Shown here in pieces: positions 1-64,000 of a stretch of DNA of 64,000 bases (position 1 is its first letter; each line of letters starts with the position of its first letter). Both the position numbers and the translations under genes were made by a program. Below the pieces are notes generated by a model, which saw only the letters and a list, made by a program, of their open reading frames with translations, was not told the DNA's origin and did no database searches. This DNA is from Pycnococcus provasolii (Eukaryota > Chlorophyta > Pseudoscourfieldiophyceae > Pseudoscourfieldiales > Pycnococcaceae). The stretch lies in NCBI GenBank assembly GCA_938743325.2, contig OW568871.1:62001-126000 (forward strand). The letters run 5' to 3'.

Positions 1-303
1 TCACGCCGTACGCCGTCGAGGATCTTCACGCTCCCGTACGCGAGGGATGTGCTTGGCTTGAAGACCGTTGTGGTGGGACGCTTTGGCGTGGATCGGCGTG
101 GCGCCGAGAGGGTGGAGGCGTCGCTTCAACGTCGTTTCATGTCTAGGTCGCTCGGACCTCGTCTTTATCGTGGAATCACGCCGGAGTCGAATTTGATCCC
201 GGAAGGTGAGTACTTTGTGGAGAATGTTGTCTTCATCACGTATCTCGACAAAACCATCGTCGACGAGAAGATCGCGAACGGCGAGATCGTAGTTGTTCCT
301 TGA
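1..303 (+). CDS. 3' end of an unidentified gene (partial)
   Basis: Frame 1 is open from the first base to a TGA at 301-303, giving about 100 residues with no start inside the window, so the gene begins to the left. The tail contains the segments GRFGVDRRGAERVE, LYRGITPESNLIPEG and FITYLDKTIV. The last 35 residues, a strand-rich stretch ending ITYLDKTIVDEK, loosely recall the C-terminus of PAP/fibrillin (plastid lipid-associated) proteins, but the match is too weak to name it. The 183-bp satellite starts only about 100 bp after the stop. Confidence 0.5.
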   Translation, partial: SRRTPSRIFTLPYARDVLGLKTVVVGRFGVDRRGAERVEASLQRRFMSRSLGPRLYRGITPESNLIPEGEYFVENVVFITYLDKTIVDEKIANGEIVVVP

Positions 304-403
304 TTGACTAGCTTTGAAGTTTGAAGTTGTAATAATCCAAAGCTTGCATGTTGAATTGTTTTTGGGTAAAAATAAAAAAGCAAGTTGTGTTACTCACCCT
401 CAT

Positions 404-2599
404 GCTTGTGAAACATTACCGGCTGACTAAGTCTGCCGACTTGTGACGTCCATATTGGATCCCACAGGTCTTCACAGGTGCTTGGGCCACTCCGTTACGA
501 GCCGGGTGCACCAAAGAACGTCCATTTTGGACCCGTAGATAATCCGTGACGACAAATTACGTCTCAAGACCTCAAACTGACATCTTGCTTGTGAAACATT
601 ACCGGCTGACTAAGTCTGCCGACTTGTGACGTCCATATTGGATCCCACAGGTCTTCACAGGTGCTTGGGCCACTCCGTTACGAGCCGGGTGCACCAAAGA
701 ACGTCCATTTTGGACCCGTAGATAATCCGTGACGACAAATTACGTCTCAAGACCTCAAACTGACATCTTGCTTGTGAAACATTACCGGCTGACTAAGTCT
801 GCCGACTTGTGACGTCCATATTGGATCCCACAGGTCTTCACAGGTGCTTGGGCCACTCCGTTACGAGCCGGGTGCACCAAAGAACGTCCATTTTGGACCC
901 GTAGATAATCCGTGACGACAAATTACGTCTCAAGACCTCAAACTGACATCTTGCTTGTGAAACATTACCGGCTGACTAAGTCTGCCGACTTGTGACGTCC
1001 ATATTGGATCCCACAGGTCTTCACAGGTGCTTGGGCCACTCCGTTACGAGCCGGGTGCACCAAAGAACGTCCATTTTGGACCCGTAGATAATCCGTGACG
1101 ACAAATTACGTCTCAAGACCTCAAACTGACATCTTGCTTGTGAAACATTACCGGCTGACTAAGTCTGCCGACTTGTGACGTCCATATTGGATCCCACAGG
1201 TCTTCACAGGTGCTTGGGCCACTCCGTTACGAGCCGGGTGCACCAAAGAACGTCCATTTTGGACCCGTAGATAATCCGTGACGACAAATTACGTCTCAAG
1301 ACCTCAAACTGACATCTTGCTTGTGAAACATTACCGGCTGACTAAGTCTGCCGACTTGTGACGTCCATATTGGATCCCACAGGTCTTCACAGGTGCTTGG
1401 GCCACTCCGTTACGAGCCGGGTGCACCAAAGAACGTCCATTTTGGACCCGTAGATAATCCGTGACGACAAATTACGTCTCAAGACCTCAAACTGACATCT
1501 TGCTTGTGAAACATTACCGGCTGACTAAGTCTGCCGACTTGTGACGTCCATATTGGATCCCACAGGTCTTCACAGGTGCTTGGGCCACTCCGTTACGAGC
1601 CGGGTGCACCAAAGAACGTCCATTTTGGACCCGTAGATAATCCGTGACGACAAATTACGTCTCAAGACCTCAAACTGACATCTTGCTTGTGAAACATTAC
1701 CGGCTGACTAAGTCTGCCGACTTGTGACGTCCATATTGGATCCCACAGGTCTTCACAGGTGCTTGGGCCACTCCGTTACGAGCCGGGTGCACCAAAGAAC
1801 GTCCATTTTGGACCCGTAGATAATCCGTGACGACGAATTACGTCTCAAGACCTCAAACTGACATCTTGCTTGTGAAACATTACCGGCTGACTAAGTCTGC
1901 CGACTTGTGACGTCCATATTGGATCCCACAGGTCTTCACAGGTGCTTGGGCCACTCCGTTACGAGCCGGGTGCACCAAAGAACGTCCATTTTGGACCCGT
2001 AGATAATCCGTGACGACAAATTACGTCTCAAGACCTCAAACTGACATCTTGCTTGTGAAACATTACCGGCTGACTAAGTCTGCCGACTTGTGACGTCCAT
2101 ATTGGATCCCACAGGTCTTCACAGGTGCTTGGGCCACTCCGTTACGAGCCGGGTGCACCAAAGAACGTCCATTTTGGACCCGTAGATAATCCGTGACGAC
2201 AAATTACGTCTCAAGACCTCAAACTGACATCTTGCTTGTGAAACATTACCGGCTGACTAAGTCTGCCGACTTGTGACGTCCATATTGGATCCCACAGGTC
2301 TTCACAGGTGCTTGGGCCACTCCGTTACGAGCCGGGTGCACCAAAGAACGTCCATTTTGGACCCGTAGATAATCCGTGACGACAAATTACGTCTCAAGAC
2401 CTCAAACTGACATCTTGCTTGTGAAACATTACCGGCTGACTAAGTCTGCCGACTTGTGACGTCCATATTGGATCCCACAGGTCTTCACAGGTGCTTGGGC
2501 CACTCCGTTACGAGCCGGGTGCACCAAAGAACGTCCATTTTGGACCCGTAGATAATCCGTGACGACAAATTACGTCTCAAGACCTCAAACTGACATCGT
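404..2599. repeat. 183-bp tandem satellite, 12 copies
   Basis: The motif aaacattacc recurs at 411, 594, 777, 960, 1143, 1326, 1509, 1692, 1875, 2058, 2241 and 2424, an exact 183-bp period over 12 copies. The copies are nearly identical; the one substitution I noticed is a-to-g near 1834. The unit holds two related short palindromes, TCCATATTGGA and GTCCATTTTGGAC (71 bp apart), and an inverted heptamer pair AGGTCTT/AAGACCT. It is not coding: every frame has stops, even though 183 is a multiple of 3. It starts with a slightly truncated copy and ends near a C homopolymer. The near-nucleosomal period and homogeneity suit a satellite kept uniform by unequal exchange or conversion; a centromeric or subtelomeric role is inference only. 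Confidence 0.97.
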
Positions 2600-3250
2600 C
2601 GCCCCCCCCCCCCCCCCCCCCCCTCCGCCCCGCCGTCCATGCCGTGTGCTTTCCTCCTTGCCGCTCCCAAACTAGACCTTTCTAGCTAATGGCGCTTTGC
2701 CACAGTCTCGTCGAAGTCCTGAGCTGCCCCCAGTTGCACCTTGCAGAGCCTGTCCGCCCCTGCGCTCGCCATGCCGCGCCGCCGCCGCTGCCCGCCATGG
2801 CAGACAAAGATGGGGAGATGTCGAAATGGCGGAAATGTCCAACTTCCCCACCTGCCAGGGGGGGGGAGGTCCCAACTTCCCGTTTTCCCCATCTCGACAT
2901 CCCGAAAAGCCTCAAATCCCCACAAAGTGGCCCTCCTGAAGCATCATAGAACCATCCCGTGGTGGGATCGATCTCCCTCCCGCTCCACTTAAACTTACCG
3001 TCCTCCCTCCAGTGTCCAGTGGCGCCTTATTAGTCTACTGTACTGAATGATTCCCCTGGGATACATACCCCCCCAGGTTGAGTTGTATGCCGTATGCACG
3101 TCCTTGACATAACAACGTTGGCTTTCTACGGTTAATCAATCATGGTATCGACAGTGTTACACGTGAATGGACAATAGATCGTCTATGTTCTTACTGTACG
3201 ACGACAACTTCCTTTTCCTCGGCGAGGAGAAAGATTTGACTTCAGAAGAC
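2600..3250. other. Non-coding stretch with 22-nt C run
   Basis: No supportable gene. It opens with an uninterrupted C run at about 2602-2623, then C-rich DNA. A short direct repeat (GTCC(C)AACTTCCC) appears near 2839 and 2872. ORFs here overlap in several frames on both strands, which is typical of stop-poor low-complexity DNA. The right part contains a TACTGTAC motif near 3038 and another TACTGTAC near 3194. Confidence 0.6.
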
Positions 3251-6200
3251 TTAGCGAGCGAGACTCCACGCAGCTCTCCACCAAGCGACGTTGCGACCCC
3301 TCTCCTCCTTCTTCGAGCGCGAATCTGAATTCGATTGGGAACTTGCGCCTACGTTGTCCACGTTGTCCTCGCCATCAACGGTCCCGTGCCGAATCACATC
3401 GCGACGCCTCTTAAGCATGCGCAGCAGCGTCGATACGCGCTGACGACGAGGAAGGCGAATCGTCTCCCCTTCGAATATCTTGTCGATCGTGCCCTTGCGA
3501 CGAGATAAATGAGGGTTCAATCGCAGCAGTTCCTCGTAGTGAGGCTCACCTGGTTGAACCATCACGTGGTCTCTCGTCAAACTGTAGACCGTGTCGCCCT
3601 TGTACACGGCATATTTATCGCTGCGCCACCAAAGCAATGTTAGCCCAGCGACACCCACGGCGGCTGCAACCTTAAACGCATTAAAAGTTGCATCTGCCGT
3701 GTGCTCGACGAGAGACTTCGAGCGTACCAAGCGCGTGGGAACTTTCTTCACTTTCGACTCGTCAGCCTGCGTTGATGCCTCAGGATCACCTGCCGCGGGT
3801 TTCTCAGCGGCAGCCTCTTCTTTCTCAGCGGCAGCCTCTTCTTTCTCAGCGGCAGCCTCTTCTGGAGTTGTATTGATCCATGGATCAGGTGTCGCGTCTG
3901 ACGATGCACTTTCGACAGCGACCGACTCATCGCCTTTTGCGAGAAGCACGACTTCGCCGTCGCCGTCGCCTTCCGTGCCACCCTCCGTCAATGCCTCAGC
4001 CACCACTTTCTGCATGCGATTTCGCGCACGCGTCTTCCACACGCTTACACACCGCTTGAAACGCTCTTCCGACTTTAAAGGAGCCTGGCGAACTTTTTCA
4101 AACGCGTTGTCACTCTCCTCACGCCATTTGGAGATAATTAGTTGCAATGCAACATTCTCAAGCCGATCAATCGCTGATTCGGAAAGGCTTCGATTTTTGT
4201 GCATGATCGACGCAGAGACAAGTGCGTCAATACTTGCGCCTTGGCCGGATCCACTCTGCTTTGACTCGCCCGCCAGGCACACAACTCGTCCCAACGAGAT
4301 TGCGGCACGAAACGTTTTTTCGTCCAGGTCTGGTAGCAGCTTCACGAGAAGTAGAGATAGCTCAGTCTCCGTCAAGCAGCGCTTGCAAATCTCTGCGCCT
4401 TCCGTTGTGCTCCGCAACTTCGCTTGCAGATCGGATATCGCACGCTCCACGGGCTGAAGACTCGTTCCACCGGGTTGCAATGCTCCTCGTAGAACGCAAC
4501 GCTCGGCGATCTTGCATTTCCATACGAGCGAGCGGAAGTTGGTCTCGGATATTTTGCTTCGATCAGCCAGATGCATCATTTCCAAAGCGTACAAGAGTTC
4601 GCGTTTCGAGCAGAGTGGCAGCAATGTGTTCAGCAAGTTGAAAATCTCGCTGCCTCTCAGCACGCCATCGCTATTGGCATCGGCTTGTCGAAACAGTTCG
4701 AAAAAGCCCAAACGTAGATCCTTATCTTGATCAAACAGGGCCTCCACCGTGGCAAAGAAGTGACTGCCGTGCTCAGAAAGATTTTTCAAATGGCTCTCAT
4801 CGTACACTGTACGGTTGCTGTTGAATTGTTGCATATGCGGATATGTTATCTCCGCCGTGTTTTTATTCGCAATCTGCATGATTGCAGTGACAAGTGTATT
4901 AGCATCGCTCGCCCAATTGTCATAGTCGAGGCCAACCGGCTTTGCCAGTAATTTGTATCGGAAGCTCACTCCGGAAGCAGCAATCTTTGATTCAGAAGAT
5001 GAGGTTGCGGAGCTTTCCAAAGCATCCTCCACGTCTGGTGTATACCCCATCCGCAGCGCTTTTTCCTGTGTTGTATTTTCGTGTGTGTGCGGAGTGTGTA
5101 TGTGCAAGTGTTTGAAAACGTCAGTATCAATGCCCATCATCATGCTGCCCTAAGAAGGAATGTGTAGCCTCGTACCTGCAATCGAGACCCTTCGGCGGTG
5201 TCGCGATTCACGCCCGTGCCAAGCTTGTGCATGCTGCCCAGACTGTACAATGCCGGCGCGTAACCCGCAGTAATTGCAAGCTTGTGCAATTCCACAGCCT
5301 TCGATGCATCTTCTTTGACGCCTCGGCCAGATGCGTACATCTTTCCCAGCGAGTGCTGTGCTGGAGGATATTTTTGCTTCGCCGCCTTCTCGTACCAGAT
5401 CACTGCCTGCGAAGCATCAGCAACCGTGCCCAGACCATTCTCGTAGCAATACCCGAGTTCGTACTGCGCATGCACGTCACCCGCCCCAGCCGCCGATCGG
5501 AAGTCCACAGCCTTGACCAAATTCCTCTGTTTTACTCGCGCCACGCCTTTCGTTGCACTGAATGGCCCGTACGCTACATTTGCGCAGTATCCAAGCTTCG
5601 AAGCCTGAGCTTGTAATCGCCATCCCTCAGCTGGATCGCGTTTCACGCCAGTGCCATGCGCGTACAACTCGCCTAGCGCGTGCATAGCAGGTGCGTAGCC
5701 TTTCGCCGCTGCCAACTTGTAGAAATTCAAGACATCCTTCTCGAACGACCCGTCTGTGACTGCCATGGACGTGACAAGCTGACCGAGCGCGTGCTGCGCG
5801 GGGGCATATCCCATGTCTGCCGAATTTTTGTACGACTTCAACGCCTTCATCAAATCTCGTTCCACCCCAAGGCCGTGCTCATAGCAATATCCAAGTCCAT
5901 ACTCCGCATGATCGTTGCCCGCTTCTGCAGCAGCTCGGAAATCATCCGCCTGCGGAATGTAACTTGTACACTCAGGTGCCACACCGCGCGTCGAGCTTAA
6001 TGGGACGTAATCCATCGCCACGTCGTACCCATGATCTCTAGCCAGCTTCTTCAGCCGCTCGCCTTCTGCATGATTGCGATCCACTCCGTTGCCCTTTGAG
6101 AACGTATCGCCAAGCGCGTGTATCGAAGGTGCGTAGCCTAATCTCGCCGCTGGCTCGTAGTATGTCACAGCCGTTGCTACGTCCATGGCCACACCTTGCC

Positions 6201-7941
6201 CATACACGTAAAGATTCCCGAGCGCATGCTGTGCGGGGGCGTAACCTTTGTCTGCTGAATTTTTGTAATATTTAGAAGCCTTCGCGGCGTCCGCTGACAC
6301 TCCCAGACCGTGCTCGTAGCAGTGTGCAAGCCCAAACAGCGCATGCGCGTCGCCCGCCTCCGCTGCGGTGCGATAGTGAGACGCCTTATACTGCGAGCTG
6401 TCATTCACGATTCTCCGAGGTCTAGGTGCCGGTCTAGGCGGCACCTCGACCTCGGGTGATTTGACGGGTGCCTCGATCGCGCGTTTACTTTTTTCCGCAG
6501 GCGCAGACATGGTGAAGGCTGGGCCGCTTGGACCACTGCCGGTGTCGTACGAACCTGGCCCGGGCCCGGCGGAGGAGGTTTGCGCTAGAGATTTAGGCGC
6601 GATGCCACGCTGGGCATTTCTATGCATTTTCGACTCTTCTCCGAATTGCGCCATTTCCTGCGCCTGCAACTTGCGCCGTTGTTCGAACTTGTTGTTGTAG
6701 TCGAGAACGGAGTAAAGCAGAGCGCGCACGCTCGCTCCCGACCTCAAGGCGACGCTGTGAAACTGCTGCGATATATCCTCTCCCTCCGAAAGGCTCAACG
6801 CAAGCGCGAGCACGACGCGCATCTCACTCATATCAAGTTCGGATTTCTTGGTGATGCGCCGCAGCAGCATGCCCATCTCGTACTGGTTGATGCATCGGCA
6901 GCTTGCTTCATAGCCACGAGTGCCCGCGCTGTCGAGTTTTTCAACCAGGTGGGTGAGCGCCTTCTCCACCACCTTGGCGGGCTTGGATTGGTCTCGCGTG
7001 ACCACGGCGTGCTCCGCATCCGCGCTTAGCTTTATGCTTTCGCGAAATTCGTTGAAGTGCACGCCACCATCGCCGTTGGTGTCCATCATAATGTGTGCGT
7101 AGTGCATCTCGTTGACGGTGATTCCTGGTATGAGTTCCGTCAGGAAAAGAAAGTCGTCAAAGTGGTCGAGGACGCGGTCGTTGTTCGAGTCAGCCATATG
7201 GAACAAGTCAACGAGCCTAGTTCTCACGCCCGAGGCTTCTATGGCCGACTGCACGCTGCTAAATATGTACGGCGGGAAAATCAGCACGTCGTCGACGGTT
7301 GAGCTGTCGCTGAACCATCTTTCCTTGAGCCGTTTCACGACACCCACGTCGTTTTCCACGTTCTCCTCGCTCGCTGGTTTCTTCGAGATGTCGAGAATGT
7401 TCCGAACCACGTCTTTCGCATGCTTTTCGTCATCTTCCCATCTTTGCCTCGCAGTGCCAAGTTCCAGCTTCTTCTTTTCATCTCTTTCTTGACGGGTCCT
7501 CGCGCGGTCCGCCGTGTTGAGTCCTTCCCTTGCTGAGTCCAGCGAACCAGTGCTTTCTGATTTGAGCGAGTTGGTTGATGCGTTGGTGCGTGGAATGCGG
7601 ATGCTTGGCCGCGACGGCGTCTTGACGAGATTCTCAGCCGCCGGCGTGTTTGGTGTTTTCGCGCGCTTGGCTGCCAATTCCTTCCTTGCTTGTTTCCCGC
7701 GTTGCACGCTCTGTATTTTCGTCGCGGCACCTTTCTGCTCAGCCAATTCCTTCCTTGCTTGTTTCCCACGTTGCACGCTCTGTATTTTCGTCGCGGCACC
7801 TTTCTGCTGTTTCATTTCCGAGACGTCCTTGCGCGTTCGTTTCGCCCTATGCGCCGCCTGAATTTTCGTCGCCGCGGCAACCTCCTGTTCACCACTTACC
7901 GGTTGCGCCAGAGCGGTGGCGGAGGAGGAGGAGGAGGCCAT
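3251..7941 (-). CDS. IQ / EF-hand / Sel1 / EF-hand / TM / LysM fusion protein
   Basis: Two open frames overlapping by 4 bp (stop near 5140, start 5143) are best read as one gene, join(3251..5065, 5176..7941) on the minus strand. The 110-nt intron 5066-5175 starts GTACGAGG and ends AACACAG. Splicing restores the last Sel1 repeat: AEGSRLQ runs into EKALRMGYTPDVEDA, matching AEGWRLQAQASKLGY earlier in the protein. The product is about 1526 aa. Three IQ motifs lie at about 25-87 (xATKIQxxxRxKxxRK). An EF-hand pair lies at about 250-300 (DSNNDRVLDHFDDF, DTNGDGGVHFNE). Nine Sel1 repeats at about 535-935 form three groups of three. A second EF-hand module sits near 1045-1070 (DANSDGVLRGSE). An EEAAAEK tandem, one hydrophobic segment (about 1385-1402) and a LysM-like domain (about 1406-1461) follow. 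IQ and EF-hands imply calmodulin/Ca2+ control; Sel1 repeats scaffold complexes; LysM binds GlcNAc glycans. There is no signal peptide, so topology is unclear. Confidence 0.85.
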
Positions 7942-8195
7942 AGAAGAGAAGAGCCAATTCTAATCCGCCGGTTGAAAATATAAATAAATTAAGAGAGAGA
8001 GAGAGAAAATGAACAGCGTGTATCGCCGAGGCTCACTCACTCACTTACACGCCCGTACCCGTACTACCAACTACCACGGTACGATACTGCCCTGTGTGCC
8101 CTGTGCGAACTACTGTCGTCGTCGTCGGGAACTCTCAAGAGGTCGTGCTGAGGGAAACTGAACTGAAGGAAAGGCACCGCATGCATGGGTTCCCG

Positions 8196-8234
<39 letters not shown>

Positions 8235-9312
8235 CGACCACGAGCACGACCACGAGCACGACCACGAGCACCGACCACGCCGAGGCTATGCGCGGATTCC
8301 GCGGAGCGATCATGCTGTAGACTATCGTGTTGGTAGTATCCTATGTACTCGGGTGATCGGGTCGTTCCGGTCGGGCCCCCGAGACTTCGAGAGCATCGAC
8401 GGAGGGATTCGTCACTCGTACTAACCACGTAAACTTACTGTACCAGGTGGTTGACACCACGTTGAGCCTCTCTCGCTTGTTGTCAACGTTGTCCACCTAC
8501 GTTGTGCTCGTTGTCAACTTGACGTCACAAATGTGTGAGTCAGCGTGGTGAGAACGGAGAAGGGAAGGAAGCTCCCCATTCCACAACGGCGCCCTTTACC
8601 TTTAACCTTTCCTGTGACTGATCGAGACCTGTGCTTCTTGCCTTGATGAGGCTTGCCTGAGCCCTTGATGGGGTGGGTGCCACTGCGACGCGTTTGGCTC
8701 ATCCCGAATCCTTCCTACCACTACGATACAGTAGTCTACCATAGTGGCAGGTCATAGTGGCATAGTGGTACAGTGGTGCCGTGGTAGTAAATTTATACGG
8801 TAAGAATACATAAGTACCGTCCTTGATTCATTTGAGGAAAGGAGGAAAGGAGGAAAGGAGTCCTGAAAAACAAGCTTACAAGGGTTCCTGGGTTCGTTCG
8901 TTCGTTCCGGAGACAAGATACACAAGTTCCACCCATGCATGCGTGGATCCCTAGTACTACTCCAACAACCACGCCCAACCATACCACTGCTCGTTGTTCC
9001 AAGGGTAAAGCGTTCCTCCTTCTTGAACTGCGTGAACTCTGCGTTCTCCGAAGAGGTTTCGGTGCGGGCCTCATCCCGATCCCAACACACACATCTTCAT
9101 CTTCAAATTCACCTTCACCTTCATCTTCACCTTCATCTTCATCTTCACCGGCCTTAAGGTCTTTTAAGGTCTTAAGTTGCATCAGGTGTTCCTCGGTGTT
9201 CGAGATCCTTAAGGCCCCTTCTACGATATACTCTACTCTTGATACTAGAGCTACGATATACTGTAAGTGGGCCCCTGTTTCTTTCCGCTTGGTGGATACA
9301 GCTTTTGGCATA
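7942..9312. other. Divergent intergenic region with simple repeats
   Basis: This lies between the start of the IQ/Sel1 gene and the start chosen for the oxygenase-like gene. It contains a GA run near 7992, a CCACGA hexamer array (8196-8280), ATAGTGG repeats near 8740-8790, and CTTCATCTTCACC-type repeats at 9095-9155. The frame of the downstream gene is open through 8935-9312, but it encodes only repeat-derived sequence and is better taken as 5' leader. No other gene is seen. Confidence 0.5.
8196..8280. repeat. (CCACGA)n microsatellite
   Basis: About 85 bp of CACGAC hexamers, grading into CACGAG/CACGAC variants. It lies in the divergent promoter region and creates spurious His-Asp and Arg-Gly frames on both strands. 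Confidence 0.9.
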
Positions 9313-10734
9313 ATGGCTCATGCGCGGTGTTTAAGCACAAACACGTGCGCTTACGTGTGTGGTGGTCCTCGAGCTCGAGGTGGTTCCCGCCGTTTGTTAG
9401 GCCTTAGGGGTATCCCCCTCCTGCTCCTTCTGTCTTATTTCGTACTAGCTTGCTTTGCTCCGTCAGTTCAGGGAGTTGGGGCGTCGTCGTTGGAAGATGA
9501 CTCAGCGGGTTCAAGTTCGTTCGTGTCAGCGCTGTCGGAACTCGACGACAGGATCAAACAAGTCTCTCGTGAGTTTGAACAAATACAAGCAGGTGGCAAC
9601 GGCCAAAACGACGACAACGGTAAGGGGGGCGCAGACGACGTTGCAAAACAAGACGAACTCGACGATGGCGAGGATGCTGAACTCGTCAAGCACAGAGAAC
9701 GCGCGAAATACGTAGCAAGCACGTTCGACGACCACACGCGCTCAGTCAAGGAAACGCTGTCGCTCGCAACAAACAGCCTGCAAAAGGCGGACAAGTGGAA
9801 GTCAAGGACGCTCACAAACCTCAAGGAAAACCCGGAGCCGATGAGAGCGAGCCGCGTCGCGATCACGAACCTCAAGGACATACAGGAGATGGCGCCGGGG
9901 TACTACGGAGAGCAGGGCGGGAAGGGAAGCGCAAAACCAAGTGGCGTCGCGCCGAGGCCCAAGGTGGACTGGTACATCGGCTGCCCCGTGTCGCGACCTA
10001 AACTCAAGCCGCTTGGGAAAAGCGAACGCGAGCACTCCACCAAGATTCTTGGTAGCTCGCCCACACTCGCCTCGCCGTTCAGGTACGCCACCTACTTCTG
10101 CGACATTCTTCCCGAGCCGCTGTACGAAGATATCAACAAGTACTGGCCGCCGGATAACGTCATGGACAACTTCGCGCAAAAGTCCAAGACGTGCAAGTCA
10201 ACGGGCTGCCGCTTCTACGTGAGCGCGCTCGAGAAACTCGGCGGCAAGGAGCCGAAGGCGTTATCCAACTGGGAGAGCTGGCCGAAGGCGAAGGATGCGT
10301 GGACGCGCCTTCGAAACGTCGTCTTCAGTCCCGAGTTTGAACGAGCGCTCTTCGCGAAGCTCCAGGTGCGTAAACCCGTGAGGCGCCGCGAAATTCGCGT
10401 CTTCACAGACCGCAGCGGGTGGTCGAATGGGCGCGTTCACTCCGACCGCGACGCGAAGAAGGTGGCGACCATGCAGCTGTACTTCCCCGAGACGAAGGAC
10501 ATCCAGTACGACTACGGCACGTGCCTGCACACGACGAGCCAGTACAAGTCGGGCAAGCCGATCGCGGGCAACGCGAAGGAGAAGGAGAGCGCGTGCAACG
10601 CGAAGTTCAAGTTCATCCGCAACAGCGGGTACAGCTTCCGGCCGGGCACGAACAGCTGGCACAGCGCGCCGAACGGGAACATCCGGCACTGGAAGGAGTA
10701 CAACCGGTACACGATACTGATCAACTGGTACTAA
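9313..10734 (+). CDS. Membrane-anchored 2-oxoglutarate/Fe(II) dioxygenase-like protein
   Basis: 473 aa from the ATG at 9313, which directly precedes a basic and then hydrophobic signal-anchor (RRLLGLRGIPLLLLLSYFVL, about 27-46). An acidic, probably coiled stalk follows (about 60-200), then a C-terminal catalytic-type domain (about 215-473). The expected double-stranded beta-helix residues are present: HSD at 376-378 (the HxD iron ligands), a distal His in SWHSAP at 450, and an Arg near 465 in NRYTILINWY suited to 2-oxoglutarate binding. This fits the prolyl-hydroxylase-like 2OG-Fe(II) superfamily; the substrate cannot be read from sequence. Prolyl 4-hydroxylases usually use Lys for 2OG, so Arg argues against a classical collagen/extensin P4H. 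The topology suggests a lumenal ER/Golgi enzyme. The frame is open upstream to 8935 but is repeat-derived there. The gene is convergent with the next, with stops 35 bp apart. Confidence 0.75.
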   Translation: MAHARCLSTNTCAYVCGGPRARGGSRRLLGLRGIPLLLLLSYFVLACFAPSVQGVGASSLEDDSAGSSSFVSALSELDDRIKQVSREFEQIQAGGNGQNDDNGKGGADDVAKQDELDDGEDAELVKHRERAKYVASTFDDHTRSVKETLSLATNSLQKADKWKSRTLTNLKENPEPMRASRVAITNLKDIQEMAPGYYGEQGGKGSAKPSGVAPRPKVDWYIGCPVSRPKLKPLGKSEREHSTKILGSSPTLASPFRYATYFCDILPEPLYEDINKYWPPDNVMDNFAQKSKTCKSTGCRFYVSALEKLGGKEPKALSNWESWPKAKDAWTRLRNVVFSPEFERALFAKLQVRKPVRRREIRVFTDRSGWSNGRVHSDRDAKKVATMQLYFPETKDIQYDYGTCLHTTSQYKSGKPIAGNAKEKESACNAKFKFIRNSGYSFRPGTNSWHSAPNGNIRHWKEYNRYTILINWY

Positions 10735-10769
10735 TCTTAATTAGGGGATTAAATCGTCTTCTCTTTCAA

Positions 10770-11873
10770 TCACCTCCGCGTCTTCTCAATCGCGGCGTTG
10801 AGCGCCGCGCCGTCGCCCGTCTTGGCCGCGTCCATCTCCTCCTGCGCCGCGGCGCGCGCGCCCTCCTCGCCTTGGACCGTCTCCTTGCGATTCACGCCGC
10901 ACACCTTGGCGCACGAAGGGAAGCTCGTTGCGGCGTAGTCGCAAATCTGGCAAAGCGCCGTCTCCAAGCTCACCTTCTCCTGCATGCAGCTTCCAGCCTG
11001 CTCCTGGAAGCTTTCGAGCTCGCCAGACACCTTTTGTGTTCGAGCGTCACGCTCCTTCACGGCGGTAGCGGCACCCGCGAGGCAGCTCTCCAGCTGGCTC
11101 TCGACACCCTTCTTGTCGCTCAGGCATGTGTCTCGATCCTGGATTGCGAGGTCGCGAGCGCGTATGGCTCGCTCTGCGGACGCGTCGTGCTTAAGGTTCT
11201 CGTTGTGAAGCTGCAGATCAAGCTCTCGTCGGCTCTCCTCCGCCTCGCGCAGGATCTTTGCGGTTGACGTCTTGACGGCCGTGTCCGTCTTCGCCTGGCA
11301 CTCCACCTGAAGGTCGTCGCGCTCACGCTCAGCCTGCTCGCGACGTCGCTCCGCCTCCTCCACGCGTCGGTCGTTCGCCTTGTGGCTGTTGTGATGCTCA
11401 TCCTCACACGTTCTCTGCGCTCGCTTCATGGCCACCTCCACGTCACCGCAGTGTCCGCACTTGGAGTCGCATCGCGTGAGCTCTGCCTGCACCTCCTCCA
11501 GCTGCCCCTTGAGGTCGACCACCGTATTTGCCGAAGCTCCCATGTTTTCCAGCTGCGCAGCTTGCTGCCGCGCGTCGTTGCACTTCGCCAGCTCGCGGCT
11601 TATTGTTTCCGCCTTGACGCTGTCGGATGAGCGCAGTATGGACAGTTTTGCGCGCTCTGCACGCACGGAGCCGTGCGAGTGGAAGATGATCCCGCCGATG
11701 AGAAGTCCAAGCAGTGCGCCCGCGACGAAGGGGTGCGTGGGCGTTTTGGTGCTTCGCAGCCCGAGCAGAGCGGAGATGTTGTTGACGAACTGCGCGATAG
11801 GCGACTCGTCGCCACCCGATCGCCGGCCGGCTGACCGCGCGGCGGGTGCGCTGGAGCTTTCGACGTCGGGCAT
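10770..11873 (-). CDS. Single-pass membrane coiled-coil protein, function unknown
   Basis: From the Met at 11873 (MPDVESS) the protein is 367 aa. The frame is open to 12047, but the added 58 residues are Pro/Ser-rich and start in likely promoter DNA. A short polar N-terminus is followed by one membrane segment (PFVAGALLGLLIGGIIF, about 68-85) and then about 230 residues of Glu/Arg/Ala/Gln-rich heptads typical of coiled coil, for example VEEAERRREQAERERDDL. Regularly spaced Cys residues (CDSKCGHCGD, CQICDYA, CAKVCG) could form disulfides or bind metal. I do not recognise a family; type II topology with a rod-like lumenal or cytosolic domain is inference. Confidence 0.65.
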   Translation of the reverse strand: MPDVESSSAPAARSAGRRSGGDESPIAQFVNNISALLGLRSTKTPTHPFVAGALLGLLIGGIIFHSHGSVRAERAKLSILRSSDSVKAETISRELAKCNDARQQAAQLENMGASANTVVDLKGQLEEVQAELTRCDSKCGHCGDVEVAMKRAQRTCEDEHHNSHKANDRRVEEAERRREQAERERDDLQVECQAKTDTAVKTSTAKILREAEESRRELDLQLHNENLKHDASAERAIRARDLAIQDRDTCLSDKKGVESQLESCLAGAATAVKERDARTQKVSGELESFQEQAGSCMQEKVSLETALCQICDYAATSFPSCAKVCGVNRKETVQGEEGARAAAQEEMDAAKTGDGAALNAAIEKTRR

Positions 11874-12524
11874 GGGTGGCGGGGGAGAGTGGGCCGCGTT
11901 GGGCTCTTGCGATCGCGCGGTGCCGGAGGGCGGAGGGCGGAGGGGAGGGGGCGAGGGCGGGGAAGCGGAGTCCTTTACATTACACCGGAACGAAAAGGTC
12001 GTATCTAGCATAAACCAACGTGTTTTGTATGGACATGCAAGACGCAACCTTCATGAAATTCCCCCTGAATTTGACGCAGAGGCCTCCCATATCACAGGGA
12101 TGTTCACACTTCACAGGGAGCTAATATGAGTAGGACCATGAGGTGGTTCTACGACGGATCCCCTTATTCATCCATTGTGCGCCGTGATGGACTTTTCACT
12201 AAACTTGGTGACTTTTCAACTGGTGCGTACATAATGCGCCTTGATGTCCTTCATAGCAACTTGAACCAACTTAATGAACGAGATTTATGTGTCACGCACC
12301 GAGCACGCGCCGAATGTGCAGCTCGTCAAAGAGTCGTTGCGTTGTCGAGGGAGGGAGGTGGTTGTCGAGTGCGAGGCTTGGTCTCTGAGTTTCACTGATT
12401 ATGCTCAAGTACGCGTTCTTGTGCATTGTGTATATTCATCACTACACACAACACTTTGAATAAACCTCTCACTACTCAACGCGTGTGCACTGCTCAGCTC
12501 ATCTGATGTTCGTGTGTGGAGAGG
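11874..12524. other. Intergenic, no supported gene
   Basis: About 650 bp between the coiled-coil gene and the palindrome. A 90-codon frame (12126-12398, plus) shows no domain and no composition bias that would support coding. A TTGAATAAACC near 12457 could be a poly(A)-type signal for an unseen transcript. Confidence 0.4.
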
Positions 12525-12648
12525 TTTTTTATGGTATGTTTTTGGTCACATTACCCGCTTGCAAGGGTCGGTTACACCTCTAAGTCTAAAAGAACAAATT
12601 ATAAAACCAAAACACAAACGAAGCTTTCGGCGTGCTTAGTGCAGGTAC

Positions 12649-13061
12649 TTAGTGCGGGATGGTGTATCCCGCGAACACCGCGAGCACGGCAGCAACCGCA
12701 GGCGCAATGGCACCGACGTTGGCGCCCGACGACGAGCCCGAGGAAGAGCTGCCCTTGGGCTGCGTCTCCATGCCGCGCTCGACGACACCGCCGAACACGT
12801 TGCCGTTGATCTTCTTCACCTCGGAGTTCTTGCTCCAGCGAGCGGCGTACTTCGGTCCGGGCTTGACGAAGATGCTCTCACCGAGCACACGCTCCTGGCC
12901 GAAGATGCCACCGGCACCTGCGACGCGCACATCGCTGTGTGTGCATGTTGAGTGTGTGACGTGTGAGTTATCGTGAGTGTTGTGCGTGCACGTGCGTTAG
13001 GTAGTGCGTGCGCGACGTACCGCTTGGTAGACTTGATAGAGACACGGGCGGCAGCGTTCAT
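12649..13061 (-). CDS. Small tail-anchored-like protein, paralog A (left arm)
   Basis: Two exons, join(12649..12934, 13021..13061) on the minus strand, with an 86-nt intron (GTACGTCG...ACACAG). The protein is 108 aa, beginning MNAAARVSIKSTKR and continuing DVRVAGAGGIFGQER. The splice is proved by the intronless paralog B, which reads KRDVRVAGAGG without a break. A conserved core (SIFVKPGPKYAARW, NGNVFGGVVERGMETQPKG) is followed by a Ser/Gly linker and one C-terminal hydrophobic segment (AIAPAVAAVLAVFAGYTIPH), as in tail-anchored or small thylakoid/organelle membrane proteins. Family not recognised; a plastid or mitochondrial location is possible but there is no obvious long transit peptide. 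Identical gene in the opposite arm at 15027-15439. Confidence 0.9.
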
Positions 13062-13509
13062 CTTGGTATGTTAGTTGTGTGTTGGTAGTGATGTGATGTG
13101 TGTGTTGATGAGTTGTAGAATGATAGAGGTGATCTGCGAAAAGATAGAAAAGCGAGCCTCGCGGGGGTGGGTTGCTGGAGGTGCGTCCGAGTGGTGTTAT
13201 TCTGCGCTGGTGGCGGGGAGCGGGCAGGGCAACAAGGCGCATGGGGCAGCCAACGGAGGAGAGCACGCAGAGAACGTTTGGGGCGCAAATCTCCCGTTGT
13301 GGAGGCCCGTCGAATACGGCTCGATTGGTCGACACCCACTCGCATGTCACAGCCCCGGCCCCCCGACTTTGCCCGGGGGATACCGCTTCCGAGCCAATAG
13401 AATCGATTGTGCGAATCGCGTCCCCGGCCCCCCTCCCCCAAATATCACGCACAGAGCGACGTCATTCTACCTTCTCTCACACACACACACACATTTTTCA
13501 CACGCAAAC
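13062..13509. promoter_or_regulatory. Shared divergent promoter of genes A and B (left arm)
   Basis: 448 bp between the A and B start codons. It has two CCAAT boxes in opposite orientation, ATTGG at 13324-13328 and CCAAT at 13394-13398, the second about 112 bp upstream of the B ATG. A (CA)8 tract lies just before the B start. The right arm carries the same region with two small indels, so the elements are duplicated with the genes. Confidence 0.6.
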
Positions 13510-13818
13510 ATGAACGCTGCCGCACGTGTCTCTGTTAAGCCCGCCAAGCGCGACGTCCGCGTCGCAGGTGCCGGTGGCATCGGTGGCACCAAGCGCGAGA
13601 TCGGAGACAGCATCTTCGTCAAGCCCGGACCGAAGTACGCCGCCCGCTGGGCGAAGAACTCCGAGACGAAGAAGATCAACGGCAACGTGTTCGGCGGCGT
13701 CGTCGAGCGCGGCATGGAGACGCAGCCCAAGGGCAGCGAGGGCACCGACCTCACGAAGGTTGCGCCCGCGGTCGCGGCTGTGCTCGCCGTCTTCGTTGGC
13801 TACCAGATCCCGCACTAA
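13510..13818 (+). CDS. Small tail-anchored-like protein, paralog B (left arm)
   Basis: Intronless, 102 aa: MNAAARVSVKPAKRDVRV start, the same core as paralog A (FVKPGPKYAARW, NGNVFGGVVERGMETQPKG), a shorter linker (SEGTDLTK) and a C-terminal hydrophobic helix ending VGYQIPH. The upstream frame is open from 13075, but the start at 13510 is fixed by identity with A's N-terminus. Divergently paired with A. Function unknown; four near-identical copies suggest a demand for high expression. Confidence 0.92.
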   Translation: MNAAARVSVKPAKRDVRVAGAGGIGGTKREIGDSIFVKPGPKYAARWAKNSETKKINGNVFGGVVERGMETQPKGSEGTDLTKVAPAVAAVLAVFVGYQIPH

Positions 13819-13902
13819 GGCGTTGGTCGCGTTGACGGTCGTCTGTCCACGGACGTCAAACCATTCTTTCCCTCCTGTAACGAAAGCCGCATTGGCGTTC
13901 TT

Positions 13903-14182
13903 GATAATCTCTTAAGAAGTAGTACGTGACTTGATTACTCATTTTCTCTTGATATCCGTGTCAAAAAACTCGTGAAGGGTTTCGTAAGCAACACAACAGG
14001 TCAGGTCTGACTTACAGAACAGATTTGCGCCGTCTTACACGGTAAACGTCTAAACGTAAGGGACTCTTTACTTAATCACGCCGACATCACTTCTCTCGTC
14101 AGAGAGCTAAGGAAGCTGATAAGGTAGTGCAGAACTTGGACAATATGTGCGTTCAAGAGTCGAACAGAAAACTTTCATAATA
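13903..14182. other. Unique spacer at the palindrome centre
   Basis: 280 bp, more A/T-rich than the arms, lying between the two convergent B genes. No ORF or motif I can support. It separates the arms and would form the loop if they pair. Confidence 0.7.
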
Positions 14183-14266
14183 AAGAACGCCAATGCGGCT
14201 TTCGTTACAGGAGGGAAAGAATGGTTTGACGTCCGTGGACAGACGACCGTCAACGCGACCAACGCC

Positions 14267-14575
14267 TTAGTGCGGGATCTGGTAGCCAACGAAGACGGCG
14301 AGCACAGCCGCGACCGCGGGCGCAACCTTCGTGAGGTCGGTGCCCTCGCTGCCCTTGGGCTGCGTCTCCATGCCGCGCTCGACGACGCCGCCGAACACGT
14401 TGCCGTTGATCTTCTTCGTCTCGGAGTTCTTCGCCCAGCGGGCGGCGTACTTCGGTCCGGGCTTGACGAAGATGCTGTCTCCGATCTCGCGCTTGGTGCC
14501 ACCGATGCCACCGGCACCTGCGACGCGGACGTCGCGCTTGGCGGGCTTAACAGAGACACGTGCGGCAGCGTTCAT
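14267..14575 (-). CDS. Small tail-anchored-like protein, paralog B (right arm)
   Basis: The same 102-aa protein as 13510-13818, encoded on the opposite strand. The predicted protein is identical to the left copy, including the VGYQIPH end. Start fixed at 14575 by symmetry. The two B genes are convergent with about 450 bp between stops, and the shared sequence continues about 85 bp past each stop, so their 3' UTRs are probably the same. Confidence 0.92.
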   Translation of the reverse strand: MNAAARVSVKPAKRDVRVAGAGGIGGTKREIGDSIFVKPGPKYAARWAKNSETKKINGNVFGGVVERGMETQPKGSEGTDLTKVAPAVAAVLAVFVGYQIPH

Positions 14576-15026
14576 GTTTGCGTGTGAAAAATGTGTGTGT
14601 GTGTGTGTGAGAGAAGGTAGAATGACGTCGCTCTGTGCGTGATATTTGGGGGAGGGGGGCCGGGGACGCGATTCGCACAATCGATTCTATTGGCTCGGAA
14701 GCGGTATCCCCCGGGCAAAGTCGGGGGGCCGGGGCTGTGACATGCGAGTGGGTGTCGACCAATCGAGCCGTATTCGACGGGCCTCCACAACGGGAGATTT
14801 GCGCCCCAAAACGTTCTCTGCGTGCTCTCCTCCGTTGGCTGCCCCATGCGCCTTGTTGCCCTGCCCGCTCCCCGCCACCAGCGCAGAATAACACCACTCG
14901 GACGCACCTCCAGCAACCCACCCCCGCGAGGCTCGCTTTTCTATCTTTTCGCAGATCACCTCTATCATTCTACAACTCATCAACACACACATCACATCAC
15001 TACCAACACACAACTAACATACCAAG
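14576..15026. promoter_or_regulatory. Shared divergent promoter of genes B and A (right arm)
   Basis: 451 bp, the mirror copy of 13062-13509, differing by one extra CA unit (nine instead of eight) and one extra T. The inverted CCAAT-box pair is retained. Confidence 0.6.
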
Positions 15027-15439
15027 ATGAACGCTGCCGCCCGTGTCTCTATCAAGTCTACCAAGCGGTACGTCGCGCACGCACTACCTAACGCACGTGC
15101 ACGCACAACACTCACGATAACTCACACGTCACACACTCAACATGCACACACAGCGATGTGCGCGTCGCAGGTGCCGGTGGCATCTTCGGCCAGGAGCGTG
15201 TGCTCGGTGAGAGCATCTTCGTCAAGCCCGGACCGAAGTACGCCGCTCGCTGGAGCAAGAACTCCGAGGTGAAGAAGATCAACGGCAACGTGTTCGGCGG
15301 TGTCGTCGAGCGCGGCATGGAGACGCAGCCCAAGGGCAGCTCTTCCTCGGGCTCGTCGTCGGGCGCCAACGTCGGTGCCATTGCGCCTGCGGTTGCTGCC
15401 GTGCTCGCGGTGTTCGCGGGATACACCATCCCGCACTAA
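15027..15439 (+). CDS. Small tail-anchored-like protein, paralog A (right arm)
   Basis: join(15027..15067, 15154..15439), 108 aa, with the same 86-nt intron 15068-15153 as the left copy. The splice falls inside the Arg codon of KR|DVRV. The protein matches the left A copy and ends AGYTIPH. See the left copy for domain notes. Confidence 0.9.
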
Positions 15440-15619
15440 GTACCTGCACTAAGCACGCCGAAAGCTTCGTTTGTGTTTTGGTTTTATAATTTGTTCTTTT
15501 AGACTTAGAGGTGTAACCGACCCTTGCAAGCGGGTAATGTGACCAAAAACATACCAAAAAAAACCTTTTCAACACACAAGCACACATAATCACTACAAAT
15601 AAATTCTATCAAGAGCACA

Positions 15620-18600
15620 CTAGTTGCCACCACCGCGTCGGGTCCGTAGCAAACGAACTGGCGGTAACCGTGCGCGCCGCTCGCGCTCTTGGCGCTCGCG
15701 CTCCTCTTGTTCCTCCGCCTGCTTTCTACGATCAGCTCTTTCGGCTCGAGCATGGATGGACTGCTCGCGTCGCCGTGCAATCTCTCGCTCCTCCTCCTCC
15801 GCTGCGGCAGTCTCCGCCAGGCGCGCCTGCTGTGCAGCCTCCTCCGCTGCACGGGCTGCCTGTTCCTGTGCGGCAGCACGAGCGGCAAGCGCGGCTTCTC
15901 GAGCAGCCTCCTCGCGCCTTTCAGCCTCGAGCGCAAGGTCGTCCTCAAGCCTCCTAGGACGCTTCGGCATGCGCCCTGTTCGAGTCGAGGCAAATGGCAC
16001 GTCTGACGATGGTCCGTCAGCCGTACGAGGATCGACCTGCATCGTAGCTGGCTGTTCACGCTGCCTTGACGCTGCCGCTGCAACCACATCACGAGACAGA
16101 CGCAACAACAAACGTGGGCGGCGTTCCCTTGCGCTGCGAGGCTGACGTGGTACAGCGACGGGAGGCGACACCGGTTCCTGGCCCCTCGTTGTCATTCGCT
16201 CCTCGTCGTCGAAATCATCGTCCTCCTCCTCATCATCATCATCCTCTGCGTAATCCAGCCTCTGAGGCACGCGCACGGTGCGACCGCGGCTGCTCACGAA
16301 TGGCTCGCCGCTTGCTGCTGCGCCAGAGGTAATGACAGCTCCGCTGCGACGACGACGACGACGACGCGACCCCCTGGATCGGCCGGACTGAAGTTGAAAA
16401 TCCTCGTATTCATCCTCCTCGTCATCAATATCATCTTCGTCAACGAGTCCTTCCAAATCCGCGTCGTCCTCGTCGTCCTCATTCCCGTCCTCATTCCAGT
16501 CCTCCTCGTCATCCTCATCGCCTTCGTCGTCGTCGATCGTTCGAAGTGCGCGACGAGCACGTTGGCTAGCACCCGTTGCCGCTGCGCGTCGTGCACGCCT
16601 CTGCTGACGCGCAGTCGATGTACGTCGAAGTTCATCCACCTCGTCATCCTCCGGGTCGTCGCCGTACTCCATTTCAATGTCGTTGTCCTCATCCTCCTCC
16701 TCATCGTCAATAATGACATATTGGCGACCGCGGGTTGCTCCAGCACGCCTCGCTCCCCCTGCTGCGCCAGCTGTCCTTCTCGATGGTCCAGCAGCACCGC
16801 TGGCTCCGGCACCTGCACCGGCTGCCGCGGCGGCGGTGACGCCGACACCTGCAGCTGTTGGTGGGGCACCTCCGGCGCCATTTAGCAAAGCAGCATTGCC
16901 CCAAATGAGTGTCGTCTGCTGCACCAAATTGTTGCGAGCTGCCAAGGCGTCTGGTGCAAGCACGCCACCGCCCATTTCCCATCGCATCGTGATTCGAGGG
17001 AGTGCCGCGTCGCGCTCTGCCACGGCGTGGGAAGGGTATCGGATCATCATGCCTCCATGAGCGCCACCGAGGATGGTGCGTAGATGATTCAGCGACCTCT
17101 CGTACGCAACCGTGTCAGCCACATCGGACCATGGCGAGGATACCGACTGGCCGAGCGGGTCTGGGCGGATCACAACCTCGCGCTCGCCAAATCCATCCGC
17201 CTCGAGCGTGCCTCGTGCATAGCTGTTCGTGTACGATGGCGGATACGCTGTTCCATCCACCATGCACAGCACGCGCTGCGGCGGTCCTGGTGGCTCCGGT
17301 GGCTGCGCCCCCGCGTCTGGTGCATTTGGATCTGATTCGGCACCCGCAACGCCGCCGGTGGCGGTGGCGGTGGCGGTGGGCTGCACGAATTTGTGGAATT
17401 GGCAGAAGTGAGCGGCACTCGCATCGAGCAGCCGTCTCAGCACCATGTCGCCGAGAACGAACACCTGCCCGTATCCATCCGTGCAGATGTACATTGACCC
17501 GTCAGGGCTCCACTGGCCGTCGAGATACGAGTTGCGTTCGCCTGCGCAGCGGCTCGGGTCCACCTCGAGAGGTTGGCACTGGTTAATGGCCACGCCACGC
17601 GCCACATCCCACATCACAACTACTCCGTCGTATCCAGCTGATATGGCTATGTGAGGGTGCCATGGGTGCGTGTTCAGCACGAATACGTCCGACACATGGC
17701 TACGCAACACACTTTGCGGCTCTCCAGTCCAGGCGTCGAAGATGCGAAGCGAGAAGTCCGACGCCGACGCCACCACACGCCGGTCATCGCAGGTGAAAGA
17801 CGCCCACACCAGTGCGGGTACGGGAGGCTTTTTTCTAGAAGCGGCGCCAGCTGATGCGTTGGCACCTCTGTTGGCAGTGCCGGCACTGGCGTCGACACCG
17901 TCAGGCGAGGATGGGAACATGTCGCAGTGTAGGCGGTGTGCCATCTCCCAACTGCGCGATGCAGCAGCTGCTGCAGTCGAGGTCGAAGCCTTACCACGCG
18001 GGCGATTCGAAGATGTGCCCCCCGCGCCCTTGGCGGCGGTGGCAGTCGCGCACTTCTGGTGTGGACGCCAAATGCGCACGGCGCCATCCTGCGATACTGT
18101 GAGCACAGCGCTCGTCTTGTGCGCGGAGAACACGTGCTGGATGGATGCGGCGTGCCCTTTCAGATCGCCAACCACTGCCAGTTGCATGGCAGGCTGGCCA
18201 GACGCAGAAAGCGCCGCGGCTGATGACGCGAGGTTGGCACGCACGTCGGCAGGAATCTGATTCACGCCATGGTATGACGGGCCGCGGTGGTGGTGGTGGT
18301 GGTGGTGGTGGTGGTGCGACGGCGACATCGACGACGACGCTGCCGTCGCCTTGCCCTTTTCCCTCTCGCGAGCCTCAGTCTCGGCAGCAAGCGCGGCAGC
18401 GCGCACGCTCCTGGGTCGGCCGATAGATGCATGCTCTCCGCCGCTGAGTATTTCGCTCACGCCGAGCTCGAGCATCCATGCCGTTCCATCGGACGCGCCG
18501 GCGACGGCAAAGCGTCCAGATGCATCGAACTGGACGCCCCAGAGTTTGATGGCAGCACGTGCGGGCACGGCGCGCCCTGCAGCTTCCGCGGGTGCAGGCG

Positions 18601-19642
18601 CAGCTCTCGGCATATTCGGGTCATCGTAGTAGTACTTAGTACTATGAGCCCGCGGTTCAGCGCCTGGCGTGACGTCGGCGGCGTCGAAAACGGACAGAGG
18701 CGCGAGCGTTGCGCCGGCGTCGCCGGCAGCCCACAGGCACACAGCACCGTCCTCGGCACTCGTCATGAATAGACCAGGTATGCTGGGATGGTAGACAATC
18801 TGCGTTGGCGTCTTCACGTGGTGCACGTGTCTTGACGCGAGCGTTCCGAGCTCACCCGCGCAGAGATGCCAGCTGAGCACGGATCCGTCGTTCGCGCACG
18901 TGCTGACGGTGGACTCGTCAACGCTCACGCTGATGTCGACGATATCCCCCCCGTGCCCGATGCACGTCGCTAGTAGCAGTGTTGTTCGCGAGCACCATAT
19001 TTTGACCTCTCCGTCATCTGCGCCGGTGATGAAGAATCGTCCCGTGGGTGAGAAGTTTATGCAGTACACCGCGTCACGGTGTCCAGCCAGGAATCGAATT
19101 GGCTCGATGGACTTCGCGGTGTGCTGCGCGGGCGGCAGCGGCACGCGTCTTCGTCCACCGCACTCCCTCTCCATGACGTGTCGCGTGACAGACGCCGTCG
19201 TTGCGTGCCTCGACGACGGCGGTTGGCGTCGACGAAGGAGAGGCGGGTTGGTTGGTGTTATTGCGTTGTTTGCGAGAGTTGCAGAGAGAGGCTTCGCGAG
19301 AGAAGCGGCGCTGTAGTCGAGCAGTGACGTTATTCGCGGACATCCTCCTGGCCTGGCCGTTTCGAGTTCAACGAGTTTGCACATGAGTGCGTTTAGTCCT
19401 CCGGACGCTGCCGCAGCCGCTTGCTGCGAAGCCGCGAGTTGCTCGTACGAGACGGCGTGAGCAGCCCCCGTGTAGTCGCGTCTCATCGGTAGACGAGATG
19501 ATAGCGCCTGCTCAAGCTCTTGTACTAAGTGAGGAGGAATGAGAGGACTTAAGTAGTGAAGTGCAAGGAACGCGACATCCGATGACAACGAGGCTCCCTG
19601 AACAGCCAAAGAGGAGGAGGAGGCATCGTGGTTCATGGGCAT
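15620..19642 (-). CDS. BRWD/PHIP-like WD40 protein lacking a visible bromodomain
   Basis: 1340 aa from MPMNHDAS at 19642; the frame stays open to 19855, but that DNA holds a TCTGC repeat and is probably 5' UTR. The N-terminus (FLALHYLSPLIPPHLVQELE) resembles the helical start of BRWD/PHIP proteins. WD40 repeats span roughly 180-800, with typical family segments: GHRDAVYCINFSPTGRFFIT, GADDGEVKIW, SAGYDGVVVMWD and WSPDGSMYICTDGYG. A ten-His run and Ala/Gly-rich loops interrupt the propeller. From about 1000 on it is acidic (EEDEDNDIEMEYGDD, DEEEDDDFDDEER) alternating with Arg-rich patches, ending in an Ala/Glu/Arg coiled coil. Animal and plant BRWD proteins carry bromodomains after the WD40 part; none is visible here. 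A chromatin or CUL4-adaptor role is inference from the family. Confidence 0.8.
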   Translation of the reverse strand: MPMNHDASSSSLAVQGASLSSDVAFLALHYLSPLIPPHLVQELEQALSSRLPMRRDYTGAAHAVSYEQLAASQQAAAAASGGLNALMCKLVELETARPGGCPRITSLLDYSAASLAKPLSATLANNAITPTNPPLLRRRQPPSSRHATTASVTRHVMERECGGRRRVPLPPAQHTAKSIEPIRFLAGHRDAVYCINFSPTGRFFITGADDGEVKIWCSRTTLLLATCIGHGGDIVDISVSVDESTVSTCANDGSVLSWHLCAGELGTLASRHVHHVKTPTQIVYHPSIPGLFMTSAEDGAVCLWAAGDAGATLAPLSVFDAADVTPGAEPRAHSTKYYYDDPNMPRAAPAPAEAAGRAVPARAAIKLWGVQFDASGRFAVAGASDGTAWMLELGVSEILSGGEHASIGRPRSVRAAALAAETEAREREKGKATAASSSMSPSHHHHHHHHHHRGPSYHGVNQIPADVRANLASSAAALSASGQPAMQLAVVGDLKGHAASIQHVFSAHKTSAVLTVSQDGAVRIWRPHQKCATATAAKGAGGTSSNRPRGKASTSTAAAAASRSWEMAHRLHCDMFPSSPDGVDASAGTANRGANASAGAASRKKPPVPALVWASFTCDDRRVVASASDFSLRIFDAWTGEPQSVLRSHVSDVFVLNTHPWHPHIAISAGYDGVVVMWDVARGVAINQCQPLEVDPSRCAGERNSYLDGQWSPDGSMYICTDGYGQVFVLGDMVLRRLLDASAAHFCQFHKFVQPTATATATGGVAGAESDPNAPDAGAQPPEPPGPPQRVLCMVDGTAYPPSYTNSYARGTLEADGFGEREVVIRPDPLGQSVSSPWSDVADTVAYERSLNHLRTILGGAHGGMMIRYPSHAVAERDAALPRITMRWEMGGGVLAPDALAARNNLVQQTTLIWGNAALLNGAGGAPPTAAGVGVTAAAAAGAGAGASGAAGPSRRTAGAAGGARRAGATRGRQYVIIDDEEEDEDNDIEMEYGDDPEDDEVDELRRTSTARQQRRARRAAATGASQRARRALRTIDDDEGDEDDEEDWNEDGNEDDEDDADLEGLVDEDDIDDEEDEYEDFQLQSGRSRGSRRRRRRRSGAVITSGAAASGEPFVSSRGRTVRVPQRLDYAEDDDDEEEDDDFDDEERMTTRGQEPVSPPVAVPRQPRSARERRPRLLLRLSRDVVAAAASRQREQPATMQVDPRTADGPSSDVPFASTRTGRMPKRPRRLEDDLALEAERREEAAREAALAARAAAQEQAARAAEEAAQQARLAETAAAEEEEREIARRREQSIHARAERADRRKQAEEQEERERQERERRARLPPVRLLRTRRGGGN

Positions 19643-20074
19643 CGCCACTCTTCCCCCTGAGACCGAAAGTGAAAGGGGAAGGGGAGAGCCGGGTTGTTCA
19701 GGGGGCCTGCTTTGCTCTGCTCTGCTCTGCTCTGCTTCGAAGACGAAGACGAAGACGTTCAAAATAGCAAACCCAAACCCCCTGAACAAGTCCACATCAG
19801 CAGTGCAAGAGGGGATCCCGAAGAGAGAGAGAATGGAGGGAGGAGATGACCCCATATGTTGGGAAAGGATGTCGATTCAAGGATGTGTCCCCGCGCATTG
19901 ACCGGGAATGATGCCTGTTCCGCCGCCGGGCCCCCCCCTGGGGTACACTTGTGCACCCGTGGCAACCAAACCCCCTGTTTCTTTTTGGGAGAAGAAAAGT
20001 TATCCAAAAGAAGAAAACTCCTCGTCATTCTTGTTGTTGTTGTTCGTTTGTCATATAATAGAATATTATAGAAT
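19643..20074. other. Divergent promoter region
   Basis: 432 bp between the WD40 gene and the DnaJ zinc-finger gene, which point away from each other. It contains a short TCTGC pentamer repeat (about 19709-19736) and T-rich DNA (TTGTTGTTGTT) near 20030. No gene seen. Confidence 0.5.
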
Positions 20075-21253
20075 ATGGAGGAGGTTTCGCTGGGCCAGCT
20101 CGTCGGCACGGCGGTGAAGTTCACCATCGCCTTCTCGCTCGTCGAAAGCTTCAACGCCGTCGTCATGCGCGGGTACTCGCACCTCTTCATCGACAAGTGC
20201 AAAACGTGCAGAGGAAGCGGGGTCGTCAAATGTAGGCACTGCAAAGGATACGGTTCCGTACGGGTCTGGCCCGCGACCGTCGACGAAGCAGCCAAGTCGG
20301 GAAACTACTTCAAAAAACCACTCGCGTACGCGACGCAGTGCCCCTCGTGCATGCCTGTGCCCGGAAACTCAGACTTCCCCAACTCGTACACAGACAGCGT
20401 TTGGCAAAACAGAAAACTTGCGCGCTCCATCGAAATTGGACTCGTGCTCGCGCGACGCGGCGAGGAAAACAGGAAAAAGGTGGGGAAGGTTACCACCGGG
20501 TGCATACGCTGCCCAGAGTGCGAGGGAAGTCCGACCATCATGCGCTCGACGCCAAACTGGAACAGGTTCCTCAACAGGGACCGACGAAGGCCGTACTGGT
20601 GGATTCCAAAACACCAAAGGCCGCTCAAGCCGGGCAACAGCTACTTCGGAAGCGAGGGAAGGAGCAACGTCAACACGGACACCTACGGACACTGGCTTGA
20701 CAACAAACTCTCCGAGTACAACGCGCCCATCGGAAGCAACGGGTGGGAAGACAAGGGCGACGCCATGCAGGTGCACCGCTTGAACCTCTCGCAGAAGGCC
20801 ATTGACGCAAGGCTCAACCAGAAAATCAAGGATGGCGCGCTCAGGTATGAGAACGTCTCGTACTTCACAAGCCCTGGACTGTGGGAAAAGGCGAAGCAGA
20901 TGGGAAGGGCGAGACCCACCGCAGGAAACTTCGACTTGCACAAGTGGCTGCAGTGGAAGAAGGATCTCAGCAGGGAACGCGACGTGCCGGACTACGTCGA
21001 CGTGCAGAGGGAGGTCAACGACATGGTGTACGAAGAGAAGCTGAGGCTCAAGGGAAAGAAGTCCATGACACAAAAGTTATCGCAGAAGCAGGGCAAGTCT
21101 GGGCTCATCTCGGGAAAGGCGGTGGGTGCGGACGACGACGACGACGACGACATGGAGTTGACAGCCGTAGCTGCAGACGACGAGGTGATCTCAGGCAACC
21201 TGTCAACAGGCTTCTCGATTGGGAAGAAGGGTGCGGACAACATGCAGATGTAA
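20075..21253 (+). CDS. DnaJ-type (CxxCxGxG) zinc-finger protein without J-domain
   Basis: 392 aa. A hydrophobic N-terminus (VGTAVKFTIAFSLVESFNAVV, about 10-30) precedes four Cys pairs: CKTCRGSG (42-49), CRHCKGYG (53-60), CPSCM (89-93) and CPECEG (about 151-156). This is the DnaJ central zinc-finger pattern, with the third and fourth motifs degenerate and widely spaced. No HPD-containing J domain is present. Stand-alone fingers of this kind occur in plant plastid proteins such as BSD2- and ORANGE-like factors, which act as thiol or folding helpers. The remaining 240 residues are basic and aromatic (RRRPYWWIPKHQRPLKPG) with an Asp7 run near 355, and match nothing I know. Plastid location is possible but not shown. 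Confidence 0.75.
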   Translation: MEEVSLGQLVGTAVKFTIAFSLVESFNAVVMRGYSHLFIDKCKTCRGSGVVKCRHCKGYGSVRVWPATVDEAAKSGNYFKKPLAYATQCPSCMPVPGNSDFPNSYTDSVWQNRKLARSIEIGLVLARRGEENRKKVGKVTTGCIRCPECEGSPTIMRSTPNWNRFLNRDRRRPYWWIPKHQRPLKPGNSYFGSEGRSNVNTDTYGHWLDNKLSEYNAPIGSNGWEDKGDAMQVHRLNLSQKAIDARLNQKIKDGALRYENVSYFTSPGLWEKAKQMGRARPTAGNFDLHKWLQWKKDLSRERDVPDYVDVQREVNDMVYEEKLRLKGKKSMTQKLSQKQGKSGLISGKAVGADDDDDDDMELTAVAADDEVISGNLSTGFSIGKKGADNMQM

Positions 21254-22026
21254 TTGATCGTCATTTTGCTGAGATCCCTCATTCAGTAAAGGAGTGTAGT
21301 AGTACTTTACTTGGTCTGTCTAGCGGTCGTCCATTCCCACCATTCACGTTCCCCATTCAGCCCTTTCAACAGCGGTGCCATTCAGCAGCGCGTTTTTACT
21401 ATACATGTCGCTAGTTTCGAAGTTACTACCTTTCAGGCCGCTTTTCGTATGCGTTTGGCGTGAGAGCTCTGGACACTCGCACTTACTTGTTGTGTGACAG
21501 GTCTTTTCGTAGTCCTTATTCTTTCCCACATCAGTCAGAGCTCGTCGGAGCTCGTCGGAGGGGATAGATGCGAGGTGTAGTGGCCAACTGGTGCGTTACG
21601 GGGATCCACCCTTGCACTAATATTCCAACTTACAAGTACTTCGAGCCAAGGAGGGCAACTGAAGAGGGCAACGAAGAACGAAGAACGAAGAACGAAGAGC
21701 GGAAAAAGGGGCCCGAAAGCGAAACGTTTCCTTCGGGGTAAAAAGTCTACCCGGGTACCCGGTACTGTACAGTACGAAGAAAAACAGACAACAGAGGGAA
21801 AGTACCCCCGGGGGGTGGAGAGTGCTCTCTCAACGGGGACAATGGTACAACGAGGGATCCCCCACACATCGGGGTAACTACGTCCAGGCTCAAGGGGTGA
21901 CTCCGGAACTTCTAAAGTGGCAACGAAGCCACGTTTTTTTCCGTTTTTTCTCCGACCACTTTCACTTTCCCTCCCTCCCTCCCTCCGAGGCTCCCTCCCT
22001 CAAAAGCAAAGCTCAGACTCACTGTC
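21254..22026. other. Intergenic, 5' region of the polycystin gene
   Basis: 773 bp with no supportable gene. A (GAAGAAC)n-like run lies near 21670-21705, a GGTACTGTACAGTAC palindrome near 21763-21777, and a CCCT repeat near 21970-21995, about 40 bp before the start codon. Frames here are short and overlapping. Confidence 0.5.
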
Positions 22027-25000
22027 ATGCCCGTCATGGCCTCAGGCTCACACCCTCAGTGGCGGCGCGCCTCCCAGTCAGTCTCCCTGCGCACTTTGAA
22101 CGCGACCGCCTCCTTGAAACTGAGAGAGCACATACGAGTTACACAACGCATACTTAAGGCAACCTCGTGGCTGCTCCTGCTTGGCGTGTACATCCTGTAC
22201 CTCGTCGCGCAAACGGACACGCGGGGCGCATACACCACGCACAACGCTATCGCGCACATACTGCAGCTCGGGTCGTCGAATGGCAAGGGCGACACGAGAA
22301 CGGGTGGCGGTGCGAGGTTGCACGGCGTTGTGTCGTACCTACGACGCGCATTTGTGGACCAGGCTTGGCGAGACCCCGTATGTGGCGACGGCATCTGCGA
22401 GGCGCCGTACGAATCGCCTGGACAGTGCGTTGCAGACTGCGGAACGGACGGCACGTCCGTGCGCGCTGTTTTGAGAGTCGCCGCCGACTTCAGGCATACG
22501 CGTGTGCCTGAGGATGCGCTGCAACGACCGGCACGGTGGAATCTCTGCCGACGAGACGACGAACGTGCGCGAGCGGGGCTTGTCGATGACCTCTGCTTCT
22601 ACCGCGACAGCCAACGAGTGGACAGGGATGCCAAGGTTGCTGAACTCACGGTGCGTCCGGGTGCGTGGTACCTCGAGGTTGATGGCGATCCCGCGGGGCG
22701 CACGCAAGGACTCGTACTCGACGCTGGCGTGATGGCGTCCCGTGGAGCCGCCGTGGCGCACGCCGCCACCTATTCTGGTGGCAAGGACGGCTCGCACGTG
22801 CTCATGACACCCAACGCGTCCGAGTGGTCTGTCTGCTACACGCCGCGGAGAGCTGCGGCGCTGCCCGTGCCACGCTTCGAGGACAAGGAGAAAGACGGCA
22901 GCCCCATCGTCGTGTCCGTCACGGCGGGAAATCGCAAACGCCTCTTGCGCCGTGCTCTGTTGCAGCAGCTGCTGCTGCCGTGCAAATTCACCTGCCCTCC
23001 CGAGCCTCTACGCACCGTGCCATGCCCGTGTGACGCATGCGCGTCAGATAGAACGTCATCAGCATGTGCCGAGTCGACGCTGACTTACTGCGACGCACCC
23101 GATGGCGCAGGTTTTTCTTACCCCCCTCCTCCGCCGCCTTCTCCCCCGCCTCCGCCGAGCCCGCCTCCTCCTCCGCCACCACCTCCGCCGCCATCGCCTC
23201 CTCCTCCGCCACCGCCATCGCCTCCACCTCCGCCGCCGCCATCGCCTCCACCTCCGCCGCCGCCATCGCCTCCTCCTCCTCCACCTCCGCCGCCGCCGCC
23301 GCCCTCCCCACCACCTCCACCTCCTTCGCCCCCTCCTCCATCTCCACCTCCACCGTCACCGCCACCACCTCCACCACCGCCACCTCCACCACCATCGCCT
23401 CCACCGCCGCCTCCTCCACCGCCGCCTCCTCCACCGCCCCCTTCTCCACCGCCACCACCATCGCCGCCGCCCTCGCCGCCACCTTCACCTCCTCCACCGC
23501 CGCCACCATCTCCTCCACCTCCATCTCCTCCACCTCCACCTTCACCACCTCCATCACCACCTCCATCTCCACCTCCATCTCCTCCACCTTCTCCCCCACC
23601 GCCCCCCTTGCCACAAACGTGGAATGGTGTGGGCGAACTGCTCAAAGGCACAATGCAACAAACATCTTTCGGATGGGCGGTTTCGTTATCCAACGACGGC
23701 ACGCGTGTTGCCGTCGGCGGGCCTTCGTACTCTCCTGCAGGTAATATGATGACCATTGGAGTCGTGCATGTGTTTGACTACACCGTAACTGGCACAGGGT
23801 GGACGCAGCTCGGTCAAGACATTGTTGGAGAGGCGGCACAGGATAATTCGGGAAACTCTATCCAACTTTCAGGCGACGGAACGCACGTCATCATTGGAGC
23901 TGAATACAATGACGGTAGTGGTGCTAATGCGGGTCATGTTCGCGTGTACAGGTACGACGGCGGTGCCATTGGCTGGGCGCAGGTTGGAACCGACATCGAC
24001 GGCTTTTCAGGCACGTGGCAATCGTGTTGTGGATTTGGAAAGGGAGTTGCCATTTCATCAGACGGATCGCGCATTGCCGTTGGGGCATACAGAGTCTCGG
24101 GTGTTTATGGAATCACTCCATATTCAAACCAATATTCTGGTCGTGTTTGGGCGTTTGAATTCATTTCAGGCGCGTGGCAGCAGATTGGAAGCGCCATTGA
24201 TGCGGAAGCCGCGCTTGACGAGTTTGGCAAGAGTATATCCATGTCAGACAATGGAAGCCGCATCGTTGTAGGAGCAAGGAATAACGACGTCGGAGCGCTG
24301 AACAATGCCGGGCACTGCCGCGTTTTCGAATACTCGGGCGGAACCTGGACTCAGCTTGGAAATGACATCGACGGTTGGTGGTTGAATGGAAGAGCCGGAG
24401 GCGGAGAAGGACAGGGTGTGTCCATATCCGGAGATGGAACGCATGTGGCGCTAGGATCTTACAGCGCAAATTTCGTAGGCGGGGTGCAAGTTCATGAGTA
24501 TGATGGAACGAATTGGAATCAAGTCGGGGCCGACATCGAAGGAGCGAACGTAGGTACATCTTCAGCCACCCAGGATTCATTTGGCTGGTCCGTGTCTCTG
24601 AGCCAAGATGGATCGCGCGTAGCCATTGGTGCTTACATGACTGGTGCAAATGACGAAGGTCAGGCGCGCGTCTACGAGGACGTGAGCGGCACATGGACAC
24701 AGCTTGGCATCGACTCTGATGGTGATGGTGGGTCACAAGAATTTTTCGGCCATTCGGTGGCGATATCAGGTGACGGGCAGACTTTTGCAGTCGGAGCTTA
24801 TGGTGGATTGGATTTTAACAGAGGATACGTTCGCGTGATGAATTTGGGCACAGGTGCGTCTGCGTCACCTCCGCCGGCAGGGGCTACGCCGATTCCACCA
24901 TCGCCACCACCATCGCCGCCGCCGCCGCCGCCACCGCCGCCACCGCCGCCGCTACCACCATCGCCGCCGCCACCGCCGCCGCCGCCGCCGCCATTTGTTT

Positions 25001-28000
25001 GGTCATCCTTAACAATAGACGGTGAGGGAGCCAACGACTATTTGTCACGAAGTGGATCCACTCATACTTCGAATGCACTGGACATTTGTAATGATGGTTC
25101 TCGGATCGTTGTAGGAGCCTACGAAAACGATCCAAATGGAAATTCTCGCGCGGGACACGCGCGCGTTTTTCAATTTTCATCGGGCACCTGGATACAATTA
25201 GGTCCAGATGTAGACGGACCTTCGGCGAATTATCGAATGGGTGCGACTACAGCAATCTCTGGCGATGGCAACCGCATTGCAGTTGGTGCTGGTTTTACTA
25301 CAAGCCGAGTCTTTGTGTATGAATATAATGGCGCCATATGGTCCCAAATTGGTACCTTTTCAGGTGGTTCTACTGAGTATTGCGGAGATTCGGGACTTGA
25401 TCTTTCAAGCGATGGTTCACGACTAGTTTACGGATGCAGAGCATATGGAAGTTTCGTCACTTATCCTGATGGATCCTCTTCAAGTACGAGTGGTGAAAGA
25501 GAAGGGAAAGTTATGGTGATCGAATACAACGGCGTATCATGGAGTCAACTTGGCACCCATATTTCGAATATTCCAAACAATGTCAATTTTGGAGCTCAGG
25601 TGAAGATCTCAGGAAACGGCCAATTCGTTGCTGTCGGTATGGAGAATTATGCGACAACCACATACGGAGATAATGAGGGGGCATTTATTGTTTACGAATG
25701 GAATGGTTCCTCATGGAGTCAAAGAGCCCCTCTGATCTCCAAAAATAATAATAGGCAAGCGCTTGGGTGTGCACTGTCAATATCAAATGATGGATCGCGT
25801 GTTGCAGTTGGCACTCGACTTTCGGGACCATTTATTGCAGCAGTGTACGAGTGGAATGGAAGCGCATATGCTCAGATTGGCCTTGACGTTGCAGGCGATT
25901 CTTCTAATAATGCTCCGTTTGGATATGCCGTGTCAATCTCCTCAGATGGTTCCCGTTTAGCTATTGGTACTCAACTGGCTGGATCACCTAGCAGTTCTAA
26001 CCCCGGATATGTCAGACTTTACGAATACGATGGATCCTCTTGGCAAGTGATTGGTCAGTCTGGCAGTGAGACTATTTTTGATACATCGGGGAGTAACACA
26101 AACTTCGGATCAGAAACAGCAATTTCAGGAGACGGAACACGAGTTGCAATGTCTGCTCCGTTTGCGTCCACTAACGGGTTGAGTGTAAATGGAGCATTGT
26201 ATGTATATGACACTCCTCCTATTACTGGGCGTCGTCGACAATTGCTTGGAAATCTGCATGAACCTGGTCCTGCCACTGATCAAAAACGTCGTACACGCCG
26301 TGCGCACCTCGTACGACCATCCTTCTATCAGGCGGACCCGCATTGTGTGAGTGCATCCTACCAAAATGTCGTCAGCAAGCGACTCTCGCCACGAACCGAC
26401 TGCACCGTGCCCACTACGCTCGGTGGCTCACTTCCTGCCCCGAATATCGAAAACAGGAAATTTGCCGCAGTCACCGTGCCATGCTCGATGCTCGCGCGAC
26501 TCCCAAACGAAGGGATTTTGTCATCCATGTACATGTACGAGCCTACAACAAATCCTACAGCTCTTGCAGCCTTGGGTACCCCAGACGGAGATGATCCAGG
26601 CGTGACGCACAACGCCGCCGGCCCTCTGGTTTCACTACTGCCTCACGACATTCCAGTCGCACCTGACGTAATCAATGTTGAGATTCCGTACCAGCGCAAG
26701 CTCGGAGGCAGCACGGATATCCCGTATGCACATATGATGCCTGACGAAGGATCGACGCAGTGGACAAACATCCCGATCGAGTCGACAAGTTGTGATGGCA
26801 CAGCTTGCGTTGCGATCGTGAAGGCGAGCAGCTTTGCCATCTTCGTCGTAACGGTGGACCCTCCGCCACCGCCGCCCCCTTCGCCGCCACCGCCACCTCC
26901 ACTGCAGCCTTCGCCACCGCCTCAACCAATCCACCCACCGCAGCCATGGTTACCGCCACCAATTCCGCCGAGCCTGCCACCCCCTCCAGCTCCGTATTTC
27001 CCGCCACCGAGTCAACCGCCACCGAACCCGCCACCGAGCCCTCCGCCAAGCCCACCACCACCGAGTCCACCACCTAATATGAAGCCTGTTTCTCCACCGT
27101 TGATTACGCAGTCACCTCCAGTAAACTTGCCACCTTCAGCCCCGGGCCCGCCGCCGCCAAGCCCGCCGCCGCCAAGCCCGCCGCCGGCTCGTCCACCTCC
27201 GCCACCTCATCCGTCACCTCCACCAAATCGAACACCGCCAGTCCCGCACTTTCCTCCTATGCCGCCAGCACCACCAGAATTACCGCCCGGTCCGCTTGCG
27301 CCACCGCTTGCACCACAAGCGCCACATATGCCACCGATTGCCTCGCCGCCTCCTCCAAGTCCACCGCCGCCTGAAGGTTCGCCGCCACCGCCACGACCCC
27401 CTCCGCCCGTACCAGATCTCGTGTTGGCGGTGTCGAACGATACACTGCCTGCTCCACCACCGATTTCCTCTCCGCCACCGCCACCTCTCGACGTAATAGC
27501 CCCTCGAATAACGCTCGTTGGCCTTGCGGATATTGAAATATACCAGTACGAGGAGTACATTGACGCCATGGCGACGTGCGTTGACGGTCAGGATGGTGCT
27601 GTTGAGGTACAGTCACCGATGGAACTCGCCAGATCATTGGATACGTCGCGTCCCACTTTACCGGATGCGCCGATTGTGCTCACGTACTATTGCGCAGATC
27701 TCGCTGGCAATCGTGCATCGGTTGAACGACGTGTGCACATACTGAGAGATCCATGTGCCGACGCGTCTGCCACAACAGGACAGCGTGAGCACGTCTGTCC
27801 AATCATGTACGAAAGCGATGAAGAAGGAGGTGTAGAGTGCAGCATGTACGGAGTTTGCTCAGTTCAGCAAGTCTATGTGGATCCCGAGCCTGAGAAAGCG
27901 CAATTGATGGCACTGTCGACTCCCGTGGATGCGATTCCGCCAAACATTCATCTCATCAGCATGTGGCCAAACGCCATCATGGATCAGACGGTGGATGGCA

Positions 28001-31000
28001 TGCTTGTTCTTCGCGAGGAAGTCACACAAGGAGAACGTTACGTAGACCCTGGGTACGTGTGCGTCGACCAAATGGATGGTGATTTATCCGAGCACGTCGG
28101 CGCCTTTGGTAACTTGGCAATCGATACGAGACTCGCCACTACAGAGCCGCAGATTATACGCTACACATGCACAGACCGCGCAGGTGCCAAATCTAGGGAA
28201 GTCCAGCGTTGGATCACCATTGTTCCAAAGTGTGGCAAAGGTGTTGAAACATGCCCCGATGGTTCGTGTCCGGTGGACGACGCTGATACATGCATCACGA
28301 CTGGAGTGGCTGTGGAAACAGAGGAACAGATGCATCCGGAGATTTTGCACCCTGACAGCCCGCCACTGATCAGTCTCATCGGCAACGCGATGCTTGTCGT
28401 CGAAGATCAAGGATATCGCGCGTGCACGCCCGAATTGGAAGTTAGCGCCATCTGCGACCATGGCGCGACTGCTCATGACGACGTGGATGGCGATCTGACT
28501 CCTTACGTGCAGGCGTGTGGTTTGAACTTTGAAAAACATGGTATTTCGGGGTGCACCATATACGGTGAGAGCTATCCTGGAACATACGAGGTGACCTTTT
28601 CAGTCGTGGATAGCGCGGGGCACGAGGCGAGCGTGGCACGACTCGTGACGCTGTTGGCCAAGTGTGACGCAGGCGAAGTGCTCTGCGCGGATGGCTTGAC
28701 ATGTGTACCCGAAGGCGTTCCTTGCGAACTTGACATCGCACCAGCTGTCGAGGTGGCTGCAGAGCCACCAACGCCGCCATCTCCGCCAAATGTTACCGCA
28801 ATTGGCAATCGTGTCGTGTCGCTGCCACGTTTCACGCCGTACACTTCATGCCAACCAGAGCAAGTGCCAACAAAGGAGCTTCCGTGCGATCTTGGAGCGA
28901 AGGCCATTGACGAGGAGGATGGGGATTTGCAAGCCGGCTTGCTTGTGTGTCCGCCTGACACCTGCCTGATCTCTGGCTGCGTGGGTCACGAGCTATGGCG
29001 TAAGGGTGTCGACAGTTGTGTGAATGCATCGGCACCTATCGGCACTACTTTCGACGTATCATTCGTTGCCTTCGACACGACGGGCGTATACGCCTCGGAT
29101 GTACGGAGCGTCACAATTACCGCGCCATGTGCCGAAGGACAGCATTGGTGTCCCGCCGATTCCCCATCTGGGCGATGTGAGGATGCTGCATGTGAGACGA
29201 TTGATGCGATGACTGGTGACGGCAATCTTCTGCCTTCCGTGCTCGTCACTGATGTAGAGATCGATCCATCTGGCCCAAGCATCGAGTGGCGCACGCCACC
29301 CGTCGAGGAGATGCCATTCGCTTTCGTGTTCGGCCAAACGCCTTGGCAATCGCTCAACGACATGACAGGTGGCAACCCTCTCGCGGCATGCCACAAAACA
29401 TTAAACCTTGCATTCTTCCCTCAGTGTGTCGCCAAGGCAAACGATGTCATCGACGGTGACGTCACAGAGACGCTTCGTACATATAGCCGGCAAGGGGAGT
29501 GCACGCCAAGCGTGCTCGCAGCAGGCTTGTGTCGCCCAGGCGTGCATGTCTTTTATCTCACCGCGTACGATCGTGACGGCAACCAGGGCTACGGCGACGT
29601 TGCGTTGATGATTGAAATTGTACAAGGATACGAAGAGACGTACACAGTCAACCGCACAGGTCCATGCGAGCCTTTTCTGGACCCGCGCATCGAGGACAGC
29701 GCGGAGGTGCGATCGAATGTAGCTGCTGAGCTCAATGTGCATCGAGGTCGTATCCGTGTAAACGCATGCGAGAAACTTGGAGGCGACATAGCTCGCCTCG
29801 AGGTGGTGGTTGTTCGGTCGTTCTACGACGACAATTCTGCCAAGCACCGTCGTAAGCTTGAGCAGCAGCAGGATGCGTCGTCAAGCATGCTGAGCCTACT
29901 TCGCATCGGCCCTGATAGTGCCGATCCACGCGGGTCTTGGTATTCAAACCAGCAAACACGCATCCTCTCGCTCGCCGCACAGGATCTTGCCATTCGCACA
30001 GACAACACGACGATCGGGACAAATATTACCATGCAGCTTTCGTCTGACATGGCTAAATCCGAGATCATGAGTGCTGTATCCGCACGGATCAACGATGCGT
30101 ATGCCTCGAATGTTGATGAGATTCTAACCCAGCAAGTAAATTTAGCTTCGCGCGCCGACGAGCTTGCCGACTTGGTTGCAAAAACAATCGCATTGACAGC
30201 ACAAGAAGAAGATGCTTTTGAAGATATCGGAAATAAAACGCTTGCAGCACAGGCACGCCTCGATGAGCTCACAGCTTCCCTCAATGCAGCGACGGGTACA
30301 ATCGATGGCGTGAATACCGCAACTCCGGATGTGGTGGCAGGATGCCGCGGTGCACGTGGATCTCGACACTCTTACTTTGACGTGACTGCAGCTGGTGGTG
30401 GAGAAAATGACACTTCTTCTACTGCGGTACCCATTGCTCGCCGTCGCCTCGTCGCCTCGTCGTCTCTGTCGCGCGCAACAGCAGCCTCAAGCTCGGGAGA
30501 TTATGTTGGGAGGAGTCGCTTGCAACGCGGTGGAGGTGTGTCTCGCAAGTTGCTCAGAGTCTCTGCATCTGGCAAGGATAAGCGCTTAGTAACCAAGCTG
30601 TCGGATGAGGATTTGAACGATGCGTGGAGTGGATACGCATCTGACGTTAACGTCGAAGATGACTTGCGCCTCGTGGACCACGTCGGATACAAACGACCGC
30701 GCACACTCGGTGCGACTGGCCAGCTTCGCATTGTGGGTGGAGTGCTTGTTACGCAGCGTCGCGCTTCTCGGGAGGCGGGATGCCGCGGTCGCACGGCGCG
30801 AGGCGCGGGTCAGGGAAGTTCAAACGGTGTGGATGTGATCAAATCTCGGCAAGATCGCTTCGAGGATCTCTTCCGTGAAATGCAGTGCTCGAGCCTTGAC
30901 ATTGGTGCAGCGTACGGCTTTGATGCAATGTTTGCGCGACTTGATCTGCCTAGAGATGTGACCAATCCTGTGGATACGAATTTGCATGGACTGTACGATC

Positions 31001-34000
31001 CTACGTTGCGACCGATGAGAGCTGCATTCTATAACGACTCCGAGCTAGCAGCGCCGGATACACCATTTGCATTCTTCGATCGTGACTATGATCCCACTAA
31101 TGATATGTCTTCAACCGACATGGAGCGTGCTCTATTCGACGTGTACTTAGATGGGACTTTGATGGAGAGCCGTGCAAAGCGCTTGCTGTCGTATTTATAC
31201 CTGTCTCGATTTGTCGATCGTCGGACGCGATCCGTGGACATTCGTGTGATTGTGCACAACGAGCCTGCGGGCGTGCTCGTTGACGTTCGAGTTCACATGG
31301 TGGTGAGTGCACAGGGCGATCTATTGTCCAGCACAGAGGCTTGGAAAGTGCCGCTCTTCGACTACTTCGACGGTTCCATCGGCAATCTCGGTCTTTTTAT
31401 CGTTGAGGTGGTCGTTGCAGTATTGGCAATCTTGCTTTGCATGAGCTCTGTTGGTGATGCGCGTCGGTTTGCGCATCTGCTGCACGAATCTATTATTCGA
31501 CGGCTTCAGCAGCGCATCGTCCATCGCCATTTTATGGTGGATGCATGGATTATTGTGGTTGACGCGCTTCAACTAGCGATCCCAGTTTGCTTGTTGGCGG
31601 CTAGTATCGTGCATTTCGTGTACTTCTTCGCGTACGTGCGCGACTTCACATACGAGCGTAGTTACCGCTGGTATGATGGTGACGGCTCTGCGGAGGCACG
31701 CATCCTTCTTCCGAAGCGTCTCGCGGATCCCCAGCCACCGATGGAGGGCTATCCACGTGGTGCATGGAGGCACACGCAACCCGCAGACTTGTCCGAGCGC
31801 GACGACTACTTTGCTCTGCTAGATAAGGTGGATGTGATGAGCGCGCTCAATGGGTGGTACCTCGTGCTTCAGGTTCCCATCCTGCTGGGTATTGCCGCGA
31901 ATATCATCCGCCACTTTTTTGGTCTTCCTATGATGTATCCGTACATGCGTACGCTTCAGCGCGGTCTCCCAAACATTATCACATTGATTGGTGTGATGAT
32001 GGTTTTCGCAATACTCTGCGCATATGCATTGTACGTACTAGTTGGCCATCGCATGAGTATGCATGCCCGTGCGCATCACGCCATTGAAAGTCTTGCCGAA
32101 TATCAGGTGGGCGATTCGTCCGGCTTGCAGTACCGTGTCAATTTGGGCACTGATGCAGGTGTGATCGTGGAGCCGACTGAGAATGTTGCCCTAGCTCTTG
32201 TGCACATCTTCTACCCGCTAATTACCGTGTTCGTGCTCATGCAATTCGTAGTTGCGATTCTTCTTGACTTCTTCACGGAAGAGCGTCAGCGCCGCCTGGC
32301 GAGAGAACGTTTCAAGGAAAGCGCCGAGTCGCCCGACGATGTGGTGGTGCGCATGTCGATGCATACATTAGGACACCTTGATGAAGTGCGAGACAGTCTT
32401 AGCTCTGTGTTGTACAATCTTGGGTGGCGAAATATATCAGCTTTTGTGTTCACGGGCAACACGAAGTGGCTTGATCCCCGGCTTGGACTTCGTGGTTTTT
32501 CATCCTCAGGGCCCTCATCCGATCAGAGTATGGGAGACGTGGGAATGAAGGAGGCTAGTAGCTCGTCACGTGACGTGTACATGAAGACACTATCACTCGC
32601 AGCGAACTCGGGCCCGAGGGAGATGAGCGCCAAGCTTTCGGCGAGAGATCGTTGGAGAAGCGCACGCCGACTCCTCCACGCTTCTTGGCAAGCTGCGACG
32701 ATGCTCAATCGCATGATCAAGCGTATTAAGGATGATCGTGAGGGCCGTGAGAGCAGTTTGGCTGCTGCTGAAGAAGCAGAGTCTCGCGTTGAGCTATTCA
32801 CCAGCGATGCGCGCGAGGATGGCTTGCGCATGGATACAGACCGCTACCTTCGCATGAATCGGGCGAATCGCCAGGAGCTCATCCTTCCAAAGCTTGGTGT
32901 TCTCGGTACGTACTGTTGTTGGGTTTCGGTGTTTTTGTGTGTGATTTGTTTTGTGGTTTGCTTTGGGTTAGTTGGTCTGTGTTTTCAATTATGTTGCATT
33001 TCCTAACAGAATCAATTTCCCCACCTGAAAACAGGTCATACGGCGCTGGGAGAGGTGCTTTATAAACTGCATGAATCAGTTGTTAAGCTCGCGGAAGAAA
33101 AACATCGTATGCATCGGCGAGGTGAGGGTTCCTCGTTCAAGGGGCGTCCTAGCTCAGACGAAGATAATGAAGAAATGCGACGACAGTATTTTGGCGTTGA
33201 AATGATCAATGAGTGGACAAGTGGAGTCGCCCTTGCACCAGATATCTTAGTGGTCAACATCAACGAACTAAGCGTTGAACCATGTGAGGAGAATATTGCA
33301 GAAGCGGGTAAGGAGAATTCAGCGGAGGAAGAGGCGAATGAAGAAGAGGGCCTTGCTAAGAAAGGGGCAGAGGATGAGACGATTACAGCAGTGGATAATC
33401 AATTACTTCGATTCGTGTCGAAAGTTGACCGATCGCGCCTTCGGAGTACGACACTGCACCTTGTGGAGACGAAGCGAAGTGAAATTATTCACAGAGCTTG
33501 CTCGCAACTCTCACGCCGCGTTGTTCATGACCTCGGGTGGCGTGCAGGGACAGAATTTAGAAAAATGCATGGTGAAGAGCTAGTGAAGGCGGTGCTTCTT
33601 CGTGCAAGAGATACCGCCAAAGGATTGCAGGCTGTGACTGAAGATATGTTGAAGTTGAGCACGTCGCTGCGTGACGCGGTGATCACCACACGCAACGCGG
33701 CGCCTCGCGTGGCTGCAGCCAACAAGTCGCGAATGCGGATACGTGCGAGCATGCCCTCTTGGTTGAACAAGTACGTCCGCGGCGACGTCGTTGACAATGC
33801 ATGGCAGATGGGTACGGATGTTGTTGGCGTCGTCACGGAGGTTCCTTGGCGTTTCGCTGGCCTCATGCTTAATGCGATGTGTGGCCGTGACGACTCGATT
33901 CTTATAGGAGACCCTCACAAGGACACTTTGTCCCCGAACAGCGCGGAAATTCCCGATAGTCATTCTCACGCCAATTTCGACGAGTGGGGTGGCAAACGTG

Positions 34001-34020
34001 AGGGGTATACGAGTTCGTAA
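22027..34020 (+). CDS. Giant polycystin-type channel with two 7-bladed propellers
   Basis: join(22027..32905, 33035..34020), about 3954 aa. The 129-nt intron (GTACGTAC...GAAAACAG) is supported by a continuous frame across it (LPKLGVLG|HTALGEVLYKLHES). Order: first membrane helix (46-62); Cys-rich CGDGIC segment (about 119); Pro-rich block 1 (365-529); seven propeller repeats (531-942; WTQLGxDIDG and SLSxDGxRVAIGAY motifs); Pro block 2 (948-990); seven more repeats (992-1400); Cys-rich region; Pro block 3 (1613-1823); about five Ig-like DUF5011/HYR-type repeats (1826-2535; DDVDGDLT, CADLAGNRAS); helical stretch (2697-2762); polycystin lumenal domain (2895-3115); five membrane helices (3120-3417) ending FVVAILLDFF; long cytosolic tail. 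This is the PKD2/TRPP channel layout, expected to conduct cations, often in cilia. A VGD lies where the pore LGD is expected. Outward parts suggest wall or matrix contact. Convergent with the SPPPP protein. Confidence 0.88.
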
Positions 34021-34176
34021 GCGGAAATTGAGTTCGGATGGGCAGTGACCTCGAATGTGAGGGGGCGGGCGATGGGCTGTTTCGTTTTCTGTTTCGACAA
34101 ATGTTTTTATATATGTAAGGGCAGCAAGTGAAAAACAATATATATGTAGTCGTGACGACTTAGGGTACCCGTAGGT

Positions 34177-36075
34177 TTAATCATCCGAAAACCGCGCGTC
34201 CGTGCGAGCGCGCTTGGCATCGTACTGCCAACGCATCAAGATTGCGTCCGCCATCGTCGTCGGCGGAGCAATGGCTGGACGAGGCTTCGAGCTTGCCACC
34301 GCATGCTCGACGTGCCTTTTGACGCGAGGCTTGTTCAAAGGCGACTGCGCCGCGGGGGTTACCTTCACCTTGCCTGCGAGCGAAGACGCCACCAGTGCCA
34401 TTGAAGACGGCGTCTTCGCGCCGTCGTTGTCCTTGTAGCCGATCGCCAACGGCGCGACATCTGTCTCCGGCGTGGATGGCTTTTCCTGCCCTTCCACGGC
34501 AAGTATAAGATCCTTCGGCTTCACAACCAACGGAGGCGCAGACGCCGTGCGGCTTAGGCAGCAAAAGTCCCTCGGAACGATGCGAAGGGTCGCGAGCATT
34601 GCGAGAGCAGCGACCGCCATCGCCGCGGCCACCACAACCACGATGCCGGTTGCACTCAGACCCTCGTCTATGCGAGGATCACCAAGCGGCGAAGGAGCCG
34701 CCGTCGTGGGCGGGTTGCGAACGACCGGCATGCTAATCGCGTACACCCTCTGCACTCCCTTCTCGCCGTACTCCCGCATCGCCTCAGCAAGCAAGCCGTT
34801 GCTTGTCGCCTTGATGAGCTGCAGCTCAGCCCGTGTGGCTACCGTGAATGGTACACGTAGCTCGAATTCTAACCGGCTCACGGCCGTCCCCTCCACCATG
34901 CTGCGCAGGTATCGTCGTGGCGCAAACGCGTGTTGTGCGGTGTAATTGGAGATGCGTATGATCGCCGTGTCCTCGAACGTTGCTAGGCCGACGGCACTCA
35001 CGATCGCGCGACGCAGCACGACTTTCGCGCTTTGCGTGGCATTTAGGATAACGCCAACCACCGCAACGTCGCCGAGCACCGCGCTTTCGTCGGCAAGCAG
35101 GCCCACGACGGGAGGGCGAAGCGGGTGCGGCGGCGGCGGCGATGGCGGCGGCGATGGCGGTGGTGGCGGAGGAGGAGGCGGGGGAGACTGCGGCGGCGGC
35201 GGTGGAGGTGGCGGTGGGCTTCGAATCGGCGGTGGCGGCGGCGGCGATGGCGGCGGCGGCGGTGGAGGCGGTGGAGGCGGTGGAGGCGGTGGTGGCGGTG
35301 GGCAGCTGCCGTCCGCAGTGCACGGGTGCGGCGGCGGGCTCGGTGGTGGCGGGGACGGCGGCGGAGACGGCGGCGGCGGCGGCGGAGGAGGAGGAGGCGG
35401 TGGCGACGGCGGCGGCGGTGGTGGAGGCGGTGGCGGCGGGCTCGGCGGTGGTGACGGCGGCGGTGGGGTTGGCGGTGGTGGTGACGGAGGTGGCGGATTG
35501 CACGGCCTTTCAATTTCGCCGAAGAACGTGCAGTACGGCGGCGGCGGTCCCGGAGGCCTGTCTGGAGGCGGTGGTGGGCTCGGAGGCGGTGGGCTCGGTG
35601 GCGGCGGGGGAGGAGGACTCGGCGGTGGCGGGCAAGGCGTCTCCGTTTCTGTCGTCGTGTTCCAGCACATCGGCCTTAAGCTTCCCGTGGAGTTTGTGAA
35701 GAGCCCCGTCGCGTTGACGATGCGCACGATGGTTGGCGGCGGCGGCGGTCTCGGCGGCAGTGGCGGTGGCGACGTCCTGTTCGCCAGTAGTGTCGCGTTC
35801 ACGAAGTTCGGCTCGTCGTTCGGCGGCTTAACGACAGCCTGTGCGTATGTTGGCCTCAACGTGCCCAGTTGCGTTCCAAAAAGTACGCACACGACACAAA
35901 GCCACACTACAAGCTGCACAGGACTATGAAACTTACGAGGTGTTGTGCAAACAAAACTTGTACTACACTTGTACTGTAAACGCTTAGAAGAAACGCTACT
36001 ACCAGGAAGAGTAAGAAACGCGGACATTCTTCTTATTCTCATTGATATTGATGGGGATGACAATGAAGGAGGCAT
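34177..36075 (-). CDS. Hydroxyproline-rich-type (SPPPP) membrane glycoprotein
   Basis: 632 aa. A hydrophobic stretch (LVVWLCVVCVLFGTQLG) near residues 55-72 fits a signal peptide if translation starts further in (MRIRRMS or MSAFLTL are alternatives to MPPSLSS). The middle (about 105-340) is almost pure PPPPSPPPP, interrupted by short Cys-containing inserts (PCPPP, YCTFFGEIERPCN, HPCTADGSCP). A globular part follows (about 345-455; VVGLLADESAVLGDVAVVG), then one membrane helix (GIVVVVAAAMAVAALAML, near 490) and a basic cytosolic tail. The design resembles chlorophyte extensin/pherophorin-type wall proteins, but with a membrane anchor. Hydroxylation and glycosylation of SPPPP are known in green algae; here they are inferred. 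The N-X-T/S sites (NATLL, NRTS, NSTG) support secretion. Stops face the polycystin gene 157 bp away. Confidence 0.8.
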   Translation of the reverse strand: MPPSLSSPSISMRIRRMSAFLTLPGSSVSSKRLQYKCSTSFVCTTPRKFHSPVQLVVWLCVVCVLFGTQLGTLRPTYAQAVVKPPNDEPNFVNATLLANRTSPPPLPPRPPPPPTIVRIVNATGLFTNSTGSLRPMCWNTTTETETPCPPPPSPPPPPPPSPPPPSPPPPPDRPPGPPPPYCTFFGEIERPCNPPPPSPPPPTPPPPSPPPSPPPPPPPPPPPSPPPPPPPPPPPPSPPPSPPPPSPPPHPCTADGSCPPPPPPPPPPPPPPPPPPSPPPPPPIRSPPPPPPPPPQSPPPPPPPPPPSPPPSPPPPHPLRPPVVGLLADESAVLGDVAVVGVILNATQSAKVVLRRAIVSAVGLATFEDTAIIRISNYTAQHAFAPRRYLRSMVEGTAVSRLEFELRVPFTVATRAELQLIKATSNGLLAEAMREYGEKGVQRVYAISMPVVRNPPTTAAPSPLGDPRIDEGLSATGIVVVVAAAMAVAALAMLATLRIVPRDFCCLSRTASAPPLVVKPKDLILAVEGQEKPSTPETDVAPLAIGYKDNDGAKTPSSMALVASSLAGKVKVTPAAQSPLNKPRVKRHVEHAVASSKPRPAIAPPTTMADAILMRWQYDAKRARTDARFSDD

Positions 36076-37249
36076 GTGGACGGGACGGGACTGGTGTGGT
36101 GTTTGTCTTGCTCGAGGAGAAAGAAGGACTTAATTTTTAAGGCCTTTGACAAACCAAACCAAAACTGGACAAAACAGGACAGGGAGTCTCTGGACGGGAC
36201 GGGCATTGATCCCTCCATAGAGAACTACTGATGGGCCATCAATGGGCCATCCCATCCCACTCCTTAGTCTAATTAAAATCGCTTCTATAATAGTCTATGA
36301 TCGATCATTGGATCGGCCTTTAAACTTTCCTTCTGTCCTCCCATGCGCATTGTCCCTGGTTTGTTGGGATCCCGTCCCCGTTTATTGGTCCGGAATCCCG
36401 TTCGGATCGATCGATTCAACGGGGACAACTTTACAACTTTACAAGGCACCGTCGTCGAGTACTGTACTCCATGGAGAACGCCATTTGTGGTAACCGGTGT
36501 GGTTTCCTTCCTAGGACTAACCTTTGTAACAGGACGTCAAAGGGCGCCCCCCCTTGGCGATTGGTCGAGTCACCAGCTCCTGGCTGCCTGGATACAGACA
36601 GCCAGATACCTTTTGGGGATAGTTGGCCTTTACCAGGAAGCCCTGCTACCAGTCCTCCATACTGTACCAGTTAAGGTTAGGTGACCTTACAGGGAGTGCA
36701 TCTCTCTCTCGCTTTGTCTCTCACTTATCTCTCTGGTCGCGTCTGGTCGCGTCGTCACTTGTCCCGTTCTCACCCCCCTTGGCCTGTACTTTCCCCAGGT
36801 ACAGTACACATCTTCCCTACTACGGCTACCGTAGCTACCTATCGTAGAGCACGGTGAAGTTTTCTGACGCCTGAGGACTCCGATACCACACTCCTTGTGG
36901 TTGGATATCGGCCGTTCCACTTCGATCTTTGTCCAAAAAGTCAAGAGGAGGAGCCGATAATATGCCTCAAATAAAATCTAAAAAGTAGGAAGGATTGAGG
37001 GCACTTTAGAGTTTGTTTGGTCTACCCTACCCTAGTACTACATAGGGTACATATCTTATGTGTCATGCAAGCGGAAGCGAACAGCTCAAAGCAAAACGAA
37101 CCACTCAAAAAATGGAACGACCTGATTGTGACAGTGTCACATAAGCCTGAAAGCAAAAGGAAACATTCTCACTCCGCTAGTGAGGTCCAAACGGACTACT
37201 TGGCAACAGTTTTTGGTTAGTTATAAGTACTTTGTAAATCTTGTGATTA
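36076..37249. other. Intergenic, no supported gene
   Basis: 1174 bp. I see short repeats of GATGGGCCATC near 36231-36256 and several TACTGTAC/GGTACAGTAC motifs (near 36458, 36664, 36800), plus CTACATAGGGTACA near 37040, which recurs at 55657. ORFs of 60-113 codons here have no domain or bias that would make them credible. Confidence 0.4.
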
Positions 37250-40027
37250 TTACAAACGGGTTTGCTCGAGCGTGGCAGGTGTGGCATCCTCCTTCATAGG
37301 GGCAGCAACAAAAGCAACAGCGGCGCCTTCCTCCCCCTCCTCCTCGGCGACGACGGCAGGAGCAGGCTCTCCAGGAGCAGATTCTGAAGGAATAGGCTCT
37401 GCTGTTGCAAGCTCTGCAGGCTCCGGCTCTGGCGTTTTCACCTCCTCGGCGACGGCGGGACCAGGTATTGCAGGGGCAGCCTTTGCGGGGCCAGGCTCAG
37501 TACGTGTAGCATCTATAGGGGCATTTTCTGTAGTGGCAGGCCCTGCAGGAGTAGCCTCTGAAGGAATTACCTCCGCAGAAGTAGCCTTTATTGGAGCAGC
37601 CTTTGAAGGAACAGGCTCTGCCGCGGGAGGAGATGCAGGAGCAGCCTCAGGACTCAGTCCCTTCTCGGAGACGGCGGGACTAGGCATTGCAGGGGCAGCC
37701 TCTGTCGGAGCAACAGCCTCTGCCGGAGCAACAACCTCCTCTGTCGGAGCAACAGCCTCCTCTGTGGGACCAACAGCCTCCTCTGCCGGAGCAACAGCCT
37801 CCTCTGCGTGACCAGCAGCCTCTGCCGGAGCAACAGGCTCTGCCGCGGCAGGAGATGCAGGAGCAGCCTCGGGACTCAGCCCCTTCTCGGCGACGGCGGG
37901 ATCAGGCATTGCAGGGGCAGCCTCTGTCGGAGCAACAGCCTCTGCCGGAGCAACAGCCTCCTCTGTCGGAGCAACAGCCTCCTCTGTGGGACCAACAGCC
38001 TCCTCTGTGGGACCAACAGCCTCCTCTGCCGGAGCAACAGCCTCCTCTGTGGGACCAACAGCCTCCTCTGTGCGAGCAACAGCCTCCTCTGCCGGAGCAA
38101 CAGCCTCCTCTGCCGGAGCAACAGCCTCTGCCGCGGCAGGATGTGCAGGACCAGCCTCAGGATTCATCCCCTCCTCGGTACCGGCAGGAGCAGGCTCTGC
38201 GGGAGCAGGCTCTGCAGTCTCCGGTTCTGCGGGAGCAGGCTCTGCAGTCTCCGGCTCTACGGGAGCAGGCTCTGCAGTCTCCGGCTCATCCGACTCATAT
38301 TCGGGCGGTTCACCCCACAGCTTGGCTGCCGCCTCGCGGCCAAATGCTAGGCTGAGAAGTGTTCCCTCGCGCCAACCAGCCTTGCCAGTGCTGAAGTCGC
38401 GATTCTCAACATCCTTGGGATCCAGGCGCCGACGTGTTAGCAACTCAGGAAGCTCAGATCGGTTGTCGCACCACAGGCGTAGGCGATCCGGCTCCTCGTC
38501 TGTGTCGATTCTTGCTCGCTTACGCTCGTTCAAGATTGTATCCTTGCGATTCTGCCGCTGCAGCTGCGTCAGTTGTTTTGCTACCGAAGCCAGCGTGCTC
38601 GAGTCAAGCGGGGTTCTTATTACCGGCGTGCGGTTGGTACTCGCAGGTTTGCTCGTCTTGTTTGCGGCTTTAGCTTTGGCAGTCGCCTGCTGTTGGGCGG
38701 CGGCGGCGGCGGCGGCATGATGCTGTGTAGAGGGAGGGGGCGGTGGCGGATGATATGCATGCTGCTGGGTAGCATATGCTGATAGAGCACCTCTCGCTCC
38801 ATGTGGCGGGGGAGGCGGTGGCGGAGCTTGTCCTTGCATTGCTCCCATCGTCGGTGGCGGAGGTGGTGGCGGCGCCATGGAGCCTAGCATCGCTTCGCCT
38901 CTTGAGAGATAAGCTGCCGCCTGTGAGGACGGATGTATGTGAGTTGCCCACTGCTGCGTGGACTGCGTCGAGCCATACGGCACATTCCACGCCGTGCCGG
39001 GAATGCCTGCGGGGTTGTATGGTTGCTGCATCGGGACGTTGTAGGCGCGCGCCCCAGCCCACTCAGCTGCGTGAGAAAGCTGTTTCATCTGAAACTCTGC
39101 AAGAGAGCGTCGTAGAGCTTCGTTGGACTGCTGTTGCTGCTGCGCCCGCTGCCTTGCTAGTGCCTGCTGAAACTGGTTCAACTGGTTCACCGATGTGTGC
39201 GGCATGGATGTGTGCGGCTGGTGCAGGTCTATCGTGCTCTTGTATCCAGGTGAGGGCGGAGGCGGCGGTGGTGGCGCCATTTTGGAGGAGCGAGGAGGAG
39301 GGGGTGGTGGTGGTGGTGGTGCGGTTGTGGTATGGTTGGGCAGAAACTGTGCCGCCGCCGCTAGTGCAGCTTGTCCGTTGTTGTGCTGTCTCATCAGCAA
39401 AGCCTCGGCGAGTGCGGCGTTCGCGTGCGCTTGTGCCTGTGTCGAGTAGTGGTCGTACGTCGATTGCTGTGCCGACGCCGCAGCCCGCAGTTGGTTTGCA
39501 GCCATGTTGGCATCGTGCTGAGCATCCAAGGCGTCCCAGAACGCCAAGGCTTGTGCCGCGACGTTTGTGTTTGCGTTTCCTTGTGGTGGCGGCGGTGGTG
39601 GCGACAGTGCAGCAGCAGCAGCAGCAGCAGCTCCTCCCACCGCGTGGTGTTGAAGCAGCGTGTCAGCGTATCTCGTCGTGTTCATGGCAAATTGCTGCGC
39701 CGGTGACCCTAAGCCTAGGCTGTTGAGCGCCATGCCTTGTGTCGATGCCACAGCGTGGCTCGGTGACAGAGACGCCTGAAGCTGCGCCTGCGCCGAGTTC
39801 ATGGCGTGCGTCTGTTGTCCGAACCACGAGGTGGGCGACTGCATGTTCGTGGTTACGTTCGCCGGTGCCCCTTGGCCCCCCACGGGACCCCCACGGGCGG
39901 TTTGCGGAGAGATGGATGTGGTTGTGTGGCTTACACTACTGGGGTTGTTTGCGAACATGTCGAGGAAGGCGAGTGCGTGAGCGTGTGCGTGCTGCTGCTG
40001 CTGCTGGTGGTGGTGCTGTGGAGGCAT
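37250..40027 (-). CDS. Gln/Pro/Ala-rich low-complexity protein with TEEAVxP repeats
   Basis: 925 aa from MPPQHHH at 40027; the frame runs to 40192, but the extra 55 residues fall in the telo-box promoter. The N-terminal two-thirds is rich in Gln, His, Ala and Pro, with poly-Pro stretches ([10 protein letters not shown]). A short, more complex segment (about 500-610: [54 protein letters not shown]) is the only likely folded part. The last 300 residues are 7-8-residue repeats such as [13 protein letters not shown] and PAEPETAE. No catalytic motif. Composition resembles transcriptional co-regulators or RNA-granule proteins, but this is compositional guesswork. The repeats are encoded by a minisatellite and may vary in number. 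Confidence 0.7.
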
Positions 40028-40195
40028 GTGTGCTGTGGCGCCTAAACTGCACAGCACAAAGCTTAAGAGCGAGCGAAGAAGAGGAATATAATAATGGGCG
40101 TCGTCGCGAAGAGGAGAGGGAGGAGGGAGGAGGGAGGAGGACGCGGGACCTGGAGGGCCTCCCCCTCGAGGGGAGCTCCGGGGCCTGGCCATGAA

Positions 40196-40348
40196 GGTAT
40201 TAGGGTTGGGGGAACGGGGGGATTAGGGCTAGGGTTACACCGGTATTCGGCTTTTATGAGTAGGGTTTTCGCCTTTTATTTAGGGTTATGAAACTAGGGT
40301 TAGGGTTATGAAACTAGGGTTAGGGTTAGGGTTACGAAATCTAGGGTT
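40196..40348. repeat. Interstitial TTAGGG-type telomere-like repeats in divergent promoter
   Basis: About ten GGGTTA/GGGTTTAG-like units with spacers (for example TTAGGGTTAGGGTTAGGG near 40318-40335), between the Gln-rich gene and the PDI gene, which diverge. It is not a chromosome end: normal genes continue on both sides. Plant telo-boxes (AAACCCTAA) are promoter elements of growth and translation genes; the same role is inferred here. Confidence 0.75.
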
Positions 40349-40492
40349 ACCTTTAGTGGTTAGTTCCGGCCCCTTCCCTTCCCTTGCCCTTTTCCTTTTG
40401 CCCTTGGGTTCTGCGTCCGCTTTGCTTTTCTCGCCCTTCCCTCCCCTCGAGGCCCCATCCTCCTTTTTGGTATCCTTCTCTTCATATTTGGT

Positions 40493-41000
40493 ATGATGCT
40501 GCTGCGCACCGTGCTCGTTATGGCGCTCGCCGTTGCGGGCGTGTCAGGTGAGGCGGTCAGCCTCACGGCGGACTCGTTCGCAGGCTCCGTCGGCGCGGAA
40601 GATACGGCGGTGTTCGTGAAGTTCTTCGCGCCGTGGTGTGGACACTGCAAGAAGCTCGCGCCGACGTGGGACGAGCTCGCGACGACGTACGCGGCGGACG
40701 ACAGCGTCGTCGTCGCGAAGGTTGACTGCACGCAGGAGAAGGTTCGTTGGCGTATTCATCCAAACAATAGCTAGGGGAAACAAAGAAACCTCTCTTACTG
40801 ACACGACACACCAACAATGCCTTTTTGTACATGTACATTTCTCTGTTGAAACAAACCAGGCTCTGTGCCAGGAGCAGGAGATCAAGAGTTACCCGACGCT
40901 CATCGCCTTCAAGGGCGGTTCGAAGGCGGGCGCATACCGCGGCGACCGCAGCTTGGAAGCTCTGAAGAGCTTCGTCAACACCAACAAGGTTGCTGCTTAA
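40493..41000 (+). CDS. Single-domain protein disulfide isomerase (thioredoxin fold)
   Basis: join(40493..40741, 40860..41000), 129 aa. The intron is 118 nt, GTTCGTTG...AAACCAG; splicing joins VDCTQEK to [15 protein letters not shown] signal peptide ([18 protein letters not shown]) precedes one thioredoxin domain with the PDI active site APWCGHCKK (CGHC at 49-52), a buried K-V-D-C strand and the cis-Pro motif SYPTL. It should oxidise or isomerise disulfides in the secretory pathway. The C-terminus, FVNTNKVAA, has no KDEL/HDEL retention signal, and there is only one domain where classical PDI has two catalytic ones, so it may travel beyond the ER or be held by partners. Confidence 0.92.
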
Positions 41001-41847
41001 GTTTGGAGGGTTGAGAGGCGCACATTTTTCTCACGTGAGTCGCTCGAATCAACAACTCGTTCCTTCCGTAGTCCGTCATGGAACCCAGTGGCATTGCCCG
41101 AGAAATGCTTAGTCTTTTCCACAAAAAAGGTTCGTGTAACGCACAAACCAACATTCACTCAACAACAACAACAGCAGCAGCACTTTGACGCAGCTGATGA
41201 CAACTTTTGTTTGTTCATCAGCCAAAAGGGTCTCAACTATCATGCATCACGAACCACCTGCCAACTCGACCAACTCTTTCCAAAGAAAAAAAAACCCGAA
41301 CCAACAACCCGAACCAAACCCCGAATAATAAAGGTTTATGTTCATGGGGCCACGTGGGACTCACGTGGTTCCGATGCGAGCATGCGAGCACAGTAACCCT
41401 AACCCTAACACCCCCCTAGCTAGCTAGACCCGGAAGGCCGGGTAAGGGAGTTCTTCCTCCCTCTACATACATAGCAGTTTAGGAAGTCCAAGGAGGAAGT
41501 ACAGTAGGAAGTAGGAAGGCCCAAGCTGCCGAGACTGCTTGGAGAACGACCCAGAAAAGAAGCCTGCCAGGGGAACCCGGGGGGGGGGCGACCAGAGAGA
41601 CCTCCTGTTATCTCCAAGACGAACCAAAACAAAACAACACGTGAGGTTTTTGGGGACTTCCTCCCTCCTCCCCAGTCCCCTTCCCCCCGGAGAAGGCGCA
41701 GTCTGTTCTGTTCTGTTCTGTGGCGGCATTTCGTTCTCCCCCTCCCTGTGCTCCTTCTCATTCCCATTCTCATTCTCATTCTCAACTTTAATATCGTACG
41801 CTCTTCCTCCAGGACTCTCGCTCGTCTTCGTCACCATACCTTAGACT
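41001..41847. other. Intergenic, promoter of the processing peptidase
   Basis: 847 bp with no gene seen. A CCCTAACCCTAACA telomere-like box lies near 41396-41409, a CAA/CAG run near 41161-41182, and a CATTCTCATTCTCATTCTCA repeat near 41758-41782. Short frames here are repeat-driven. Confidence 0.5.
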
Positions 41848-44800
41848 ATGGCGTCCTCCTCAGTAGTGACACAAGGATCTCATATGAATGGTTCTATGGG
41901 GGCTCGTACTCGTACTCGTACTTCTCAGCTTTCAGGTTTCAAGAGTACTTCAACTCGGACTCGCACAAATACAAACCGAGCTCGAAAGAACACAGCAAGG
42001 AGTGCGCAAGGGTTGAACCCACGGGCGGCGGCACAGCCTCACAGCAGTAGCAGCTCGAGCAGCGAGAAAAACAAGGAAAATAACGCAGCCGCGGCGCGAC
42101 TCAAGGCGGCGACGTCAGACGCGGCGGCGGCACCCACGACGCAGACGCTCGATGCTTCAGGTTTCCCTCGACTGCCTCTGCCCTCGCACCCGGACATCAT
42201 CAGAGGCGAAGTCGCGTCCAACGGACTCAGATACGTCATTCTGCCAAACCCTGTGCCGCCGGACAGGTTCGAGGCGCACCTCGAAGTGCACGCGGGAAGT
42301 GTCGACGAAATGGAAAAAGAACGCGGACTCGCGCACCTCGTCGAGCACGTCACCTTCCTCGGGTCGCGAAAGCGAGAAAGCCTGCTCGGAACCGGGTCGC
42401 GATCCAACGCGTACACCGACTTCCACCACACCGTCTTTCACGTGCACGCGCCCATCGAGGACTCGTCCAGGCCGCAGGATGGCCCGCTGCTGCCGCGCGT
42501 TCTCGACGCACTGCACGAAATCGCATTCGCGCCGCAGTTCCTCTCGTCGCGCATCGAAAAGGAACGGCGCGCGGTGCTCGCCGAGGCGCAGATGATGAAC
42601 ACCATCGACTACCGCGTCGACTGCCAGCTTCTCGCCAAGCTGCACGCGGAGAACGAGCTCGGCGTGCGCTTCCCCATTGGTCTCGAGGAGCAGATTGAGA
42701 AGTGGGACGAGGAGATGCTGCGCGAATACCACCGAAGGTGGTACTTCCCCGCAAACTGCACGCTGTACCTCGTCGGAGACTTTGGCGTGCCCGTGGACGA
42801 GGTGAAGAACTGCATCGACGCGGCGTTCGCGCGTGCGCCGGCAAAGGTTCTTGACGACGGCGAGCAGCGTGCGAAGAAGCACGAAGTCAGGCCGCCCGTC
42901 AGGCACGTGTGGGGTGCGGGCGAACGCCTGCCCCTCGACGACCTTCCAGAGAGCCTGACGCCTCACCTGTTCTGCCACGAGCTTCTTGAGCAGTACATGC
43001 TCAACGTGTTCTGCAAGGTGCCCGCGGCGCCCGTGCGCAATCACGGCGACCTCAGGCGCGTGTTCCTGCAGCGCATCGTGCTGAGCGTCCTCCAGTTCCG
43101 CATCAGCTCGCTGTACCAGCGTCTCGCACGGCCGTGCTTCACGTCCATCGAGCTCGACCACTCCGACTCGGGACGTGAGGGCTGCGCGGTTTCGACGCTC
43201 ACGGTCACCTCGGAGCCCGCAGACTGGGAGGATGCCACGCGCATCGCCGTGCAGGAGCTCCGACGCCTGCAGAAGTTTGGCGTCACGCAGAACGAGCTGC
43301 AGCGGTACACGGACGCGCTCCTGCGCGACTCGGAGCAGCTCGCCGAGCAGCACGGCACCGTGCCTTCGATAGACAACCTCGACTTCGTCATGGAGAGCGA
43401 TGCTCTGGGGCACATTGTCATGGACCAGAGGCAGGGGCACGACGCTCTCCTGAATCTCGCCGAGGACATTCAGCTGAGCGAGGTGAACGAGCAGGCGTCG
43501 GCCATGCTCAGCTTCGTCGCCAACTACGGGTGCACGGACCGCACGGAGATGCGCTATCCCGTCGTCGGCGACGAGCCGCCGACGTGGACCACCGCGGTGG
43601 TGGCGTGCGTGCCGATGAGCGACGAAGGGTGCCCCGGCATGTCCGAGGAGGCGCTCGCCGCGGTGCTCGCCGACGACAGCGTGGAGATCGAGCCTGTGGT
43701 GGACGTCGACGTTCCTGACCAGCTCATTCCCGACGAGCAGCTTGCCGCGCTCGTCGAGAGCGAGAGGCCGCACTTCGTCATGCCCGGGGGCTTGTCGCGC
43801 GAGGAGGCGGCATCCGTGACAGATCCCGCGAACGTCGTCGTCGGGAACACGTACCTTCGCCGCCTTTCCAACGGCATCTCCGTCAACTACCAGCTGAGCG
43901 CGAACGAGCCTTGCGGAGCCGCGCTGCGACTCGTGTTCACCGGAGGAAGGTGCAGGGAGAGCCAATCCGCGCCGTCGTCCGTCAGCGTCGGCGCGAGGGC
44001 GCTCAGTGAGACGGGATGCGTCGGCCCGTGGAGCCGCGAGCAGGTGGAGCTGTACAGCGTCAGCCGCCTGATCAACTGCTCGCTCGAGGTGGACGAAGAG
44101 TTTGCATGCCTCGACGTGCACTTCGCGGTGAGTGGCGAAGGACTGCGTGGCGTGATGGAGTTGCTTCACCTGTGGCTGTCGTCGCCTAAGTGGGACGAAT
44201 CGGCATTCGACCGCTCGAAGGAGATGCACAAGACGCACTACCGCAGCGTTTCGAAGAGCCTCGAGAAGGCGACGGCGGATGGCATCCTTCGCGAGCTTGT
44301 GCAGGAGGATCCGCGCTTCGTCAACGCGACGCCCGCGTCGATCGACGCACTCGTGCTCGACGAGTGCCGAAATACGATGCTCGCGCAGATGCGACCGGAG
44401 AACATCGAGGTGAGCATTGTGGGAGACTTTAGCCCCGCGGAGCTCGACGAGCTGCTGCTCAGCCACCTCGGCACGGTGGGCTTCCCCGCCGCAGGCGAGC
44501 CAGGCGTTGATGCGAAGGTCAAGGAGGCGGAGGCACCTATCCTGCTGTCGCCACCTCTGCCCCTTGGCGAGGGTCTAAGACGCCGCCGCCTGTTCCTTCG
44601 CGACAGCGACGAGCGCGCGTGCGCGGTGGTCGTGGGTGCCTGCCCAGGGCGATGGGCACAGCTCGTCACGCACGAGTCGAGCGCGGAGCTGCGCGAGAAC
44701 GTGGCGGTGAACCCGACCGTCGCAATGACCTCGTCATTCGCAGGGCCTAGCGACAACGGACTTCCCGCTCTGATTCCCACGGAGCTTGACCCGCGGCTGC

Positions 44801-45561
44801 AGGCTGAGGAGCTCATTTCGCTGCCCGACCTGTCGACAGCCATGGGACCTGGCGCCGCGGCGCGTGCTGTTCGCAGATCACACCCGCTGTACGTCGCGTG
44901 CGCGCTGTCGATTGGCACGGAGATTGCAAACAGCCGCCTCTTCACCACCGTGCGAGATGCGCTCGGGCTGACGTACGACGTGAGCGTCGAGCTGTTCCTG
45001 CCCGAGCGCATGCGCCGAGGATGGTACCAGCTCTCGGTGACGAGCACGCCTGCGAAGATTGACATGGCGCTCGACTCGAGCATTCGAACGCTGCGAGGCA
45101 TGCACGTGCAGCGGCCCACGTCGCGCGAGGTTGACCGCGCACGTCGAACGCTGCTCACGCGTCATGAGTCGGATGAGAAGGACAATGCGTACCTGGTTGG
45201 ACTTTCGACGCACGTGCAGAACGGCGCGGTGCCGCTTAAGACGGCGTCGCTCGTGCAGGACGTTGCCATGATGTATGCCGTGATTGACGAGCAGGATGTC
45301 AGCGACGTGTGGGGATGCATCAACCTCTCGGAGGAGGCGATGATTGCGTGCCTCGGCGTGAGCGGCCCGGACGTCGATCGCCTTCGCATGGAAGCTGAGG
45401 TGGAGGAGGAGGAGGCGGCGAAGGCGAAGGCGGAGCAGGCGAAGGCGAGCGCCATGCCCCAGATGACGGCGGAACAGATGGCTGCTTTCGGCAAGATTCT
45501 AAGCTCATTCACAAGGCAAGCTGGGGTGGCGGCACCACCGGCGCCCGAAAATAATAAATGA
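41848..45561 (+). CDS. SPP: Chloroplast stromal processing peptidase (M16 metalloprotease)
   Basis: 1237 aa, close to the plant enzyme's usual length of about 1250. The first 100 residues are Ser/Thr/Arg/Ala-rich with few acids, as expected for a plastid transit peptide. The inverted zinc motif HLVEH is at 163-167, with the distal ligand Glu in RRAVLAEAQMM near 246. The hallmark SPP segment LLGTGSRSNAYTDFHHTVFH directly follows the zinc site; it is shared with plant SPP and separates it from mitochondrial MPP and pitrilysin relatives. The second, inactive M16 half follows. SPP removes transit peptides from imported precursors in the stroma. The C-terminal tail is Glu/Ala/Lys-rich. Long minus-strand frames inside this gene are shadows of its GC-rich codon use. 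Confidence 0.95.
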   Translation: MASSSVVTQGSHMNGSMGARTRTRTSQLSGFKSTSTRTRTNTNRARKNTARSAQGLNPRAAAQPHSSSSSSSEKNKENNAAAARLKAATSDAAAAPTTQTLDASGFPRLPLPSHPDIIRGEVASNGLRYVILPNPVPPDRFEAHLEVHAGSVDEMEKERGLAHLVEHVTFLGSRKRESLLGTGSRSNAYTDFHHTVFHVHAPIEDSSRPQDGPLLPRVLDALHEIAFAPQFLSSRIEKERRAVLAEAQMMNTIDYRVDCQLLAKLHAENELGVRFPIGLEEQIEKWDEEMLREYHRRWYFPANCTLYLVGDFGVPVDEVKNCIDAAFARAPAKVLDDGEQRAKKHEVRPPVRHVWGAGERLPLDDLPESLTPHLFCHELLEQYMLNVFCKVPAAPVRNHGDLRRVFLQRIVLSVLQFRISSLYQRLARPCFTSIELDHSDSGREGCAVSTLTVTSEPADWEDATRIAVQELRRLQKFGVTQNELQRYTDALLRDSEQLAEQHGTVPSIDNLDFVMESDALGHIVMDQRQGHDALLNLAEDIQLSEVNEQASAMLSFVANYGCTDRTEMRYPVVGDEPPTWTTAVVACVPMSDEGCPGMSEEALAAVLADDSVEIEPVVDVDVPDQLIPDEQLAALVESERPHFVMPGGLSREEAASVTDPANVVVGNTYLRRLSNGISVNYQLSANEPCGAALRLVFTGGRCRESQSAPSSVSVGARALSETGCVGPWSREQVELYSVSRLINCSLEVDEEFACLDVHFAVSGEGLRGVMELLHLWLSSPKWDESAFDRSKEMHKTHYRSVSKSLEKATADGILRELVQEDPRFVNATPASIDALVLDECRNTMLAQMRPENIEVSIVGDFSPAELDELLLSHLGTVGFPAAGEPGVDAKVKEAEAPILLSPPLPLGEGLRRRRLFLRDSDERACAVVVGACPGRWAQLVTHESSAELRENVAVNPTVAMTSSFAGPSDNGLPALIPTELDPRLQAEELISLPDLSTAMGPGAAARAVRRSHPLYVACALSIGTEIANSRLFTTVRDALGLTYDVSVELFLPERMRRGWYQLSVTSTPAKIDMALDSSIRTLRGMHVQRPTSREVDRARRTLLTRHESDEKDNAYLVGLSTHVQNGAVPLKTASLVQDVAMMYAVIDEQDVSDVWGCINLSEEAMIACLGVSGPDVDRLRMEAEVEEEEAAKAKAEQAKASAMPQMTAEQMAAFGKILSSFTRQAGVAAPPAPENNK

Positions 45562-45692
45562 AGTGTGCGGAATCTTACGTTTTTTTTCACCCTCCAAAAT
45601 CGTTGTGTAGTCTCATCTCAACTATATGAATAAAAAAAAAGAAAAGGAAGTAAAAAAAAATCAGCATGTCAACAAAAAAAATTTCGTTACTT
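45562..45692. terminator. A/T-rich 3' region between convergent genes
   Basis: 131 bp between the stops of two convergent genes, with several A and T homopolymers (AAAAAAAAAG, TTTTTTTT) unlike the surrounding GC-rich DNA. It is likely the shared cleavage/polyadenylation zone. Confidence 0.35.
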
Positions 45693-46934
45693 TCAACTGA
45701 CGCTCTGCCCGTGCGAGAAGAGCGGCTTGAGGCCCGTTGACCTGGTTGGCATGGGAGGTCTCGGTAAAATGTTCTCAGACGGAAGTCTAACTGTTAGTGA
45801 GCGCGGTGCAAACTCGGATGACATGAGCATCGATATGCTGTCGGGTATGTCTGAGGATGACGACGACGACGACGAGCCTCCTGGTGCAGAGATGCTCTTC
45901 CGCATTGTGGCACCCCACTCGTCGTCGCCGTCGGCGCGGTCCGACAGGTGCGCGCGCCCAAGACCTTCCCCGACGCCAATGCGCAGACCCTGCGGCAGAA
46001 CGGACATGAGGCTCTTTGGGATTTCCGTGAGAAACGTCGCCGAAACCTCGCTCGAGGTCGGCGCAGTCCCGGGCTGGTGCGGCCTGGTCATGACAGGTGG
46101 CGGTCTTAGGATGCTGTGCGCGGTTTTCGGCGGCGGCAGAGGCTCTTCGGGAGGCAGCGGGCTCGTGCGCACGGCGTCGACTCCAAGCGCGTTAAACTTC
46201 GACGCGATTTGGCGGCTGTGCAGCCTGACGTCTCGAGCACCCTGCCGCCCTGCGAGGATGTTGAACAGCGAGACGTTCCGCCCTCCGTCGGGGTCCATGG
46301 CGTCGCCCGTGAATGTTTGGTCAAGGCCACGCGACACCTTTGGCGGCGCGGGTGCCGTTCCCGCGATGGCGTCGACTCCGGTGAACCTCCTCGGCTTGGG
46401 AACGCGCGTCCACACGGCTAGTCCGTTTCCGTTGCGCGCCGCGACGAAAGGTCCGAACGGCCGTCCAATGCCGTTGCCTCCTACACTCGCGGCGGCCATT
46501 TCCTCGAAACCCACCGCCGCGGTCACGAAGTCCGCGCGTCCCGTCGTCTCGTTGACTCTCCCCGGTCTGGTGACGCTGTGCACGTTAGCGGTTCTCGCAA
46601 AGTTGGCCGCGACGTCGTTCGTGCGGTCCATTCGCTTCGCGGCTTTCCATCTCCTCTTCTCTCGCGCGGCATACCTCCTTGCAGGGCTGTCGTCGTTTGT
46701 CAGTCCGTTACCGGCGCCGCAAGCGCGCACGGCGTTATAGCGGGAGTCGGTCGTCGTCGTCAGGACGTACGAGGAGTAGACTTGGGCTTTTAAGGCTGAA
46801 GCTGACGACGACGACGACGATGAAGGTGCGTACTTGGACTCAAGTTTCTGCGGAGGCGCCGTGTTTGCGATGAAGGTAAACACCGACGCTTCGGACGTGA
46901 GCTTATTCAGACGCTCGCCTCCCATGACTGACAA
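45693..46934 (-). CDS. Unidentified 413-aa protein
   Basis: Starts MSVMGGERLNKLTSEASVF. It is mostly polar with basic clusters (RRYAAREKRRWKAAKRMDR) and Pro-rich parts, and shows no membrane helix and no enzyme motif I recognise. A Ser run (SSSSSSSS) sits near 45 and again near 360. The C-terminus has short repeated polar motifs (PRPPMPTRSTGLKPL). The sustained open frame with normal composition and convergent placement supports it as real, but function cannot be given. Confidence 0.6.
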   Translation of the reverse strand: MSVMGGERLNKLTSEASVFTFIANTAPPQKLESKYAPSSSSSSSASALKAQVYSSYVLTTTTDSRYNAVRACGAGNGLTNDDSPARRYAAREKRRWKAAKRMDRTNDVAANFARTANVHSVTRPGRVNETTGRADFVTAAVGFEEMAAASVGGNGIGRPFGPFVAARNGNGLAVWTRVPKPRRFTGVDAIAGTAPAPPKVSRGLDQTFTGDAMDPDGGRNVSLFNILAGRQGARDVRLHSRQIASKFNALGVDAVRTSPLPPEEPLPPPKTAHSILRPPPVMTRPHQPGTAPTSSEVSATFLTEIPKSLMSVLPQGLRIGVGEGLGRAHLSDRADGDDEWGATMRKSISAPGGSSSSSSSSDIPDSISMLMSSEFAPRSLTVRLPSENILPRPPMPTRSTGLKPLFSHGQSVS

Positions 46935-47553
46935 ACAGACTGACTAAGGTAGTAGGAGAGCTTTCTTTCTTTCTGCGATGGGGGTGGTGATGGTGGTGGT
47001 GGTGGTGATGGCCACCAAAGTTCGAGCAGTGATTGGCCCCCGGGGATCAACTACTTTAAAAAATAACCTTAACCTGAACTGCCTTTTCTCCCTTCGCCGA
47101 TCGCCGATCAACTTCGCCGATCGCTAATAATCGTGATTCGCAACTCGCTCGTTGGTTTCGTCGCCACTCTCAGGAGGCCTCTCTCGCCTCTCGGTCGGTG
47201 GACTTTCGTTTCGGGAAACCTTTATCTACCTTTAGACGACTCGAATTCGCGAACCACCTCTCGAGTCTCGATACGGACCTGTCTTATGGGTTTGGTAGGT
47301 GAACTCGATCATTATTGGTTTGTCATCGAACACACACACACCCGATGATGCCACCCATCAGGCATGCGACAACTAGTACTTACCATCCTAGTTGGTAAAA
47401 AGGAAAAAACCCTCCGTCGGCGGTTGCAGTCGGCAGTGCTTAGGACTGGTCAGGTGAGTTTTCCTGAAACCTGGATCGTTACATGGAAAATGAACAGATC
47501 TACTGTACCAACTATCAGAAAGAAAACAAGCTTGCGCCTAAGCGGTAAGCTTC
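46935..47553. other. Intergenic, no supported gene
   Basis: 619 bp. A GGTGGT run lies at about 46984-47010, with repeated TTCGCCGATCGC units near 47093-47125. No frame with credible coding signal. Confidence 0.4.
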
Positions 47554-48680
47554 TTACGAATGCGCGGCGGGGCCGACGCACGCGTCCAGGTTCACCTTCG
47601 TGCCGGTCGCCGCCGTCGGTCCTCCTTGGAGATTAAAGTCGAACAGCCTACCACCTTTCACGACAGCCTCAATGGTGTCCACAGGCTTCCATTCCGGCGA
47701 TGCGTCGAACCAACGTGAATTCGCTCCGATGAGAGTCATGTTTTCGAGCGGGTTGCCCCGCAGGCCCGCACAAGCACGAGATCTGCGAGTGCTCCAGACT
47801 CGATCACTCCAATTTTCGCCGGCTCGCCATTGACCTGCACGGGAAAGCGAGGCCCCGACAGACGAAGCAATTCGCCTCCCAGACTCGTCATCTGGCGTAG
47901 TACCTCCAAATTCGATCCAAATGCTTGCGTGCGCCAGTAGATCTCGTAGCGTCGTGCGCGCTCGGCATCGGCGTTCGGGCCTACGTAGTCGCTCGCGAAG
48001 GCGACTTTCACTCCGGACGCAAGAAGTCGCTGTCCGAAGTCGCTGTACTGCTCACCGAGACGCAGAATTTCGGGCACCTTGCTGGGCGGCATGAGCGGAT
48101 TCTTTGCAAGTTCCGGGCTGAGCCCCCACATCTGAGGAACGACGAATCCACCAGCGGCGGCAATGCTTGCCAACGTCGTGTCGTTGAAGAAGAAGCCATG
48201 CTCAAAAGAACGAATGTTTCCGCAGCTAAGTAGGCGCTGCGCAGCACGGTCGTTGAACACGTGTGCAGCGACGTATGTGTTCCAGTCCTTTGCAGCGCCG
48301 GCAGCCGCGCACATTTCCTCCTCCGTCATTTGCACGGTGTCTATAGGATCGAATCGAGAGCTGCCTCCGCCACCCGCCATGATCTTGAGCTGCGTTGCAC
48401 CGTTTCACAAATTCACGCGCGATGCGCGTAGGACTTCTGGAACGCCATCTGTGATAGCGCCTATGCCGAAGCGCTCAAAGTTTGAGCGATCACCACCTTC
48501 GAATGCACTGTAGCTCGAGAATCCTGCATCTCCACGATCGCGAAAGTCGCCGTGTCCCGACGTCTGGCTTATGAACGACTCGCTAGGGAAGATGCGGGGT
48601 CCGTGGACGCGTCCGCTGGCGGTGGCGCGCATGACGCCAAATGCGGGTCCTCCCAGAGCTACAATAAACGATTCCTTCAA
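47554..48680 (-). pseudogene. Decayed, 5'-truncated amidohydrolase (imidazolonepropionase/prolidase type)
   Basis: Three minus-strand pieces together read like a COG1228-type metal-dependent amidohydrolase: GPRIFPSESFISQTSGHGDF (48405-48680); then KIMAGGGGSSRFDP, VAAHVFND (metal His), FEHGFFFND and FASDYVGPN (metal Asp) (47736-48404); then MTLIGANSRWFD and VVKGGRLFD (47554-47739). The frame meets a TGA at 48405-48407 and shifts near 47740. The N-terminal HxH metal site and about 60-100 residues are absent: the next gene's stop lies only 45 bp upstream. So it is truncated and interrupted at least twice; sequencing error could explain one break but not the missing start. Its bacterial-looking family suggests a past transfer, but this is inference. 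Confidence 0.75.
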
Positions 48681-48724
48681 ACAAATATTGTACCGTGTAT
48701 ATAAAGTTACAGGACTTCAGTCAA

Positions 48725-51478
48725 TTACAAACGACCCTTGCTTCGCTCCTCCGCCCACTCGCTCAGGCCGCTCGACACTGCCGTGCACAGGCGATCGCGC
48801 TCCGACGCGTCAAGCACGAAGGGAGGGGCGAGGTACACGACATCGCGGAATGGACGGATGAAGCAGCCGTGTGCGCGAAGAAAACGATCCTTCAGGAACG
48901 ACGACGAGGTAGAAGAGAGCATGTGGTCGAGCTGAACGACGGCAAGGGCGCCAGTCACGCGCACGTCGTGCACGCCGGGGAGCTGGCGCACCGCCGCGAG
49001 AGACGAGGAGAAGTGCGCCTCCATCCGCGAAACTTGGTCGAGACGGTCCTCCCTTGAGCTAAGCGCCTCCTCTGGAGCATCGACGCCGTCCGGATACCCG
49101 ACACCAAACAGGTCCAAGCTCGCGTTTGCCGCGGCACATGCCAGAGGATTGCCCGAGTACGTCGGGCCATGCATCAGGCACGCCTCGGGATCCGTGGAAG
49201 AAAGAAAGGCGCGGAAAAGACGAGGGCTGGCAATTGTCGCGGCGAGTGCGCACGTACCACCTGTGAGCGCCTTGGACACAGTAACGACGTCAGCTCGCAC
49301 GCCAGCCATGCTGCACGCAAAAAGCTCGCCGTCGGCACCTGTGATGCGCCCGAACCCCGTCATGATTTCGTCCGCGATCAAAACAATGTCACGACTCCGG
49401 CACGCGTTGGCGAGTCGTCGCAGCGCCTCCGGATGGTACATGGTGAATCCGCCAGCGCCCTGCACGAGTGGCTCGACGACAAGCGCCGCGAGGTGATCTG
49501 ATGAAGCGAGGAGCTTCTCGATCGCCGCATCGACCGCTTCAGATTCAGCCTCCGTCAGATGGCCTGACGCGAGACCTCGAGGGGCTGGCGCGACGCCAAC
49601 ACCGTGGCGCAGTGGAAGTGTAATCATCGGCCCGTGAGCGGGAAGCGCACCGGCAAACTTGGTGTGCATGCCCTCCTCCGGGTCACACACCGCCATCGTG
49701 CCGAGCGTATCGCCGTGGTAGGCATTCTTCAGGTAAGCAACGTGGCGCCTTGCAGTGCGCCCGCGATTCATGTGGTACTGAAGAGCCACCTTAATCGCCA
49801 CCTCAACGCTGACGCTCCCACTTTCGCTGAAAAAGACACGCGCCCCGGACCACCGCGGGTCGGCGGCATACGTTGCATCCGCCTCATCCCTGCCTTCGTC
49901 GTCGTCATTCCTCGCAACGGGAGCGATCGCCGCAAGGCGGCTTGCCAGCACTGACGCAGGCTCGTGGAGCATGCCTCCAAGCATCACGTGCGGTGCACGT
50001 GCCATTTGCGACGCAACGGCGCTCGCAATGTGCGTATGTGCGTAACCGTGGCATGCCGTCCACCACGAGCTCGCGCCGTCGACTATGCTGACGAGTCCAC
50101 CCTCCGTCTCGTCGCGAAAGCGCGCGTCAAATCTCCCGTCGTCGTGTAGCAGCAGCCTTCCCCCGCGCGCAGCACGCACGGCTATGGCGGGTGGCGCGGT
50201 GAGGTGCTGCATGTAAGGCAGCCACACGTGCGCGCTGCCAACTGCATGCCATGCTGGCATCTTGAAGTCGTCGCCGCCGCTGCTGCTCGTCACGGCAGTA
50301 CGTGCAGACTCGTACGGGCAGGCGGATGTTGTCGGCGACGGCAGTTCTGCCTTAGGCTGATCGTAGGAAACGATGCGCTCGACGATTTTGTCGAATTCGT
50401 CCGACGTGCGTGCGACCCAGTCAACGAGCGACTCCTCTTCGCGGATGGTTGGTGCGACGGCGACGTGCGTTCCTTTCGCGGCGTGTGTGGAAATTGCGCC
50501 AGCGTTGTCAAATGGCACGCCGCTCTCTTCCCCCTTTTCGTCGAGAAGTACGATGGTGCGTGGCACCATGCCTCGGCTGCTCAAGGTTTCTCCCGCCGCG
50601 AGCGTTGCGGAGATGCCCCCAAGCCTTGCGTCTGCGACAAGCACGTTGTGCCACGGCGTTTTCGACGCGATAGGTGCGAGTGCGTCCGCCTGCAGCGTAC
50701 CGTCAGCTGTGGGTGACAGAGGCCCACCCGCCGTCTCGACGAGAACGACTCTCTCCTGGTTATGTTGAATCACATCCTCAAGGTCGTCCCTGATGGCGCT
50801 GGCGTAAGCTCCTCTGAGTCCTTCGGCATGCGCGGCAGCGTGAGGCGAGACGGCGGCGTTCCACGCGAACCGCGTGTGCGCGACGAGCGTGGGCGGGTTG
50901 GCTGGTGGCTGTGAAGATGATGAGGAGGGTTCTGGTGCAGCTTGTGTTGCGTGTGGTCCCCACACATTTGCCGACGAGTTTGCGCCGTGCAGAGCTTGGC
51001 ACACCGCGACAACTCGTCTTGCGTCCGAGTCGCGCGGGAAACCCGTCTGCACAGGTTTCAGGTACAGCAGTTGTGTTTGCGTGCGCAATATCGCCGCGGA
51101 TATCGCCGCGGAGACGAGCGTCTTGCCGACGTCTGTATTCGCGCCCCATAACAGGAGACGCGGCGACGACGCCGACGACGAAATGGAGGACTGCGGTTGA
51201 GAAGTTTGCGCCGCGGACGACACGAATGACGACGAAATTAAGTGATCACCACACGATGAGCGTGGTGGTGGCACAGCTGCTGCGTGATGAGAACACGCGA
51301 CATGTACAGATGAAGATGAGATGAGACGATTCTTAAAACTATTAGTACTATGATCTAAGAAGATAAAACATAACGAAGATGCACCACTATGAAGAAGCGT
51401 TAATGGTTGGTTCCTGTGAGTGAGGCCTCCTCCTCCAAAGAAAGAAACAGCACGAACATGCATATGCATGGCCGACAT
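48725..51478 (-). CDS. BIO3-BIO1: Bifunctional dethiobiotin synthetase / DAPA aminotransferase
   Basis: 917 aa fusion for two consecutive biotin steps. About 105 N-terminal residues, Ser-rich and poor in acids, fit a mitochondrial targeting sequence, as for the plant enzyme. The dethiobiotin synthetase part (about 107-400) has the P-loop GANTDVGKT (112-120) and LKPVQTG. The 7,8-diaminopelargonic acid aminotransferase part (about 425-917) has WLPYMQHLTAP, the NAYHGDTLGTM loop, LIADEIMTGFGR and the PLP-lysine motif VSKALTGG, then GPTYSGNPLACAAA. It turns KAPA into DAPA and then dethiobiotin. Fused genes of this order occur in plants, fungi and some algae. All key residues look present. The decayed amidohydrolase lies directly downstream on the same strand. 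Confidence 0.95.
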   Translation of the reverse strand: MSAMHMHVRAVSFFGGGGLTHRNQPLTLLHSGASSLCFIFLDHSTNSFKNRLISSSSVHVACSHHAAAVPPPRSSCGDHLISSSFVSSAAQTSQPQSSISSSASSPRLLLWGANTDVGKTLVSAAISAAILRTQTQLLYLKPVQTGFPRDSDARRVVAVCQALHGANSSANVWGPHATQAAPEPSSSSSQPPANPPTLVAHTRFAWNAAVSPHAAAHAEGLRGAYASAIRDDLEDVIQHNQERVVLVETAGGPLSPTADGTLQADALAPIASKTPWHNVLVADARLGGISATLAAGETLSSRGMVPRTIVLLDEKGEESGVPFDNAGAISTHAAKGTHVAVAPTIREEESLVDWVARTSDEFDKIVERIVSYDQPKAELPSPTTSACPYESARTAVTSSSGGDDFKMPAWHAVGSAHVWLPYMQHLTAPPAIAVRAARGGRLLLHDDGRFDARFRDETEGGLVSIVDGASSWWTACHGYAHTHIASAVASQMARAPHVMLGGMLHEPASVLASRLAAIAPVARNDDDEGRDEADATYAADPRWSGARVFFSESGSVSVEVAIKVALQYHMNRGRTARRHVAYLKNAYHGDTLGTMAVCDPEEGMHTKFAGALPAHGPMITLPLRHGVGVAPAPRGLASGHLTEAESEAVDAAIEKLLASSDHLAALVVEPLVQGAGGFTMYHPEALRRLANACRSRDIVLIADEIMTGFGRITGADGELFACSMAGVRADVVTVSKALTGGTCALAATIASPRLFRAFLSSTDPEACLMHGPTYSGNPLACAAANASLDLFGVGYPDGVDAPEEALSSREDRLDQVSRMEAHFSSSLAAVRQLPGVHDVRVTGALAVVQLDHMLSSTSSSFLKDRFLRAHGCFIRPFRDVVYLAPPFVLDASERDRLCTAVSSGLSEWAEERSKGRL

Positions 51479-51847
51479 GCCACCTGAAGAAGTACCTAAC
51501 CGTAGAGTGAAACCAAGATGACCCAGAATGCCGCAGGATTTGACTGGATAAGAAACAGCGAAGAGTCAAACATCGGGAAAAACAGTAAAACACAGGTGGA
51601 AACAGGAAAACACTCCTATGGACTTGAACCCCGAAACTTCGAACCCCGAAACTTCGAACCCCGAACTCTGAACCCCTAACCCCGAACTCTGAACCCCTAA
51701 CCCCGAACTTCAGAGTTTCATCAGCCTCTGTGTTTTCCTTCAACAGGGAACGACGGGACGGTCTGGTTTCGTTTCGGTCTTCTTCCCCTCGCCTGTTCGC
51801 AGCTCATCAGCGTTGACCAAACCAAATCGAGCTCCACGAAAATCAGC
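51479..51847. promoter_or_regulatory. Divergent promoter with telomere-like repeats
   Basis: 369 bp between two divergent genes. At about 51625-51711 it carries about three copies of a 15-bp GAACCCCGAAACTTC unit followed by two copies of a 21-bp GAACTCTGAACCCCTAACCCC unit, a degenerate CCCTAA-type array. Confidence 0.6.
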
Positions 51848-52984
51848 GTGTTTGGTTTCCGGAACAACCACGCCTTTTGTGCGATGATGCCCCGCCATAC
51901 CACTCATGATGCTCGCAGCTCGGGATACATTCACGCACTTTCCTACCTCGCACCTACCTCATCTGCTGATATTTGGTACTCAGCCTCTAGAGATGAAATT
52001 AGTAAACACACATTTGTTCCTGCAAGACCGCTCACACGCGTTCAGCAGCACAAAAATGGTGGTCCACTTAAGGCAGCTATGCGTGACGATTGGAAAGCAC
52101 ACCTGAAAGCTGAAGCTCGCTCCAAGGCCAAAGCCGCTTCATCAGAGCGAGAGGCCGTCGCCGGATTCCTCGCACGCGTCGACGCGTGGGACACACACAG
52201 GCACAGAATTCATAAGCAGGAACACCACAGAAAAGTATGGGAAGCTGTGCGAGACTGGGACGCTCAGCGCGACGAAAACGAGAAACTTGAACAGCGCAAA
52301 AGGCGTGATGACTGGCAATGGGACGCGTACCACGAACCGCCCAAGTGGCCTGAAGATAAGCGAATCACCTTCCAGGATGAAGGGCGCGTGAACGGACGAA
52401 AAGGACGCGGGTACGTACCTCCGTGCGAATGCGCAGAGCAACTCGACACGGCGGGCGCGGCACGCGCGTCATCACCACCTCCTCCAACCGCAAAGGAACG
52501 GCGGAACGTGGAAGTGGTGTCACCGCCGCCGCCGGCGAGAGCGACTCACGGAGTTCCACACACGAGGCGGCGCACGCGCCAACCTCAGTTCCCGCCGCCA
52601 CCGAGGAGACACGCGCGTGACGCGCAGCTGGCGGAGCTCAAGGCGGCTCAGGCGGAGGCGGTCGCATCTTCCAACGCAAGAGGTGTTGTGCGAGGGTGTG
52701 TCCAGGACATGCAGCGCATGCCGAGCAAGCCGCAGAGTCTCGCCGGAGTTCCGCGTATGGCGCACGGCGACATCGAGGAGGAGAAGCAGAGGCTTGGGCA
52801 TGCGCTTGAGTTCGATTTCCAGGAAGGTGCCGACCCGCAAGAGGCTCTGTACTTGCAACGACAGCGCCGAGCGCGTTTGCAGTCTGCGGATGCAATTCAG
52901 CGCGCTGCCCCACTCGCGCACCTCCGTGTCGCTGGTCGCAAGCGCAACGTGGCTGGCGCCACGAGCAAGGTTGTATGTTGGTGA
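51848..52984 (+). CDS. Unidentified basic, charged 378-aa protein
   Basis: Starts MFGFRNNHAFCAMMPRH; MMPRHTT a few codons on is an alternative. It is rich in Arg, His, Lys, Glu and Trp-containing charged helices (VDAWDTHRHRIHKQEHH, VWEAVRDWDAQRDENEKLEQ), which suggest a long helical or coiled segment at about 95-165. Pro-rich linkers (SSPPPPTAKE, SPPPPARATHG) follow, and then another helical region (QLAELKAAQAEAVASSN). No membrane helix or enzyme motif. Cytoskeletal or ciliary helical proteins look like this, but nothing specific identifies it. Confidence 0.6.
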   Translation: MFGFRNNHAFCAMMPRHTTHDARSSGYIHALSYLAPTSSADIWYSASRDEISKHTFVPARPLTRVQQHKNGGPLKAAMRDDWKAHLKAEARSKAKAASSEREAVAGFLARVDAWDTHRHRIHKQEHHRKVWEAVRDWDAQRDENEKLEQRKRRDDWQWDAYHEPPKWPEDKRITFQDEGRVNGRKGRGYVPPCECAEQLDTAGAARASSPPPPTAKERRNVEVVSPPPPARATHGVPHTRRRTRQPQFPPPPRRHARDAQLAELKAAQAEAVASSNARGVVRGCVQDMQRMPSKPQSLAGVPRMAHGDIEEEKQRLGHALEFDFQEGADPQEALYLQRQRRARLQSADAIQRAAPLAHLRVAGRKRNVAGATSKVVCW

Positions 52985-53040
52985 TGATTATTTATACATT
53001 ATTCACTACGATAGTACTTATAATAATATTACTGCTAAGC

Positions 53041-53724
53041 TTAACTGTCGTCCTTGTCCTTGACTTTGTCGAGGAGCTCGATGAGGGCTTGGACAAACGA
53101 CCTGATGGGAAATCCGACGACGTTGAAGTAGCAACCTGAGATCTCCTCCACCAGCGAACCTCCGAGTCCCGCCGTTTGGATTCCGTATCCGCCAGCTTTA
53201 TCGTAGGGCTCGACGGTGTCGGTGTATGCATCGATAACTTCCGGCGACAGTTGTGCAAAGCGCACTTTTGTGGTGGTGCTGAATGTCGTTTCAATCATAT
53301 TTCCTGATGAGCTTTGGAGCATCAAGCACACTCCCGTGTGTACTGCGTGCCACTCGCCACTTAGTTGTTGCATCATGGAAGTCGCGTGCTGTTTGTTTGA
53401 AGGTTTCTCCAGAACGTCTCCGGCGGGTGACTCGACGACGGTGTCCGCAGATATGACCAAAACGGCCTTATCTTTTTCGCCGCAACACCGGTCGAAGACT
53501 TCCTTACCTTTGGCTGATGCCGTGAGACGCGCGTATGCCGCAGCTGTCTTGCCATCCTTCGAGAGGTTCTCCGCAAACGTCGATGGGATGATTTCCAGAT
53601 TGATTCCCTTCACCAAGGCGGGCAGAGGAGACAGGAGGGACGAGAGCAGTTCACGCCTGCGCGGCGATGCGGACGCTAATATAACGCGAGACGGAAGGCG
53701 GTGCAAGTGAGGCAGGAGCGACAT
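53041..53724 (-). CDS. Maf/ASMTL-type nucleoside triphosphate pyrophosphatase
   Basis: 227 aa, the usual size for Maf. The family start VILASASPRRRELL (Ser and Arg of the nucleotide site) is at about 14-27, the catalytic region is VISADTVVESPAGDVLEKP, and the C-terminal motif is YDKAGGYGIQTAGLGGSLVEEISGCY(F)NVVGFP. Maf proteins hydrolyse non-canonical or standard NTPs (dTTP, UTP, modified nucleotides) to NMPs and limit their misuse. Short N-terminus, so probably cytosolic. Tail to tail with the previous gene (stops 56 bp apart). Confidence 0.93.
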   Translation of the reverse strand: MSLLPHLHRLPSRVILASASPRRRELLSSLLSPLPALVKGINLEIIPSTFAENLSKDGKTAAAYARLTASAKGKEVFDRCCGEKDKAVLVISADTVVESPAGDVLEKPSNKQHATSMMQQLSGEWHAVHTGVCLMLQSSSGNMIETTFSTTTKVRFAQLSPEVIDAYTDTVEPYDKAGGYGIQTAGLGGSLVEEISGCYFNVVGFPIRSFVQALIELLDKVKDKDDS

Positions 53725-53905
53725 GATTTGACCTAGCTAGGGATGCAAGAACGCCACCCACGGGTCCCCCAGCGGCAGTGACAAGCCTTTTCATCGCCCC
53801 AATTATAGTCAGGATAGGGGAACGAAAAAACACATAAAAATATCGAAAAATTGAAAACAGCTAACCACTACAAAAACAAATTCAATAGACTACAGTAGTA
53901 CATAC

Positions 53906-54124
53906 TTACTCAGCGAAATCCGCGCTCACGAGAGGCTCGTAAGCGTCCAGCGGGATGCCTCCCTCGCCGCCGCCGCGACGCCAAAAACGCGGCATGCCAC
54001 GCTTTGAGATGAGCGCCACACCCAGGAGGCCTACAGCGCCACACACGACGCCACCCGCGAACGCGACGACGACGTGTATGCTGTGTGCACTCGAGGGTGG
54101 CGCTGTAGCCGCCGTCGTCGCTGC

Positions 54125-54156
<32 letters not shown>

Positions 54157-55348
54157 CCGCCGTCGTTGTCGTTGTTGTTGTCGTCGTCGTCGTGTCCATG
54201 CCCCATGGCCTCGGCAGTGTTTTGAAATGTCGAAGCAGGTAAGCGAGGCGGTATCCACCGTGCGCGATGCGCTCGTAGACAGCATCTTTCGCAGCCTTCT
54301 GGTACGCCTCGTCAAGTTCGTCGCCATCCGCAAGCTGCCTTGTCTTCTCGCCGTTCCAGTACGCCATGGTTGACGCCGTCTGGTAGCTCTCGAGAGCAAA
54401 GCTCTGCAACACCTCCACGAGTGACATGGTCTCGTCCGGCCTTTTGGGCGGATTTTCGGAATCCGGGCCCGCGCGTCGCATCGCCTCTTCCACAAACTGC
54501 TCCAAAATTGCCCACGACTCGTCGCTGAGCGGTCGTGTGAGCGTACCGTCGGGAAGCAGCTGTGCGCAACTGTCCCAGTACGCGTGCAGCTTCATCTTCG
54601 TGCCGTTGACGTAGACGTCTATGAAGTTTCCCCCGGCGTCACCGTGCGGCGTTTGTTTGTCGTACCTCACGATGCAGTGCAGTGGCTGGTGCATGTCTCC
54701 GATGAGGTGCGAGAGGTACCTGAGCGCAAACCCTGCGGCGAACGGCGCTCCGTGGCACGTGGGTGCGTTATCGTCTTTGTTGTCGCAGAAGTCCAGCGCT
54801 TGAGCGAGCTGTGCGGATGCCCACACGACGTTGTTAGAGTTTCCCGTGTTGTATCCGTTGATGGCGGGTATTTCCACCCCCTGTTTATCGTGTTTTGCGA
54901 TGAGGCAGCTTGAGTCGATGGAGATGTTCGTGGGGTTGTAAATCCAGTTGACGAAGTGCCAGTCGTCGAGTCCCCCGAGTCCGACATTTTTCAAGTCATC
55001 AGGCCACGGCGCGGTTTGCACGAGGTCTGACACACGTGGTCCGACGAGCGCAGGTGGGAAGAGTGCAAGAGCGAAGTTGACGTTCGCAAGCACATCAGGA
55101 TCAATGTCACTGAGGTACTGAGGAGACTTCAGGTACTTGATTGCGACTAGGGCCGTCGCCATGTGACCCGCATCCCACCAAGCGGAAACCAAAGGAAAAG
55201 AGAAGAAGAGCACACAGAAGAGCACCACCCAAGAGCATGAGAAAGTTAACCGTGAACATGAAGAAGAAGACTTGCACTTGCACTTGCTCGCATGAAGAAG
55301 AACGAGTTTTGATAGAGCGGACATCATATCGGACAACAACCGAGTCAA
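53906..55348 (-). CDS. Membrane-anchored S1/P1-type zinc nuclease
   Basis: 480 aa; MSALSKLV at residue 9 is an alternative start. A hydrophobic signal peptide (WVVLFCVLFFSFPLVSA) is followed at once by WWDAGHMATALVA, so cleavage would expose the N-terminal Trp that binds zinc in this family. Other zinc and active-site motifs are present: DDWHFVNW, LRYLSHLIGDMHQPLHC and DAGGNFIDVYVNG. After the nuclease domain come a Thr-rich run (about 400-420), a membrane helix (VVVAFAGGVVCGAVGLLGVAL, about 433-453) and a short tail. It should cut single-stranded RNA/DNA and release 3'-phosphates outside the cytosol. Fungal and plant S1/P1 enzymes are soluble; a stalk plus anchor is the trypanosomatid-type layout and suggests surface or vesicle nucleotide scavenging. 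Confidence 0.9.
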
Positions 55349-55708
55349 CTCGTCGGGCGAGGCTCGTCAACTAAAGCAACTGCTGAAAGAAATGGCGGAG
55401 ATGGAAGGGGAGAGAGACGTTACAACTCCCCAAAAGGCCTAAAGGTAAAGTTTACAAGAACTCCCGGCGGAGGAACCCTAACCCTAACCCTAACTATAAA
55501 CCCTAACCCATAACCCTAACCAGAGACCCTAACCTAAGGTTAACAACCCTACCCTAACCTAACAATCCTCCTTTCTCCTCCTGACCTCCTCCCCGGAGCC
55601 CCTCTCCTTTCCCCCTATTTGGTAGGTGGACCCTCCCCTCCGGAAGCGCGCGTAGACTACATAGGGTACAGTATATACCTGTATATCATTTCAAGTCTTT
55701 TTACAAGA
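55349..55708. promoter_or_regulatory. Divergent promoter with CCCTAA telo-box array
   Basis: 360 bp between the nuclease and Nup54 genes. AACCCTAACCCTAACCCTAAC begins at about 55474, followed by spaced TAAACCCTAACCC, CATAACCCTAACC and ACCCTAACCTAAGG units to about 55563. A CTACATAGGGTACAG motif at about 55657 resembles one near 37040. Confidence 0.65.
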
Positions 55709-56959
55709 ATGGCGGCGAACCCGTTTGGTGCTCAGCCTCTGCCTCACCAGGTGCATCAGTCTTTGTTTCATCAAGGACACACGCCTCTCTCTCAGGCGAA
55801 CCCGTTTACTATGGGGGTGAGTTCTCAGCCTCAGATGCCAGCAGGCTCTTTGTTCGGAACACAGCAGCAGCAGCAACAGCAGCAGCAAACGCCAGGAGGA
55901 GGAGGAGTCTCAACGCTCTTCGGACAAACGGCTGCCGTGCAGCCTGCTGCTCAGGGAGCTGGAGGGGGCCTGTTCGGCGCGCCCGCACCAGGGGCGACGA
56001 CGGGAGGAATCTTCGGAGGCATCTCGCAACCACAACCAGCTGGAGCGGGTCTCTTCGGGCAGACAACAGGCGCGATCGTGCCGAGCTCACAGCCGGTCGC
56101 GCTCACGGGAGGAGGCTTGTTCGGTGCGCCGCAAACGCCCGCAAACGCCCTATTTGGACCACCCACGTCACTCGCGATGCCAGCCGCGGCACCGCCGCAG
56201 CCGGCACACCAGCCCTCTCTCGCGGTGAGCGAACTCGTCGCGCAGCTCGACCCCAAAGACGCCAGGTTCCGGTTCCGAGAGCTCTTCCTAAACGTCGTCG
56301 ACGACGAACGCGCGCGTATTAGGCCAGACGGCATCGAAGAGTCGAGGTGGCGCGACGCGCTTGCGTCGTGTGGACCAACCGGCGACCCGAGACGACTCTG
56401 GCCCGTTGCGGCGGGAGGCTTTGACGATCTCACCGCGCGACTCAACGAACAGGTGGAGGCGGGACGCGCGGACGACGAACGTGTTGCCAATCTGACCAAC
56501 TTGTCCTCGCGCATCGCCGAGAAACGCACGAACGACCTGATTGCGCGAATGGAGGCGATCAAGCGAACCGCGGACGATCAGGCACGCAAGCTGCTTCGAT
56601 GCCGCCGCCTCGTCGCTGTGCTCGACGGAAGGTATCGGGCGCACGGTGCCGCGCCGCTGTCGGAATCCGAAAAGTCGCTTGGATCGAAGCTTTCTCACCT
56701 CGCTTCGAGCGGTGCACCAGCCACGCTGCCAGGTCGTGTTGAAAAGGCTGCGCGGGCTGTGCGAGTTGCCGTGGAGCAGCGCGAGGCAATCAAGGCGTCT
56801 TCAACGTCGACGGCAGAATATTCGCTTGACGAGGCGGCGCTGGCGAACGCGCGCCAGGCTCTCGAGCGACAGGCGACGGCATTGTCCGCGATGGCTGAGG
56901 TGCTTCGAAAAGCTGAGCGCGACTTTGGCGTGTATAAGAAGAATAATTCTTACAAGTAA
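55709..56959 (+). CDS. NUP54: Nucleoporin 54-like FG-repeat protein
   Basis: 416 aa from MAANPFGAQP at 55709; upstream in-frame codons to 55619 fall in the promoter. The N-terminal half is an FG-repeat region with about eight FG dipeptides (NPFGAQ, LFGTQ, LFGQT, LFGAPAPG, IFGGI, LFGPPT) plus a Gln run. The C-terminal half is helical and has the Nup54 family pattern: RFRELFLNVVDDE, ESRWRDALASC, RRLWPVAAGGFDDL, then coiled coil to the end. Nup54 works with Nup62 and Nup58 in the central channel of the nuclear pore. Length is shorter than animal Nup54 (about 500 aa), mainly through a shorter FG region. Confidence 0.88.
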   Translation: MAANPFGAQPLPHQVHQSLFHQGHTPLSQANPFTMGVSSQPQMPAGSLFGTQQQQQQQQQTPGGGGVSTLFGQTAAVQPAAQGAGGGLFGAPAPGATTGGIFGGISQPQPAGAGLFGQTTGAIVPSSQPVALTGGGLFGAPQTPANALFGPPTSLAMPAAAPPQPAHQPSLAVSELVAQLDPKDARFRFRELFLNVVDDERARIRPDGIEESRWRDALASCGPTGDPRRLWPVAAGGFDDLTARLNEQVEAGRADDERVANLTNLSSRIAEKRTNDLIARMEAIKRTADDQARKLLRCRRLVAVLDGRYRAHGAAPLSESEKSLGSKLSHLASSGAPATLPGRVEKAARAVRVAVEQREAIKASSTSTAEYSLDEAALANARQALERQATALSAMAEVLRKAERDFGVYKKNNSYK

Positions 56960-57029
56960 CAACAAACTACTGATTGAGAGTGCAACAAAAACAAAAAAAA
57001 AGCTGTAGGTTGTGATTACAGTTGTACTT

Positions 57030-58124
57030 TCATGCCAATCTAGCCTTTGGTTGTTTGCGCTTCTTTTTCGGCGGATCTGCTGCTGCGGCGGCGGCGGCGG
57101 CGTGTGCGCCAGGCACAGCGCGACGCTTTCTGCTCTCCACAGCGCCCTTCTTTTTCTTTTCCTCAACCTCCTCCTGCTCCTGCTCCTCGTCGTCGTCCTC
57201 GTCGTCGTTCTCCTCCTCCTCCTTTGGCGGCTGAGCTCCCCCCTCGGCTTGGTACACAGGCAGTGCAACGGACTCCGCCACCTTCACAAACACACCTTGA
57301 AGGTTTTCAAATCCGCCGACGTGTGGAAGCACGCTCTCAATGACTGCCAGTATGTTTTCGGATGCTTGTTTTGGCGTGTGGTTTACCGCATCCGCCGCGC
57401 GCACACTGACGCACGACCCCGCTCGAAGCACAACACTTGTTCCTTCGACCACCTCTCGCACAGCCTTGCTCCAGTCCTCTCGGAAAGGCGCACCTTCCTG
57501 GCTTCTTGAGTGTCGTTTGGGTGCGTTTTTTGATTCCTGCTTGACGAGGTTGACAGGCATTGGCTGCTTTTTGCGCTTGAAGAAGTGTTTTCCGAGCAGT
57601 TTGGGCAGGAGGGGCAGGATGCGGTCGTCAGCGAGGAAGACGTCGTATTCGTTGAGGAGTTGTCTTTTCGCCTCGTACGGCTTGTACTTTGCGCGTAGTT
57701 TCGAAATTCCGAGCACCTTCGTGATTCCCGCGGACGCCTCCATAGCGTTGACGAGTGCCTTCGCCTGCTTCGCTTTCCCCGACGGCTTCGCCCCTGTGGG
57801 CGTCGACCGCCCTCCATCGTCGTCGCGCACAATGACGCACACGGAGGCTTCTCGCCACTTCAGTATGGGGTGTGGAATTTTAATGAGGCGTGGTTTCGAG
57901 GAAGATGCGGGTGTCGGCGTTCCGTCGTTGCGCAGTGGTGTCTTGTGGAGGGATAAGAGCACGTGCACGTGTGCTAACGCCGGATCGATGTCATCAAACA
58001 GAGATGACTTACTTTTCCCACCCTTCCCAGAGGCGGAAGAGCCTACTAACCACTTCTGCAACGCTTCGACGGCCGACGTGACCTGCGACGACGGTATCGG
58101 GGAAGAAAGCGTGGTGGGTGCCAT
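57030..58124 (-). CDS. Ribosomal-L1-domain nucleolar protein (RSL1D1/Utp30-like)
   Basis: 364 aa from MAPTTLSSP at 58124; the open frame to 58184 adds 20 residues of doubtful coding value. An L1-type domain covers about 10-285: LRLIKIPHPIL-like entry (KPRLIKIPHPILKW), YDVFLADDRILPLLPKLLG, a loop rich in Lys/Arg (FFKRKKQPMPV), and NHTPKQASENILAVIESVLPH near its end. The last 80 residues are acidic (EEENDDEDDDEEQEQEEVEE) and then basic with nuclear-signal-like KKKRKQPKA. Proteins of this kind act in nucleolar ribosome assembly and have lost the L1 place in the ribosome. Confidence 0.88.
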   Translation of the reverse strand: MAPTTLSSPIPSSQVTSAVEALQKWLVGSSASGKGGKSKSSLFDDIDPALAHVHVLLSLHKTPLRNDGTPTPASSSKPRLIKIPHPILKWREASVCVIVRDDDGGRSTPTGAKPSGKAKQAKALVNAMEASAGITKVLGISKLRAKYKPYEAKRQLLNEYDVFLADDRILPLLPKLLGKHFFKRKKQPMPVNLVKQESKNAPKRHSRSQEGAPFREDWSKAVREVVEGTSVVLRAGSCVSVRAADAVNHTPKQASENILAVIESVLPHVGGFENLQGVFVKVAESVALPVYQAEGGAQPPKEEEENDDEDDDEEQEQEEVEEKKKKGAVESRKRRAVPGAHAAAAAAAADPPKKKRKQPKARLA

Positions 58125-58909
58125 GCCAGTCACAGCCAAATAGAGGAGCACTGCACAAGAGCAAGAGGACGGCAAAAAGCACAACCAAAGGGCCGGCCGG
58201 AGGTGACAGGGGGGACGAACGAATGATTAATGGCGGCGGCGGCGGAGAGTCTCTCTGGAAAAGGAACTCCTCAGAGGCTCAGACTGTGGCACAGCGCAGG
58301 GGAAGGGAAAGGCTGGTGGATGATTGGGGGTTAAGGTGTGATGACAACCAAATCAAATCATGATTGAGTGTTTGGGGTTTGAAAGGAAACTGGTCTTGCA
58401 CCACCCTCCTGCACCGTCTTACAAGTCCATTAAAGGTACAACACCGGCCGTGACCTTTCCCGTTCTTGACCACCCTCTTGCAGCGTCTTACAAGGCCCAT
58501 TAAAGGTACAACACCGGCCGTGACCTTTCGCGTTCTTGACCACCCTCTTGCAGCGTCTTACAAGCCCACCGGGTGCTCTTCTGAGAATCATGAGATCCCA
58601 GGATGAACGCATCATGCATGTGCTCTTTCTCTTTCTGCTCTTCTTCGTCGTCGTCGTCTTCGTTTGTGGAGTTCTCGAGCCGAAGAACGAACGAACGAAC
58701 GCATAGGCTACGATAGTGCCAAAGAAAGCATAGACTACTGTATGTGTTGGTGTGTTGGCCCAAGGAGGGGATCCTTCGTTGAGTGAGTAAGCGGTGAGTA
58801 AAAAGTTTTTTAAGGCTTTGAGTTTTTCCTTCCCTCCCCCCTCTTCGGCTCTTCCCGATCTGCATTCGTCGTTGGCCATCGTTTCCCGCATCGAAGTTGG
58901 CTGGCATCC
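58125..58909. other. Divergent intergenic region
   Basis: 785 bp between the L1-domain gene and the sulfotransferase-like gene. It holds the 69-70-bp direct repeats at 58400-58562 and a CTTCGTCGTCGTC run near 58640. No gene supported; frames through the repeats are artefacts. Confidence 0.45.
58400..58562. repeat. ~70-bp direct repeat, about 2.4 copies
   Basis: CCACCCTC recurs at 58401, 58470 and 58540 (spacing 69 and 70). Units share CTTACAAG, CCATTAAAGGTACAACACC and GGCCGTGACCTTTC. The last copy is cut off after CTTACAAG. Confidence 0.9.
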
Positions 58910-58955
58910 ATGGCGTCGGCGGCACTGGACTCGCTCTCCGCCTCACTCGCGTCGT

Positions 58956-58989
<34 letters not shown>

Positions 58990-61048
58990 ACCTCTCAGTC
59001 TTTCTCTTAGTAGCAGAGAAAACAGGCGTCGGCTTCTCATTCTGGCCATGGGACTCGCTCTGCTTTTCGCCTCATCCTTCGTCGCAATCAGACACAGAAT
59101 CGGATCGTCGTCGTCGTCGGCGGCGTCAGATTCCCTTTTAAAAAGTAGAAGAAGAACACCCAACGCAAACCTTCACCAACTTGATGAGAACGCCGACTCT
59201 GATCTCACATCAGAACTCACGTACACGCAAGCTCTTCTTGGCGCACACCCAGGCGTCGTCGAGGAGGATCGACAAAAAGCGCAAGCGGATGCCGACGCCG
59301 CGGATCGGAGAAACTCTAAATCAAGAGCACCCGCCGCGCCGAAAATGCGAGCGCCGTCGCCTGTCGAGCGGCCGAGAGATAACGGAACGGCCGCGGACAA
59401 CGACGCTGACGTAGACAGCGCATTCGAGGCGAAAGAGGCGAGGGACATTTCCATACAGAAAAGAATGCAGGAGTGGTGTGCGCGGCGAGGTCGCGACGCG
59501 TGCCGCTTTCCGCCGCCGCCGCAACCGGCTGCACCAGCCATGCTGCGAGCGCACGCCGAGCTCGTGAACGGCATCTTGAACGCAACGGGAATACACACAA
59601 GCAGACAGGGCGGCCGGCACGACGACGGCACGGACGGCCAAGGGAACCTCGTCGGCACTCGCTCGAGGCCCATCTACAGCAAAACGACCGCATTCGACGG
59701 GGGCAAGATTAGCGGCGCAAGGACAGGCTTACGGCGTGTGCGCGTCATTGGCGACTACTGTTCGGGCGTTGCGCAGGCGGTCGAGCTGCTCCGCTACATG
59801 CTCGACCCGTCCATGGACGTGCGCGGCGGACTCTTCCGACCCGCTGGTGCGTTTCAGGACCCAGATGCGACGCCGGCGGATGTTGGCCTCGAGCGAGGTG
59901 GCAAGTGGGATCCCGTGCTTGGCGAGTTCGAGCCACTCACGGTAGACGAGCTCAAGGACACGTTAGTCGTGGTTGTGGTGCAAAATGTGTACGACTGGCT
60001 GTGGTGCATGTACACGCGTGGACTTGAGCACGACGCGCACCGAAAGATGGCGTTCGACCTGTTCTACGGTACCAAGTGGGCACCCGTCGCCGTGAACAAC
60101 CTCGTGGAAGTGCTGCAGGGCAATGAGACGTGCGTGCATGGATACTCGGCATTCCAGGTTGTGCCGTGCAACGACCCCTTTGGCACGCAAGCATACGAGA
60201 TGAACGCACGCAACAAGGGGCGGCAGATCCAGCCCTTCGAAAGCATCCTCGAACTACGAAAAGCTAAACTCGAGAACCACATTGTGCAGCTGCAAAGACT
60301 CACCCGTAATCACATCATTCTGCGCTCCGAGGACATGATCCGATACACGAAGATGCAGGAGTTCCTCACGCAACTCACACACCGATTCGCAATCAAGCTG
60401 CCGTACGGCTCCTTGTTACCTGCTACGAGCAAGGATGGTCCAGGAAACGACAACTTCCCACCTGAGGTGGCGCAAAATGTCACGACTGTTCTCCAAACAC
60501 CGCAGAGTCGATTCTTCCTGTTCCCGAACAACGAGCTCGATGCTGTGCACAGCTTCCTGCGAGATTACGAGAAGAATATGAAGCAGAACTTCGCGCTGGC
60601 GTCGAAGCATGGGCGTGGCAACAATGCGTTTTGCCTGCAGATGAATGCATGGAAGAGCCCACAGTGCCTTGAAATGGGCGTTGGTAAGAAAGCTCGGGAA
60701 TCTTTCCCCTTCCACATCCGTGCAAACATGGTTGAAATACACCGCAAGATTGACCAAGCGATGGAAAATCTCGCAGGATATCACATGTGCGAGATTCGAG
60801 ACACGAATGTAACGGGCGCGTACAAGACCGACGAAAATGGAGATACAATAACAACGCCGACGGGACTTGAAGGGTACGATTCCTTCCTTGTCGAGGACCT
60901 GTGCTGCGAAGACTGTCTTGCCAACACAGTAGATGTTGAAAGGAACCCTCTTGGCTACATGCGAAGCATGGCATTCATTCGGCGTCACGCACCACGCGCG
61001 ATTGAGGCTCACATGAGCCGACTTCGGGAGAATTCAAACGTCGGATGA
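58910..61048 (+). CDS. Type II membrane protein, sulfotransferase-like
   Basis: 712 aa. A Ser/Ala-rich N-terminus precedes a signal-anchor (RRLLILAMGLALLFASSFVAI, about 40-60) and a basic/acidic stalk to about 270. The C-terminal domain begins with a strand-loop-helix (RVRVIGDYCSGVAQAVELL) placed like the PAPS 5'-phosphosulfate loop, but without the usual GxxxSGTT residues. It continues with DTLVVVVVQNVYDWLWCMYTR, which matches the K/NPYxWxxSMYR segment of Golgi-type sulfotransferases, and FESILELRKAKLENHI...ILRSEDMI, which fits the 3'-phosphate region. Cys pairs (LCCEDCLAN) lie near the end. A lumenal Golgi enzyme modifying glycans is the best guess; the altered loop means activity is uncertain. 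Confidence 0.6.
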
Positions 61049-61223
61049 TTGTAAAGAAAATGAAGATGATGACTCTTACAAACCCTCTCTCCCTTGTTTT
61101 CGCAGTAATAATATTTGTCAATCCCTTACAAATGTTTACTTTATTCGTTTCAAGAAGAAAATCTCGACGCCGCGGCGGCTGTACATTTTCGTGTTCCAGC
61201 TTATTCATCCTTCTCGGGAAAAA

Positions 61224-61604
61224 TCATACAGTCACCTCCGATACGGCAGAACCCACCGCCACATCATCTATTTCCACCTCGTCGTCGTCCACCACGTGTG
61301 GGGAGTAGTACGCCGACGGATCAAAGCTCTGTTGCGTGGCTGCAACGCCATGCGGCTGCATACCACCGTATCCGTAATTCCGTATTGATATCCCGGCTCT
61401 CTGATGGGTGAATGACGTGCAGCACTCGTGGTTGGCGGCGATCCCATGAACCCGTCAATTTTCATGTGGGATAGCCAGTCCACTGGAGAACCGGACGCAG
61501 TTTCTTCTCTGCTCGTTCCTACGCCTTGATTTTCCCCTAAAATGGAACTCGCATGTGTAACGCCTGGTTCTCTCCTCCGTCTTGCAGGTTGCGTCGTCTG
61601 AATG
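61224..61604 (-). other. Possible C-terminal exon of an unidentified gene
   Basis: A minus-strand stretch reads QPARRRREPGVTHASS, DWLSHMKIDGFMGSP, then REPGYQYG in one frame, and YGYGGMQPHGVAATQQ, DPSAYYSPHVVDDDEVEIDD, ending SAVSEVTV, in another. Composition (Tyr/Gly run, acidic tail) looks coding, and a pyrimidine-rich acceptor (CGCTTTTCTAG) precedes it at 61605. The frames meet near 61380 inside the YG run, so either a one-base error or a missed intron separates them. No upstream exons can be fixed, so this is a weak call. Confidence 0.3.
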
Positions 61605-62385
61605 CTAGAAAAGCGAAAAAAGCAAGGCGAAAGCAAGGCGAAAGTGAGAAAAACTCCGTGCCCAATGGTCCTTTGTTGAGGTCGAAGCGATAGGCAATTC
61701 CCCTTGTCTTGACCAGAGAATTGGTCCTTGTAGTCCCGTCGCGACAGCATATGAGAGTTGGCAAGTGGCAACATGGAAGAGTCCTGCCTGAAGAAATCCG
61801 TCCCAGGTTCCAAGGCCAGGCAGGCAAAACAAAAGAGAAGGCGGGATTCACCTTTGGACTGAACACACGCCAGGGCAGCACCTTCGTCCCTGAAAGTTGC
61901 CTGAAAGTGGAAACCACGGTCTCATTCGACCGCGCGAAGAAGCAGCGTGGTACTGTACGGCACCTCCCCAATGGACTCCCTAACTAGTCTAAGAACTATT
62001 TTACTGTAGACGATTCAGACCAAGGGTAAGTTAGGGTGGTAATAAGTCTACATAGGGCAAAGAACCAAGCGCGCGCGCTCGAATAACTTGTATGTAGTTC
62101 TTATGTAGTGGGCGCGAGTCCAAGGCGGCGGGATCCCCCCATGCCTCCCCTGAGACTCCACCCCCGGCAGCCCGGGAAAGAGAGAGAAGAGGGGAGAGAA
62201 GAGGGGAGAGAAGAGAAGAGGGGAAGGGAGGGAGGGGAAGGGGAAGGGGGAAGGGGAAGGGGGATCCCCCCACTGATCCCCCCCCCTCCGAAGTGAAGTG
62301 GGATCCCGGGGGCCCTTAAACTTTAGTTAAGGGAAAAGGCGATCCCTCCCCATCACTCGCCATCACTCGCCCAGATCACTCCGTG
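61605..62385. other. Intergenic or unresolved 5' exons
   Basis: Overlapping minus-strand frames at 61537-61971 have no recognisable domain. The right part is purine-rich (GAAGAGGGGAGAGAAGAGG near 62189, GGAAGGGG repeats to 62265) with C runs, then a CATCACTCGC direct repeat just before the next start codon. Motifs GGTACTGTACGG (about 61949) and TACTGTAGAC (about 62002) are present. Confidence 0.35.
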
Positions 62386-64000
62386 ATGGCGCCGTCCTCT
62401 TCCCCTTTTACCCCTTATGATGCGCGGCCTTCTTATGGTAATGGTGCCCGCGGCCGCTCACTCCTTGTGGTGGTTTCACGCCGTGGCTTCCTTAAGGTTG
62501 CTACGCTTTTTCTTGTGTCTTGTGCCCTGATTAATACTTTGGTGGACGCGCGACCCCTGCCCCTCTCCCCCTCCTTGTCGAGGGACTCTTTGGGGTTGTC
62601 CTCGCCTTCTTCCTCGGCGCGGGTTGTTGGTTCATCCTATGTAAGGCCTGATTCCGTCTTTAAGGCCTCCGATGTTTCAACAGCACGAACCCTTCTTGAA
62701 GAAGAGGAAGAAACGCTGGAAGCTGAAGAATTTACACAGGGGGATGATGTTGGAGTGATCGACGAACACGAACGGGAGATCGCGTCAGACGACGAGACGA
62801 CGGAAGAGGAGATGGGAAGTTCCGAGGAGGAGACGACGGACGCGAACGAGGAGGAGGAGACCGAAGAGGAGACGGAGGAAGCGGAAGACGAGTCCACCGC
62901 GGACGAGGAGGCGGAGGCGGAGGAGCAGGAGCAGGCCCGACGCCGCCACCTCCTCCAAGACGACGAGGAGGAGGGAGCTCAGGAGGGCGACGGCGGGGAC
63001 TCCACGGAAGAGCAGCCGGAGGTGACTGAGGAAGAGCAGGCGGAGAAGGAAAAGGCAAAGACTGACGTACTCTCGTGGGCACAGGACGAGGCGGATAAGA
63101 CGAGCGTGCGCCGCGACTCGAGCAAGCACTCCTCTGAGCTGACGCAGATACGCGACGAGCAGGAGTCGGCACGCGAGGAGCGTGCTGAGGATGAGGCGGA
63201 GCGCAAGGAGGAGGCGGCAGCCTTGGAGGAGGAAGAGAAAGTGACGAAGGAGATCGAGGAGTCAGCACCTGATGCTGCGGAGGAGGAGGCTGCCGAGGTC
63301 GACGCGCGCCGCCACCTCCTCCAAGACGAGGACGGAGAGGATCCGCCGGCAATTGACGACGCTGCTGAAGCGGAGGCAACTGAGGAAGAGCAGGCGGAGA
63401 AGGAAGAGGAGAAGCAGGCAGAAAAATCGGAAAAGCTCGCATGGGCACAGGACGAGGCGGATAAGACGAGCGTGCGCCGCGACTCGAACAAGCACTCCTC
63501 TGAGCTCACGCAGATACGCGACGAGCAGGAGTCAGCACGCGAGGAGCGTGCTGAGGATGAGGCGGAGCGCAAGGAGGAGGAGGCTGCTGTAGAGGAGGAG
63601 GTGGCTGCGGAGGAGGAGGCTGCGGAGGCGGACGCTCGCCGCCATCTCCTCCAAGACGACGAGGAGGAGGGAGCTCAGGAGGGCGACGGCGGGGACTCCA
63701 CGGAAGAGCAGCCGGAGGTGACTGAGGAAGAGCAGGCGGAGAAGGAAAAGGCAAAGACTGACGTACTCTCGTGGGCACAGGACGAGGCGGATAAGACGAG
63801 CGTGCGCCGCGACTCGAGCAAGCACTCCTCTGAGCTGACGCAGATACGCGACGAGCAGGAGTCGGCACGCGAGGAGCGTGCTGAGGATGAGGCGGAGCGC
63901 AAGGAGGAGATGGAGGCTGCTGCGGAGGAGGATGCTGCTGCGGAGGCGGATCCTGCGGAGGCAGACGCTCGCCGCCACCTCCTCGAAAACGACGAGGAGA
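62386..64000 (+). CDS. Glu-rich repeat protein with signal-anchor and RHLL sites (partial)
   Basis: The frame from the ATG at 62386 is open to the window edge (538 codons, no stop). Near residues 25-50 is a hydrophobic segment (FLKVATLFLVSCALINTLVDA), so the protein is probably secreted or anchored. After that it is very Glu/Asp/Ala-rich. A repeat of about 110-120 residues begins RRHLLQD at 62941, 63307 and 63637, with a fourth start (RRHLLEN) at 63970. Each full unit contains WAQDEADKTSVRRDS, KHSSELTQIRDEQESA and REERAEDEAERKEE, likely coiled coil. R-x-L-L also occurs at ARTLLEEEE before the array. I do not recognise a family. Opposite-strand frames here (Pro/Ser-rich) are shadows. Confidence 0.85.
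   Translation, partial: MAPSSSPFTPYDARPSYGNGARGRSLLVVVSRRGFLKVATLFLVSCALINTLVDARPLPLSPSLSRDSLGLSSPSSSARVVGSSYVRPDSVFKASDVSTARTLLEEEEETLEAEEFTQGDDVGVIDEHEREIASDDETTEEEMGSSEEETTDANEEEETEEETEEAEDESTADEEAEAEEQEQARRRHLLQDDEEEGAQEGDGGDSTEEQPEVTEEEQAEKEKAKTDVLSWAQDEADKTSVRRDSSKHSSELTQIRDEQESAREERAEDEAERKEEAAALEEEEKVTKEIEESAPDAAEEEAAEVDARRHLLQDEDGEDPPAIDDAAEAEATEEEQAEKEEEKQAEKSEKLAWAQDEADKTSVRRDSNKHSSELTQIRDEQESAREERAEDEAERKEEEAAVEEEVAAEEEAAEADARRHLLQDDEEEGAQEGDGGDSTEEQPEVTEEEQAEKEKAKTDVLSWAQDEADKTSVRRDSSKHSSELTQIRDEQESAREERAEDEAERKEEMEAAAEEDAAAEADPAEADARRHLLENDEE

What the first reader, a model, noticed from the sequence alone, without database searches (positions are those of the whole stretch)
22027..34020. 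Polycystin channel with two complete seven-bladed propellers in its extracellular part
The sequence shows two blocks of exactly seven related repeats (WxQxGxDIDG plus SxDGxRVAxGA motifs), separated and flanked by SPPPP blocks, followed by about five Ig-like DUF5011/HYR-type repeats and a PKD2-type channel. Known polycystins carry REJ, PLAT, GAIN or Ig-like PKD repeats; I know of no described member with paired propellers. This could be a channel tethered to wall or matrix, gated by pull or ligand, with the Pro-rich rods as spacers.
Basis: partly seen in the sequence, partly recalled or inferred. Interest (0 to 1): 0.82.

Follow-up and report, generated by a model that had tools for sequence, protein, structure and literature searches.

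The report
Giant polycystin with integrin-like heads
A tiny marine green alga encodes a family of huge channel-type proteins, related to the human kidney-disease channel, whose long outer arm carries apparently swappable, integrin-like heads and is built into a loop of the channel itself.

Summary

Three things were missed. (1) The first channel helix, S1, lies at the N terminus, so the 3,000-residue arm is an insert in the S1-S2 loop. (2) It is one of 23 paralogues. All 23 have the S1/SIP-like region upstream in cis (the helix itself is in the match in 20); 18 lie in one open frame. (3) Their channel groups with Chlamydomonas MST3, the mastigoneme core protein that lacks S1 and gets it from a separate protein, SIP. 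Here that split does not exist. Heads look like cassettes: 1, 1, 2, 4 or 6 FG-GAP propellers, seven RCC1 repeats, or tandem unknown domains. In three sisters the Ig and channel parts are 85-97% identical, the heads 32-42%.

Most likely a surface or ciliary receptor-channel whose head binds a target and pulls on the channel lid. Binding, gating and location are inferred.

The parts
22027..32905 (+). exon 1: residues 1-3626 of the predicted protein
   Evidence: open frame, gene model
32906..33034 (+). intron (GTACGT...ACAG), 129 bases
   Evidence: two acceptors keep the frame; only this one restores the reading of relatives
33035..34020 (+). exon 2: cytosolic C-terminal part, stop at 34018-34020
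   Evidence: matches the C termini of 5 of 6 relatives, P0001, P0002, P0004-P0006
22150..22206 (+). S1: the transmembrane segment before the arm (residues 79-97 of the open frame, 42-60 from Met)
   Evidence: hydropathy (found in the window protein, C22, C14 and C9, below the threshold in C8); aligned with the N-terminal helix of the Pfam-positive polycystins at C1 and C23
22207..22938 (+). SIP-like start of the TOP region with the W-x-x-P-x-CGDG-x-CE-x-P-x-E...C-x-x-DCG motif
   Evidence: 25 matches in own genome, alignments A4 and A6
23116..23619 (+). proline rod 1 (about 81% Pro, 13% Ser)
23611..24861 (+). FG-GAP propeller 1, seven blades
24862..24999 (+). proline rod 2 between the propellers
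24997..26220 (+). FG-GAP propeller 2, seven blades
   Evidence: 28 strands
26221..26850 (+). unassigned domain (RRR...SCDGTACVAIVKASSFAIFVV), shared with C22, C14 and C32 paralogues; its end is a hydrophobic stretch
   Evidence: no Pfam match; conserved DNA; hydropathy 2.02
26860..27414 (+). proline rod 3
27493..29640 (+). Ig-like repeats (PF16403, three Pfam stretches); borders approximate
30703..31386 (+). TOP (polycystin) domain, from its first strand on
   Evidence: profile matches to MST3 and PKD2L1; hhalign to canonical polycystins
31387..32274 (+). S2-S6: S2 31387-31443, S3 31573-31629, S4 31852-31908, S5 31975-32031, filter V-G-D 32107-32115, S6 32218-32274
   Evidence: hydropathy, alignment A1

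Best explanation
It is a functional, unsplit, MST3-type polycystin: one polypeptide whose S1 helix is at the N terminus, whose TOP region is opened by an insert of about 3,000 residues, and whose S2-S6 pore lies near the C terminus. The insert is an arm of proline rods carrying two integrin-alpha-like propellers, then Ig-like repeats that lead back to the TOP domain. Supported from sequence: the order of parts, one frame, the exact sevens, purifying selection on the chassis, kinship with MST3, a 23-member family with differing heads. Inferred: the protein sits at the cell or ciliary surface, the propellers bind a glycan or protein target on matrix, partner cell or particle, the rods hold the heads away from the membrane, and load on the arm is passed to the TOP lid because both ends of the arm enter it, changing cation flow through a tetramer formed alone or with one of the ordinary polycystins of the genome.
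Confidence: 0.66

Rival explanations
1. Secondary fusion: the common ancestor already had the split MST3 + SIP pair, and in the Pycnococcus line SIP was fused back onto the N terminus of an MST3-like protein before the family expanded.
For: A SIP gene is reported in Micromonas and Trebouxia (PMC10846610, passages), and Mamiellophyceae branch outside Pseudoscourfieldiales + core Chlorophyta in the concatenated tree of PMC10495350 (passages); fusion at the 5' end would give this very order of parts. MST3 is one long branch, so the tree does not say which state is older.
Against: All 23 giants and the C1/C23 polycystins carry the region in cis, with correlated divergence, and no free SIP was seen (where a diverged one could be missed); cis is also the state of ordinary PKD2.
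Confidence: 0.3
2. Structural tether without channel function: like MST3 in the mastigoneme, the protein only anchors an outer fibre or wall layer to the membrane.
For: Nearest solved relative is a filament core; proline rods; MST3 is proposed to anchor through PKD2 and SIP (PMC11015965, sections 13-14).
Against: The filter x-G-D, not present in MST3, is kept in the window protein and in 15 of 19 members; S1 is kept; the heads are folds that often bind rather than one long scaffold.
Confidence: 0.28
3. Polycystin-1-like reading of the first reader: the arm is a free extracellular N terminus and the N-terminal hydrophobic stretch is a signal anchor or signal peptide that is cut off.
For: A single hydrophobic stretch at residues 42-60 could in principle be a signal.
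Against: It is preceded by 41 net-basic residues (7 Lys/Arg, 1 Glu, counted by eye), aligns with the N-terminal helix of C1/C23 together with the CGDG region behind it, and without it the channel would have only S2-S6.
Confidence: 0.07
4. Assembly chimera or two genes run together.
For: None beyond size.
Against: Eighteen of 23 loci show the same order in one frame; database proteins P0002-P0006 match five of the loci at 90.8-99.8%, three of them with FG-GAP, Ig-like and channel parts in one chain.
Confidence: 0.03

Closest known systems
Chlamydomonas MST3 (9b4h_X, 8,572 residues) with SIP
   Same: Polycystin-type TOP and S2-S6, giant outer region with poly-proline and Ig-like domains; closest solved sequence (1e-26) and sister in the tree.
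   Different: MST3 lacks S1, two TOP helices and one Ig-like domain, which SIP supplies (PMC11015965, section 13); here the S1 region is in the same chain. MST3 has C-type lectin domains and MST1-binding proline repeats, here integrin-like propellers. MST3 lacks the filter motif in the aligned place, here it is kept.
Seven other SIP-completed PKD-like proteins of Chlamydomonas (legend of Fig. S7 of PMC11015965 seen)
   Same: Varied outer domains (LRR, SRCR, SEA, Cys-rich) on one channel type; six of seven with poly-proline.
   Different: S1 is missing from the chain; the word propeller does not occur in the main text.
PKD2 / PKD2L1 (TRPP)
   Same: TOP domain and S2-S6, filter motif.
   Different: S1-S2 loop of about 220 residues (recalled) against about 3,060 here; no EF-hand match here.
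Polycystin-1
   Same: Huge outer region with Ig-like domains on a polycystin core (from memory and PMC11015965).
   Different: No REJ, PLAT or GPS match; 6 instead of 11 helices; the arm lies inside the S1-S2 loop.
Integrin alpha head

Membership tests
Polycystin (TRPP) channel | TOP domain followed by S2-S6 alignable with known polycystins | tested here: met
   hhalign Prob 99.6, 6.2e-24 against canonical polycystins; MST3 1e-26, PKD2L1 1.6e-8, PKD2 5.5e-5 by profile (S5-S6 part also hits other cation channels); VIA rows 1-21 of 50 all polycystins, but on a low-confidence model
Polycystin (TRPP) channel | S1 helix before the TOP domain | tested here: met
   N-terminal helix and following region align with those of the Pfam-positive C1 and C23 polycystins; not matched to any solved chain
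Polycystin (TRPP) channel | Pfam PKD_channel match (a detection aid) | tested here: inconclusive
   none for the window protein; 4 of 19 members match at E <= 1, best 8.6e-4; the C18 member passes the cut-off (45 bits) and matches the window channel at 1.5e-32
Polycystin (TRPP) channel | x-G-D type selectivity filter | tested here: met
   V-G-D at 32107-32115; 15 of 19 members (read by eye)
MST3-type split polycystin | Channel of the MST3 clade with giant poly-proline/Ig-like ectodomain | tested here: met
MST3-type split polycystin | S1 absent from the chain and supplied by SIP | tested here: not met
   S1/SIP-like region in cis in 23 of 23 members (helix in the match in 20); no orphan copy among 25 matches. 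Hence filed as an unsplit relative, not as MST3
Mastigoneme component | Localised in ciliary hairs with MST1 | not testable with these tools
   no localisation data; a Radial_spoke (PF04712) gene is present
Integrin alpha | Seven-bladed FG-GAP propeller | tested here: met
Integrin alpha | Single C-terminal helix instead of a channel | tested here: not met
   polycystin channel instead
Polycystin-1 | REJ/GAIN-GPS and PLAT domains | tested here: not met
   no such match in the Pfam scan (E up to 10, but filters drop most matches above 0.1); a GAIN-like fold at 26221-26850 is not excluded

The most novel reading that the evidence does not exclude
A cassette family of receptor-channels: 23 polycystins with a constant chassis in which whole binding heads (integrin-like propellers in sets of one to six, RCC1 propellers, other domains) are exchanged by recombination at proline-coding tracts, giving a single-celled alga a diversified set of surface recognition channels. 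Because S1 stays in cis, it would also show that giant arms were gained inside an intact S1-S2 loop, before and not after the SIP/MST3 split.
Probability: 0.4. Interest if true: 0.9.

Novelty: new variant of a known kind. Interest (0 to 1): 0.8.

Why it matters
It joins two fields: integrin-type heads and polycystin channels in one chain, in an alga. It bears directly on the published proposal that splitting off S1 as SIP came first and allowed domains to be added (PMC11015965): here the arm is present and S1 is not split off, so the split is not required for such an arm. It also gives a natural series (1, 1, 2, 4 or 6 FG-GAP propellers, RCC1 repeats, others on one chassis) for testing how a load or ligand on an outer arm reaches a polycystin pore, a long-standing question for kidney polycystins.

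Tried and rejected
Single-sequence Pfam and PDB searches of the channel gave almost nothing; the paralogue profile was needed. A PDB search with the propeller sequence found only chance-level hits. The AlphaFold channel model is poor; Foldseek's 42 matches at E <= 0.001 are all polycystins but with TM-scores of only 0.12-0.22 to the query, so I do not rest the fold on it. Foldseek's ranking of the twin-propeller model is headed mainly by double WD40 proteins, with integrins from rank 21 on; the VIA second look puts integrins first. VIA covered propeller 1 and hardly tested propeller 2. The N-terminal profile found no solved chain. The third protein search found no protein named SIP; a Monoraphidium protein of 427 aa (P0135) has the S1 region without a channel but may be a cut gene model. 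The SIP sequence itself was not available to me. Rejected: two genes, assembly chimera, polycystin-1 membership, plain integrin.

Rows dropped or partial: L008 left out of the second tree (first tree with it). Of 2,001 propeller hits 120 were listed and 32 were used for folding, picked by eye mainly for coverage. The channel fold used 6 relatives. Heads were read across in 5 of 23 giants and in part in 3 more. P0001 has no close locus here (52.8% at best). The placing of MST3 apart from C1/C23 was tested after the tree was seen.

Not checked: transcripts, the heads of the remaining paralogues, other prasinophyte genomes.

Full report
WHAT IS THERE. The frame 21916-33006 is open for 3,696 codons. 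The stop that ends it lies inside a 129-bp GT-AG intron (32906-33034); splicing gives a protein of 3,954 residues from Met at 22027 to the stop at 34018-34020. Pfam sees FG-GAP_2 (6.9e-22) and Bact_surface_Ig-like (1.7e-13) but not the channel as PKD2-type.

ORGANISM. The assembly has 32.33 Mb in 46 contigs. The reported P. provasolii CCAP190/2 genome has 32.2 Mb, 44 chromosomes and two organelle genomes (PMC11130579, abstract and background section seen). A P. provasolii protein, PPROV_000401300, is 99% identical to the N-terminal region over the 66% of it that is covered, and the C9 paralogue is 99.1% identical to Pseudoscourfieldia marina RI054_07g36510 over 3,848 residues; the two species share their 18S gene (PMC11130579).

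CHANNEL. A profile of 19 paralogous channel parts hits MST3 at 1e-26, PKD2L1 at 1.6e-8 and PKD2 at 5.5e-5; T-type calcium and bacterial sodium channels follow at about 4e-5 with their S5-S6 part. The MST3 match, and weakly that of PKD2L1, includes the TOP domain. Profile against profile, it matches three Pfam-positive polycystins of the same genome over TOP and S2-S6 (Prob 99.6, E 6.2e-24). Hydropathy gives S2-S6 near the C terminus and no helix just before the TOP domain. The filter is V-G-D.

S1 AND TOPOLOGY. The helix before the arm is at residues 42-60. With the region after it, it aligns with the N-terminal helix and CGDG-x-CE region of two ordinary polycystins at C1 and C23 (1,607- and 1,484-codon frames). 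About 3,060 residues lie between S1 and S2. The C-terminal part begins to align near PKD2 residue 295, inside the TOP domain, on a poor model. So the arm is inserted into the TOP region of a six-helix channel. One stretch inside the arm (26800-26856) scores 2.02, slightly above S1 at 1.92. I take it for a strand of the unassigned domain, because C9 and C8 lack it yet keep the same chassis; were it a helix, the topology would differ.

FAMILY. The channel part finds 30 matches at 23 loci in this genome, the window's own included. The N-terminal region finds 25 places: those 23, each upstream on the same strand, plus C1 and C23. In 20 of the 23 the match reaches the S1 helix; in C10:629114, C4:478340 and C15 it starts behind it. 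In 18 of 23 both ends report the same open-frame length, hence one frame; the two matches start 1,955-5,884 residues apart, median 2,605. Scores of the two ends correlate across 22 paralogues (Spearman 0.95 for bits, 0.60 for identity).

RELATION TO MST3 AND SIP. MST3 lacks S1, two TOP helices and an Ig-like domain, and SIP (361 residues, like the N terminus of PKD2) supplies them (PMC11015965, sections 13 and 14 read; PMC10846610, passages). The authors propose that the gene was split first and that the new outer N terminus then gained domains. The tree, rooted on a PKD2L1 fragment, puts MST3 with the 23 giants, 99/97, next to C1/C23 (95/84 with long branch L008 kept). Placing MST3 with C1/C23 is disfavoured (p-AU 0.019, a group named after seeing the tree). 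The giants therefore show the MST3 type of arm with S1 still in cis. Whether this is the older state or a re-fusion is open: a SIP gene is reported in Micromonas, and the place of Pseudoscourfieldiales is unstable (PMC10495350, passages).

SWAPPED HEADS. FG-GAP matches lie inside at least 12 of 23 giant loci, all in one 13-member clade. The thirteenth, C32, 63% identical in its channel, has seven RCC1 repeats in the same slot, a repeat that also makes a propeller (known fold, not modelled here). C7:918k has four full copies and the start of a fifth of a ~155-residue domain between proline linkers, where my stretch ends; C4:274k has mostly proline rod with one small domain. Among the window protein, C22 and C14 the Ig part has dS 0.03-0.16, the channel 0.33-0.41 and the N-terminal part 0.34-0.95, with dN/dS 0.20-0.48; but the heads are 32-42% identical with dS 1.9-3.0 or saturated. 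DNA similarity stops at 23105, the edge of rod 1, against C22, C14 and C32 alike, and resumes at 26296 (C22), 26433 (C14) and 26617 (C32) (low-complexity rods were masked, so the joints may lie inside them). Propeller 1 of the window protein reaches 51-54% identity with heads of C8 and C9 but 41-44% with that of C22, although the C22 channel is the closest (84%). Exchange of heads, or conversion of the chassis around them, explains this better than slow divergence in place.

MECHANISM. Supported: order of parts, kinship, fold of the heads, selection. Inferred: proline rods become hydroxylated, glycosylated stiff helices as in mastigonemes (PMC11015965); heads bind a target; because both ends of the arm enter the TOP lid, load on it should act on the gate. 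The kept filter motif (15 of 19 members) against its absence in MST3 favours a conducting subunit. Site: cell surface or cilium. The genome keeps a Radial_spoke gene (3.7e-65) although Pycnococcus is reported without a flagellate stage (PMC10495350, passages).

NOVELTY. I found no paper joining FG-GAP or propellers with algal polycystins: the two papers that hold both 'FG-GAP' and 'polycystin' are on bacteria by title, and of the 28 papers only the 15 listed titles were seen. The MST3 paper's main text has neither 'propeller' nor 'FG-GAP'. The held library lacks most subscription papers and preprints. I rate it a new variant of a known kind: an unsplit MST3-type polycystin with integrin-like, apparently exchangeable heads.

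Noticed in passing
window 26221-26856: A domain with no Pfam match, ending SCDGTACVAIVKASSFAIFVVTV, conserved in C22, C14 and C32 between head and rod 3. It recalls the end of GAIN/GPS domains (from memory, not tested).
   Followed up: partly
L073/L049 (C9) with P0005; P0128: Public gene models miss parts: P. marina RI054_07g36510 begins at residue 704 of my C9 frame, losing S1, and P. provasolii PPROV_000401300 is a 220-residue fragment. Such models would look like MST3 without S1.
   Followed up: yes
L077 (C7:916000-918871): Four full, nearly identical copies (and the start of a fifth) of a ~155-residue domain with CSDCGKCG, parted by proline linkers, in the arm of another paralogue: recent tandem growth of a different head.
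   Followed up: no
L055 and L056 (C7:501913, C19:174102): Two giant paralogues on different contigs have almost identical channels (branch lengths 0 and 0.015): a very recent copy or conversion.
   Followed up: no
L062 (C4:459875-478858): A 6,984-codon open frame with SIP-like region and channel about 5,884 residues apart, the longest of the family; its head was not read.
   Followed up: no
P0062, P0066-P0070, P0073, P0081, P0085, P0093, P0095, P0102, P0108: Proteins in the propeller search carry FG-GAP_2 together with PF16903 and PF04451 (large DNA virus capsid families by recall): capsid proteins with propellers.
   Followed up: no
window 34177-36129, minus strand: A 650-codon frame directly downstream on the other strand encodes another proline-rich protein with one hydrophobic stretch in its C-terminal third (by eye).
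   Followed up: no
G000:C31:172344-175037, C36:251525-252742, C36:262639-263868, C11:147119-148330, C1:1273454-1274674: Other FG-GAP genes of this genome match the Pfam model far better than the channel heads (up to 68 against 35 bits) and had no channel match: a second FG-GAP lineage.
   Followed up: no
G000:C5:1198137-1199324: A Radial_spoke (PF04712) gene in an alga reported as coccoid hints at an unseen flagellate stage.
   Followed up: partly
P0001: This database relative of 2,033 aa has no close match among the 23 channel loci (52.8% at best, to L044), so further members exist outside this genome.
   Followed up: no
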